Shown here: positions 1-64,000 of the stretch, piece by piece
How positions within the stretch are numbered: position 1 is the first letter of the stretch
Layout of the letters: every line of letters begins with the position of its first letter
Assembly: GCA_030062745.1 (NCBI GenBank)
Contig: CP099851.1
Location: forward strand, 11,286,393-11,350,392
Direction: 5' to 3'
DNA from: Capitulum mitella
Lineage: Eukaryota; Arthropoda; Thecostraca; Pollicipedomorpha; Pollicipedidae
Length of the DNA stretch: 64,000 bases
Made by a program: the position numbers and the translations under genes
The notes under the pieces: model-generated
Seen by the model: only the letters and a program-made list of their open reading frames with translations
The model's database searches: none
Told to the model about the DNA's origin: nothing

Positions 1-2063
1 TTGCCTTTCATATCAGGAGACCGTCCGGAACATAATATTGTGTGTATTGGTGAAAAAGGAGCAAACGCTTACATTTGCCAGCTACAGACCATGCACTTCG
101 GAGCTCTCAACAGGGCGCCGTCGGCGCCCAATTTTCAGTTTAACATCTAGATGGCTGTCAACTGCCCTGCCTGGCAAGCCAACAGCCAGAGGAAAAAACA
201 AATGTTTGACATGCCGTCCTTGAAACCAGCACTGAAACGTTCATTTTTGGAATTATGAGAAAGGGTCGCGGTGTCATGTTAGTTGTATTGCATGACATGC
301 CTTCGCCGGAGTCAAGTGATCGTTTTTGCCTGCCCCGATGCTAATGTTGGCATGCATTTCATGACTTGCAGTTGCGATGAACTGACTTGCCGGGACATCA
401 TATGACCGGGATTTATTTGAGACGTTGCTGCTCATGTAAACAAAGGGCGCACATTGTGGGCAATTTTGGAATTCTTGGCATACAAATAGTGCAATTTTGT
501 CACAATTGGCATTTTGAGTTTCTAGAACTCCCAATCAAAGAAAAAAAGCGCTATCACCCTCTGTATGGAAGGCAACATATCGAAGTACAGCATCGTAATT
601 TCAGTGCCATGTAAACCAATCTGTTTGTGTTTTCTGAAATGCATTCAGTTTTTGGGTAATTCTACATCTATTTTTATGCTTGTCCTTCTTTCCTGCTAGC
701 CTCAAATGACAATTTTAAGAACCAATAGGTTGCTAATTAAGCTATTGAACTCCACAATAATACTAAGAAGTACTTGGTTCTGTACGGCAAGCGACTTAGA
801 CTTTTTTGCGAAATGCCACTATGGCTACAGGAACAGCCATTTCAGCATTCCATTTATTGGCACGCATCGCAGGAAACTCGAAGGAACCACTGCTGACGTA
901 ATGGTGGAAATTTTTTTCAAAGCTCTACTCACTTCCTGGCTAGATGACATTAGTCGCCTCTTTACCTCTGTCACCCGGCGGCGGAGGTTTGGACGTTGCT
1001 CTGCCTGCTCCACTGATGGACCATAGGCGGACGTAAGATCAGGTGAAATGTTTGCTTGCCATGTCGCACGACGTATTACGTGTTCGACACATTATTATGA
1101 ACGAGCAATAATAATGAACATTGTTAGTGATTTGACGCTCGACATCAGGACGATAACAGCTAAAACCTTGGAAAAATAAATTTATTAAGTTGTTATGGCA
1201 ACTGTATCTTTACACAAGTTGCAAAAAACACTTATTGGATTACTCCCTTTTACTCCCTTCTGTTCGTGTTTAATTCTGCGAAGTGAGCATGCGGTTTTTA
1301 AAGTTTCCGACGTATTTTTAGCTGGGTTGCTGACGCATTTTCCTAGGCCATCTGCTTCCCATGGAACATGCTTTTACGTCTCCAGATTACGTCAGAAAGA
1401 GAAGTAGTTGTATGCGCAGAGTGTAAATGAGAAAGTCAGTCCCGATGCATTTAAAAAAAAAACTTTTTTGGAAAGGTGGATCCTGAGCCACGTTTTTCAA
1501 CCTTAGCCGACTTTTTATGGCTATGTTCAGTGCGACGTCTACGCATGGCTAACGGACATTTAGCCTGTCGCGGGTGGACGCAGTACCATTGATATACTGA
1601 CACAATGGAATATTACTAGTTAAACGCCTTGTTTGGCGCATGCTGAGCGCGGCGTACTGTGTTCGTTTTGAAATTCGGGACGGAATTTTAAACTGCCGTA
1701 TGTCATATTATTTTTGCTGGTGGTGCACTTTGGAAAGCAAACGGATGTTTACAAACAAACGGATCTTTGTAGTGTTATTACACACGGGTCTCGTTCAGCA
1801 TTTTCCACCATTGGAACTACAAGCTTAAACGTCACGCGCAGGCGTATTGTTCGCCATTATTCTTGAGAGATCAGAAACACCCAAAATAAATCACGAAATA
1901 ATCATGTGAATGCAGATTTTTGGACTTTGCCGGAAAACATATGACACCGACGTTCTATGAGAAATTCTCGTACGTGGCTGACACCTGATGACATAATTTT
2001 TCAAACCATTGAGGTCACGGGACATTCGAGTCTCTGCGGAGATGGATATGTTTTTTTCGCATG
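1..2063. other. No recognisable gene or repeat
   Basis: I see no domain, tRNA, long repeat or convincing coding pattern on either strand. The longest open stretch, about 106 codons at 706-1026 on the plus strand, resembles no family I know and is short enough to arise by chance. Base composition is mixed, with ordinary homopolymer runs. Confidence 0.5.
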
Positions 2064-2590
2064 TGAAACCCACGCCCGAGTGGGGGGGGGGCGGGCTGTT
2101 GAAACTCCCCCAAAGGTCTTGCAATTTTTGCAAAAGAAGAAATGGACCCAGCGCTACGACACTGAGTACCTTTTTCTCAGTTTTCTGCACCTTGTGTCAA
2201 ACTTTTGGGTCCAGTCAGATCACTGACCTAAGTCACGTCACGTGAGCCTGTTTTCAAAAAAAGTTTAGCCTCCCGTAACTTTTTATAACAAAAACAAGGT
2301 ACCAAAATATAACCTCCTGATATTACAGATCATGAGAGGTGCAAGGAATATGCTTCTTAGGTTTTTCCAAACGTATGGGTCAATGACCAGGCCCATTTCA
2401 ATCAACGTAGTTCTTTTTTGAAAGCTGGTGGATTTTTTGACAACGTTATGACCGCGAAGTCATGCAGATATCCAATGATTGTCCTTTGGCACTTTATCAC
2501 TGGCACACAATCATTGACCTGAAACAAGGCCACCAATAACCGTTGTGAGCTAAAATGCACCGCCGGCAAAAGTCCGAAAACCATAAGGAA
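2064..2590 (+). mobile_element. TTAA-1 element, old 5' remnant
   Basis: This is a diverged 5' half of the family seen intact at 5397-6628. It starts with ACCCACGCCCGAGTGG followed by a G-run, then a decayed palindrome ending in CCCCC. The following text tracks the family in order: a TTTAG..CC..TAACTTTTT block, the conserved GGTCAATGACC block, a GCAGATATC block and a final ...GTTGTGAGC.AAAATG.ACC block. The expected TTAA at the left is TGAA (2064-2067). Homology fades near 2590 and no right end is found, so the copy is truncated and clearly older than the three below. Confidence 0.6.
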
Positions 2591-3376
2591 ATCAGGGCCG
2601 TACGAGGAAACCATAGGGAAAACGTCTCGTGAATTTCAACGCACGTCCAAAGTCGATGCTTAAATTGCATCAAACACACGAGAATGTAAGATGCAAGGGA
2701 AGTCGTCCCCCTCCAGGAACTGCCCTAGGTCGTAAATCAGGCTTAATCATAGCTCTTTCCCCAAGCTCTCCCTCTCACATTATGTTTCTCACGCACGCCG
2801 AAAAGCCCAGTATTATCAAAATCAATAATCAGTATAAAAAAATTAAATTAAACACTACCGGGAACATGTTCACGATTCTACTTACCATAGGCGAGTTGAC
2901 ACCATATGCAGGACCTTGCAGCCACGTACAGTTCATGCACGGGAAATGGCAGTATTAGCTTCCCTTAATCCTCACACGACGAGGTGGGTGGTTGTCACCT
3001 CCCCCTCCCCACCGCAGTCCTCCTCCTCCGCCGACATCATTTTAGTTAACTGCCACTGAAATTTCGTTGCCTGACATAAACCAAGTTTCCATTTTTTCCT
3101 GGCAAAATATGCATGACATGAGGGAGACACCCTGAGCAAGCTGTCCATGCCCAATGATGTACGACTGGTCGATCAACTCACATCAGTGGACATGTGTGGT
3201 GTGCGTTTTAAATTATCAGTTACGTAACTTTGGCCGCCAATTTATTTCATCTACAATCAGTTCATCCCTGCGACCCAAACGGTTTGATGAGAAACTAATG
3301 CATTCATGCCTCTGTAACATGAATTTGTAACATGACCGCAAAAAGCCACGTTAGAACCGTAGACCAACGCAGTTCC
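2591..3376. other. No recognisable gene; C-rich patch at 2996-3030
   Basis: No coding, RNA or repeat family is recognised. A short pyrimidine-rich patch near 2996-3030 (ACCTCCCCCTCCCCACC) is low-complexity. It could be an eroded subterminal C-run of another element, but no TTAA-bounded unit can be drawn around it. Confidence 0.45.
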
Positions 3377-4595
3377 TTAACCGGCCTTCTCCTGGGGGGG
3401 GGGGCGGTTGACCGCCCCCCTGAGGTTTTTCTAGGACTGCGAAAGAACGAACAAACGCAGCGTCACAAAACTTCGTGTGCCTTTTGCTTGATTATCTTTG
3501 CACCTTATGCAAAAGTTTTCAACTCAGGTTAAGTCAGGTGTCTGACCTAGGTCAAGTCAAACGGACCTAGGTCCAAAAACGTTTAGCGCCTTCTAACTTT
3601 TTCGGAAAACAAGATATCACAATAATACTTTCAGCGATTAGAGATCTTGATAGATGCAACAGATCTGCTACCTCAGATTTTTGGAATTTTTGGGGGTCAT
3701 TGACCTAAGGTCAAGCCCATTTTTAAGACATATCGTCGTTTTTTTCGGAAACTGGCGAAATTTTTCACAACATTTTTAGTATGGAGTGATGCAGACATCT
3801 AGTTACAATCAATGGACAAAGTATCAGTGACTTCCAGCCATTGACCTGAGGTCAGGTTACGAATAACTGTTGTGAGCCAAAATGTACCAACGTCAAAATT
3901 AGTGATGAATTACTCAGAATGGGTAGTAAATGACAAAGCTGGCTTGCACAGACGCAAATAATACCAAGAACCTCAAAAAGTTTTTAAAATTGTATATTTT
4001 GGAAATAAACAGTCTCTCGCGAATAAAGCTCCGCCAGTTGTGTAGATTGGTAATTAATGAATCTTTCCAAAATTTGAACATAAGAAACCATCACAAGGAC
4101 CACTAAGATCAATAAAATTTACATGGATGGGCTTCTGTCCCGAAAATAAAGGAACGCTAACATTAGTTCCCGTTAATTTCATACTGCGCACGGCTCCGGC
4201 GCTCGCCGACAGCCGGCGTGAAAATTGCCGTGTCTTTAACTTAACGTTTCGGTATATATATTGAACAAATCTGAGAAATAAGACGTGTATCGGCATTTGC
4301 GGACCTTTACTTGTGCGTTGGTGCCTTTACCTTTGCGTTGTTAGTCACAGCCCTTGAGATTCAGGCCGTTTCTCAGTCTCATGCAGTCGGCTACAAGAAA
4401 ACATATATAGGGTGTATGTAAATGGCTTACATGTGGTCGAAAACTAAAAATGAGACCAGTTTTTGTCTCCATTTGTCACGAGTTTTCCAACGGTGCGCTT
4501 ATTTTTATCGTGCGACCAACTGTTCGTGAGTAAATGGGAACGGTCAACCCCCAGTCGGGGGTGATCGTCACCGACCCACGGTCGGGCGCGGTTGA
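3377..4595 (+). mobile_element. TTAA-1 non-autonomous transposon, copy 1
   Basis: A TTAA at 3377-3380 is followed by CCGG and a G-run palindrome whose core is GGCGGTTGACCGCC. The body aligns along its whole length with 5401-6624. The right end has CGGTCAACC then CCCAGTCGGGG and closes at GCGCGG followed by TTGA (4592-4595), a one-base change from TTAA. TTAA targets with CCC...GGG ends are typical of piggyBac-like elements (established knowledge). No transposase is encoded, so the element would depend on one supplied elsewhere (inference). The frame that stays open for 88 codons in the other copies is broken here by an indel near 4275. The CGGT/ACCG palindrome variant marks a subfamily distinct from copies 2 and 3. 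Confidence 0.8.
3543..3854. promoter_or_regulatory. Everted AGGTCA half-sites in TTAA-1 copy 1
   Basis: TGACCTAGGTCA lies at 3543-3554, TGACCTAAGGTCA at 3701-3713 and TGACCTGAGGTCA at 3842-3854. AGGTCA is the nuclear-receptor half-site, and these are everted pairs with spacings of 0, 1 and 1. The two spaced-by-one sites recur at equivalent places in copies 2 and 3, and the zero-spaced site recurs in copy 2. Whether any receptor binds is unknown; they may simply be part of the transposon. Confidence 0.4.
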
Positions 4596-5396
4596 AATTC
4601 TACGCGGGTACAAATTTTAATTTTCAGCGGTGGAATTGCCTTAAGAATATTATTGCGTTATTTGCTTTAAAATTTTTTGCCCTCATCTACCTTTCTACCT
4701 AAAGAATTTTACGAATTTTGAAGCATGCTACGCGTTTGAACCTGCACTAAGCATGTGACAGTTTTAAAACTTTCTGTGCTTAACAACAACCTGCGTACCA
4801 GGACTGTTCATGAATGAAACGTTGATCTAGACTTGTCTGCGAAATACATTCAAGTAAACAAGAACGCATTCAGAGCCCTGGTTTTTATCAAGCATATCAC
4901 TGTGTTCGCTTGCTCATGCCGTATGGATTATAAGGAGACCGTACGCCGTGTGAGACCTCAGCTAGCAGAAAAACCTTATCCAGGGGTGGTAAAAGTACAT
5001 GTTCTGTCGCCGACAATTAGATACCAACAAAACTGTCGCCAACAGCGTAACGCGATATCATATGACGTAAAATGGCAATGAACTTCACGTCCAGCAGCGC
5101 GATCAGGTTCTGTCTTGTCTTGGCGTCATCATCGAAAGCCGCTTTCACGACCATTATTTTTAACATCATTCTCACACAAAAGAAAAGCCCAGTTATACAA
5201 TGTCATTCGATTAATGTCGGGAGTGACTGCTGCCACTAAGAATGCAAGCACACTAGCCCCAGATTCTGATGAACAATGGATTATAAATTTTCTACATGAG
5301 GCAAGAGAAAAAGCCACTGAGTGTCTTAACGAATTCACAACAACTAGATTGTGCACATATGCATTGTCATAAATGTCCAGGTTGGTCAAATTCAAT
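4596..5396. other. Spacer between two TTAA-1 copies; nothing recognised
   Basis: Unrecognised sequence of about 800 bp separating two same-orientation TTAA-1 copies. I see no coding signal. The open frames here are short and overlap in several frames. Confidence 0.5.
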
Positions 5397-5416
5397 TTAA
5401 CCCGTCCCCGACTGGG

Positions 5417-5440
5417 GGGGGGGCAGTTGACTGCCCCCCC
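5417..5440. repeat. Left subterminal G/C palindrome of TTAA-1 copy 2
   Basis: GGGGGGGCAGT (5417-5427) pairs with ACTGCCCCCCC (5430-5440) across a TG centre, giving an 11-bp perfect stem. The same structure is found at both ends of copies 2 and 3. The G-run could also adopt other G-rich structures. A role as a transposase or host-factor site is inference. Confidence 0.85.
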
Positions 5441-5562
5441 TGAGGTTTTTCTGGCATTGCGAGAGAACCAACAAACACAGAGCCACGAAACTTTGTGTAC
5501 CTTTTGCTCCATTAATTTTACGTCTCGTGTCAAAATTTTGACATCAGGTCAGGTCAGGTGCC

Positions 5563-5874
5563 TGACCTAGGTCAGGTCAAACAGACCTATGTCGAAAAAA
5601 GTTTAGCGCCCTCTAACTTTTTCGCAAAACAAGATATCTCAATAATACTTTCAGGGAATAGTGACCGTGATAGATGCAACAAATCTGCTATCTCAGATTT
5701 TTCGGAGTTTTCCGGGTCATTGACCTAAGGTCAAGCCCATTTTTAAGACATATCGCCGTTTTTTTCGGAAATTAACGGAATATTCCATAACATTTTTAGT
5801 GTGGAGTGAAGCAGACATCTAGTTACCGTCATTGGGCAAAGTATCAGTGACCTCCAGCCATTGACCTGAGGTCA
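5563..5874. promoter_or_regulatory. Everted AGGTCA half-sites in TTAA-1 copy 2
   Basis: TGACCTAGGTCA lies at 5563-5574, TGACCTAAGGTCA at 5721-5733 and TGACCTGAGGTCA at 5862-5874. Just upstream, 5546-5562 carries tandem AGGTC units, so the half-site is repeated in direct and everted arrangement. Positions match copy 1. Function is not shown. Confidence 0.4.
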
Positions 5875-6555
5875 GGTCACGAATAAGTGTAGTGGACCAA
5901 AATGTACCACCGTCAAAATCGACGATGAACTACTCAGAATGGGTAGAAAATGGCAGATCTAACTTGCACAGACGTAGTTAATACCAGGAACCTGAAAAAG
6001 TTTGAAAAAGTATCATATTTTGGAAATAAATAGGCTCTCGCGAATAAAGCTCCGCCAACTTTGTAGATTGGCAACTAATCAATTTTCCCAAAATTTAAGC
6101 ATGAAAAACCATCACAAGAACCACAAAGATCAATAAAATTGACATAGATTGTCCTTTTTCGCGAAAATAAAGGAACGCTAAAATTAGTTCCGGTCAATTT
6201 GGTACCGCATACGGCAGCGGCGCACACGGCCGGCCGACCGGGAGAATTACGGTGTCTTTAACTCAACGTTTCGGCGTATATATTGAACAAATCTGAGGAA
6301 ATTAGACGTGTATCGGCATCCGCGGACATTTACTTGTGCGCTGGTGGCTTTACCTATGCGTTATTAGTCACAGCCCTTGAGATTCAGGCCATTTCTCGGT
6401 CTCATGCAGTCGGCTATGAGAAAACATATATAGGGCGTAAGTTGGCTTACATATTATCTAAAACTAAAAATGAGACCAGTTTCGAGCTCTTCTCGTCACA
6501 GGCTTTCGAACGGTATGCTTATTTTTATCGTGCGACCAACCGTTCGTGAGTTAGA

Positions 6556-6579
6556 GGGGGGGCAGTCAACTGCCCCCCC
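6556..6579. repeat. Right subterminal G/C palindrome of TTAA-1 copy 2
   Basis: GGGGGGGCAGT (6556-6566) pairs with ACTGCCCCCCC (6569-6579) around a CA centre. It is the mirror of the left palindrome and lies about 45 bp from the right terminus. Confidence 0.85.
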
Positions 6580-6628
6580 CCCCCAGTCGCCGATGTTCGG
6601 GACGGACCGACGGTCGTGCGCGGGTTAA

Positions 6629-8159
6629 TAGCATCCAAAGGCAATAGTCAACCAAAGATGTGTGTTTCCCCTACAATCTTTTTTTAGCGCTGAAAGGATT
6701 AACTGCTTCAGAGCCTGCAAGTAATAATATATCATTTTACACAATCAGTTTTGAATTCAGTTTGAAGGTTTGTGGAAGTTTCCCAAAAACCATCAGGCTC
6801 CTTCCTTAAATCTTCTTAGATTTCAAACACTTTTGTGACTACCTGATACCGTACTTTTTTGCGATTTTCTAATGATTAATGCCAGTTTCACCCGGGGAAG
6901 ACCTAGGAAATATTAGGGCATGATTGTAGTCAACTGAAATGCAGTCTCTGATCATACACTGAACAAACTTTTTTCACACCAGGTTCCAGAAATACTGATT
7001 TTAATCATGCTTCGAACATCCGAGATGGTCGTATCTTGTAGGATTTATCTTCGTGACGGAGGTTTATCAGGAGTGTAATAAGCTCACCCTGAAGTTATAC
7101 TCGCCAGCTTTAGATTCCCATTTGCAGCACACCTGATCGGTAGAACGCAACACCTATACGTGTTAAATACATTCTTTCGATGTCCTGCTATGACGTCATG
7201 TTGATTTGATCAGAACACCCGTGTTATCTGTCCCGGTCAAGGCTTGAAACGTAGTTCATTTCTGCGCCCATTTCATGAGAAGTGTAGTTCAACACTTGGC
7301 CATACATTTCGTAACGGTGTACGGTCAGCTGGGTGAGCACGGCGTTGCGCCATGTTGCTTTGTGTGGTGATGGAGAAAGCGGCGTGCGAGGCAGCAGCAT
7401 TCAGCCATCACGCGGGTTTTATTTTCATTTTTGATGTTTATGTCCTACCAGGAGATGCAAAATTGTTCATTAACATAAAACAGTAGTAAATGAAGCTGAT
7501 TATGCCCTGGATATAAATGGGGCATCCCATGCATCCCATGCATCCCATGCATAGCCTCCTGACATTAGTGACTCGTGACATGACCACTTTTGTTTGAAAA
7601 TCAAAATATTTCGGATGCTTCACGGTAACTGCTGCTCAAAATAGCTCCAGAACAGTGTTTAATGGAACACGATATAGTCTCAAAACAGTACTCAAATGCG
7701 ATATTTAAGTTTGAAATGTATTTAACTGGTAGCATCCAGATCAGTTGCCTTAGGAAATTCGTTGGATTTGCGGCTTCAATTTGCTTACCGAATTGCACAT
7801 GCTTAATAAAATTTTCGGGCAAATTGGACGAAGTCCATTTCCTAAAGAGGGTGTTTTCCTCAGGATACAGATATATTTTTTGGGTCTGAGGTTGTTTGTT
7901 TTGTCTGTCACCAGTCCGTTTCGCACCACACACTGCGATATGGAAGAAAGAAGATAAATGCAGTGCAGAACATGCGGCTGCTTATGAAAAGTGCCATGTC
8001 CGACACCCAAAGACTTTCATTTTCATGCAAAAAGCATTCTAATAATACGCTGCTCAGCCCTGTTGTCCTCCTCTGAGACGCCATAATTGACTATCCTCTT
8101 GAAAGGAGAGATGGGTCACCATCTCATCGCTGTCCACAGAATGATATCAGTATGTCATA
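6629..8159. other. No recognisable gene; 9-bp triplication at 7522-7550
   Basis: No coding family is recognised over 1.5 kb. A small array of three GCATCCCAT units sits near 7522-7550, and a consensus CRE (TGACGTCA) at 7191-7198. Open frames here overlap on both strands and none looks protein-like. Confidence 0.45.
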
Positions 8160-8830
8160 GGAAAATATTTTTGATCGTGAAACTTAATAAAAAAAATGGA
8201 AATGACTATAGTAAAGCCATAAGAAGAGACGAAAGATTTAAAAATGCATAAATATTTAATCATAAATGGTTTAAAAAAATTATAATGCTATAACTAACAA
8301 TATAAATATAAATATAAGTATATATGTGTATATATATATAGATATAAACGGCATTAACTTGGAATAACGGATATGAACAGAGAAATATAACAATGGCTGC
8401 AAAATCCTAAAGAAGGATAAATATAGACACATAACTTAAAAAGAAACAATAAAATAAAGATGAATAACAAGCTACCATGTAACGGAAAGAAGAAATGGTG
8501 CAAATGGAAATGCAAATTCTTTAAGAAAATTGTAAATGAGAATAAGAATGAAGCTTAGAAGAAACCAAACACACTACTTGGAAATAATTTATTGATACAA
8601 ATAAAATGGAGGGACAAGAAAAAGAACAATAGAAATACAAGAATCTTCAATGTAAAAGAAATCGTCATAAAGAAAAGAATTCAATAATAAGCACTAAAAC
8701 GTTCAACGAAATAAGTAAAAACATAGTTAGAAAGATAACTACCTAGAATGGAAAAAATCACTGTAAAACAAGCATCACGCAAGAAGAAATGAAAATCCCG
8801 AAGGAAACAAAATGCATATCATTAATCAAT
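8160..8830 (+). repeat. A-rich low-complexity tract
   Basis: This stretch is strongly enriched in A on the plus strand (many AAAGAAA, AATAAA and AAATATAAATA runs) with a short TA-rich core near 8300-8340. It differs sharply from its flanks. It may be a decayed A-rich satellite or retroposon tail; no unit length can be defined by eye. Confidence 0.55.
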
Positions 8831-9202
8831 ACTGCAAACGCTAATGCATCACCCCTATATAATCTATCAACAAGAGCACGACCGGTCAGCTAGTCGATGT
8901 CAGTCAACTAATGTGACGCCTTCTGACGTCACTAGCAATCATCCAATAATAATCGGCAATCCGCAGAGTCGTCGCCTCGTACATGTAAAATTCGTTGCCC
9001 CCTCCAAACTGTTTGCAATAACGCAAACGGCTTGGCTCTGGCTGAGAGAAATCCGGACATGACTGCATGCAAATTTAGCACATCAGAACGGTATCTCCAT
9101 GGCTCGATTTCTTCACAGCGGAAAAAAGCATATTTGGAATGATCTTGTTTTACATTTCAAAGTGCGTAGTCAATGCCAGGAGCGAAATATGAAAGCAGTG
9201 TA
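8831..9202. other. Short unique spacer with one CRE
   Basis: No gene is seen. A consensus cAMP-response element TGACGTCA lies at 8924-8931, with a related TGACG half-site shortly before it. There is no other promoter evidence. Confidence 0.35.
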
Positions 9203-10435
9203 TTGACCCGCGCACGACCGTCGGTCCGTCTCGAGCATCGGCGACTGGGGGGGGGGGGCAGTTGACTGCCCCCCTCTAACTCACGAACGGTTGGTCGCAC
9301 AATAAAAATGAGCATACCGTTGGAAAGCTTGTGACGAGTAGAGCTCGAAACTGGTCTCATTTTTAGTTTTAGATAATATGTAAGCCAATTTACGATCTAT
9401 ATAAGTTTTCTCATATCCGACTGCATGAGACCGAGAAATGGCCTGAATCTCAAGGGCTGTGACTAATAACGCATAGGTAAAGGCACCAGTGCACAAATAA
9501 AGGTCCGCGGATGCCGATACACGTCTAATTTCCCCAGATTTATTCAATACATACGCCGAAACGTTGAGTTAAAGACACGATAATTCTCCCGCCAGCTGTC
9601 AGTGTGCGCCGCTGCCGTATGCGGTACCAAATTGGCGGGAACTAATTTTGGCGTTCCTGTATTTTTGCGAAAAAAAGACGATCTATGTCAGTTTTATTGA
9701 TCTTTGTGGTTCTTGTGATGGTTTCTCATGCTTAAATTTTGGAAAAATTCATTAGTTACCAGTCTACAAAGTTGGCGGGGCTTTATTCCCGAGAGCCTGT
9801 TTATTTCCAAAATATTCTACTTTTTCAAAGTTTTTGAGGTTCCTGGTATTAATTACGTCGGCGCAAGCTAGTTCTGCCATTTTCTACCCATTCTGAGTAA
9901 TTCATCGTCGATTTTGAAGGTGGTACATTTAGGCTCACTACAGTTATTCGTGACCTGACCTCAGGTCAATAGCTGGAAGTCATTGATACTTTGCCCAATG
10001 ACGGCAACTAGATGTCTGCTTCACTCCACACTAAAAATGTTATGGAATATTCCGTCAATTTCCGAAAAACGACGACATGTCTTAAAAATGGGCTTGACCT
10101 TAGGTCAATGACCCGGAAAAATTCCGAAAAATCTAAGATAGCAGATTTATTGCATCTATCACGATCACGAATCCCTGAAAGTATTATTGAGATATCTTGT
10201 CTTCCGAAAAAGTTAGAGGGCGCTAAACTTTTTTTGACATAGGTCTGTTTGACCTGACCCAGGTCAGGCACTTGACCTGACCTGAGGTCAAAATTTTGAT
10301 ACGAGATGTAAAATTGATGAAGCAAAAGGTGCACCAAGTTTCGTGAACCTGTGTTTGTTGGTTCTCTCGCAATCCCAGAAAAACCTCAGGGGAGGCAGTC
10401 AACTGCCCCCCCCCCCTCAGTCGGGGGCGGGTTAA
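9203..10435 (-). mobile_element. TTAA-1 non-autonomous transposon, copy 3 (inverted)
   Basis: A reverse-oriented copy of the 5397-6628 element. On the plus strand it runs from TTGA (9203-9206, a decayed TTAA) and CCCGCGCACGACC at 9207 to GGGGGCGGG ending at 10431, followed by TTAA at 10432-10435. The 1225-bp length matches copy 2 within a base or two. Palindromes lie at 9253-9274 and around 10394-10409. Everted AGGTCA pairs recur at 9956-9968 and 10095-10107. The minus-strand frame at 9547-9281 stays open for 88 codons as in copy 2, again with a TTG and no ATG. No transposase is present. Confidence 0.87.
9253..9274. repeat. Subterminal palindrome of TTAA-1 copy 3
   Basis: GGGGGGCAGT (9253-9262) and ACTGCCCCCC (9265-9274) form a perfect 10-bp stem around TG. 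The partner at the other end has its G-run interrupted by an A at 10393 and keeps a GGCAGT/ACTGCC core. Confidence 0.8.
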
Positions 10436-11129
10436 TGCTGTCGCTTACGTGTCCTTGGGTCATTAAATGGTACAATGCGACACCAGTTTTATTTGCGAAG
10501 CGATCGTGTGTCATTTGGTTCAGAAGAGACGCTTCTCCATGGTCTGTTCGAGGTCAGGGAGGATCAAGTGGTTTTTGGATCTCCACGCCAGGGATCCACA
10601 GTGCATCCATAGAGGCTTTGTCTGAGAAGGACAAGAAAGTCGCCGACTTCCAGACATTTTAAAATAAAGTGGACCAGTTCCTAACCTTGGGGGCATCGAA
10701 CGTGTACGTCCAAAAACTGGATAAGAGGGGCGTTCAAATCTCAGCTCATCTGGCCAGTGTGCATGTCCTTGGGACATCTGTGGTGAAACAGCCAAAAATG
10801 TCCGGAAGGATAGCAAAGTTTATCATGGTGCAAACCGGGCGCCATGATAAACTTTGTTTATCCTTCCTCGGCACGATGGACAACCTGCATGTTATTGATC
10901 TCTCGGGCGTTTGACAAAAAAAAAGAAGGAAAAGAAAAAAGAAAAGACTTTCTTCAAATATTCGGCATCTTTTGAAACGTGACTTTGCCATACATCAGTT
11001 ATACGGGCAGCTATTTAATATACAGTTAGTTATCTGATGAAATCTGTTATCTGTTCAGGTAATATCGAAGTTCTTAGGCCGTGAGGCACAAAATTTAACC
11101 CCTGATCGGACGCTCTGCCATGTCGCACG
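10436..11129. other. Unrecognised sequence containing a strong hairpin
   Basis: Apart from the hairpin annotated separately I recognise nothing. Plus-strand frames through 10351-10914 look weakly protein-like in places but contain stops and match no family I know. Confidence 0.4.
10804..10867. repeat. 64-nt imperfect hairpin
   Basis: The left arm 10804-10828 (starting GGAAGGATAGCAAAG, ending ATCATGG) and right arm 10842-10867 (starting CCATGATAAACTTTG, ending ATCCTTCC) are complementary except for one small internal mismatch (G against AA). The loop is 13 nt (10829-10841). The size and near-continuous pairing resemble a small-RNA precursor or a tiny fold-back insertion; the sequence alone cannot decide. 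Confidence 0.7.
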
Positions 11130-11234
11130 GTATGGCTGTGACGTATGACCGTGCGGGGGACGCGGTATGTCTGTGACGTATGACCGTGCGGGGGACGCGG
11201 TATGGCTGTGACGTATGACTGTGCAGGGGAGTCG
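11130..11234 (+). repeat. 35-bp tandem repeat, three copies
   Basis: Three near-identical 35-bp units begin at 11130, 11165 and 11200. Each carries GCTGTGACGTATGAC (TCTGTGACG in the second) and a GTGCGGGGGACG segment. A decayed extension with TATGACC and ACCGTG motifs runs to about 11305. The TGACGTA core is one base from a CRE. The open frame on the minus strand here only reflects the array. Confidence 0.85.
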
Positions 11235-12356
11235 TACCACCGCCCCATATGACCTTTCGGGAAACTTGTACGACCGTGATGACCGTCTCTTATGACCGTG
11301 CGATCACCAATACATGTGCTCTGATAGCATGATGTTTTCTTTGTTGCGGGTATGTCAACATTTTTGTGAGGAAGGATATTTTGACATTTGATGATAACGT
11401 GCAGTGCAAATGCATGTCTTATGTAATCGTAGTAATTCCATGGGATATTTTGTGCACATGAAATATGTGCGCAAAACGCAAAATGTGGAATGTTTTCATT
11501 CCGCCACGAGCGCAGGCAGAATGGGCAAAGGATCAACTCCACTCATTTCAATGAGACACCGAGAATGGGTGTAATAAATGCACCCTGAAGAAATGCTAAG
11601 ACAGATATGCAACACTGAAGCAAAAGGTTTTCTGGGGTGTAACACTCAGACAGAAGATTTTTGCGAGGTGTAAATCTATGGCTGCTTTTTTACACTCATC
11701 TGCAGGCTCAATGCCGCACTTGATCACCATCAGCCGTTTCACGGCTTTACATCTGAGATGGGTGTGAAAAATTTTCAGTGCAGTACCTACATTTCATCAT
11801 AAAATGGTACTGACATAACCAGTGCCACTGATAGCATAACCATTATGGATTTCATTTAAATCAGTTGACTTCAGCAGTCAGGTCAGGCCAGGTCAGGTTA
11901 CCACAGCCAGCTGCCATTAAAACGAGTCTATGTAATGTTTTTTTACAGGATGACTGATCAAAATAATGAGACAATATCTCTCGAGATAAATCTAAAACAC
12001 ACTGTAGTATATAAGAAGTTCCACACCAGCCTGCAGTTTTCGAGAATATTATATTTGTCAAGAATTTGCGCTCATTGCCCATTTTTTATCTCACGGATAA
12101 TGTTGAAAGAAATTTGCATTTTAGCTCATGGGACAAATCAGTTGGAAAACTAAAATGACTACTTTTATCACCAGAGCGCATATGCTGGTCAACAGTCGAA
12201 TCCGCCGGCCAAAATGGCTATTTGTACATTTCATTGCCAACATATCTGAAGGCCACAAGTGATACTGGCTATGATGCTACCAGCAAAAAAAATGATAATG
12301 ATTCCCACCAGCGAACAGTGATGTGAGCAGTGTCGATCATGACCTGGTATCCTACC
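11235..12356. other. No recognisable gene; repeated GGTGTAA motifs
   Basis: Between 11560 and 11780 the string GGGTGTAA/GGTGTAAA and its complement TTTACAC recur several times, suggesting a small decayed repeat. At 11880-11900 there are tandem AGGTCAGG units. Nothing else is recognised. Confidence 0.35.
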
Positions 12357-12630
12357 TGCAAAACACGGCAGACATTGACAACATGCTTGCGGTAGCCTGA
12401 ATCCTGCCCTGAATGGCGCAGCAAGCTGCTCAGTTTGGGGCAGCTTCTGCTAACCAACATAACCCCAAAACATGGTATCTTGCTGAATCTATGCGTCCCC
12501 AAAGTAGGATGGCCTGCACCATTCCAGGAATTCATGACCCAAAATTTCAAAAAGCTGCCCCAAGTTTCATCTGATGCTCCAACCGTGCCCAAACAAGACC
12601 TTGTTGAGATCTGCCACGTTTTGCAAACCG
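12357..12630. repeat. Diverged fold-back (inverted) repeat
   Basis: TGCAAAACACGGCAGA at 12357-12372 is matched in inverted orientation by ATCTGCCACGTTTTGCA near 12610-12626, and TTGGGGCAGCTT near 12435 by AAGCTGCCCCAAG near 12553. The arms are about 90 bp with many mismatches. It could be a small MITE; no target duplication was found. Confidence 0.4.
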
Positions 12631-13994
12631 GCCTGGAATCAACAGTTTCATGCAGATGAATGGCAACCTCACTCCATTTCTGAACTAATTACGTGCGGGG
12701 TGGGAGTGAGTGTGTAAACATGAATTGCTCCGCTGGGAATAATTGCTTTTTCAATGATGACAAAACATTAACGGAATACGCTACACTTCAAGATCTGTGG
12801 GACTGGTATGCCCATACAAGTGCAAAGAAAATATGATATCAGTTAGCAGTCTGCACCGCAGGACCATTTCCACCTCAGCCATTCCCCTTGCAAAAGGAGC
12901 GCCAACATCCATCGCCATCGACGAACCCACAGTTCCTTTCTAGAGGAGGAAGGCCGGGGTGCTCGCGTTTGCTGTGGCGCCTCAGAGTCCTTCTCTGTCC
13001 TTTGTTTGGGCAGTCCGGATAAAAACAGGCCTCATTCTGCCTCGCTCGGGTCACCTTGGCCGCCTTTCCTTGGCATGTCAGTTGGACAAATCAGTTGGAC
13101 AAATCAGACAAATCATGCCTCTCGTCGGTGCAGACAAGACACTCAGTCGTGGTATTGTCAAAGAATCAATAAGGTATATACATAGTCATGAAACCTTAAG
13201 ACGTTTGTCGCTTGCAAGTGGCATGACATTGAAAGCTGTCGTGCGCTTCGGATCAGTCGCGCCTGTCGAAACCTGCTCTTGCAGCCATGTGATTTACCAT
13301 ATTTAGATTTTTCAGTACTTTCTATTGTCCAGTATGTTACGTCAACATTCGGCTGGCAAAAGCGGATCCGCTGACTTGGTGGGCATTAGAAATACAGTAA
13401 GTTTGTCGCTGGGTTGTCGTCGAGTCTGCCAGCCAGCTAAAAAGCATACCATATTTTTATTGCCCAATTGGGACGAAACAAGAAGAAAATACTATGGTGC
13501 CGGATGACACAGTAAAGGGTCTTTATCAAAAGGTCTGCTAGCGTTGCGTGATAAAATGCGTTGCCATGAAAACCTTATTTTAGCTCGTGCGCTATGCACT
13601 ACAATACTTTGTTATGGATGTCATAGAAATTTTTATTCAGAAGCATTTTTGGCACCAAACGTCAAGTGGAAATATCCATTTTTGTCTCCGACTTTACCCA
13701 TTAAGTCGGGACGTTTAAGTCGGGACGTTTGATCACCCCTGATCCAACCTGAGCGGCCGGCTCATCCGGACAACGATGCTTTCATTGTCAGCCAATAACC
13801 TGAAAACCATGTTATCGTCAAACTCTAGCTCATTTCTACATTTCTCACCCTCAGAACCTCTCCGCTGGTGTTTTGAGCCGTGCAGTGATGACGCGAACAC
13901 TGCCATGGTCCAACATGACGTTAAAACTTGCAGCTCCTCGGATGTGAAATACTGAAATAGATCGGCTAACATCCGTCTCTGTGACGAATGGTAC

Positions 13995-13995
<1 letters not shown>
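12631..13995. other. No recognisable gene; short tandem duplications
   Basis: Two small tandem duplications are visible: a 13-bp unit (TCAGTTGGACAAA) at about 13079-13113 and a 14-bp unit (AAGTCGGGACGTTT) at about 13702-13729. No coding family is recognised. Confidence 0.4.

Positions 13996-14081
<86 letters not shown>
13996..14081 (+). repeat. Compound microsatellite (AG)n(AT)n
   Basis: About 22 AG units run directly into about 20 AT units. TA-rich sequence with ATAGCTATAT palindromes continues to about 14160. Frames reading SLSLS or IYIYI across it are artefacts. Confidence 0.95.
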
Positions 14082-14083
<2 letters not shown>

Positions 14084-15137
14084 ATATAATATAATTATAC
14101 ATGTTTATATAGCTATATACATTTTTATATATAGCTATATATATACATATTATATATTGTTAAAAGCGACTGCAACATTAGCTTTTACCAGCTTTCTTAC
14201 CTATTCCTCTCTTTGACGGAGCGAGCTGTCGTCTAAAATCGTTCGTTAATCGTGAAATCAGGACCACAGGCACACTCGTTAACGCTTCGAAAGATTTATT
14301 TTTCATCTTCAGAACACAAACAGCTGTAGCGACACGACACCGTGCGTTTGAGCAATCGCATAGAAGACCTGCTTGTTAGACATAAAAGCACTTTTATCCT
14401 TGATGTTTCCTAACAGTGAAAATTCATTGCATGGTTTCACCGCAGTTGCTTTTAACAAGAGGTCTAAAAGAAAAGGTACCACCGCGATACACGAAAACAC
14501 ACACAAACATACATATATTTATATATAGTATATATAATGTCATATAATAGATGATATGTAATACATATTGGCAGATTTACCCAGAATATTTTTTTCGGCA
14601 GTATTCTGCCCAAAGCCTGAAAGACGGAATACCGAAGACACATATGTAGAACACCCACGGAAGCCTCATCAGACAGCAGCTCACAGACAACACGGAAATC
14701 ATCACATGCACAACTGACCGGCAAAAACTTTATGCCCAACACTAAAACAAAGCGACGCGGATGTATCCCTGAAATTCTTTGGGCAATTCTGCAGGATGCG
14801 TGGACAAAAGCAGGCGTGGGTTTTTGGCCTTTTAGAACTTTGTGGGCAATCCTGTGTTGATCAGATATGTAGGGCGGAAGTGGGACAACCGAAGAGCGAA
14901 CGTGTGTTGTGCTTTACTTTCAAACCTAACTGTGATCGAAATGCAATGTCGCTGTGTAGTTTTGAAAATGCATAGTGCTATATCCGAAATGTTAAATGAA
15001 ACTCGCTGAGAGTGATATAATAAATGTGTACATCTGGCTCAGTTTTACACGAACTGAATGATGAACTGAAAGATATAATTCCATACATTGAAACAAGGCA
15101 AATCCAAAGCAAAGTATAACCTCGTGTTCAATAAAAC
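14082..15137. other. No recognisable gene
   Basis: TA-rich flank at the start, then mixed sequence. I see no coding or repeat signal other than a short TATATA patch near 14515-14540. Confidence 0.4.
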
Positions 15138-15220
15138 TTCTCTCTCTCTTTCTCTCTCTAAATCCATATATATATATATATATATACATATATATACATA
15201 TATATATGTATATATATAAA
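15138..15220 (+). repeat. Compound microsatellite (CT)n...(TA)n
   Basis: An interrupted CT run (15138-15160) followed by ATATATAC-type repeats to about 15220. Confidence 0.9.
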
Positions 15221-16655
15221 CAACATATAAGCGTGCCAAACAGCATTTACAGATACGTTTTCTAGTTCCTAGTTTGAGGAGCAGCGCCACAGGCTGCGAT
15301 CGTCATGCGTCCCTCAAGTACTTTTTAGTACGAATAGACTTCAGTGGTACTGGAATTAATTAATGGACCTCTGGCGTTAATTTAGCCCATACCCGATTTT
15401 GGGAAAGGACGTTGGCCTCATTTCATGTATGCAATGTATTTTGTTTCTCAGGCTGTCCTCCTTTTTTATTCTACATTGAAATTCAGCCTCTGAAAAACAC
15501 CGCCAAAGGGAACAAGCAAAATTGGCGTCATTTGTAGCTTGTGAGACGGGTGAAGGAGCCTGAATGAAAAAACTGTTCTCTTTGCTTCCAAGCAGTTTTG
15601 TTTAGAAACGCTGGTCGATTGCATATCTGAATGCGGTTGCATGAGTTCAGAACTTGGCTGCCCCTGAAGCGACTGTTCGACGGTTATCAACACAAACAAG
15701 CATGTAAATACCCCGTATACGAGTGGAGGTTTTTGCGCAAAATTTTGAGGCGGAACATGCAGTGGTAGCTGCAGGAACTGCAGACGTTTGGCAGCTGCTC
15801 GGTGGCCTTGCTTTCTGTTAGCGCTGCAATATGCCGGACGGCGAACTACCAACAATAGTTTACAAAAGCTGGTCAACGCACAGATGGCGATGTGGTAAAA
15901 ATGCTCCTCGATTAAATTGAAAGCAAAACGGTGGAGACGCAAAAACTTAGCTGGTAATGAAGTGCTTATGGTTGAACCTGTGTGATAGAACTAGTCTATA
16001 TATCTCAGTACCAGTTGTATGAATCGCTAATTCTCTGGCATGTCACAAAACCAACTGGAAAAATTATTTTTGATGATATCAATGACGTCATTGATGTGAC
16101 CAGCTCATCTCAGTCGTTCTGTTCTAGTCATTGAAACAGGGAGGAGAGTACTTATCCAGTGCCTCGGACGTATGCAGTAAGGCAAACGGCGCAATATGAA
16201 ACAAATGAAACGGTTTCAACTTTCCCCATTTGTTGTGCTTTATGTGTGACAAATGTCCATTTCATTCGTGTTGAACAAAATTGCAGTTTGTCGCTGAAAA
16301 TAAGCGTCGGAGGAAATTTGTTGCTGCATGGTAACCTGACACCGTCCATGATCCTGAAATTGTCATATTCCCTGTCATATGGCGTGCACCCCTCCGGTGT
16401 CTTCTCTGTATGCTCGGGATGAGTGACGGCACCGCGTGGTGCGCGCCAGAGCCGGCCGCTGAGCCGTGCACGGCCGGCCGACCGGCCGCTGCCACACGCC
16501 GAGACCGTTAGACCGGCCGGCCGGCAAGCAGATGGACCGTCGGCTGGGAAAATACACGGTCACTTTCACTTATTGTAATGAGGGGCGTGCTGCTGCGTCT
16601 GCCTGACCTTGGTGAGGTCGGCGCCGGAACGGCAGCGTCCGGAGGCACTTTCTCT
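15221..16655. other. No convincing gene; GC-rich right end
   Basis: A minus-strand frame at 15942-15466 is open for 158 codons. It contains no motif I recognise and I cannot support it as a gene. The segment 16420-16640 is GC- and CpG-rich with several GGCCGG strings. Confidence 0.35.
16078..16095. promoter_or_regulatory. Perfect 18-bp CRE-centred palindrome
   Basis: ATCAATGACGTCATTGAT is fully self-complementary and centred on the consensus CRE TGACGTCA (16083-16090). CREB/ATF bZIP dimers bind this core (established knowledge). No promoter or exon can be recognised beside it, so use in vivo is uncertain. Confidence 0.5.
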
Positions 16656-16657
16656 CC

Positions 16658-16716
<59 letters not shown>
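16648..16716 (+). repeat. (CT)n microsatellite
   Basis: An almost pure CT run of about 60 bp. It lies at the outer end of the left arm of the large inverted duplication, in the position where the right arm has a GAGAGA/GGAAAG tract. Confidence 0.95.
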
Positions 16717-16720
<4 letters not shown>

Positions 16721-18012
16721 TGTTTCTCTTCCTTTACCCAACTTTTTCTATGCAGTCAGTTCAATGTTAATTTTGACAATGGTGCATTTACAAATGGTAC
16801 CAACATGGAACTCGAAAGAGTCCCCGAAATTGTATTTTTTGAACTACGTACGTTTAAACTTAGCAAGACCTATTTGCAGCTGTCGATTCCAGTCTTCGGT
16901 ATCACAAAATATCTAAAGATGTATTAAATGCTCATATCAGAGTATACATGCTGTTGTAAAAAAGACCGTCATGTATTGAGAGGGCGCCAACGAACGTTTT
17001 GAACATTTAAATGAGAACTGCCACCAAAAAGTTTGCTTGTAGTGAGGCCATAAACTTTTGCTTAGAGTAATGGCAAAGACAGCCTCACTGAAAATCGAAA
17101 AAAAATATTGTTCTAGTTACTCGTTGACAATCGACGTTCATAACTTATTTGGAGCTCTTAAAAGTAGACGTGGATGAAATATCCTTACCGTTGGTTTCTA
17201 GCAATAAGTTGTCACACAAACATTGTCCCCACCGCTGACGCTTGTCTTCCGGGCGTTGAGGAGCTTCTTTGCAAGTATGTACGTTTTTACGGGATGCCTC
17301 TAGGTTCGCTGATTTCTCTCCAGAGAACGTCAAATTGCCAGTCGTTTGTGTTCGGGTCATTAAAGTTTGTCGCAACTTTGGGATATGTAACCTTCCCTTG
17401 TTGTACTGCTTAGCGTTTGGTCTCGTATTTAACTGCTCCAAACTGTTACATTACACCATGCTCACTCGAAACGTAAGCTTCAAGTTTACGTACAGTCGGC
17501 ATGGGGCCAAAAATCGTGTCATCGTTAGCATAAGCTGCGCCATTAGACACAACAGAAGCCACATTCTGTGTTGCTTGCACGCAGCCAATGAACGTACGGC
17601 AAAGAAACAAAACAAGACCAGTGATCATCTGTGCACAAAAGGCGTTGGGAATGACATTGTGGTTATGATAAAAAAGCAGTCAAGTGCACACTGTGATTCC
17701 TTAAAAAGTCGCGGCCCGAAAGCTCAGTGGAATTTGTCGAATTTGTCCAGCGACCAGAAAGGAACGTCAGAAATTGCTTGTTGAGTAATACTGGATTATG
17801 ACACCAGCAGCATGAGCAGTTGGGATCGGCCAGCAGTTCGGATTTACGCGGACGTCAAGGTTTTAAGGGAGACGGTTTAGAGCAGCATATGAGGCTAAAA
17901 TGCTGCACGCTGACCCATCATGATCATACCGTACATACATCTGAGATGAAACCATTGATATTGACAATGAAACAGTTGTTTCGTGTTTTAAGTACGTATT
18001 ACGTACATCTAC
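16700..18012 (+). repeat. Left arm of a 2.96-kb inverted duplication
   Basis: This 1.3-kb arm is the diverged reverse complement of 18341-19662. Matching blocks, outermost to innermost, include GGTACCA.TTTG..AAT near 16790, TTTGGTGGCAG (as CTGCCACCAAA) near 17020, CTTTGCAAGTATGTACGTTT near 17267, AAACAAAACAAGAC near 17607, GCTGCACGCTGACCCATCATGA near 17905 and TACGTATTACGTAC near 17995. Identity is moderate with indels. No open frame is conserved between arms. It may be one of two opposed copies of a transposon, or a single element with very long inverted ends. Confidence 0.85.
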
Positions 18013-18340
18013 ACAGTTGTCAACATTTAGTAGAGTATAAGGTTATCCTGGGATCACTTTTTAAGGTAGGTTATTGGAAGAAGGAAGTCCCATTTGACAC
18101 CAAGTGCTGCTGCGTTCGTCCATTCTAGCAGTATTAAAGTGCTTCTGTCAACAACTGGGTCACATTTGGGAGCTGAGAGTGGTGGGACCGTTTGGACCAC
18201 TGAAATCTGACCCTTGGTTCTTCGGATGGGCAAGGCACAACCGATATGTCACCGTAACTGATGCCAGTCGAAATACTCAAGTCAGAACGGGTTGAACCGT
18301 TTTGTAGCTCAGGATGGGAGGTCATGTCGAGAGCAGCAGA
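18013..18340. other. Spacer of the inverted duplication
   Basis: About 330 bp between the arms. I see no pairing between its two halves and no coding signal, so the arms stop at TCTAC on the left and GTAGA on the right. Confidence 0.6.
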
Positions 18341-19662
18341 GAGTAGACGTGCGTAATACGCACGCTATACACGGAAGAGGTGTCTCATTATGAGCATAAA
18401 TGGTTCGATCTGATATGTATGCACGGTTTGGTCATGATGGGTAAGGGTGCTGCATTTTAGCCTCATCTGCTCCTCTAATCCGTCTCCCCGTTCGGCGAAA
18501 AGTTGGACTGTTGGCTGATGCCAACTGCTCATGCTGCTGGTGTCATAATCCAATATTACTCAGCAAGTAATTTCAACCGTTCCTTTCTAATCGCTGGACA
18601 AACTCGACAAACTCCACTGAGTTCTTCGAGACGAGAGTTTTTAAGGAGTAAAAGTGAGCACCGGACAGCTTTGTACGATTACCATCATGTCTTTTTCAAG
18701 GTGTTATTTGAGCACATAATCACTCGTCTTGTTTTGTTTCTTCGCCAGTCTTCTCTCTGTTGTGTGCAGGCAGCACAGAATGGGGCTTCTGACGGTGTCT
18801 CACAGCGCAGTTTGTGTTAAAGATGACTGAATTACTGGTCCCATGCCGACTTGAAATGCACTTTAAACCTATGTATCTGGTCAGCAGGGTGTCACCTAAT
18901 AAACTGGAACAGCCAGATACCCTACCAAAGGATAAGTAATACCAGAAGGCAAGGTAAGAAATTCCAGAATTGGGATAAACTTCGGTGACCCGAAAATTAA
19001 TGACTGCCAATTCGACGTTCACTGGAGAAAAACCAGCGAGCCGAGAGGCTTACTGCAAAAACGTACATACTTGCAAAGAAGTTGTTCAACGTTCAAAAAC
19101 AAATATGAACGGTGGGGTAAATGTTTGCTTGACAGTGTAGTGTTCGAAACCAACGGAAAGTATATCTTCTCCAGATCTACTGTTGAAAGTTGGGAAATTA
19201 TCAAAATAATTTGTTAAAGAGGTTCTAGGACATGATATTCTTCGCTTTTTAGCAAGACCGCTCTTTGCGATTACTCCAAGTAAACGTTTGTCACCGTATC
19301 ACTTAAAGCAGTCTTTGGTGGCAGCTTTCACTTAAATTTCAGTACTTCGTTTGGTGCGTACTCAGTACATGGTAGCCGCTTTTACAGCGACTGCGCTGCA
19401 TATACAATCCGATCTGAGCCTTTAAAATTATAGTCTTTTGACAAAAATTACCGTATTTCGCCATACCATAGTATTGCAACTGTCAACCGCAAATGACTCT
19501 TGTCGCGTTTAAACGTCCATGACTCAAAAAGGTGCAATTTCAAGGGCGATTTCGAGTGACATATTGGTACCATTTGCAAATTCACCGTTAAAAAGATTAA
19601 TATTGGTCCGTGACTACGTAGAAAAAGTTAGGTAGAGGGAGACAAAAAGTTAGAGAGAGACG
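18341..19662 (-). repeat. Right arm of a 2.96-kb inverted duplication
   Basis: The reverse-complement partner of 16700-18012; the match continues outward through CTACGTAGAAAAAGTTAGG near 19615 into a GAGAGA tract. The matching purine-rich outer ends suggest the microsatellite belongs to the duplicated unit. Confidence 0.85.
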
Positions 19663-19850
19663 GAAAGGAAGAAAAGAAAGAAAAAAGAAGCAAATAAGGA
19701 AGGAAAGAGGGAAAGGAAGAAAGATGGGAAGAAAGAAAGAACGACAGGCAAGCAGGCAAGCAGGCAGGCAAGCAGGCATGCAGGCATGCATGTAGGCAGG
19801 AAGGCAGGCAGGCAGGCAGATAGACGGGCAAACAAACAGACAGGGAGAAC
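19663..19850 (+). repeat. Purine-rich tract and (GGCA)n microsatellite
   Basis: GGAAAGAAA-type purine sequence runs to about 19745, followed by imperfect GGCA/GCAA tetranucleotide repeats to about 19830. Low complexity explains the long open frames rich in CLPAC or SFFLS. Confidence 0.9.
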
Positions 19851-19853
19851 ACC

Positions 19854-19888
19854 GCCTGCCTGGGTCGATCTTTTGACCCGGGGCAGGC
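19854..19888. repeat. Short hairpin
   Basis: GCCTGCCTGGGTC pairs with GACCCGGGGCAGGC across the 8-nt loop GATCTTTT, with one mismatch/bulge. No function is assigned. Confidence 0.6.
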
Positions 19889-20939
19889 TTCCTCATTAGC
19901 GATGGAACCAACATGGTCCACCGTATTAAAAGGGAAGCGATGGAGATCCGACTATGCTGCTCCTCCCGAAGCCAGGGTGTGGGCAAATTTTCCCCCAGTC
20001 TCGTCTAGGATGGCGTTCTGACGCAGTAACTTTCTCTCTTTGGAGTACAGACTATCTCTGACATCACGTTTATAAGGCTTTAAAAATCATGCCGATGGCA
20101 GCTTTATTTTCTCATGTGTACGAGTTTTCACTGTTCTCCTGAAGACGTATCAATAAACGTCGAAATAATGAACTTGAACAAAATACCTGTACCACCAACA
20201 ACAAGTTCGATTAATAATTATTCGCCATGTTAGTTAATATTGTTTCGTGAGTTTATTTTCCGCTGCCGCATTCCGCATCGATCTGTCTAACTTGAGAACT
20301 AATTAAGCAAAGAAATGCCAGACGAAACCCAACAAACGTCCATGATATTGTTTGTTGCCATCAATAGCCAGCTCGAAAATATCGTGCAAAAATAATATCG
20401 ACGCATAAAAACAGTTACATCTAAAGACATAAAATCTGGAACAGTTATGTGGTAACGCAATGCACAAGTTAACACAATGCAAATGGAAATGCTTACCGTT
20501 TTAGAACTGGGATGCCATTTGTTGAAAACACGAGATTAAATACCAGTTTTTTCGGAGGTTAATGCCATTCAAAAAGCATTCTGACCGGTTCGAATCCCTT
20601 CGTTTTTTCTCTGTGTTGGAACCTACTCGGCCTGTAACCTCGCTCCTGTTTAGCACCGCAAGGAGCCACCAAATGACCCCGGGTAACATGGGCTGAAGTC
20701 ACGTGTGACTTGCGTGTCCTTCTTTGGATCACCTCAAGTCATAAAGTCCACACATACGTGTGGAGTGGACTTGAGGTTTAAAAGCTTGGATCACGGTTAG
20801 CAAGCGGCCTTGTATTTTTGTTTTCCTTGAAAGAAACACGTTGGCAAAGATGGAGACGGCTGTTGGCAGCTGAGCCGTGTCCCGAGTAGCAAATCCCGTC
20901 GCCCAGAGTTGAGCCTGGGAAAAGCCACGACGGCCTGAG
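19889..20939. other. No gene; pol III B-box-like motif and a hairpin
   Basis: GGTTCGAATCC at 20586-20596 equals the tRNA B-box consensus, but no convincing A box or cloverleaf surrounds it. At 20732-20776 CCTCAAGTC...GTCCACAC pairs with GTGTGGA..GGACTTGAGG as an interrupted hairpin. Nothing else is recognised. Confidence 0.4.
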
Positions 20940-21260
20940 CCCCATCTGAGGAACACCATCCCCCTTCGCCTCCAATAGGAGGCCCCGGGGCGACGGAGGG
21001 CGGCGGCGGATGCGGCGCGTCGGCGGATCCGGCGCGGCGCGGCGTCAGCGCGGCGCGGCCGGCGGCCGCCAGGCGACCTCCCGGCGCCACCCGGTCGAAC
21101 CGGACAGCCGGGTCAACTGACCTTTCCCACTCGCTTCGGCCGAGGCCAGGGCTCGTGGCGAGATTGGCCGATACGGCGGCCGGCCCGGTGGTCCATTTTG
21201 CAGTCGGGGGGGTCGCCGCTGTCGACTGCCGTCTCGAGGATCGCCTCTGTATGGTCTAAA
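20940..21260. other. CpG-rich island
   Basis: Very high GC with dense CpG (many GGCGCGGCG strings), abruptly different from the flanks. Islands like this often mark promoters, but no start codon context, exon or core promoter can be singled out. The long minus-strand frame here is explained by composition. Confidence 0.5.
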
Positions 21261-23689
21261 AGTGCGAGATTCGCTTTGGTGTCGCGTTGAGGTGGTGCTT
21301 CAAGGAAGTCTCTGACTTACATCCTGTACCCGAGGAAGGGTTGTGCAGTTGCTAGTGTTGCATTTAATTCTGCGGGCGAAGACACCTGAGAATTAAAGGT
21401 GGCAGACAATGTTGGGGACTGTCTCCTGCCTGGGCTAAGAATTATGAATGTGATTATTTGTAGACCAGAATGAATTTTCGGACGTATCGAATACTGGGAG
21501 ACTTCCCAGACATTTGAATATTCCATTGCAGTTGCAAACAAGATCTGAAACCATGAAGCAAACAACCAAAGGACTGCGTGATTTGCATATGATTTTGGAA
21601 TGCGAGATCGACAAAGTTCACGACTGGAGTGACAACAGACAGGGTGACCCCTCGAGGAAAGTGAAGAACTTTTCTCCGGTGTGTGGTCACGACTGTTAGC
21701 AGCACCGAGGCTGGCATCTGTTTGGAAACGAACTGGATTGGAATATAAGTGTTGTCCGTCTGTCTTCCACAATAAGTGTGGCACGGAGGCAGACGTCAGG
21801 AAATGGGCCCATGCGATCGTGTTTCTCGACGTGCTGCTGATAAATCCATTTGGAACTGGATATTAATCACGCTTTGGAACTCAGGTCAATCATTTTTGGC
21901 CCGCGTCGGATGTGGCGTAACTGCAAAGTTTTAACAGTAAAAGCTGAATCTCTGCAAAGATCTGCAGAGATTCATTGACCACCCGTGGGTGATCAACGCA
22001 CACTTTTACCATTTGGTGCTTTATGTTTCGCTGCTGCCTCTCTATCACGACTGTGGCCTGACAATCACGAACGATCACGGTCGTGTGTGCGTGCGCTGCT
22101 AGCCTGATCTTCAGTATAGTGTTGGCAAACTGAACGACTCTTTCGAAATTATTTCACAATCTGTTCGGTTCCGCTTGGAAAATTTGGCCTTACCACTGCC
22201 AATTTACGGGTAACTTAGCTAAAGTTTCCGAGCTGGAAATTAGACCGTCTCCACATAGTTCGAGAACTGCAAATATTACTACAGGTGCCAAGCCACTGGT
22301 GGATACGAAGGATAAGTATTCTTCAGTGGCATCTAACGCAGCCGAAATGATAATTTGTCATAAGGCTTCAGCCGCTGTATTTTGTCATTCCGAAGGCAAA
22401 ATAATATTTTATGGAAAAACATTTTATTCTATATGGCAGCAAAATAGCATTATGTATATACACATATATATATATTTCGTATCATAAAGCAGCATGATGG
22501 TTATAAATTAGTATGACTATGATATCACACATTATCTTGCAAGTAGGACTGTTACTGTAATGCTCCTTTCAAAGGAAAATATCATGAACTAGGCATTCGT
22601 CTGAGATTTCTGATCAAAGTCAGACATAAAACTGTTGCATAATCCATATCTGAACAAAATCAAGAGACTTCGTGAATCTGCTGATTTCGTAAAATGCCAT
22701 ATAGGCGCCCATCATCATATGACTTTAGAAAATCGCACACCGGTTTTACCGTTGGGTGGCAAGTTACTTCGGAGTCGATCCCGTGAGAGCTGCAGGCTCT
22801 AACGCTATCCTACGCCAGCCCGAGATGAGAATCTTCCGCGATCCTTCGCGTACCCGTGAGAGTAGCATCGCCACGTTAGATTTTCCTACGATCAGAATAG
22901 TCATCCCGCGCCCCCGCAGCTGTCCTGGAGTCACTTAAACAAAAAAGGAAAAACAGGCCCTACACTTCGACGGTCTTTTGTCAGACGTGGCGGTCTTCCT
23001 CTGGAGGTTCGTGAAGCGAAAAAATCCGTGTGGTTTTTGTTACGTTCGAATGGCAGCTCCCAATAGGCTGAGATGTCTATGGCTGGTTTGCTGCTCGTCG
23101 CATTGATAAAGCTAGGTTGTTAGTAAACCGCGTTACTTCCAAATATGCTCAAAGATGGCAGCGATGTGGGCATCATTTCACTAGACGAACTCGCAATGTC
23201 AAAGGAAGAGAAACGCTTCTCATGTTTTCAGAAGCGGACCGTACGCGTTTATGGATAGGCTTCATGCTTCGGTAAAACAAGGCTGCTGAGTGAAATAACG
23301 GTTTTTTTAGCAGCAGCTGTCAAGCCTATTTCAATGCTAGTCAAATTTGCTTATGGCTCTAAACACAACTGCTCACCTCGCTTGCAGTGCGTGACAACAA
23401 CAGGACATAGCTAACACAGTTAAGGCGACACCACTCAAAGAGAGTTCGACTGTCAAATACCCCTTGTGGTGACCAGAATTTCATCATTGTATCACAAACC
23501 AGCTTGAGCAATGCTGACAAGCAGAACCAAACGCGATGGCAAAGCTACCTATCCACCATACCGTGGATTAGTATGCAGCTTCTGTTGGAAAACAAAATGC
23601 TCGGAAGTTTTTTAATGATCTGCCACATAAACCTTGCGAGATGCGTACGCGTATGTAGGGCCACTCTGTTTACGAGTTAGGCTGTAGGT
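21261..23689. other. No recognisable gene or repeat
   Basis: About 2.4 kb with no coding family, RNA gene or clear repeat. A few TATATA and TTTCAT strings occur. Open frames do not exceed 155 codons and overlap each other on both strands. Confidence 0.45.
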
Positions 23690-23783
23690 CGACTGCGTCT
23701 TACTTAGCCCTGTCCTCGCGTGGGGGAGGGTGTTCAAAAGACCCTTTCCCCATATGGGAATGAGGCTAAGTAAGACGCAGTCG
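23690..23783. repeat. 20-bp perfect inverted repeat around an element start
   Basis: CGACTGCGTCTTACTTAGCC (23690-23709) and its exact reverse complement (23764-23783) flank 54 bp containing GGGGGAGGG...CCCTTTCCCC. The inner G-run/C-run pair has the form of the TTAA-2 subterminal palindrome. Confidence 0.85.
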
Positions 23784-23905
23784 GCTTATAGCCACTTTTC
23801 CTTCATGTTCTTTTTGTCCATTTTTTATGTCCGTATTATGTTCAATTTTCATAACTTTGTTCTGCTCATGGGCGGAGCCAAGCTAAACTTGAGGTATTTT
23901 TGACA
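23711..23905 (+). mobile_element. TTAA-2 element, 5' fragment
   Basis: After the G-run/C-run block, the sequence to about 23905 aligns with the first ~200 bp of the intact element at 28172: CAATTTTCATAACTTTGTTCTGCTCATGGGCGGAGCCAAG matches the block around 28295-28335. It stops where a second 5' start begins near 23925, so only the 5' end is present. Confidence 0.6.
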
Positions 23906-23924
23906 GTGTCTAAATCTATTCTTA

Positions 23925-25035
23925 TACGCAGGGGAGGGGCTTCAGAAGACCCCTTTCCGTTTTTTTCGCCATTTCCAGGGTTTCTGAAGTAACGTGAAGA
24001 AATCTGTCATCGTCCTATCCATTCGCCTTACGTACGATGTCAAATTTTAGTAATTTTATTTCGCCCATCTCTCAAAAGTCTGCGCTTTTGAGAAACACCT
24101 GAGGCCATTTTCGGCACTGTCGAAGGTAAAAGAAAAATGGCTGTAAAAACGGATTTTTAAGATCCAACTTAAAGGTTTACATGAGTGTCTAGGTAAAAGC
24201 TACACGATCATACACAAGTATTTTTGTTGGCCTTAGTTCACCTTACATGGTCATATCAGTGTCACAATTTGAAATTTGGTTGTATGTTAATATTCTTGAC
24301 GCTATCATTTACCCCAAAAATCCGGAATATATACAGTGTTCTTTAACTGCGTTTCAAGTTGCAGGTCAATGTCACAGGTCAAGGAGCTATGACGTAAAAT
24401 GTCTGCGCGCGAACCCTATATTACGACGGTCATAAACAGGAAATTCGGAAATGAAGTCCCATTAAATGGCTGAAATCGTTATCAACACTATGGAATGAAC
24501 CCAAGATCTTTTTACGTGACTTTAAAGTCATCTCAGATTACCTGAGGTCAAAGGTCGTCAGGTGACCTGATGAAGATGTGATCTTGACAGTTCCCCTTTT
24601 CATGTCTCTGGCGCTCCTATGCCAACATTAAACGGACATTGTAAAACGATTTGTATTTCTGAAGTAAAGAATGACTAGTAATAACTTTAAGATAGTTTTA
24701 AATTTTGTGTTCAGTAAGTTGTTAAAAATGTCGTGGCATTTTCCAAGCCCTGTAAACGCCTATGGATGTTCTCCAAGTTCTTAACGTATGGGATCAAGGG
24801 AAGTCCCATCGATTAGCTCTCGATTCATGGCAACTGCATCAAAATCGGCCGATAAATATCGGAGTTATAGCAAGTAAAAATACATCTCTTCCTGACCACT
24901 GCAAAATTTCAGAACTTCTTTTGGGCAAAAAAAATGGGTTTTACGCCATGGCAAATCGCTTGACTTTTGTTCCTATTAGGTCGAGGGGGGAAGTTCTCAA
25001 AATCTCAGGGAGGCCGAATAAGGCCTCCCTGAGAC
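23925..25035 (+). mobile_element. TTAA-2 element, diverged near-full-length copy
   Basis: It begins near GGGGAGGGGCTTC...CCCCTTTCC and follows the 28172-29379 element in order: CACCTGAGGCCATTTT, GAGCTATGACGTAAAATGTC, GAGGTCAAAGGTC, CCCCTTTTCATGTCTCTGGC, CTCTCGATTCATGGCAACT, then the right subterminal palindrome 25003-25034. The terminal CCC/TTAA at each end is not preserved. The sequence is non-coding; the plus-strand frame at 24762-25124 has no recognisable motif. Confidence 0.7.
25003..25034. repeat. Right subterminal palindrome of the TTAA-2 copy
   Basis: TCTCAGGGAGGCC (25003-25015) pairs perfectly with GGCCTCCCTGAGA (25022-25034) around the loop GAATAA. The reverse-complement loop TTATTC recurs in the palindromes near 25212 and 51980, and a GAATCC version near 29322. 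Confidence 0.8.
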
Positions 25036-25039
25036 TGAG

Positions 25040-25165
25040 CTCCCGGAAAGGGGCGAAGAAAGGGAAAGGGGTGACTTGTTATAACTCCCATGTTTATCGA
25101 CCGATTTCCATGGAACTGTCATGATCGAGAGCTAATTAGACTTCCTGGGCCCATGCAGGAATGCA
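25040..25165 (-). mobile_element. TTAA-2 internal fragment, inverted
   Basis: About 120 bp starting CCGGAAAGGGGCGAAG that nearly duplicates 25366-25490 (same direction). Both are reverse-complement to the 29090-29160 part of the intact element. It ends abruptly at CCATGCAG. It looks like a piece copied from, or left behind by, the adjacent inverted element. Confidence 0.65.
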
Positions 25166-25193
25166 TCCTGAAGTTATGGGTAAGGAAATGGAG

Positions 25194-26341
25194 TTAACCC
25201 TATTCCCGTACCATTCCCGGATGGGGGGCTTATTCGCCCCCTCCCCTGACATCTCGGGAACAATCCGTCAGACCTGATCGCAACAAACGGCGATCGAGTC
25301 GACACTACCTAAACTACATTTTTTATATGAAACTGAAAATATTACATTGATGGGCACAAGGGTAAAAAAACCGGAAAGGAGCGAAGAAAGGGAAAGGGGT
25401 AACTTGTTATAACTCCCATGTTTATCGACCGATTTTGGTGGAATTTTCATGATCGAGAGCTAATTAGACTTTTTCTGGGTCCATGCGTTTAGAATGTTGA
25501 GGAAATTTATAGGCGTTGACAGAGCTTGGAAAATGGGACAAATATCTTTCTTGAAAACCTAATTAACACAAACGTTTCAAATATTTTATGACTTTTACCG
25601 ATTATTCCTTACCTGAAAAATGTCAATCGTTTCACGCTGCTCGTACAGTGTTGGCATAAGTAGCGACGAGCGTGAAAAGGATGAAATTGTCACCATAGCT
25701 TCTTCATCAGGTCAACTTACGGCCTTTCATCTCAGATGACCTAAGATGACTTCAAAGTCACGTAAGATGACCTCGGGCTGATTTCGTAGTGTTCGAAAAC
25801 TTTCCAGTCATGTCAGTTGGCTTTTGTAGGTCATAACTTCTTGACCCGACCTGATATCAGTATCAAATTGTAAGCACACGTAGAGAACACTACGCTGAGC
25901 GACGTGTATTCCTGATTACTTATGAAAAAACCGTCAAAAATACCTCTGTCAAACCAAATTTTAGATTTTGACCTTAACCTTGCGGATTAGCATCCGGCCA
26001 ACAAAAATATTTTGGGGTATTTTCCCAGTTATTTATGTATATCATGTAAAAGTTTAAGTTTTGTCTTAAAAACTGTACTTTTGGCAATTCTTTTCCCTTT
26101 ACCTTTACGCCAAAATGGCCTGAGGTGCCTCCCAGTGGCGCGGTCTTCTCCGTCCCTGAGCAAAATAAAACCATGAAAATTTGATATAATACGTAGGAAG
26201 AATAAATAGGAAAACTGGCTATATCTCGTCAAGCTGCTTTAAAAAAAACCGGAAACGGAGAACTAAAAAAAAAGCGGGAAGGTTTTCTAAAGCCTGTCCA
26301 TACGATGTGACTCTTCGTATGATGTTCGGGAATAGGGTCAA
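25194..26341 (-). mobile_element. TTAA-2 non-autonomous transposon, inverted copy
   Basis: TTAA at 25194-25197 is followed by CCCTATTCCCG; the other end reads CGGGAATAGGG (26327-26337) then TCAA (26338-26341), a one-base change from TTAA. The terminal 11-bp repeats are exact. Between them the sequence is the reverse complement of the 28172 family in order, including GGCCTGAGGTGCCTCCC near 26119 and CGTCAAGCTGC near 26228. A subterminal palindrome GGGGGGC-TTATTC-GCCCCC lies near 25212. Length is about 1.14 kb and no transposase is encoded. TTAA targets and CCC ends point to piggyBac-type mobilisation (inference). Confidence 0.85.
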
Positions 26342-27514
26342 ACCGAAAGAAACGAATTAAGCGGCAGGCTCGTCCCGTGAAACCTATTACATTTTTCTTT
26401 TTTTTTGGGGGGGGGGCTAGTGACGTGTCAACCATTGGGCACCGAATCATGAATTATTTACTACAAGATAGCTCAATTCTTTAAACTGTATGCATTTGCA
26501 GTCCTTATGCGCTCGCCTTGGGTATTGCTTTTTGGCATCATAAATATACCGGGAAGATGTTTTCGCACTTACGCGTTTTTACGGATATTTTCGGACTGCC
26601 CAGTAATGACAGCGAATAATAGCATGGTGTGCTTGACCTTAAACTTTGTCATTTCCCGGGTGCAACAGATAAGAAGATCATTAGATATCGGTTTGTTTTA
26701 CGAAATGCATCGAAGGAAAATAAGTGTGCCGTACAGTATTTTATCGTATCCTTTCAAATGCCAAGAGAAACACAGCAAGCCACGCACTCCATGCATCCCA
26801 GAAAGCGTCTTTCTGGATGTGTTGATCCCCTAGATTGCGTGATTTTAAGGCTGTATTCGTTTTATTGCATCGTTTTATGAACGCTTTCAAATTTTAAGGA
26901 CGTATCGGTTTGTCTGATGATGAGGCTTCCGCAGTGCTGTTGGTATTCTTTTGTTATGTTTTCAAAACCTGAAGAAACTTCGTATGAACAACGTCCATAT
27001 TTAAGATGAAATTCCCATTCAAAACTCTGATGTATTTCATTTTCATTCATGCACGCAGTCTCACAATAGGGGCTGAGTATGCAGTGGAACGTCACGACAC
27101 GACACGAGATGCCGAACTGACAAGAACATATGTTTCCGCCTTATGTTCACAGACTTTCTCCCCAAGAGCCTACCGTTTCAGATGCTCCATCCGTTAATGC
27201 CTAAACGTTTGCGCGACAGTCTTCGTGCTGGAGTGAAGGCGCATGAAGGAGCCACTGTACACAGTGCCTCGTATGGGCTACAGAGAGAGAAGTAAGAAGG
27301 GAAGCTCCGCTGGGGATGTTAGAAGCCCCGCCAACCTACTGTCTCAGCATTTCAACGTCAGATCATGGACTCCAAAGATCATTATGTCACAAAGTTATGC
27401 GTATGTGTTATTTTGCCCTTCAGTGTTGACCTTCCCTCATATTTGGCTATTGTCATGGCCGGAAGAAATAAATAACGGTTGTGGGTCGACTGTGTTCGAC
27501 GAGAACCAGGGCTT
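26342..27514. other. No recognisable gene
   Basis: There is a T-run/G-run at 26396-26415. Otherwise unrecognised mixed sequence between two TTAA-2 clusters. Confidence 0.4.
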
Positions 27515-28167
27515 TTAACCCTATTCCCGGCAGGGGGAGTGCTGAATCCGCCCCCGCTCGGGTTTTTTTGCTTGCCAATTCCAGGCTTTTTAATGCAGCT
27601 TCACGAAACTTAGTGACTTTTCCTAGCTATTCTTTCTACGCACCGTGACAAATTTTCAAAATTCTATTTTGCTCAGGGGCGGAGCCAGGCAACGTTTTTG
27701 GGAGGCACCTCAGGCCATTTTTGGCCATGTTCAGGGTAAAAGGAAAATGTCTGCCAAATACAGAGTTTTTAAGATAGAACTTAAAACGTTATATGGATGT
27801 ATAGCCTAATAGTTAGGCAATCTGCAGATATAATTTTATTCATCTGAGATTACTTTACAAGGTCAGGCCAAGATCAAAAGTCAAAATTTGTCTTTTTGCA
27901 ATAATTTCGGCACCGTTTATTCAAATTTCAAACCCAGAATATAGATGACATAGAACAGTGCACTCTACTTCTGTATCAAGTTTCAGCTTGATATCTGGTC
28001 GGGTCACGGAGCTATGACCTAAAATGTCAGTGCGCCTACCCCATATCGCAATAGTCATAAAATGAATTTTTTAAAATAGAGTGAATTCAAATGATTGAAA
28101 ACGTTTACAGATAATATTAAATGCACACGAGATTATTCCAAGTGACCCCAAGGTCACTGGAGGTCAT
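27515..28167 (+). mobile_element. TTAA-2 element, 5' half, cut by the next copy
   Basis: TTAA 27515-27518 then CCCTATTCCCGGCAGGGGG begins a well-preserved copy closely similar to 28172 onward. It runs for about 650 bp to GGTCACTGGAGGTCATTTAA, where the next element's TTAACCCTATTCCC begins. In the next element the same place reads TTATTTAAGGTC, so the junction lies at a TTAA of the element's own body. The 3' half of this copy is not found beyond the second element. Confidence 0.82.
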
Positions 28168-29383
28168 TTAACCCTATTCCCGGCAGGGGGGGCTGAATCC
28201 GCACCGATCGGGTTTTTTGCTTGCCAATTCCAAGCTTTTTAACGCAGCTTCACGAAACTTGGTAACTTTTCCTAGCTATTCTTTCCACGCGCTGTGACAA
28301 AATTTCACAATTCTACATTGCTCAGGGGCGGAGCCAGGTAACGTTTTTGGGAGGCACCTCATGCCATTTTTGGCCATGTTGAGGGTAAAAGGAAAATGTC
28401 TGCCAAAAGCAGAGTTTTGAAGATAAAACTTAAAGCGTTATATGGATGAATAGCTAAATAGTTTGGCAATGTGCAGATGCAATTTTGTTTATCTGAGGCT
28501 ATTTTAAAAGGTGAGGTCAAGATCAAAAGTCAAAATTTGTTTGTTTTTGCAACAATTTCGACGCCGTTTTTTAAAATGCCAAACCCGGAATATATATGAC
28601 GTAGAACGGTGCCTTCTACTTGTCTACCAAATTTCAGCTTGATATCTGGTCGGGTCACGGAGCTATGATCTAAAATGTCAGTGCGCGTACTCTACTCGCA
28701 ATAGCCATAAAATGAAATTTTTGAAATAGAGTGAATTCAAATGATTGAAAACATTTACAGATAATATTGAATGCACACGAGATCATTCCAAGTGGCCCCA
28801 AGGTCACTGGGGGTTATTTAAGGTCAAAGGTCACAAGTTGATCTGAGAAACGTGTGACCTTGATAGTTTCCCCTTTTTCATGTCCCTGGCACCGCCTATG
28901 CTAACATTATACAACCATTGTGATGCGATTTGTACTTCTTTAGTATAACATGACTAGCAGAAACCAAAAAAGGGTGTTTGCCTCTTTTGTTCGTTCAGTT
29001 GTTAGAAAACTAATCCTCCTATTTTTGAAACCCTGTGAACGCCCATGAATTTTCTCAAAATTTTAGATTTGCGGTCCCATGGTAAAAGCCCTATCCATAA
29101 TCTCTCGATTCATGCCAGTTTCATCGAAATCGGTCGAAAAACAACGGAGTTATAAGAAGTCCAAAAGTACCCCCTATTTTGACATTTTTGCCCCCTGTAT
29201 CCACAAATTTCGACATTTTGAAAAAATTTTTTTTTATAAAAATGTAGTTCACGTCACGGCAAATCGATTGCCGTTTGTTGTGATGAAATTGGACAAGGAG
29301 TTCTCCAGATCTCAGAGGGGGCCGAATCCACCCCCCCTGCCGGGAATCGACCATACCGTCTAGCCCTCCGGGAATATGGTTAA
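28168..29383 (+). mobile_element. TTAA-2 non-autonomous transposon, best preserved copy
   Basis: TTAA 28168-28171 and TTAA 29380-29383 bound a 1208-bp element starting CCCTATTCCCGG and ending CCGGGAATATGG, a 12-bp terminal inverted repeat with one mismatch. Subterminal G-run/C-run blocks occur at 28184-28205 and 29316-29345. The body carries AGGTCA-type half-sites near 28805-28830. It encodes no recognisable protein. It appears inserted into the TTAA of the truncated copy to its left. Confidence 0.88.
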
Positions 29384-31544
29384 ATGGTTCCTTTCCATCA
29401 AACGCCCGAAGGCTCAATAAATGTGCAATAAAATGGAAGAATTCGTCACTCATTCCCCACTGTCGCTTAGTGCGCTTCGGTGAATAATGTTGTACATGCT
29501 TGCATGTGTGGAGCTTCAAAAGTATCCGGCGCTGTCCGATTTAACATGCGTCATGTTTGGCATGCTTAACACTAACATATATTTGACCTTTCAGTATCGC
29601 ATGACCTAGTGTGATTTGTGTCGCCATTTTCCTACATTTTCCTGCATTTACTCCATGGTCCAGACGATTCCAAGACGATTTGAAGATTGACGACGGCACG
29701 CATACTTTTACAAGAGCTTCGGCGTGGTACTTACCTGGAATCTCCTATTTGCGTGCAAAAACGGCATTCTCAGATTGGCAAAATATTTGACATGATCTGT
29801 GGCTTGATACGAGGTCTTGAGGTCCGAAAACGTGGCATTGCTGTGGTCATATCATTACAAGCAATGGATTGGTGTTTCAATCAATCACATAATCATATTA
29901 CAATCATAAGTAAATCGGTCCACTGAGTGCTGTGTTGTCTAATCGGGGGTAGGAGTGATGGGGGGGGTCTGATGCCTCCTCGACAGAAAATCTGAGGTGC
30001 CGACGAAGGTTACATACCTCATTAACTCCAGATCGTTGTCATGGATGCAGACTTTTCTACATCCCAGAGATATTTGCAGAAGGCTTCAGCCGAAACACAT
30101 TGCTAAGCATCGATAAAAACGTGGCTGCTACTCACACAAAAAGGCAACATTTCTTGTTCATTTTCACTCTGGTCTGAAATGATCAACTTTGGCCTCGTGC
30201 GCCCTTTGTCTGGACCGTAAGACTAAATCGGATCGCCTGTTTACTGCAGACTCGTTTGAAATCTTATACAATGCTTCCTTATCATATTCGTCTGCAAAAG
30301 CTTCTGGATGTAATTTGACATTGGCCGATTTCTCGTAACATTAATACTGATCTGACTGCAAGAATATTTGTTTTCTTCTAGATTCGCTAAGACCTTTCCA
30401 AAGGTATTTAATTTTTTCTCAATACGTTCAGCTCTCGAGACCCTGGGAGGTTCTCGTGCACCACCGGCCCAGCTAAGGCAGACCCGAAAAAGGTTCATTT
30501 AATTTTGAATGTGTATGCCTACCTCGGTTTGAAACGCATCCAGCGGAAGCAGCGGCAGCCTGTTGAGACTAGCAGTGCCTCCGTTGTCATCGCACTAATT
30601 TTCATGATTCCTTCAAAGTTGTCTTTGTTATATTTTTGACCTTAAAATGAATACGGTAATATATTTCATTACCGTTTGTATTATCTGGAAATGAATACGG
30701 TAATATATTCCCTTTTCACATAAAAATGGATTAATGAAAACAGGTAACCTGTTGTTACATATCGCAACAATGTTGTAAACTTTTAAAAAGCCTTAATAGT
30801 TCTGACGTCAAACAAGGCCAACGCCTTCACTTGGCTTTAAAGAGATCACTAGCCCTGAAGGCCGGCTGGTTCTTGGCGACTGCTCAAATAGTCACATCTG
30901 AGAACAAGATCTCATGTCTCGTCCGGCTACTGGGGAAATGCCGAACTGCGGCCGCGGCCTTGAAAGTCAACGAAAATGTCCTTCAGGATGACGCCGTGGC
31001 TTGATAAGATGCCATGGACACGTGTCTTTGGAAACGGACAGAGGGGGAATATTAAATCAGCCGATGAAAGCTTCAGATTCATGACATCAACAGTCTATCG
31101 TTTAGTAACGGGATTTCTTCCAACTGCCTTCTCCGCATACGATGGCTAGGTCTTCACGACTGTATGGTTGATATACTGCGTCTCTCTTTCCAGTTAACCT
31201 GATTTCTACGAAGGCACAGAGCCGGTTTTGGGCTTCGCCATCCTACGGCTCCTTGTGTGATCCTAAAGCAGCGCTTGTCAGGTCAGGTGAACTGGTGTTT
31301 CACATTGCCGGGCGTTTTAAACCAGCTGGCCAACCATCGACCGTGATCTGACCACCTTCCACTGCTAGTGAGATTCTACTGTCGCTCATTGGTTAGAGTC
31401 AGCGTTCCAATTTAAACACGTGTGTAACCTGAGGCAGTTTCATTACAGCATCTGGTGCCATCAGGTCTCAAAATGTCGCATTTATGAAGCTTCAAGGTGA
31501 TTTAAGCAAATTTCCTTTGCGTCGTATTGGCACAGGGTTGGTAT
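29384..31544. other. No recognisable gene; small repeats at 30645-30709
   Basis: AAATGAATACGGTAATATAT occurs twice (near 30646 and 30690), and ACGGTAAT/ATTACCGT (30653-30675) forms an 8-bp hairpin. The rest is unrecognised. A strong splice-donor-like CAGGTAAGTA on the minus strand near 29728-29737 is not supported by an exon. Confidence 0.4.
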
Positions 31545-31645
31545 TCGACTCCTATTGACAACCTTTGAATGACGCGAGCCGGCACAGGCCGGTAGAAGTT
31601 AGCAGAAGGCTCGTGCTGTGTAATCATTGAGCTACGCCAAAACAC
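31545..31645 (-). repeat. tRNA-like sequence, probable SINE remnant
   Basis: Read on the minus strand, TGGCGTAGCTCAATGATTACA (near 31640-31620) resembles a tRNA D-arm and pol III A box, and GGAGTCGAATACC (near 31555) resembles the T-arm and B box. The spacing is longer than in a normal tRNA and no full cloverleaf can be drawn, so this is more likely a tRNA-derived SINE head than a functional tRNA. Confidence 0.4.
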
Positions 31646-32642
31646 AGTTTATGATTTATTACACTTTGCGATGCGATAAGCATATCTGGGAAGTATGGCC
31701 TTTTCTGAAAAAGGTGATCAGCGTCATTTTTCGGACTGATGAAATGATGTTCTGGAAAGTTGACCACGGTTCTCTTTAAAGGTAAGCTTCCACCTTCGTG
31801 GCGTTTTCAGAAAAAAAACTGTCATTGAGTAATGAGCTATCCGCCTAGTACTGAGCCGAACACTGAGTTTAAGTCTTCAGTGGAGCTTCCGTTAGTGACT
31901 GAAATGCATTATAAATACTCATTCGAGCTATAGTTGGCACACAGAAGCATGCTGCTATCAACCGACTGCGAGTACTTGAGTAAGTCTACAAACTAGTCTC
32001 GAATTTTCGGCCGAATGTTGCTTTGCCGAATTTGCCGAATTTGGCTTTGCCAAATGTTCGATTCTTAGTTTCAAGTTTCGAACAATCGGCGAATATTTGG
32101 TCAGCCATTTATACGCCCGAAGTTTTGCCGAATATTCGAATGGCAACCGAGCATTCGGATATTTTTTTTGCATTTTGTCGCGGAATCTGGAGATATACCT
32201 GACTCAAATCGTGCAAAAAGCTAATTGGGGTACTGATTTGCGCTTTGTGGCGTCTCTATATCAGTATGGTTGAGAAGAAAATGCGGCCGTGCCACCGAGA
32301 TTGTTCCGCCCTTCCCCACTGTGGCACTAATCTCTACGTCGAGCTCCGTAGGGAAATGTGTAGCACCAAAGTAATCTGCCGCTTCATCCGTGTTTTGCCA
32401 CGGCTGGCAGAAAGGTGGGGTAGGAATAGGGCGGCGAATAAAGGTGGGTATTGCCGGAATTATCAGCCTGTTCTCACTTTAGCATGTTTACTTTTTCTGA
32501 TGTTTACTGGGACGAATGTAGGGAAAATGCCGGCCTCTCGTTGCCTGAATTGGCATGGACGTGCAATGATCCTTGGCATCCATGTTGATTTCCCATCCTT
32601 ATAATATTGCCAATATAAAACAAGTGGCGGAAATGTCCTGTG
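31646..32642. other. No gene; CGAAT-rich segment inside
   Basis: The segment 31996-32164 is rich in TTGCCGAAT and CGAATATTCG strings in both orientations, as at 37416-37565 and 38367-38457. Nothing else is recognised. Confidence 0.45.
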
Positions 32643-33359
32643 TAGAGCTGAGAATTTGGATCCGTTTTTGGATTCCAGTATTATGATGGGTACATTAGAA
32701 TATTCAGATCAAACGCTCAAAACTTTTGAATTTTATGTCACTTCATCTCAAAATGTGCGATCAGAACAATGAGTCAAAATTAAATTCATTCAGAATAGCA
32801 TGAACAAATTATTGGACTTGAAAGTTTCAGCCGGGACCGAGCAACGGGCGGACGGCGGCAGGCCGCTTCCGAGGGAGCGGGGCTGGACAAGGGTTGGGGA
32901 TCATGACGTCCTCGGCAGGAAACTTTCTGCTTGGCAGTCCAACTCATGTGCAACCAGAGCGCAAACCACCAAGCCCTAACGATGGCAGTGCTTTGGATTA
33001 CGGAATGAGCAGGGTGAGAGTAAGGAATCGAATGAGGTCATTCGAATATGGGAGACTAGTAGTCTTGAAATCGGTGGAATACCTCCCACTTGCTCTACGC
33101 CACTGTATCTATACATCGAATTACGGAACAATCGGACAAACGGTAGGCACGAAATCAATCAATATTCGTCAGATAACCTCAGCGCATATTTCTCAAGCGC
33201 CACATGGCAATACTGAATTCAAAATGCATGAAAACGTTTCAATCTGCACAGAGATGTTTTTTGCCACGCTTATTGTCAAAATTTGGAGACATATTGTACT
33301 ATATTTTTGCGAACATCATGGTAGGAAAACATGGCTGGAACTGAAAATATTCCATGTTA

Positions 33360-34660
33360 CCTAGAGTGGTCAAAGGTCATCCCGAGGTCACCGAAAAATG
33401 AGCTATATTATGAGAGGCGGAGCATTTCTCTTCCAAATGGCGCTAATCGCACCTTACTGTGACAGTCTATCACGGAGCTATTGGCATTTGAATCACACAA
33501 TCTGTGACAAAGCCGGTGACCTCTTATGACCTGTAGCTTTGACCTCAGAAGTCAACCAGGGCTAAGGTTAACGGTTGGCCATTTTCCGATAGGTACTAGG
33601 AGCGTACCAAATTTCATCAGAATCGAAATGGGTTGGATCATTTCTTGAGCGATTTGACGTGGAATAACCCATTACTCATGATCCACCTTCGGTTTGGTTA
33701 GATGAGCTCACGCACTCAGGTTTCTTGAGGACAGCTAAAAATGAAAAGGTGCAGAGATACGAAACTTGGTTAACTTTTTTGTACGTCATTTTCCCATCCT
33801 GTGTTAATTTTCAAACCCAGCGTCACCTCAGCGCATTGAACAAGGACAGGCCAAGAAAGACCATGTTCCGAAAAAAATGAAACTGACCTAAAAATTTTGT
33901 GAAATGTTCCAATTGGCGCGAAAGTTGCCAGATTGATAGAACATGACAAATAGGACAATTCTGTTATCTCGCAGTATTTAGAAATATCCGGGTCATTGGC
34001 CTGAGATCAGACAGATTTTAGGTTTCATTTACGTTTGTTCTTGAGAGTGTGAGACTGATTATTCATCCTAGTGTTTCTCACGTTATTTTCATTCATAACT
34101 GTTCTCCTTGAACTGGGGTGACGTCGTGTATCATAGCGAATTTTTAGGCCCGCCACCGAGCACAATTCTTTGGTTTACAATCGGAAAATGTTTGCTGGTG
34201 ATCATATATGCTTTGGAAGTGCTCACGCGTGATAAAAACTCCGTTCCCAAGGGTAAACTAATGCAGTTTGACCCAGGCTGACCTTATCTGACCTTTTGAA
34301 ATATGTCTGTTCCCAATGCGAACACACCTCGCACGGCCAGAAATGTTTAAACTACAACGAAGGCTTACTCCTACACAGTTTGTACTGCCACAGTCCTCTT
34401 AGCCGTGGTCGACCTTGCCGTCGCGAAAATGGCCTCCCAATATGCATTGCGGCCGAGCCCGCCTCCCGGCACCTGAGTGACGGACGTTAAAAATGCCTTC
34501 CGACCCGAGCTTCACTATGCAGAAGGGTTACGTAACCTAATGTTATGAAATGTTACGCTGTGACATGTCTGATCGACGGCGATGTGTTAGGTTATGCGAC
34601 AGACACCAGGAACGCCCAGAGTAACGGTGTCAATACTTTGACCTGGTTTGACCTTATATG
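33360..34660. repeat. TGACCT-rich decayed repeat
   Basis: Repeated GGTCA/TGACC strings (e.g. AAAGGTCATCCCGAGGTCACC near 33375 and several near 33515-33560 and 34270-34300) and blocks resembling the TTAA-2 5' region (ACGAAACTTGGTTAACTTTTTTG near 33760) suggest an old relative of the TTAA elements. Boundaries are not definable. Confidence 0.4.
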
Positions 34661-34663
34661 ATT

Positions 34664-36768
34664 TTAACCCGCGCCCAACTGAAATCTTGACGTGAGCGGT
34701 TGGAGCCGCGAGGGGGAGGGAACGTTTCAATGCCAACTCTTCCACGTTATCTCTCGGAACGCCAGAGAAAAACAGAACTTACCTCGTCTCAAAGCGATTT
34801 GAAAATTTTGGAAAATAATCCAACTTTTTGGCCAATATGTGCAAAAAAAGAATATTTGGGAGGAGCTCCAGCCCCGGCTCCACCTCTAATGAAGCTAGAA
34901 CAATTATGAGCATGCCGCTGGAAAGCCTACACAAAGTGCGTTACGGCGATATATAATTTATATAATTCATGACATGGATATAACTGCATATCGCACGAGG
35001 TAACATGTTGTAATGCCATTTATCATGTCGCCATATTTGTGAGGTTTTTGAACGTTGCTGACGAGCTGCTGTCCATGTACGCTTTCAGAACGGCAGGAAT
35101 GATTTGCACGAACAATTTTTAAATGCTGACAGATTAGAACACTAATAACCTTACGTGACCTGACCTGACCTTTGTGGTCTGGCCTTTCTTTACTTTATTT
35201 CACGCTCTGTCGAGGATCATTAACAATGCAAACAGTAAGGCAAGGAGTACCTTTGGACTGAAACTCCTTGGTTTTCACAATCGCAACCAAAAAGGGTGCT
35301 ACATAAGGTCGATCATATGACCTGGCCTGGCGTAGCATCATGACCTGATTTAAAGCACACTTGGCTTTCATCTTTTCTTAAGTCTAGATCTGCCGTTGAC
35401 TCATGAAACAGACCAGAGAAATAAAGCTGGACATCAGGATATAAGCCCAGCTACTTCTACGGTGACCTCGCATGACCTCGTATGACCTAAGGCAATTTAA
35501 CAACGTGGAAACGTCTTGGTGCAAATTTAGACTGCAAAATCGAATTCAGTGCGTATTTTTACCTTTCGAACTATCAGAACGGGGCTGTAGGCTCCTTTTT
35601 TGCTAGTTTACCCCAAATATAACCTGACCTGACCTCATGACCCTTCATGTGGGACAACACTATTTATCGTACGTAGGGGCTTCCCTGGCCCAGAAATGCA
35701 ATTCAGTTTTTACTACGGTGACCTCCCTTGACTTCAGGTGACCTGAGGTCATTTCACAGTCCGTGAGCGTCTTGATGCAATTATGGACTGCAAAATCGAC
35801 TTCAGTGTCCATTTTTACGTCAGGGATCATCAAAGCGGGATTTTAGACTCATTTTTGCTAGTTCACCCCAAATGTGATTTGACCTGACCTTACGACCCTT
35901 CATTTGGGTCAATGTTTATACCGTGTTTAGTGACTTTCTGAGCCCAGGAACGCATTTCGGGCACCAACGAGCCACAGAAACGGTTTAGAACCGTAAAAAT
36001 AGGGAAGTAGTGCGCAAATTGAGCTGACCTTAGGTCACTGACCATGACCTTGAAAAAAACCCAACACAACGCAATTCTTAGGAATGTCCTCGACTACTGT
36101 CTGATAGTTCAGGTCGATCGATGTCATGGCGTGGTTTGAAAAACACATCTAAAAAATCGTGGGTTGATGTCTTTTACATGATCTAGGTCAGTGACCTTAC
36201 ATGGCCAAAAGTTAAAATTTTATAGTACATGTGGAAGGGTTGTGAGAAAGGCCTTTTAGTTTTGCCATTACTAAAAGTGCTTGGGGGCATCGAAACGATC
36301 TCCCTCCCTGGGTTGCGCGGGGATTTTATGATAGTTGCAGGCTTCATATGTGTGCCAGACACACTGTGGTGTACTGCAGCCAAGACACATGTTAATACAT
36401 TCAGAACAGGCAAGACTCCTGTCCTCACAAAAGGACAATCTTTTGTCTTCATTTTCCGCTTTTTTGAAATGGTCAAATTTGGCCTCTAGCGCCGTTTCCC
36501 GACCTTCATAAATAAATCAAATGTTCTTGCTACTGTTAAACCCCTTTGGAGCTACGTAGAAGCCTTATCAAATTTTTCTGCCAAAAATGTCGCAGGAAAA
36601 AATAATTTGATCTGTGATGACCTCTGGTGGCCCCAATATTAAACGTATTTGAAGGTACCTTTCCTTTCACCGCGGGACTTATAATTCTGGGATCTGTGGA
36701 GGATCCTCATCCATCCCTCCTCCCGGCTCGGCAAAGGTGGATCCGGAGGCCGGCCCGGCGATGGTTAA
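34664..36768. mobile_element. Candidate third TTAA element (2.1 kb)
   Basis: TTAA 34664-34667 is followed by CCCGCGCCCAACTG, like the TTAA-1 right end, with a GCGGTTGGAGCCGC palindrome and a G-run close by. The far end ATGG then TTAA (36765-36768) is preceded by C-run/GGATCC palindromic sequence at 36700-36750. The inverted ends match poorly, so the right boundary is tentative. The interior is rich in TGACCTGACCT. No protein is recognised. Confidence 0.35.
35461..35972 (+). repeat. Imperfect tandem duplication, ~256-bp unit
   Basis: Two units begin GGTGACCTC at 35461 and 35717. Both contain GACTGCAAAATCGA.TTCAGTG, TTTTGCTAGTT.ACCCCAAAT, TGACCTGACCT and GACCCTTCAT in the same order. TGACCT half-sites recur in each. 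Confidence 0.75.
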
Positions 36769-37415
36769 TAACCGAGCTGTTCTCCAACTTGATGTTGCTC
36801 TCCCCAAAGTAAAGCTCTGTGTGAGCTCGTAGTTCCCTCTAGCGTCGAGAAGGGAGTACTGCACGCGTTTGGAGAAGTATCTTTCCTCCCCAACTCCAAC
36901 GTATTTATCTGCTGTCACTGTGCATTTCCGCTACATGCATTTATGCCAAATGTGTTAAGCATGAGGAATCATCATGGTTGTAAAAGCTCATTGCACGCAC
37001 AAGCTAAAATTGTACATTGAGACCCTGGCCATTCCCCTAAATTCGTCTCGATAAACAGCAACAGAAGTAAGACGCTCAGAAGAAAACAGGCTGACAATTC
37101 CGGCAACATCCAGCTTTATTTACCGAATAATTTCGACCCAGTGTTCCTGCCATTTGTGGCCAGACAGGCAACAAACCTCGGGTTACTCATGGGGCTAAGT
37201 ATTGTCCCATGAAACTTGATGCACAGATCAGTGTCACAGTAGGAAGGGACACGACATGTCTCGTTGGCACTGCTGCGTATTGCTGTCATCAGGACTGATG
37301 TACAGAAGTCACAAAATGCCACCCAATGCTCCAATTAGTTTTCTGCATGATCTAGACCAAGTGTATTTTCAGCTTCATAGACGAAATTCAAAAGAATGCT
37401 GAAATGCTCAGTTGG
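36769..37415. other. No recognisable gene
   Basis: Unrecognised mixed sequence to the right of the candidate TTAA element. Confidence 0.4.
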
Positions 37416-37565
37416 CATTCGAACGTTCGGCGAATATTCGGATTTAAAAGCGGCCAACCGAATACATGTTGGACATTCGAGTCTTGAAATCAAGATTCGA
37501 ACATTCGCCCAAGCCGAATATTCTGTCGAATATTGGAATCATATGAATCCGAATTCTCAGCTCTA
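37416..37565 (-). repeat. CGAATATTCG-rich transposon end
   Basis: Dense ATTCGAA, CGAATATTCGG and AAGCCGAATATTC strings ending in CTCAGCTCTA. It resembles 38367-38457 and parts of 31996-32164. Confidence 0.55.
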
Positions 37566-38366
37566 CTCCTGTCACACCGAAATATTGCATTCGAGGCTGG
37601 AGGAAGATACCAACCCAATCGCCATTCTGGGCAGCACCTCGGGCAATAATTGCGTAATTAGTTCAATGCTGAATGTTATTGCATCCATTTCGGGCCAATA
37701 TTTCTTTTAAAAACTTTATTCCATCGTTTGCCTACGGTGCCATCAAATCAGAGCTAGACCTAAAAGGAGATGGTAGCCCAGACCCTGATCCCAGTCCCTG
37801 AACCCTGATCCCAACCCATTGCGCAATGTCGCATAAACGGCATGAAGTTGTGGCGAAAGTTCAACGCATCGATGTGAGGGACACGGTTACACCACTGCCG
37901 TGTTTATCTCTTAAAGCGAGTAATTAATTCACACATAACTTGTTACCTTGCAATACCGAAGGCTGAGCGTAATCTGGTATTTCTCCTCATTTTGACCAAG
38001 GATGCAACAGCGCACATTAAATGGAGAGAACTATATCACCTTCAAGTCGACTCGTTTGCTTTATTCGATTGATCTGATTTGACTTCATTTTCTCTTTCTA
38101 ATCATTCTGAAATCCGAAGCTCTGTCGTCGTATGGGCTTGGCGGCCTGTCCTCGGCTCGGACAGCACAGAAGCTTCGCTGCCAATCAGAGCGCTTTCTGC
38201 CGCTGACGTCATGTCCCGCCCCTTCCTCGGTGGGGCCCGACCCCCTTCCGCCCTGTGCTCGTCGCTGACCGAAGCTAAGAAGTTGTGCAACTTGTTCATG
38301 CCATTGTGAATCAGTCCGACTTTCGCAAAATGTTCCGATGGTACCCTTTTTGATGGAATGACACCA
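37566..38366. other. No gene; promoter-like motif cluster inside
   Basis: Contains the CCAAT/CRE/GC-box cluster annotated separately. No exon is recognised. Confidence 0.35.
38181..38222. promoter_or_regulatory. CCAAT + CRE + GC-box cluster
   Basis: CCAATCAG (38181-38188), TGACGTCA (38204-38211) and CCCGCCCC (38215-38222) sit within 42 bp in moderately GC-rich sequence. These are recognised by NF-Y, CREB/ATF and Sp-type factors (established knowledge), and this spacing is common in TATA-less promoters. No transcript can be identified, and a transposon end lies 150-240 bp to the right. Confidence 0.4.
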
Positions 38367-38457
38367 GTTCCGAAAGATTCGAATATTCGACCCAACTATT
38401 CGAATGCACCCGTCCGAACATTCGAATCTAAAAAACCTATCCGAATACTCAGCTCTA
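38367..38457 (-). repeat. CGAATATTCG-rich transposon end
   Basis: ATTCGAATATTCGACCC and ATTCGAATGCACCCG strings finishing CCGAATACTCAGCTCTA. The last 19 bases match the ends at 32643 and 37565 with one to three differences, so it is a third terminus of the same family. Confidence 0.55.
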
Positions 38458-38639
38458 CTGCCAACACACTGAACCATCCGTGACGCTCAGTTTCCCGGTA
38501 CTGCTTCCATGTTAAACTGCATCTTCTTTGCACCTGGATTTGTCTGGTACATCGCGGGCAATACCTGCTTTATCTGTACATGGCTGTCGCCTGTGCCTGG
38601 ACATATGTTCCGGGGTAGGGGTCTGGCCCGCCATTGATT

Positions 38640-39278
38640 AGCGCTTGTTGGATCTGTCCGGGCTTTCAGTGCCCTAGTGTGCGTCTGCCTCTGGTGCTCC
38701 CCTATCTCAGCCGCCCGCGCCTTACACGGCCTCGGTATCCGGTTCTCTCCTCTGCCTCAGCGGTCGGCGCTCCTCTGTTCTCTGTCGGCTGCCGGTGCTC
38801 CGGTCTGTTTCGGTCGTCGGTGCTCTGTTTTGCCGGTGTTCTGCTTTACCTCGTCCTCTGAGGTTTGCTGAAACATCGGTTGCCGGCACCAGTGTTTCTT
38901 CTCGGCAAGCGGGACTACGCTGTGCTGTGTTCTGCTGTGCTCTGCTGTCCTCTGTTCTACTCCGCTCCGCTCTGCCGCCGCCGACACGTGGTGTGCTCCG
39001 GCATTGGTCGTATCCACTGTAGATGTTTCTGTTCCACTTTGGTGGGATGTAGCGTTCATCCTGTGGCTGCCGCGACCCAGCTGGTCTGTTTGTTCTGTCC
39101 GAAACCCGGCCTTATTTGCTCTGTCGCCTCCTATGGTCAGTTTGCTGCCGTGTCTGTCCACTCTGCTGGGAATCTGCCTAGTCTGCTGCGTGCCTGGCGG
39201 TCTAGCTCCTTATATGCCATTCAGGCTCCGGGTCTGTCAGATATGACAGCCTGCATGTCAGCCCACCGGCTGGTGTGC
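38640..39278. other. GC-rich degenerate repeat region
   Basis: Recurrent CTGTTCT, TCGGTGCTC and GCTGTGCT strings suggest an eroded minisatellite leading into the 20-bp array. No coding evidence. Confidence 0.4.
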
Positions 39279-39637
39279 CAGTCTGCAGGCAGATCTGCCA
39301 GTCTGCGGGCCGGTCTGCAAGTCCGCAGGCGGGCCTGCCAGTCTGCCGGCAGATCTGCCATTCTGCGGGCTGATCTGCCAGTCCGCGGGCGGGTCTGCCA
39401 GTCTGCCGGCGGGTCTGTCAGTCCGCCGGCGGGTCTGCCAGTCTGCACCCCAGTCTGCCACTATCTCGGTGGGTCTACCAGTCTGCCAGCGGTCTGCCAG
39501 TCCGCAGGCGGGCCTGTCAGTCTGCCAACGGGTCTACCAGTCTGCAGGCCGGTCTCCCAGTCCGCGGGCGGGTCGGCCAATCTGCTGGTAGGTCTGCCAG
39601 TCTGCCGGCCGGTCTGCCAGTCTGCAGGCCTGTCTGC
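39279..39637 (+). repeat. 20-bp minisatellite, about 18 units
   Basis: The unit is close to CAGTCTGCCGGCGGGTCTGC, with transitions at a few positions and some irregular units (near 39436-39480). Twenty is not a multiple of three, so the repeat peptide has a 60-bp cycle. The 395-codon plus-strand frame at 38865-40052 and opposing minus frames are explained by the lack of stop codons in the unit; I do not call them genes. Confidence 0.9.
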
Positions 39638-39960
39638 GGTGCGTCGGCGGGCGGCGCGGCCGGATCCGTGGCCGCTGCCGGGCCGCTGGAGGCCGGCCCG
39701 CCACCAAGGCCACCCTGCCCACATGGCCGGCGCGGTGCGGCGCGACTCGGCCGAGCGCTGCGGCGCCGGCAGCAGCGCGCGGGCGGCGGCCGATGCGGCG
39801 TGGCGCGGCGCGGCGCGGCCGCCGACGGTGCCATGGTGGTGTGCGGTGCGGCGGCGTGTGCGCCGAGACGCCGACGACGGGTACAACCGTGGCCAGCGTG
39901 ACAGGTCAGTTTGCCGCCGGGCTCCGGGGTGGGGTGTGACGCCGGGTCCGGAGGGTGCGG
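39638..39960. other. CpG-rich island
   Basis: Very GC-rich with GGCGCGGCG strings, immediately after the minisatellite. An ATG at 39723 opens a frame reaching CAGGTCAGT near 39902, a donor-like site, so a first exon is conceivable, but no protein family is recognised. Confidence 0.45.
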
Positions 39961-41739
39961 GTTGTTGTGGGTGGCTGTTGCAGGGTGGGACAGGACGACG
40001 CGACAGCCTGTTGCGGCAGGGGCTGTGGCAGCTAGAGTTGAGTCGTTGGTGAAAGTCCTGTGGATCGCTGTATTTGTTGCCTGCGTGCCCTTTCCGCACA
40101 TCAAACATCTGGCACATCCATTCTTGCAACTTATCGAATAAGCCTTACGCTAAAGAGCTGCAGCACCATTGAAACAACTCTCAAACAGCGGTCGCGCCGA
40201 AATAAAGACTTCAGCTCCTTGTATACACTCTTCGTAGGACCGTTGTTATGACATTGTATCCTGCATGTTTATGATGTGACATGATATCATTATTTTGTTC
40301 TCCTTTACCCCCGAAAAAACGTGATGACTCACAGCATGTAAATGACGCTAAGGAATGCAAGACCCCAGTTCTAAACGTCCGGCACACATTGGCTCACAAC
40401 TGTGTGTCGACCGCATTAAATCCGCATTAGACAGCTATCAAATGTTTATAGCAACAACTCCACCATAGCATGCCGCAAAAGTGCATTTAAAATATGACAT
40501 TTAAGCGCAAGAACGTCATTCACGCCGTTGTGATCATGGTTCAGCTTTAACGTAAAGAAAATAACATTAGTAAAAAGAATTATGCAAACGTTACTTTACT
40601 AGCCTTGTCAGAGCAAAGAAACATCAAGGACATGGCTGTATATCGGGGTCGACTTTACCGTACCCCTGAGTTCGACCACCTTTGCAGCTGACCTTGTGCA
40701 CCCACATCTCCTGCACGAGTCATACCGCGGACGGCCATGAAGTGGGGATCGGCACACTGTTGGGCCAGTGTTATGTCGCCAAACGCAAGGCCACGTTGCT
40801 GTCCTGGTCGGATTACACAGGCTCCGACTTTGCGTGGGCTTTATGCATGTCAGGATGGCTTACAGGAGGCCTGAAGGTCTGTGCCAACATTGAATATGTG
40901 CATATCGGCTAGATATGGCCAGGGTCAGCGCAATGAACACTTCGTGGTAATCGCGATGAACACGACCTGCGAAGCTGTTGTTAGGTTGAACTGCCGTCAT
41001 ATGCTTTTGAACGGCTTCAGTCGCACTGCCGATCAGGCTCGGTATCGTTTGTCTGATCTTGTTTTGACGGGACGACGATGAGTGTGGGTGTCCACCAAGA
41101 CGCAAACAGCTGACGGAGGCGAAAGGACGTTTTCGTCAAGGAGTTGTGGAAAACCAAGTAGGTCAAGATACCACGCAAAGCTATGTTCATAAACCTTAAA
41201 ATTTCAGCACCATATGCTCGAAGTAAGTTTATACGCGTGTGAATCTTCATGCGATTCTGAGCCCGATCCTATCCTAGATTGTGCTATAGTATAAGCGTGG
41301 TAAGCATCTGTTTTCTGTAGGTGTTCGTAACACTACGCATGGTACGCCGTTAGAACCAAGATTCTCTAAAGTCGGTAAGTTCACCGTTCTATCTGTCCCA
41401 TTGGCTGCCACACCCAAGCACTGCACTTGAAATTACTGCACCTTTTCCCGACTACAAGTTTGCTAAAAAAGCAGATCAGCTGACACCAAGCACCAGCACA
41501 GCCGCGTGCTGCTTAAAGCCGTCGGGATATACGTCTGACGCTACCATCACGAACCCGGAGCTGAACCTTCTCCAGCCAAAAGGCAGCTCCCAAACATCGC
41601 GAGCACGTACGTGGTGTTTCTCCAGGGGGAAGAATAGACTTCTCGACATTTCACAGAAATCGCAAGCACTTACGTGGCCAGCCAAAATCAACTGAGTTCC
41701 GAATCAACCAAGCGCGTCGTCACAGACGTGACGACCGCA
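39961..41739. other. No recognisable gene
   Basis: Composition returns to average. No domain, RNA or repeat is recognised over 1.8 kb. Confidence 0.45.
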
Positions 41740-42620
41740 AACGCGTCCTTCGTTCACCGAGACTAACCGCGGTCTTACGGGACCGGGCCGCTCGTTACTA
41801 ACGGACCGCCCCCCCCTTGCTGGGGGAGCGCCCCTGTCCTGCCCGGGGAGCGGCGGCGGGCGGCGCCCCTCCCTGGCTGGGAGCAGGCCCGGTCCACCGG
41901 GTAACCGCCGCCAACCATGCAACGGTGACGCCAGGTCTTTGTCCGGCGGGGCCGAGCAGGCATCCGAGCTATTTCCCCCGGGAAACGACGCGAGAGGGGA
42001 GCAGGCAGCCACGCCGCCGGGCAGCGGGCCGAATTCTCAAGGAATTCCCGCCGAACTCCCCGGGGGCGAAGTGAACCAGCCTCCCTATCATAGACCGCCG
42101 ACGGACGGTGCCTGTCGAACTCCTTCATTGGAATTCGCCCATCGCTGTGTGGTGTCTGCAATGTGGACTCCGTCAGCTCTGTATGGCCGTCCATATGGTG
42201 ACCACGCCGCCGGCCTGTCGCCCGGCCGTCGGCAGGCGAGCAGCTGCCGGTGCCGCCACCTGACGTCGACCCGCCGCCGCCGCCGCCGGGCACTGCCGTC
42301 GGCGGCCGGCCTGGAGCGGTCACCAGCTGTGACTGCGCCGGGTTGGTCCGATCTGGAGAGTCGGGGGGGGGGCGGTGCGGACCTTGAAGTCGGGCCCGCC
42401 GGCGCCCGGTGAGCGCCGGCCGGCAGCCGAAGCCGGCGCCGCTCCCGGCGGCCCTCGGCCGTATCCTTGAGCCGCCCCGGCCGCGCGGCTGACCGAGGGG
42501 ACCGTTACCCCCCCCCCCCCCGGTTCATCCCATACCGCTGGTCCGGCCGAGCGGCGGGCATAATTGGGGTTGGAGCGGGCCAGCCGCCAGTGGGCGGTGT
42601 TCTGAGCGGTGCACGCTGAC
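41740..42620. other. CpG-rich island with C- and G-runs
   Basis: GC-rich, CpG-dense sequence with runs such as CCCCCCCCCC near 42509 and a CCGCCGCCGCC tract near 42271. Opposing long frames (up to 182 codons) are explained by composition. No core promoter can be chosen. Confidence 0.5.
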
Positions 42621-42654
42621 AAGACGCGGCTAGGGGAACACTCAGTCTGGCTAC

Positions 42655-42880
42655 GTTAGTCTGACCGCCACAGTTTGTCTGTGTTAGTCTGATCGCTGGT
42701 CTGTTATAGTCTGACCGCCACAGTCTGGCTATGTTAGTCTGTCCGCTACAGTCTCTCTGTTAGTCTGATCGCCACAGTCTAGCTGTGTCAGTGTGACCTT
42801 CACAGTGTGACCGTGTTAGTCTGGCTGCCACAGTCTGGCTATGTTCACTGGCTTTGTCTGGCTCTGTTAGTCAGGGAGTG
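42655..42880 (+). repeat. 28-bp minisatellite, about eight units
   Basis: Units approximate GTTAGTCTGACCGCCACAGT plus CTGGCTAT. Most are 28 bp, with 22- and 26-bp variants. Degeneracy increases at the right end. Confidence 0.85.
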
Positions 42881-43394
42881 CTTTTGACCGGGTTGACCTA
42901 TCTGTTTAAGTCCGGCGGCGTCAGATCGGCCGAGACAGCCTGCCTGTGTCGCTTCTTCACATACCCGACCATTGGGATTCTTTGGCGTCTTTGTCCATGC
43001 AACGTCAGTGGCGTGATGTTGGTGCTAATGTCCCCAATAGTTAGGCGAGTGATTTTAATATTGTCCAAATCTCCATCTAGGCTGCTCAACATCATCATAG
43101 CTCGGCGCAGACGCTCGGTGCAGACGCTCGGTTTGGCTCTGCCTGAGGGTTCTTGACAGAGGTCCCGCCAGCATGGCCCACAAGGGTGACGCCCACGTCG
43201 TTTCGATGTCACTCCATTCAGAACTGCACTGCCAGCCCAAACCAGGATTTGCGTGGCCTGCAGTGCGTGACTCCCTCTCCTTCTGTAGCACTAGTCTATC
43301 AATCCACGCACAGGTTTTTCTATGAGGGCCATTAGTTATACAAAAAGGACAGATGCATACATGAAATGTCAGTCGGAAGAGGAGTCGTCGGATT
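42881..43394. other. No recognisable gene
   Basis: Unremarkable sequence between two tandem-repeat blocks. Confidence 0.4.
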
Positions 43395-43490
43395 TCAGGC
43401 GCCGGCCATCAGACATCAGGCGTCAGGCGCCAGGCGCCAGATGTCAGGCGTCAGACATCAGGCGTCAGACGCCACGTCAGACGTCAGTGG
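43395..43490 (+). repeat. Short CAGGCGTCAGAC-type tandem repeat
   Basis: Repeated ATCAGGCGTCAG and CAGGCGCCAG strings with an irregular 7-14-bp period. Confidence 0.7.
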
Positions 43491-43924
43491 CGGCGCGTCT
43501 GAGCGCGCCGACCTTCGGACGCCGCCAGGAGCTGTGCCGCGCCATTGAATTCTGTCGGGCCAATCTGCAGTTGGCCAGTCTGATGGATCTTCCCATCCTT
43601 CGAAGGAGACCCTGCGTGGAAACATGGACGTAGCGGGGGGGGGGGACAAGGGGCACGCCCACTTGAAGCTGAAAATTTACTTTTCTCTACGCATCAAACA
43701 TGAAAAAAACTAGAATTGAAAAATAGCATGGCTGAAATATAATTTTTTCAGCCTTGAGATGGAGATTAGGCTTGCTCGAGCCCCTTCCTGGCAAAATGCT
43801 GGCCACGTCCCTGGGCTAAAGCCCCAGTTTCGAGCGGCCGCCGGGAGCAGCAGACTCTCAGTCTGCTGACTCTCGACTCTCAGTCTCCACCTGCCGACCA
43901 GGCTGACCCGCGAACTGCGCGTTT
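43491..43924. other. No recognisable gene
   Basis: Contains a G-run at 43635-43645. Nothing recognised. Confidence 0.35.
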
Positions 43925-43964
43925 CCGACCCGGACTGATCCGATCCGACCCGGACTGATCCGAT
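43925..43964 (+). repeat. Perfect 20-bp tandem duplication
   Basis: CCGACCCGGACTGATCCGAT occurs twice head to tail. Confidence 0.9.
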
Positions 43965-44034
43965 CCGAACACATCAGACGATCGTTAGTCCGAGTCTAGC
44001 CGGCCATCCCCACGGAGTCATCTCAGCACCAGAT

Positions 44035-44300
44035 TTCACTGCGAACAGCAGCTGATTCGCGGGACATGTGTCAGAACCAACAGCGACCGGTTTAATTGCC
44101 ACCAGATGTCAGGACCAACAGCGCCTGGTTCTCGGGACACCAGATGTCGGGACTGACGGTGTCTGGTTCCTAGAGCGTGGCAGGACCAACAGTGGCTAGT
44201 TCCCGGGACACCAGATGTCTGGACCAACAGTTGTTGGTTCTGGCGACACCAGGTGTCATCGCTTACAGTGGCTGGTTCTTGGGACCTTAGATGTCAAGCG
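44035..44300 (+). repeat. ~38-bp minisatellite, about seven units
   Basis: Units contain ACCAGATGTCAGGACCAACAG, then GG.TGGTTCTCGGGAC. Two intact units start near 44101 and 44139; others are diverged. The period is 38-39 bp. Confidence 0.8.
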
Positions 44301-46189
44301 TAAGAACACTGGCAGATCCAGGAGGGACGACGGGGCTATCCTTTGTTGGAAAAGGGAACCAGCATGAATTTTTGGTCATGTGGACGGGAGGGTGTAAATC
44401 TCGGGCAGTTTTTAAGGGAATTATGTGCTGTTTTTGTGGAGAAAAAAGCTGCCGTGTAGCGGAATTCTCTGCTTGGCGTTAAAGTTTTACTATTGTCGAC
44501 CTCGTTTGCGCCAGTATTTTCTTTCTTCAGTTATTGTCTATTTACAAGTCCGCCATGTCAACGAGTTCTTCGTTTATTCGTCAGGGAAACAGAATTTCCG
44601 TTTTCACCACTTACACTTTTGACATCAAACGCTGGCCAATCATCACAATAGCACTTCACTACGTTACGAACGTTACAGGATCCACCACATGTTGAACTGA
44701 TTCGAGAGCACAGTCAAGAGATCGACAGATTGACAGATACCGAGCGGAAACCGGCCCTGCTTATATGCGACCTACAAACGGGGATGATAAAATAGGATGA
44801 TGCAGGTATGATACCATATGCAGCCAATTAGGAGGCGTTTTACAACCTTAATATTCTGGAGAGATTAGGCTTTAACCAATGAACAGGTGTGAGAACACAC
44901 GGAATTCCAGCAACTGGCTGATGTAAGGCGGATGTAAGAGCTCAGAATTTTCCACGGGTGTAAGCTACTTGAAGGTTAGAAAAAGGGAGTATCGTTTAAC
45001 ATTACGGATGCGGTTCACCTTGCGGCACTGCGGCACGATTGATGTATTTCACGCGTTTATGGGCTTTCAGACGTCTTTATCTGATTTCCTCCGGTGCCGA
45101 CTCTAGGGACAAGAGATGAAGGCATTTCGTTGCCCTAGAAAGTCTTCAGAAGCCAAGGGCTTTTGAAGGAAAATCGCTGAGATTTAGAAGAATTTGGAAA
45201 ACATTGAAATTGGAAGGCATTATGTGGATGTGAGATTGAAGGATGTGAGAACTCTAAGGTCATGACGTAAACCGGCTTTGTTCAATAACTTAATAACTTT
45301 TCTGTAGGTCGAAATTTGGAAAAAAAATCAGCATTTGGGGGCAGGTTACGTCATACGGATAAACATCTGTCCCTCCTCCCCTCCCGCGGTTGGGTCCGCC
45401 CTCGTGTAACAATGTCTGTTTTTGGTTGCACTTGATGTCATCACCCACATTATCAGATAGTTGGATATTACTGCTCCCATCAGCATCAAGCTACTGCTCT
45501 GCATGACTTACGTGACTGTTTAGGTGACTCGGGTATAGATGAAGGCTTTGCTACGGCCTGTCTGAGTCTGCGTTTTACTTCGGGGTCGAACTGTGTATCC
45601 ACATTTGTACGCCGTTTCTCCGTTTAATTCAGTCAGTAGGCATTGTGCTTTTCAAGTAGAGTTTGCATTTGATCACGCTCATTCCGTACTTTTTGGCATA
45701 TTTGTATCCGTCCCTCCTGAGCCCACTCGTGGAAATGCTTACGCACAACCTTCTTGGATAGATCTAGTGGTGTGTGGTAAAGGAATGCCTTACCTTTAAC
45801 AAGCATTTTGAGTTTCGTGGAGTTGATGCAACCACGTTGTGAACCGTAGTCTTGCAACTGGATCAACATCATACGTTATAACCTAAAACTCTTCACTTAC
45901 GAAGGGCAAAGCGCTTTTCAGCGGTTCTCCCATGTGCACTAGTCAGGCGTGCCTCATTTTCAGCTGTTGCGTGACGTTCAGAGTCGTGGCAGACCAATGA
46001 ACGCTTGCAGAAGACCCGCATTGCATCGTATTAGCGGGATACAGTACCATCCAGTTTTTTTGATCAGTTACATTCTGATGTCTCTAGACGTTTTTTTTTT
46101 GGAAAACAAGAATTCCTGAAACCCCAAACAACAGCGTTTCCCAAACCAAACAAGCCTGTTTCTGAAATGTCCACTAGGGCGGAACATTC
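44301..46189. other. No recognisable gene
   Basis: About 1.9 kb. A minus-strand frame of 79 codons at 45872-45633 is lysine- and glutamine-rich at its C-terminal end, but matches nothing I know. Confidence 0.4.
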
Positions 46190-46636
46190 TTGTTAGCTTT
46201 TGTGTATGTCCACGTGGTTATTTGGTCCGTGCCTTCTGTAGAATTGCTTCCACTCAGCTTGTATCCGCTTACACATATGCTCCGGTTCAGCCAGTTTCAC
46301 TGGGAGAATGTGTTCATTGCACTGCTCTTCAGTTTGCGTTCGTTCGCACAGTTGGTTCTGTTTATCTTGGCTCCGCTGCTGGCTCAGTTAATCATGGCCG
46401 GTCTGTGTGCTGACTGCACTGGTTCCGCTGTTCCTGCCTGCTTCCTGTGGCAGAACTGGTTGCCTTTTTCGGAACTGGTTTAGCTCTTTCGTATCCGCTG
46501 GCAGAGCTGATTTTGTGTGTGTGTGCTGATAGAGTTGGCAATTTCCACTTTACGGATTCTAGCAAGGCTGGCCTTGTTCATTTTTTATTCGATGGCATGA
46601 TTGATTCTGCTCACTGGTCGATGTGTGATGGTAGTT
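46190..46636 (+). repeat. Eroded left flank of the 33-bp array
   Basis: GGTTC.GTT.AGTTTG-like strings and TCCGCTG recur irregularly, apparently decayed units of the array to the right. Confidence 0.5.
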
Positions 46637-47607
46637 TAGCTGGTTCTGTTCGGTTTGTGTTCGCCGCCAGCGCTGGTTTTGTTCCGGTTTGTGTTCGCTG
46701 GCGGGCTGGTTCTGTTCAGTTTGTCCGTTGGCGGGGCTGGTCATGTTCAGTTTGTGTCCGCTGGTGGGGATGGTTCTGTTCAGTTTGTGTCCGCTGGTGG
46801 GGCTGATTCCCTTCAGTTTGTGTCCGCTGGTGGGGCTGGTTCTGTTTAGTTTGTGTTTGCTGGGGGGGCTGGTTCTGTTTAGTTTTTGTCCGCTGGTGGG
46901 GCTGGTTTTGTTCAGTTTGTGTCTACTGGCGGGGTTGGCTCTGTCCAGCTGTGTCCGCTGGTGCGGCTGGTTCTGTTCAGTGTGTGTCTGCTGGTAGGGC
47001 TGGTTCTGTTCAGCCTGTGTCCGCTGGCGGGGCTAGTGCTGTTCAGTATCTGTCAGCTGGCGGGGCTGGTTCTGTTCAGTTTGTGTCTACTGGCGCGGTT
47101 GGTTCTGTTCAGTTGTGTCCGCTGGTGGCGCTGGTTTTGTTCAGATTGTGTCCGCTGATGGGGCTGGTTCTGTTCAGTTTGTGTTCGCTGGTGGGGCTGG
47201 TTCTGTTCAGTTTGTAACCACTGGTGGGGCTGGTTCTGTTCAGTTTGTGTCAACTGGGGGGGGGGCTGGTTTTGTCCACTTTGTGTCTTCTGGCGGGGTT
47301 GGTTCTGTTCAGTTGTGTTCGCTGGTGGGGCTGGTTTTGTTTAGATTGTGGCCGCTGGTGGGGCGGGTTCTGTTCAGTTTGTGTTCGCTGGTGTGGTTGG
47401 TTCTGTTCAGTTTGTGTCCGCTGGTGGGGCGGGTTCTGTCCAGCTGTGTCCGCTGGTGGGGCTGATTCTGTTCAGTTTGTGTCCGCTGGTGGGGCCGGTT
47501 CTGTTTAGTTTGTGTTCGCTGGTGTGGTTGGTTTTGTTCAGTTTGTGTCCGCTGGTGGGGCGGCTGGTTCTGTTCAGTTTGTGTCCGCTGGCGGGGCTGG
47601 TTCTGCT
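46637..47607 (+). repeat. 33-bp minisatellite, about 29 units
   Basis: The unit joins GCTGGTGGGGCTGGTTCTG to TTCAGTTTGTGTCC. Because 33 is divisible by three and the unit lacks stops in five of six frames, overlapping frames encode 11-residue repeats such as SAGGAGSVQFV, LVGLVLFSLCP, WWGWFCSVCVR and, on the minus strand, GHKLNRTSPTS. One-base changes in unit length (CAGTTGTGTCC against CAGTTTGTGTCC, and the long G-run near 47258) shift frame repeatedly. That argues against a translated repeat protein. Confidence 0.93.
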
Positions 47608-47629
47608 GTAGTTCCAATACCGGACCCTC

Positions 47630-47900
47630 CCGGCTGGCGCGGCATTAGAATACAGCCGGCGAAAGGCTAGCTCAAGGCCAAGGCCGCCCGTCCGCCGCCG
47701 CGTGTCAGCGGTGTAGGCAAAACAGCTGCGCTCCGCCGCGCGGCTGCAGCGCTCCGGCACGGGAAGCGACAGCACGGACGGCCGCCAGCCCGGGACAGAC
47801 AGACAGCTGCGACACGCAGGTGGTGCCGGAGCCGTGCAAACGCGTCGGAGGAGCGCGGGCTTACCGTCGCAGGGCAGGGCTCTGATTTCGTGCGAGCCGT
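47630..47900. other. CpG-rich island
   Basis: GC-rich, CpG-dense block directly after the 33-bp array. No exon or core promoter recognised. Confidence 0.45.
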
Positions 47901-47939
47901 CATTTGAACAAAGCGGTGCTTCGAAATGACAAGGCTATC

Positions 47940-48115
47940 TCTCGCACCGGCGTAACGGGCCATTGGAATACCGGACCAGCACCGAATCCACATCAGCGTG
48001 CCTGGCCAGTGCAGAACCCACGGCGGCGTACCGGGCCAGTACCGGACCCACACCGCCAGTACCGTACCCACAACAGCGTACCGCGCCAGTACCGCATCCA
48101 AAAGCAAGCGTTGGG
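47940..48115 (+). repeat. Degenerate ~30-bp tandem repeat
   Basis: Four to five units resembling GCGTACCGGGCCAGTACC followed by GGACCCACA. Confidence 0.75.
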
Positions 48116-49744
48116 CGTGAGTGGCGGGTTCAAGACATCATGCGAATGGTGTGAGGCGATCGCGGCGCTACAGAGTTCATCAGCAGAGCGGGAAGCAGCG
48201 TAGCGCAGACCAGCAGAGAGCACGTGCACACACAGGGACGCCATTTCGATGGCAGGCGAACTGGGCTTCGTTCCGGGTTGAAATCAAGCAGCGCGATAGA
48301 GGGTTAAGCTAGTGCTTTGTCGTTGCGTAGGAAAAGCACTCTCGCTACAGGGCCTTTGGTACAGTCTGGCTCGTCATTGAAGTCCGGCTGTGAAAATTCC
48401 GGTTGTCTGAAACAAGATGTTTGGTCACTGGGCATTGGATAGAACTGAAATTTGCCGAATCGAATCTGATGATCAACTGTGGTGCACTGGACGGCTTGTA
48501 AATAGCTGTTAAGTAATAGATATGCAGTGTGAGGTTCGCTCGCGTGATTTTCAAAAGATAGCTTCTGCGCTGCACTCAGAGGCGTAGCCAGAGTGAGATT
48601 GGCCATGGTCCCAGTTGCGAATGAAAATCTAGTTTTTCCTCACGCCCAAAAACGAAAATAAATAAATATTTCCGGAACTCGAACATGAAGTGGCAGAAAA
48701 CCGCCGAGTTACCAGGTATGGGAGGATTAGGTTCATTCTGGCTCCTCCCATGAGGGATCCTGGCTACGCCCCTGGCTGCACTGCATTTGCAATTGCATGC
48801 GCCAAAGCAACGTCGCCATATGAACAAGGAACTCATGCGTGCCATCATGTTGGTGACATGTCGTTGTGTGTGCCTTCTTCGACATCCTAGTACTGGGGCT
48901 AGTGAAGAACGGGCAATGTTTCATTCAGTAATGCATTTCCTTCATCCGTTTCGTTAACGCAGATTCCTGTCCATGCCAATGAAGTGAGAACAGAAGGAAC
49001 CTGCCACGTGTGAATGCGTCTTTTGAGGAGTCAGTCATAATACGCTAAGGGATACCCAAGTAAAAATGTCTTAAATTATTAGAATTTATGCACCCCTATG
49101 ACACAGCGCCCGTGTTCTAAAGCTGGGGTCTCCGTAACGCGGTCCCGCTTATGCAATTTGCAGCAGCCAACGTTTTGCCATAGACAGTCCCACAAGTTCA
49201 CGGGCGGGACATGTCACCACAGTGACAGGAGCAGGTGTGCTGAATTTTGGACCGAGCCCAGAGCAGCGCACAGCAAACATCGGACTGCTACGCAGGCAGT
49301 TCGAGCCTGTGACGCTCGTACGCCGCCAGTCTGCCTTTGTTTTGCCATGAGGTCATCGCGTTGGAATGTCCTGCGTTGATTCTGGGAATTGAGAACATTT
49401 TGACGCAAATCTGTCGCCGCTGACCCCACTTGAACCAAACAGCCATGTTCTGATATTTGTATGTTTTTCGTCGCCCGATTAATAGCAGACGTCCAGCATC
49501 GTGGAAGGGGAACTAAGAAACTGAGCGATGTGAGAAAAGCAGCCAGCTGGGTTGAAGGGGAAATATAACCTGTCTGCTCGTTCATGCGGTGCTGAAATAA
49601 TCTCCTAAACATTGAGGCCTTGCCGGGGTGTCAAAGTGAACGACGCGTACAGCCGCATGACATCAATTCAGCAGCACTGGGCTCCGCTATCGGACAGCAC
49701 GTCTTTCCGATCTTGAGAAGCCACGTAAGCACTCAGTATGCAGC
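48116..49744. other. No recognisable gene
   Basis: Mixed sequence. GAGGGATCCTGGCTACGCC near 48751 and AGGCGTAGCCAGAGTGAG near 48581 are short inverted relatives that may be ends of a small repeat. No coding family. Confidence 0.4.
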
Positions 49745-50350
49745 CTGACAGCTGGCCTCGCGCGACCCAGAGTGGCGTGACGTCACCAGAACCTCCGCCG
49801 AGTCCGGGTCACGTCGGTCGGCAGCCGCCGCGTGACGTCATCCGTCTGGGACCGGGCAATCGCCCCGGGAACCAGTGTGGGGCTGGTGTCGGGTCTGTGT
49901 CGTGAAGAGCAGTGTGGTGTTGGTGTCGAGTCCTTGTCTCATCGGAGCCAGTGTAGGGTCGGTGTTAGATCTGTGTCACCGGAACCACTGTGGGGTCGCT
50001 GTTGGGCCCGTGTCGCGGCAGCCAGTGCGGGGTGGGCGTCAGGTGTGTGTCGCGCGTGGCGGGTGCCGCCGGTCCGGCCAGGCAGCAGGGTCTGAGTCTG
50101 TCGTATGCCGGCCGAGTGAGTCGGCGAGACGGTGATCTGCGCTCCGGGTGACGGAGTCACTCCGCGGCTGGCGTCGCCGTGGCGCCGTCTGGTCAGTGAG
50201 CGGCTCCAGCACGCCTGACGCGACCCTGAGGCAGCGCGTGCGGCGAGTGGCCGGTCCTCTCCCAGGCATCTGTTGCCAAGAGCCTGAAGGTCCTCGTCGG
50301 GAGCTGCCGGCCGAAAGTGAAAACGCCAAGGACATCTTCGGTGCATCTCC
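49745..50350. promoter_or_regulatory. CpG-rich island with two consensus CREs
   Basis: GTGACGTCA occurs at 49777-49785 and 49832-49840, 55 bp apart, in CpG-dense DNA just upstream of the 37-39-bp array. Paired CREs in a CpG-rich island are a common promoter arrangement, but no downstream exon is recognised. Confidence 0.4.
49873..50060 (+). repeat. 37-39-bp minisatellite, five units
   Basis: Units begin CAGTGTGGGGCTGGTGTC (with variants) at 49873, 49910, 49949, 49986 and 50023. Confidence 0.8.
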
Positions 50351-51119
50351 GTCGCCCTTGTAACGGCCATACGGCTGAGGATTGCCAGGCGCACGAGCCA
50401 CTTTTATGTCGCCGATTCGATCCTGCTGTCCTCTGACGGCTGCATTGACCGAATAGTGGGCGCTGCAAATGGATGAAAAGTCCCTGGATATCTGTTGAGT
50501 CTCTTGTTTTTGCCACCAAAAGAATACAGAACGAATGCTTAATCTGCAAGGATCTCAGATGTTACAAGAAATCGGCAAGCATACCAAACCCCCATGAGTC
50601 TCCAGTGGGTAAGGTAAAGAAGGAATACGGTATGCTGTAGAAGATATGTTGCATTTTGTCATAATAGTACCTTGCCCTGTGAGTTACACCAAGATGTCCC
50701 CCTACTTATACAAAAACATAATTCGTACAATGTCTGAATTTGAACGTCTGATCACTGATGATGTCAGTGTACCTCAATTCATTTTCCTCCTCAGTATACA
50801 AATAATGCATTGCAACACCTGTCTTCAGATCCGAGGCCGCTGTTAAGTAATGCTAGTTGGATGTTTTTGCAACGTTTGACGGTAGCTAATTTCCGCGAAG
50901 CCATTTTGAAATGAGAAGTAGCGGTTCAGTTAGAGTCGTTTCAAGTTCAGCAGCATCCTTGTGTATAAGTATAATCGTCTTATCATCTGCGCACGAGGGT
51001 AATGCCGTTTTTGTGTATGCGTAATGGAAGTCATTTAACCTTCGCTTACTCTTCGGTCGATTTCTGATTTTTGATTTCGACGATTTTTCGAACGAGGCAG
51101 CCACATTTTGCCTGCTGTC
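50351..51119. other. No recognisable gene
   Basis: Nothing recognised on either strand. Confidence 0.4.
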
Positions 51120-51928
51120 GTCCTTGACCTGGCCTGACCTGTCCTGTCCTTGACTTCCTGTCGTTCAAGAGCACATTATAACGATCATTGTGATCAAATG
51201 AAATCAAATCAACTTTGTTCAAAGGTTAAAGGTTTGATCGCAAAACTTTTACCTTATCACAAAATGAAATGTAAGATTTGTTCCTGGTTGACCTGATTTG
51301 CCCCTAGATAGCCTATATTAACTGTTTTTGGTAAAAGTTACCAATCTGACCAAATGTTCGCAATAGCGATTCTAAAACGTATGCTCGAAGTTACTTAACT
51401 TGCGTGACAGCTTCGACATAAATCAGTGCTGTATGCCAATAGTTGTGGACCTGACTGGACATGACCTGAGTAGCGGAATTTTTTATGACAGTGAAAAACG
51501 TTTCGGGCTGTTTTCTTTATTTTTGAGTACTCATTATCAGTTTATATGACGGTCACATTCGCTTTTATTGCCCACAGATTTTGGACGTCATGACATGACC
51601 TCGTTTGACCTCTTGACCCTAAACTCGTAAGTCCATACATATGCAATCATTCTTCATAAAATTTGGCGAGCGTTCGATTGCTGACACTCTCATTTCCGTT
51701 GCTCTCTTAGTTTTCGAGATCATGGGGGTTTCGAGGATCCCCATCCCGGATAAGGGATGGGGATGGGAGATTCAGACACCCGGGAGTGCGCAAGTTAAGT
51801 ACGCGATGGGAACGGGACCCCAGGTAGACCCTGTGGTACATCCATGGCAACATCGCGAGATTCTGAAGCATTGTTTCGAATTTAGGATAACTTTTTTACC
51901 TAGTATCTTGGGCAAGAAAGGCGGCATT
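51120..51928. repeat. TGACCT-rich element remnant
   Basis: GACCTGGCCTGACCTGTCC near 51127, GGACATGACCTGAG near 51458 and CATGACATGACCTCGTTTGACCTC near 51590 resemble the 35-36-kb zone. A GGATCCCCATCCC/GGGATGGGGATGGG palindrome at 51738-51768 resembles a subterminal block. Confidence 0.45.
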
Positions 51929-52451
51929 TTAACCTTGTTCTCGTACCCATACCGCTAGGGTGTATTCCCCTATGGAGGGGAGCTTATTCGCCCCTACCTC
52001 CTCGGATCTCGAGAATTATCCGTCCGATTACATCGCAGCAGCTGATATGATATCAACAAAAGTACTTTTTTATGTTTGCTCAGCTGTTTCCCTATATCTT
52101 CATTTGAAGTTTTAAGTTCTATCTCAACAAAAACACTTTTTTTGTTTGCTCAGCTACCTGCCTATGCTCTCATATGAGGCTTTAAGTTCTATCTTAAAAT
52201 CTCTATTTTTGGCAGTCGTTTTTTCTTTCACCTTGAACAGTTCCAAAAATGGCCTAAGGTGCCTCCGAAAAACTTGGGTTGGCTCCATCCCTAATACAAA
52301 TATGAAAAAAGCAAAATACAAATATGAGAATCTAAAATTATATGCAAAAAAAATAATAGGAAAAGTCAATAACTTTCATGAAGCTGCTTCAAGCGTCCTG
52401 GAAATGACGAGCAAAAAATCCCAAGGCTCCCCCATACAGGAGTAGTGTTAA
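51929..52451 (-). mobile_element. TTAA-2 element, short inverted copy
   Basis: TTAA at 51929-51932 and 52448-52451 bound about 515 bp. Ends read CCTTGTTCTCGTACCC and, inverted, CACTACTCCTGTATGGGGG, both eroded forms of CCCTATTCCCG. A GGGGAGC-TTATTC-GCCCCT block lies near 51976. The interior has the family's 5' part in reverse (CTAAGGTGCCTCC near 52254, CATGAAGCTGCTTC near 52378) but lacks much of the 3' part. A 60-70-bp segment (GTTTGCTCAGCT...TTTTAAGTTCTATCT) is duplicated at 52073-52195. Confidence 0.72.
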
Positions 52452-52665
52452 TGGGTCGGCAGGTATGTAGAGGCCGGGCATTGCAATTTTTGAAGATAGG
52501 CTGGATTACCGCAAGTTTGAAAACAGTAGGAAACAAAGCGGACAATAAACAAGCGTTGAATATGTGAATCATGTACTTCAATATGCACATATGAACATGT
52601 GTGTGTTAATGTCACCAGAAGCTGACCAACGGCCATTTTACTAGCGCCAGACGCCTTGTAGATCT
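52452..52665 (-). pseudogene. LINE reverse-transcriptase fragment
   Basis: Reading the minus strand, a frame contains KASG (52657-52646), equivalent to the K(A/S)xGPD motif before the RT palm. After a shift of frame it continues FNACLLSALFPTVFKLAV, then IQPIFK and CRPI. This is the order seen in non-LTR retrotransposon reverse transcriptases: IFNxSLxxGxFPxxWKxAxVxPIxK then NYRPIS. In this frame a TAA stop lies upstream, so at least one frameshift separates the two blocks. The active-site YADD region is absent. The fragment ends exactly at the TTAA (52448-52451) of the adjacent element, which lies in the codons for Ile-Asn after CRP. The clade (Jockey, CR1 or RTE-like) cannot be decided. I am confident of the RT identity and that it is non-functional. 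Confidence 0.78.
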
Positions 52666-54159
52666 AGAAAATTATCACTTTTTGTTTCTGGATGGTTGTA
52701 ACGGATTGATTGATGATTGTAAGCCTCATTCTTGTCAAGCCGTCGCGTGGCAAACTGAAGCGATTTCCCGTGCCAGATTTATGTTCATCTGGTGGAATAT
52801 TGTACAAGCTTTCCGGTGCTGCTAAAAGTTCGTGGATGCCTGCCTTCCAGAGTACTTTTTAGAAGAGACAAAATCGTGTCAGGTTTTGGGAGGCAGCTAT
52901 TTTTTCCATACATCAATCATGCTGTGGCCAAGGAAATGTAAAATATTTACTTTGGATTAAAAAAAAAACTATTACGCATACTGCAGGTCCCCACCGCTTC
53001 CAGATTAACGGCCGCAGAAATAAATCTGACACTCAGGCATGGTTTACTGGTTTTCTTACGTCAGGTTCCTGATAATGCTGTTATGTGTTATGTCGTTTCG
53101 GTTTCATCCATCAATTTTGAGAACTTATCACGCCTCTTCAGTTGTGGACGAATATTTATCTAAAATACGAAGTGCATTTTGAGTGATTTCTGAAAGGAGA
53201 TAAACCGCATGTTCCGCATTGCTGCGTAAATGAGAGTTGCAAGCAAATCTGAGCTGTTTGGTCATACGATAAAGAAAATGTGCTGGCATCAGTACTGAAT
53301 CTAAACGGGTCAAACAAAACTTGGTATCTTACTGAAACCATAATCGAACCTTTAAATGTCCCAGAGGAGAGAAACTGAATGAAAAGAATGAACTTAAGGA
53401 AGAAGATCACTGTCGAGAAGCTCAGAGTGGTACACATCATTACAAGCTAAACATCGAGTGGTGTGCTTCCTGAGGTGGTGATGTACTAGAAGAGAAGAAG
53501 AAGGTTAGCGAAAAGTCACAGCTAGGTTTGGTGGTGCAGGTGGAATATCGGTAAAATTATTTATTTGTAGCCGCCACGGTGACCAGGCCGTTAAGAGGCC
53601 GTTAAGAGGCCGGACATCAGGGTCGGTGCTGGACTGACGCTGGACTGGAGTCCCAGGACGGGCACCTGTGTTCGACCCGAGAAAGAATCCTGGTGACAGG
53701 ATCAGCCGGCGGCAGGACCATGCCGTGGAGCTGCTCGACACCATCAGTATTCTCCAGCGTAGTCTGCTTCGGGGTCTGGGGCAAAATCACACGGCACTTG
53801 ACGGGGTTTGGGTCCGGCAAAAAGCTCGACTTCGCCTGGACTCCGATCCCAGTGCTACTCACTGCACTATGTTTGGGCGAAGTTGAATACAAGTATTCGT
53901 TTGTTTCTGTATTCATGTATTGATGTTGGACATTGGATTTGCCGCAAAAAAACGAGCCGTTTCAACTATTGCAGTTTACTTATCTTTCGCTCCCTGATGT
54001 TGGTTAACATAAAAAAGCAAATAAATTTTGGTCAGCGCTAAGGGCAAACGACGGCATTATAGCGAAATGCTGAATCTGTTGCCAACCATTTGATGATTAT
54101 ATTGAAGATGATGAGCTTCCTGATGGAAATGATCGCGCACTTGCTTACTTAGTTCACTT
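52666..54159. other. No gene; 11-bp duplication at 53585-53611
   Basis: AGGCCGTTAAG is repeated at 53585-53611. Frames near 53617-53923 look faintly protein-like but overlap on both strands without a recognisable family. Confidence 0.4.
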
Positions 54160-54196
54160 TGTGCGTTGGATCCAGTACGACTGGATCCAACGCACA
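54160..54196. repeat. Perfect 17-bp inverted repeat, 3-nt loop
   Basis: TGTGCGTTGGATCCAGT (54160-54176) and its exact reverse complement (54180-54196) are separated by ACG. This is a tight cruciform/hairpin with no mismatches in otherwise unremarkable sequence. Confidence 0.9.
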
Positions 54197-55239
54197 GTTT
54201 TTTCATAGAATAGTTTCCTTGACGCTTGTAGAGGAAATTATTTTAGTGTTTCCGTATAGAGGTCTCCATGCCTAAGAAGGTTCTTAGACAAAGTATTTAA
54301 AAATTATCATTGAAATTTAGTAACATTTTCTACGTAATAATTACCTAATATTGCTATTTAAAAAAACATTATTAGAAAACTGTTGTAGTGTTATTGTGCA
54401 TTTTCATTGCTGTAATGTGACGATCAAACAAAGCTCCAGCCACCAGATGGTTCTGCAAACCAGAGTCTCAAGACACCTGAATATAAAAGAAGTTGACTTT
54501 TATACGTATTCAGATTTCACATTGGTGTTCAGTTTGTGACATCACGCCTTAAAACGTAATATTCTTGTATAGCTATGCAAAATATACCATTATTGTGCAT
54601 ACGTTTGGGGAAAATGCAAGGCAGATGGTGGTCGTGGGCGATCAGTTACTGGGACATGCCATTTGCAAGTTCTCAAATTAACACGACCGCAAGAAATGAT
54701 CGATACCACCTGATTTAGAAAGGCCAGCAACAACTGATAGACTTTTTAAGAATGTCCATTCTGATACATCCCTGGAGTTAAATCTTGTCACGCTCTGTTG
54801 TACAAGTGCCACCACGGTACCTCGGCTGTAGAAATCAGATGCTGCTCATTTGAAAAAGAATGCGATAAAATAGCCGAAAATCGAATACTGTCGCCGAATA
54901 CCAGTCCAATAGCAGTCAATGGTGTATCTTTAATCCCTGTCATACGTATGTTTGTCAATATGTTTGGTTAGTGCGTCTCATTGGAAACTTCTGCGCAATA
55001 AAGGTTTGACTCAATGACGTCCACTGCCATCTAGCTTAATTTCCTCATCGGTTCCTCGCACGAAGGCCGTTTTTTTTTTGGAAAAAATCAAGTCACTGGA
55101 ACAACAATCACCAAAGCAAAAATCTTTTGAAATTACACGTAAAGATCGCGCAGTTCCTCTGAGGATGACAGTGCATACCGTGGACAGTATCTCAGCAATT
55201 ACACTTCTTTCCTGCAAATCCCCCCCTCCAAAAGAAAAA
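54197..55239. other. No recognisable gene
   Basis: AT-rich, unrecognised. Confidence 0.4.
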
Positions 55240-55435
55240 TACCCACCATAGCACCCTGCGGCGCCAGTACTGCGTCCGGCCCGGAGACGTGGTTTGCTCG
55301 GCGGCGAGTGGGCCTGTTGGCGGATTGCGCGGCGCCGGCGTTCTGTATTGGTGACGTGCACAGGCCGCGGCTGCTGCCGAGCCCGCGAGGAAAAACGCCA
55401 CTCGCGTGCGGCCACCCTCTCACGACGCTGCCGAC
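55240..55435. other. CpG-rich patch
   Basis: A short GC-rich block (GCGGCGCCAG..., GGCGGCGAGTGG) flanked by average DNA, just left of the CTGATCAG cluster. No exon recognised. Confidence 0.4.
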
Positions 55436-55458
55436 GTCTGCTAGTGATCAGATGTCTC

Positions 55459-55538
55459 CGCCCTCTGATCAGGCCCTCTGATCAGGTGTCCAGATCACCG
55501 CCCTCTGATCAGGCCTTCTGATCAGCTGTTTGTTGTTC
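55459..55538 (+). repeat. 40-bp duplication with four CTGATCAG palindromes
   Basis: CTGATCAG lies at 55465, 55478, 55505 and 55518, two per 40-bp unit. Further GATCAGA/CTGATCA strings occur at 55445 and 55564-55600. Confidence 0.8.
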
Positions 55539-55620
55539 CCTTGCGCTACGATCTGATCTTTGCGATCAGATATTTCCAGGGAGAGCTCTGGCCTCTGATC
55601 AAGACACTATCCGCACAGTC

Positions 55621-56714
55621 TCCTGCGGAACATTTTTTTATTATTCGATTTGATTTTTGTCATTTGGTTTGATGCATATTGATCCGATTGATTACATTTG
55701 ATTCGATATGGCCTCATAACTTCTTCTTTGACCAGATGGCCAGCGTTCTCGTGACAATTGTTATGTTCGCAGTCAACGGCCTGTGAAAGGTATGAGACAA
55801 ACATTGCCTGCATTGATAATCAGCCATGAGTGAGGAGGAATTCGTGCCAAGTTGACAGTGGGAAAAGGGCACTCATCAGCTGCGAGCGAGAATGAAATGG
55901 CGCAAAAGCAGTGGCGGGCAGAAGCCTGGATAGCTGAGTCAGGGTCTGTGCAACACTCTCGGCTTAGTGCGGGCTCTCGTCCCAGCGCCGCCCATTTCAG
56001 CACGCTCGAACTGAATTTTTACAACAAAATATCAAAAGATATATAGCAATACACAAATGGCAACTCTAGATGACCGATTTGCGTGGATTCGAGGGCACGC
56101 ACAAACGATGGACCGTTGTGTTGATGATCAAGCACGAGGGCATGGGAAACTGTGCATAATACAATGCCATTCTAAGAGCTGCAGACATTATGTTTTACCG
56201 TACGATCTTCCACTCTTTTTTGGAGCGGCAAATGCTGACGTATTAAACAGAATGGTGTCAGGCTTACAAGTACATGTGCTCGGAAAATGACATTTCGTCT
56301 GGTAAAGCGAATGGCAACTGCATTTGGCAACCTGTTGGTTAAAATGTATGGAGCGCCAACCATAATCTAGCTTCCGTGCCTTTCGGCACAAAGCAACATA
56401 CAGGTATTTAGAACTTTTCTCGTAAACAGATCAGAGCTTCTGATGCGGTTAAGATTGTTCAACTGAAACGCCAACGCCGGGTAGTCAGATTCAATTAAAA
56501 CACTATTCGTTAACTTAAATATTCTGAGGGAATTTGACTCTCCCCATACCTCTACATAGTACATTTTGAACCATTCGCATTCAGCGACGAATCACCAAGG
56601 TCTGGTGCAGGGTTGAATCACCTGGGCTTTAGGATGATTGTGCGTTAAGCAACAGATGAAGCTGCATAACCTTTCCGCCGCTGTCGTTCACTTCTTACAA
56701 ATGGCACTCAGCCG
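55621..56714. other. No recognisable gene
   Basis: A plus-strand frame at 56057-56290 (77 codons from ATG) has unremarkable composition but no family I recognise. Confidence 0.4.
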
Positions 56715-57110
56715 CCAGCCCTGCTCGTGAGATGGTCTGCAGATGTGGCCGAGGGCCGGGCGGCGCACCGTCCGGGGAACGGAGCGCCGCTGGAGGGATG
56801 CCGCCCCCGCTCGCGCCGCCTCGGGCGTTCAGGACTAGCTGACCTTGGTGCTGGCTTGTCGGCGCGCTGCGTCGCCGCCGCCGCGGCCGCGCGGCGCCGG
56901 TCCGCGACTCGAGACTCGGGGCTCGCGCCGACGCCGCGGCGCCGGCCGTCACCCGTCGTTTTCCGCCGGATTTGCCGCGTCGACGCGACGCGCGCGCGAC
57001 GGCCGGCGGCGGACGGCGCGAGCGCGGATCGCCGGCGGTCGGTGCTCGGACGCCGGGAGAAGTGGCTCCGTCGCGCTGGTCCACCGTGGTGCCACTGACA
57101 GTCGAAAGGT
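56715..57110. other. CpG-rich island
   Basis: GC-rich and CpG-dense (GCGACGCGCGCGCGACGG near 56982). Long frames on both strands reflect composition. Possible promoter, unproven. Confidence 0.5.
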
Positions 57111-57503
57111 ACGGTCGTCATTCGGGATTCGGCGTCATGTCCTGATTCTGGTCCGCTTCTGTCTGGGCCCTGTGCAGCTGTTCCAAATGGCAAGGACGTG
57201 GTGTGAAAGGCAGCGTCAACAGCAACGGTTATTCTTTTTTATATCTGTTGTAGCCTTGCCGTGTTTGTGCAGCAATTTGTCATTGAATGTTAGAGAAAGG
57301 ATGCACAAACAGTTTGTCTGTTCATTATGACAATGGGTAGTTTTCGCTGTTATATCCGCCTAAGCACGTTTCCCTTAAGATGTAACAAAAGGGTGTTTAC
57401 ATTGGCAGGGAAGCTACACCACATCGCATGTCTGGGTAAAAGGGATATTTTCATTGGTACTGATGACTGGCATAGCCGCACTGATAGGGCTTGACCAACA
57501 AAG
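57111..57503. other. No recognisable gene
   Basis: Nothing recognised. Confidence 0.4.
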
Positions 57504-57653
57504 AGCAGTCAAGATCACGAAACAGTCTAGGAGAGTGGCTTAACACATAGCTATGAATATACTAAACGTAACTTCTAAACACATGCTCTGACAGGGTTTC
57601 ACCAGCAGTCAAGATCACGAAACAGTCAAAAGGAAAGTGGCGGAACACATAGC
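57504..57653 (+). repeat. 100-bp-period direct repeat
   Basis: AGCAGTCAAGATCACGAAAC starts at 57504 and 57604, and both continue into GTGGC..AACACATAGC. The homologous part is about 50 bp. Confidence 0.8.
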
Positions 57654-59748
57654 CAAGCTGTTTGAGCCTCAGTACTGCGTGCGGGGTTCCAGGAATGTAC
57701 GCTGCATCATATCTCTGATTTTTGTGTATCATGAAATGTAAGGGCTTATGGTTCGCTCATGGTATGCATTGGCAATACTCCATGCTGCTCAAACCCGATG
57801 ATTTGTCAGTCTACTAGCGACTGCAAAACCCTTTCCGCCGTCTTCCCTTACCAAAAAAAAACATAGCTTTGTACCGCGACCATTTTCTGTGATTTTCCCA
57901 TTTTCGTTTCGTTCTGCTTCGAAGCGAGAGCTGCGTGACCGTCGACTCGAAATCCATCGGCCGGCCGACTATTCGCTGGCCAGCCTGGCCTGGCGACCCG
58001 CCCCGCACAGCGCGCTGCTCTACATTGTACGGCCTGTCCCACCCATCGTGGCGCATATAAGCCGAAGAAGGCATGCTGCCCGTGATGGGATGGGCCACGG
58101 TAGCCTTGAGTGTCGGTGAACGGCGTTCGACACTAAAAAATAACGCATCCGGGTAGGGTTTAAAATGGCAAACGTCGCCGCCTGCGTTCGTATAAAAACG
58201 TCATATAAAGCTTGCTACAAATGGTTTTGCCATTGGTACTGCCGAAATGCCAACAGCGGGCTCGAACCACGTTTAAAAAGGTGATTTCATGTCGCCAGGA
58301 TAAGTACGATGGCGCGCCGTAACGGTTGGCCAACTGTCCCGTTCCCAGAAATCACTTGCTGCATTATCCCTTCAGGGCACACTGCACTGGGAACAATATG
58401 TCATCGCCACTCTTGCAGAGTTTGCGAAAAGTCTCGTTTCTTGGGAGAAACTTCGAAAAAAACCGAAAAAACTGGAGAATGAAGTTTCTTGCAATCAACT
58501 ACAGCCGTTTGCCAACAAACACATGTGATGTCAACTTACAAGACGTTTGATTTCCAACAAAACCATGTTCTCAAAACAAACAAAACCAGTGCATCGAAAA
58601 GGAATATTTCCGTCCAGGTAACAAGTTTTTTCTCTGTGGCTGCCATGCTTACGCCCGGCATTTTCTGTTGTCCGTGGCAGGTAAAGCATAGATTAACCCT
58701 CTCGTTGGAGGCCGCCAGAGCCACGACTACTCTGACGCTGCAATCCATGCACCAATCGATTCCTCTATTCATCGATTCCTCATACATCACTAGAAACAGA
58801 ATATACTGTGTGGCAGATAATGGCAATATATATATATATATACATAGTCCAGAAAACATGCTGTTGCGCCGACCGACGGGCACCGTCAAGAGACGGCGCC
58901 GAAGGAGCCGATATCGTGGAACGTTCCCGGGCAAAATAAGGACAATTTTCAATATATCGATATCTTTTTGACAGCATGCAAAGTAAAAATGGTTGGGGAG
59001 CATATATCAAAAGTTTGGCACACCTAACTCAGTCCATTCGTTCGAAGCTAGCGAAACACGGAGGAGGGTTTCTTGGAAGTCGACCAAGGCGAAGGTTCAT
59101 GTTCATTTTTTTTTGCCAAGAACAAAGTACGAATTTTTAACTCTGCGCAGCAAACCGCCGTCGGGAACTTGTATGTACCTCCTGTGCTTTTGCATCGCAT
59201 GCTGATTCAAAGTCATGGCTTTAACCTGTTTATATTGGTACGAAATGCAGAAACAGTAAAGTGATGAATGTTATGACAACAATCTAATGAAAAAGTGCGT
59301 TTTGCAAGGAAAAACTCGTGAATCGAAAAACCCGAAAACTCATTCACATTTTGTTTGTTTCGAAGGATGGGGTCCATAGAAACGAATTCCAAAAGAAATG
59401 TTGTCAATTGTTCTTTGAGGCCATTATTGTCAACGATACGACAATGTTGTGTCAGAGCCGATTAAAGGACTTCCGACATAAAGCCGGCCCAACGGTTGAA
59501 TTTGATCATCCAAAGCCGCACAACTTTTGATATGAAACTTTGTTCACATGGGTCGAATACCAAGAGTACGTGCACCACAAGTCGGAGACCAGTTTGTTCT
59601 GCCCGACATGGAAACACGTTTCCCAGAAGTCAAGGTCGCAAATCGCAGAAATCCGACAACAGTCGAAATGTGATCACAGTTGTCGAACGTCCCAAATCAG
59701 GCGAATTTGGCTTACATGCTTGTCCGCTTCCCGAAACCCAATACGCCG
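57654..59748. other. No recognisable gene
   Basis: A short TATATA microsatellite lies near 58828-58842. Open frames up to 160 codons overlap on opposite strands (58489-59003) without recognisable motifs. Confidence 0.4.
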
Positions 59749-59780
59749 ACGCCTTCTACTTTAACATGAGTAGAAGGCGT
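59749..59780. repeat. 12-bp perfect hairpin with TTAACATG loop
   Basis: ACGCCTTCTACT (59749-59760) and AGTAGAAGGCGT (59769-59780) enclose TTAACATG. GACGCCTTTTCCTTTTAACATGAGTG follows near 59798, a direct near-copy of the left arm plus loop. Confidence 0.8.
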
Positions 59781-60939
59781 TGTCGTAGACCGTAGCAGAC
59801 GCCTTTTCCTTTTAACATGAGTGTTTTTCTGGGGCCCAGTTTATGGAAGGTTTCATAAATTCATTCGTTGTTATGTGTCATGTTTTTGTTTTAGATTTGG
59901 CATAACTGTTTTGACGAGACTCTTTTATCAACGTCCTCAGTACATGTCGATAATATTTTGGATTTCTCAGCAGCGGTCTAACCCTCAGCTCCCTCCCCCG
60001 CCCTGGTCCCAGAGACCCCGTGGTTAGTGCAGCAAGAGGTGAGTAACATGCACTGTGATTAAACTGGCACCGTGCATAGCTGGAGCCTCCCGAAAATTAT
60101 ACGGGGGATGCACATGGGATTTGAGGTCATTTCTTTCCAGTCATTGCCGTAGGCCTTAGTTAAAATCCCCGAATATTGGGGGTCCGGACCCCTCCCCACA
60201 CGTCATTGTTTTCCATGGGACGGTGAGCCAGTATATTTAGTACATTTGATGCAAGCGGGGAACAGATTTGGTCTACACGACAACGTGACAGCTGCAGACT
60301 TCAGTGCTTCGTTTTTGTGGCGCCAAACAGCTCGTCCCTGGGCCAAATTTAGACCATTATTTGTTCCACTGTATGCTGCAGTTTGTGCTCGCTGGACAGA
60401 CCCCGACAGCGCAACTTTGAAAGTCTAACAAACCATTGATTCAAAAGGAAAAAATACTGGTGTTGGATGCATTCTTTGTTGTACCAGTGGCAAACTGTCG
60501 TCTCGTTTTCTAAGTTTTGGTTTCTGTCATGACGTTCCAATTCGTTCGTGGCTTCGACGTTGCTGCGAGTTTCCCGAAAGCATTCTGCTTGCGTTACCCA
60601 GGTTACGTATGGCCAAATTTTGCTTGGCTTCCCGACTCCAACTGGCTTTAACTCTCACAGACTTTCCCTTTTATGTAACCGTGGTCTTTATGAACGACTA
60701 AGCCAGAATCCGTCGCCCACATTTATCTCGTTTATTCGCATAGGACCGAGTGGACTCAGAGGCTACCCCACTCTCTGACATGTTTACTTATGTCCTGCTT
60801 CATTTTTAGGTAGTCGACGGCCTCTACGTCGATTCTGTCAGCGCGACGTCAACTCCACCAAGTAAGTGGCATACAAGCATCTGGAAAACGCGTCAGCACC
60901 AAGAGAGAGAGAAAATACACCCGCCCCCGACCGGAGGCA
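59781..60939. other. No recognisable gene
   Basis: Nothing recognised. Confidence 0.4.
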
Positions 60940-61420
60940 GCGTACACGATCACGCGCAGACGGCCGCTCACGCACTGCCGACGTCACGTGACGGCGCGCA
61001 CGCACTGCCGTCGGTCGGCCGGCCGGGTCCCGTTAGACGGTCAGATGCTGTTCTCGGTCGTGGATTCGGCCAGTTTGCCTTGAGAGCGGGTCCGGGCGGA
61101 GGGAAGGGTGTTCTCGCCGGGGGGACTGGAGGCTGGAAGGGCGAGGCGGAGGAAAGGCTCGGGGAGGAGTACCGAAAATACGCGACGGAGGAACGGAGGA
61201 AGGTTTCTCTCGGCGGTAGGAAACGGTGGTTAAAGGTTAAAAAGCTGGTCGGGCGAGGGGAACGAAAGTCTCCCGTCTTGACCGGGTCAGGGGTCGGCGG
61301 GATGCGACGGAGGGAAGAGTTCTCTGGAGTGTTTGTGTGTGTGGAGGGACTAGAGATTTCCGGGGGAGGGTCTCTGGGCGTTCCAATTGCGAGTGGCCGC
61401 CATCCCCGTGGAGCACCGGC
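60940..61420. other. CpG-rich island with GACGTCACGTGAC motif
   Basis: GC-rich block. GACGTCACGTGAC (60980-60992) combines a CRE-like half and an E-box CACGTG. CACGCACTGCCG is repeated at 60969 and 60999. The right part is purine-rich (GGAGGAACGGAGG). Promoter role unproven. Confidence 0.4.
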
Positions 61421-61717
61421 ATGTGGATGATAGGGGTACGCATGCTGGCTGCGCAGGAGACACATGACATGCGTGGCCTCGCATTGTCCTCGGACATGGA
61501 GCTGACGGATGATCTTGTGGTGGAACATCCCAGCGTCCCTTTTCCGCATTTCTCTCGATTAAAGGTTGTGTGAACTGTGAGACGGAGTTCCGGCCATCCA
61601 GAAGCCCATGGTGAGGTTCGTGTGTTGTATTTGGGTAACTGTTGAATGTTTCTGGAACAAAATGGGGGTTCATCTTGGTACGGTATGCTGGGCACGGTTC
61701 CACTATTGTGCACGGTT
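61421..61717. other. No recognisable gene
   Basis: Part of a 182-codon minus-strand frame (61785-61237) with no motif I recognise. Confidence 0.35.
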
Positions 61718-61810
61718 ATCGTGATCGCTAGCTCAGTTGTGAAAGCGCCTGTTTCCCTGTCCTGAGGCTGGCAGCTGGCCAACAAAGGGTCGGGTTGATT
61801 ACCACACGGC
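61718..61810 (+). repeat. tRNA-like sequence, SINE head or tRNA pseudogene
   Basis: CGCTAGCTCAGTTGTGAAAG (61726-61745) closely resembles a tRNA D-arm and A box. GCGCCTG...CCTGAGG follows like an anticodon arm, and GGGTTGATTACC (near 61792) is a weak B box. Extra bases lie between them and the acceptor stem does not pair, so I do not call a functional tRNA. Confidence 0.45.
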
Positions 61811-63099
61811 TGCGCCGTATCCTTTACAGCACGTTAAACTTCCCTTTAAAAATCGCCATTCCCTGGAAATGCACAATAGCGAGGAAGGTTCAAACTCCGT
61901 GTAACAGGCTCATCTGAACACGGTCTCCGATCTCAAGCAGCACCCCAGTTATTCATACGGATGAAAGAAGTGCGGCGGAAAATTATTCAATACACAGTTT
62001 TTAGCACTGGCGTAGGTACACATGCAGTTTGTTTTGATAGGCCGTAGCTGCTCACACATAACCATCCTGACAAGCATGACATCCTGTCGCCATGTACATA
62101 TTCATTGGCCTTGAAGACTAGGTCGTGGTGAATGTGGACGTATACATGAGCTCAGCTGTCCAGAAAAGCGACCAGCTTAGTCCTACTTAGTCAGTCTTTA
62201 CTTCGACAAGGACATAACAACCATCCTTTCAGACCAAATGGGGTTTTCCGTCGTATTGCGATGCCCATAGCTGGGTTTCCAGAACCGCCTTTAAGCTTTT
62301 GCACCGCCTCTCCAGCCTTTGACTTTTTCGGCTGAGCCGTACTGACTTGAATGGGGAAGGCTAGGACTCGCCTCCTATGTCACGCTGTACTCCCCGGCCA
62401 TGTGCGTTTAGTAACAGGGACGCGGCACCACACGCCTTCGTCAAGCAGATTTCAGGGCGGATCGAAGCATTTGTCTTCATGGAGCTGCGTCGGTTTCAAA
62501 GCTGGCTGCTTCCGTGGATCAAAACGCACTGTTGAAAGGTGGCCGTTTCCACACAATCGTTCGATAATACTGACTGGATCACCATTTCAGATATTCGATT
62601 CAGTCCGCCAAACTTTTGAGCGAGTGGGTATCAGCAGCTGTCTTTTCAAACGATCGTTTGTTGTGAGGAGTTTTAAGCTACCACAGCGCCCACAAGATAG
62701 GGTAACAGGCATCATATTGTTTCAGTGGAATATCAGAACTCCTGCAGCATTTCCTCCGCAAAATATTGCCGTTCAGATGAGACACAACCTCCTGTGATTC
62801 CGCGAGAAACAAAAACTGGTTTCCGCTTTCTAGACTGGACAGGTGACCGCTCAGCCTCCTTGAGGGAAATAACCATTGTTTGGTTTCAGATAATTGTTTG
62901 TTTGGCATTTTGGTCCAGCTGGGCCTTTCCATACCCTGCAGATGGGAGCCGAATGACCTCGAAGTCGGTGCGTTCCCTAAGCCCCAGTAATCAATCAACC
63001 CATACCCTGCAGGCACGAAGGTCATGGAGTCGTATCCTGCGTATTACCGCCTATTGTTGTGAACCGCTTAACGAGTGTTACTTGTGGTAAATCTCATGA
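61811..63099. other. No recognisable gene
   Basis: CATACCCTGCAG occurs twice (near 62930 and 63001). Nothing else recognised. Confidence 0.4.
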
Positions 63100-63600
63100 C
63101 TGAAGCGGCCAACGAAGGCGACGACAGGCGGCGGCGGATTCCCTGGGAGGACAGAGCAGTGAAGTGAACATTGCGTGCGCGTCGGCTCAGCGATCAGCCG
63201 GCGACGACTCGCCCGCCAGCGCAGTTTCGGACGGCGCACTGACGGCGCAGTTCTGGCCGAAAGTTGTGGATCGGATTTTCGCGCCCTGAATTCTCCGCGC
63301 TCCCCGACGCCCCGCGCTGGTCACGCTGGCCGGAATGCGCAGTTGACGCGTGCGCAGTTGTTGGGGAGCGAGCCTGGAAGACCCGACACAGGCAGGGCCT
63401 CACCGGCGCTGCGTCGGCTGGTTTACGCTTATCTGCGGAGCGGGATCAGTGGCGACCGGACATGCATCGGCCAAATTCACCACTGGACGTGACGAGGGGT
63501 GACCGGGTCCATGGTTTGGGGAAAGTTCCCCCCGAACCGTCCTCCCAGCTCATGACGTGTGCAGCCCGTGACGGCGCTGGAACGTCGTCGGTGCGCGGTT
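63100..63600. other. GC-rich, CpG-rich block
   Basis: Raised GC and CpG with overlapping frames on both strands and no recognisable protein. Confidence 0.4.
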
Positions 63601-64000
63601 CACCCAACAGTTTCATGACTTGTGCATTTGTGCGTTTTGTCATCGACTCGCACGGTTCATGTCTGGTCCGATGGGATTTCTTTCTGCTGAGATTTTTTGT
63701 GGACTGTAAATGGCTGTTTTGAGGACAGCTTGTGGCCTTCATAAATAGGTCATTTTTCCATGGACCTGTATTTTGAAACCATAGTCATATTGTTGAATTA
63801 ACGGTCGTGAGGTTAAGTTCAACAAATCTTTGTTTTAATATTCCGCTTCAAACCTTTGCTATTAGGAGGATAGAGTGCTTCACGTGTATTTAAAATGCGA
63901 TTCAGGGATTTTACACACATTTACCGGGCCTGAAAATATTAGTTTCGCCGAGTGTCCACAGGTATGACGGGAACAGCCGCCGTCCTTGTAGGATAGCGGA
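63601..64000. other. No recognisable gene
   Basis: Nothing recognised up to the window edge. Confidence 0.4.

Follow-up and report, generated by a model that had tools for sequence, protein, structure and literature searches.

Two sequences of about 1.3 kb that face each other as reverse complements across a short spacer, as found in the genome of Capitulum mitella, raise the question of whether such a locus is a mobile element, a source of hairpin RNA, or the trace of a single rearrangement. Here, we address this question within a window of 64,000 nucleotides (the whole stretch of DNA that was analyzed, C13:11286393-11350392), which was compared with itself and searched against the genome that it belongs to (477,042,490 bases, 16 contigs). 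The features on which the argument turns are collected in table 1.

Table 1. Features of the inverted duplication (positions in the window)
Feature	Position	Strand	Description
(TC)n tract	16651..16715	+	Outer end of left arm
Left arm	16709..18012	+	From blastn and alignment; genome matches are itself and the right arm only
32-nt identical run	17792..17823	+	Partner at 18521-18552; inside the best block, 17723-17852 / 18492-18621 (85%)
15-nt palindrome, left arm	17992..18006	.	7-bp stem, 1-nt center; 6 nt inside the inner arm end
Spacer	18013..18342	.	330 bp; present once in the genome; inverted self-matches no better than in shuffles
15-nt palindrome, right arm	18349..18363	.	Same palindrome with a compensated pair (G-C for the A-T of the left arm)
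Right arm	18343..19660	-	Reverse complement of left arm, 71.7%; genome matches are itself and the left arm only
Purine-rich tract	19620..19742	+	Outer end of right arm; inverted counterpart of the (TC)n tract

Extent and Divergence of the Arms

A self-comparison by blastn of the window against itself returned one continuous inverted match between 16709-18012 and 19660-18343 (71.7% identity over 1339 columns, E=0), which bears out the inverted duplication that the initial annotation had proposed, with diverged arms of about 1.3 kb that are reverse complements over their full length. The end of the left arm at 18012 also stands, but the right arm starts at 18343 rather than two bases earlier, so that the spacer runs from 18013 to 18342. 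Matching blocks are present along the arms, but not every 50-100 bp as had been described, since gapless blocks reach 297 nt: among the 25 pairs shown of the 31 returned by the repeat search, many of which are microsatellite matches, the six longest arm blocks span 79-297 nt with 72-85% complementarity. The outer ends do lie in purine/pyrimidine microsatellites, with (TC)n spanning 16651-16715 on the left and purine-rich repeats spanning 19663-19741 on the right, and no similarity was found past the arm ends. The local alignment score of the arms is 775 in inverted orientation versus 26 in direct orientation, at most 31 for shuffled sequence (100 shuffles) and at most 252 for random arms of the same size and spacing placed in the window (258 of 300 draws kept, those near the repeat being dropped). 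The inverted score lies far above the direct, shuffled, and random-place scores, and the repeat is therefore real.

In the MAFFT core of the arms, 927 of 1259 gap-free columns are identical (73.6%), and the differences amount to 183 transitions and 149 transversions (K2P 0.33), with 17 gap runs. Gap openings per mismatch amount to 0.065, inside the range of 0.031-0.144 spanned by 18 other repeat pairs of the window, all of at least 150 columns and outside the tandem region at 39-48 kb, which dismisses the idea of unusually few indels and indicates that the arms drift like neighboring repeat pairs. Collapsed haplotypes or a read artifact seem unlikely as a source of the arms, for which an identity of 72% would appear too low.

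A Single Locus in the Genome

Queried against the genome, the left arm (E<=0.001) matched two places, itself and the right arm at 72%, and the right arm (E<=10) again matched itself and the left arm only, so that at these thresholds no third arm-like locus was found in 477 Mb; the spacer (E<=10) had itself as its sole match. The one-arm search proposed by the initial annotation thus returned no single arms elsewhere. With <=3 mismatches allowed, a 31-mer that the two arms share unchanged is present at exactly 2 genome places, namely these arms (0 for a reversed-pattern control). The same 31-mer had 0 exact occurrences in prokaryote and virus contig collections, which says little given their content. 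As the genome search skips very common words, some repeats could be missed, and arm copies well below 70% identity could escape it, although the partner at 72% was still detected. As a positive control, a 1.2-kb dispersed element of the window yielded 5839 first-look candidates in the genome, and the 40 of these that were scored proved full-length or nearly so, at 95-100% identity.

At a more local scale, we considered the 264 kb around the locus, where a profile of the 130-bp best block found only the two arms. This region holds 10 inverted pairs of at least 200 columns with arms at most 5 kb apart, five of which exceed 1 kb; among these five, the pair at 16709-19660 alone has no other match in the 264 kb. 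Locus-private pairs are not rare there, since in 4 of the 10 the arms match only each other, the others of this kind being shorter. Overall, the initial proposals of two opposed copies of one element and of a fold-back transposon are not supported, since single-locus arms and spacer next to an abundant control element speak against both a pair of insertions from a still surviving repeat family and a fold-back transposon present in many copies. Together with the 31-mer, these results lead us to reject a dispersed repeat family across the 477-Mb genome.

Absence of Coding and Structured RNA Content

No open frame runs through either arm: stops occur in all six frames of both, in agreement with the initial statement that no ORF is conserved. 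Frame pairs score alike, the mismatches between the arms show no consistent three-base period, and Pfam returned only matches at E 0.027-0.073 for the 66 of 66 ORFs of at least 28 aa in 16720-19640, the best of them below its curated cut-off. We therefore reject coding arms, the Pfam matches being at the level of noise. A structured RNA is likewise rejected, with no Rfam match at the gathering threshold in the whole window, none at E<=1 in 16600-19800, and no tRNA found. Among 115 ORFs scanned from the window, Pfam gave one weak match (7tm_6, E 0.0029). A scan for bacterial promoters and terminators gave 9 promoter-like sites where shuffled sequence gave 4.7 on average, a figure that is not meaningful in a eukaryote.

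A One-Off Inverted Duplication as the Probable Origin

The arms as observed are full-length reverse complements, confined to one locus, non-coding and 26-28% diverged, and the locus looks less like a mobile element or a functional RNA gene than like an unremarkable scar left by DNA repair. Its probable origin is an event of long ago, at this locus alone, in which fold-back or template-switch repair duplicated a unique non-coding stretch of 1.3 kb in inverted orientation; the copies have been drifting since. Such a one-off duplication explains the single-locus arms, the single-copy spacer, the lack of coding content, and the ordinary decay. Under the mechanism that we propose, a strand undergoing repair or replication would have folded back, or changed template, near the inner arm edge and copied about 1.3 kb in reverse, up to the polypyrimidine tract; the loop that escaped copying would have become the 330-bp spacer, and the arms would afterward have drifted as ordinary non-coding DNA. 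With regard to the persistence of such a scar, yeast inverted repeats are described in parts of PMC10164571 as losing their instability once homology drops to 75%, although, by the same account, divergence of up to 25% is tolerated in single-stranded DNA; by extension from yeast, an identity of about 72-74%, at or below the limit of instability in double-stranded DNA, may help the duplication to endure.

The fold-back event itself is proposed by analogy with human inverted duplications, which parts of PMC3907307 attribute to fold-back after a break and describe as having a single-copy spacer bordered by short inverted sequences. The likeness lies in inverted arms and a single-copy spacer, and perhaps in self-complementary sequence at the boundary: the genome search found the arm sequence to be otherwise single-copy and the spacer to be single-copy, as fold-back duplication implies, and the palindrome 6 nt inside the inner edge of both present-day arms (table 1) might correspond to a short inverted sequence that the unduplicated ancestor would have carried at the spacer boundary. 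However, the human spacers given there measure 766-70,466 bp, with far larger duplications that adjoin terminal deletions, whereas here the arms are of 1.3 kb and old (72%), the spacer is of 330 bp, and no terminal deletion is implied. Since the human spacers and duplications are larger, the match to the fold-back mechanism is loose and holds by analogy only.

Apart from the palindrome, no stem of at least 6 is free of mismatches at corresponding columns of both arms. A stem of at least 7 arose in 0.95% of 2000 column shuffles and a compensated stem in 2.25%, and the core 9-mer of the palindrome occurs once more in the window, at 1072, which matches chance expectation. Neither edge of the arms has the look of a mere random breakpoint, and a mobile element would be another way to account for this; the edges may be sequences at which a strand folded back or stalled, or the ends of a lost element. 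The palindrome and the 32-bp identical run are the unexplained residues of the duplication reading. The locus matters little by itself, but if it were dated with relatives it would offer a natural example of an inverted repeat outliving its unstable phase, and would show the course of decay of inverted repeats whose arms are not kept alike by gene conversion.

A Possible Last Copy of a Lost Mobile Element

The alternative that survives best is that the locus is the last copy of a fold-back element, with terminal inverted repeats of 1.3 kb, or that it consists of two opposed copies of a family whose other members are lost or too far decayed to be detected, a reading that we regard as tenable but rather unlikely. 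In favor of such an element, both arms have defined ends (a palindrome that includes one compensated pair on the inner side, a polypyrimidine tract on the outer), and their neighborhood is rich in repeats. Against it stand the lack of any further copy in 477 Mb, the absence of a transposase-like match, and outer ends (16600-16745 vs. 19610-19800) that share no direct repeat of at least 6 bp, a comparison weakened by old age and by the microsatellites at these ends. Fold-back transposons such as Tetris and Galileo, as portrayed in parts of PMC4079207, resemble the locus in their long inverted arms (the long terminal inverted repeats of that class being present here as the arms themselves), central spacer, and lack of an ORF; Tetris has a target-site duplication of about 8-10 bp. 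The present locus differs from them in that no second copy and no target-site duplication were found and that its arms are without internal tandem repeats. A second likeness is with HINE/DINE-1, non-autonomous Helentrons that, according to parts of PMC7492417 and PMC4067079, possess both a microsatellite and a 3' palindrome. A palindrome of this kind is found here near one end of each arm, along with a microsatellite-like tract and no ORF, but those elements are described as dispersed and as bearing subterminal inverted repeats of 11-15 bp, whereas this locus stands alone and its best subterminal inverted repeats, at 7-9 nt, are at chance level.

A Possible Hairpin RNA or Conserved Element

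Compared with a one-off duplication, it is improbable that the locus is a long hairpin RNA gene, whose transcript across both arms would form double-stranded RNA to be cut by Dicer into endogenous siRNAs. The predicted folds do pair most of the left arm with the right arm on either strand (988 of 1283 left-arm bases for a + strand transcript and 985 of 1303 bases between arms for a - strand transcript, as raw counts), in helices of up to 32 bp and 44 bp, respectively, when G-U pairs are counted. However, changes that preserve G-U pairing number 90 in one transcript direction versus 93 in the other, an absence of asymmetry in which nothing suggests pairing kept up by selection, and we reject such selection. 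Moreover, only two perfect runs between the arms reach 21 nt (32 and 25), and no other genome locus with extended similarity to an arm was found that could serve as a candidate target, though targets of short similarity could remain. The siRNA hairpin suggested by the initial annotation is thus possible in principle, yet is left without support by these three observations. Drosophila hpRNA loci with arms homologous to a transposon or a gene are known from parts of PMC10317233, and they share with the present locus an inverted repeat that would be transcribed into a hairpin; the strong ones are nevertheless depicted there as near-perfectly complementary and with identifiable targets, in contrast to Capitulum mitella arms at 72% and with no target locus found.

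We also consider it quite improbable that the arms are two inverted copies of a functional non-coding element, such as an enhancer or a short non-coding RNA, centered on the 130-bp best block. The 32-bp identical run of this block was reached by 0.3% of 5000 column shuffles (P 0.003), which fits such an element, but the variation in rate along the arms is mild (p 0.015 with 100-column bins, 0.17 with 50-column bins), Rfam returned nothing, and gene conversion acting locally between the arms would give the same pattern. As the run and the uneven divergence hint, constraint or conversion may affect some portion of the arms, and either a local constraint or a gene-conversion patch would produce both. 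A gene-conversion gradient toward the loop was set aside as weak, identity being 75.2% in the inner half of the arms and 72.0% in the outer half. Finally, we deem it highly improbable that this is an old hairpin-RNA locus whose arms have diverged to the point where only the inner, better conserved block with its perfect run and the edge palindrome would still act, the product being a small number of siRNAs or else a structured non-coding RNA of a type undescribed in this animal group.

Repeats and Genes in the Surroundings

The 1.2-kb dispersed element that served as a control lies at 3394-4591 (+), 5397-6630 (+), and 9201-10435 (-); a G-run hairpin opens the element, its ends are inverted over about 33 bp, and a related stretch (65%) is found at 2067-2571. 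Related repeats in both orientations occupy 24013-29347 and 52171-52425, the former cluster including a direct pair at 27508-28171 and 28161-28821 (88%), and a 33-bp minisatellite of about 29 copies (81%) extends over 46639-47605. A second diverged inverted pair opposes 32039-33069 to 36923-37519 and 38041-38458 at 65-67%, with no other match in the 264 kb, and to the right of the window an inverted pair at 104163-104444 and 105230-105516 (about 285 bp, 89.9%) is likewise private to this region. In the 100 kb on either side, Pfam matches among 113 ORFs scanned comprise two Chitin_bind_4, two reverse transcriptases, and one endonuclease family, a set indicative of an arthropod. About 56-58 kb to the left of the window, a 528-aa ORF (L009:2000-3583, +) carries a Chitin_bind_4 insect cuticle domain (E 8.9e-14).
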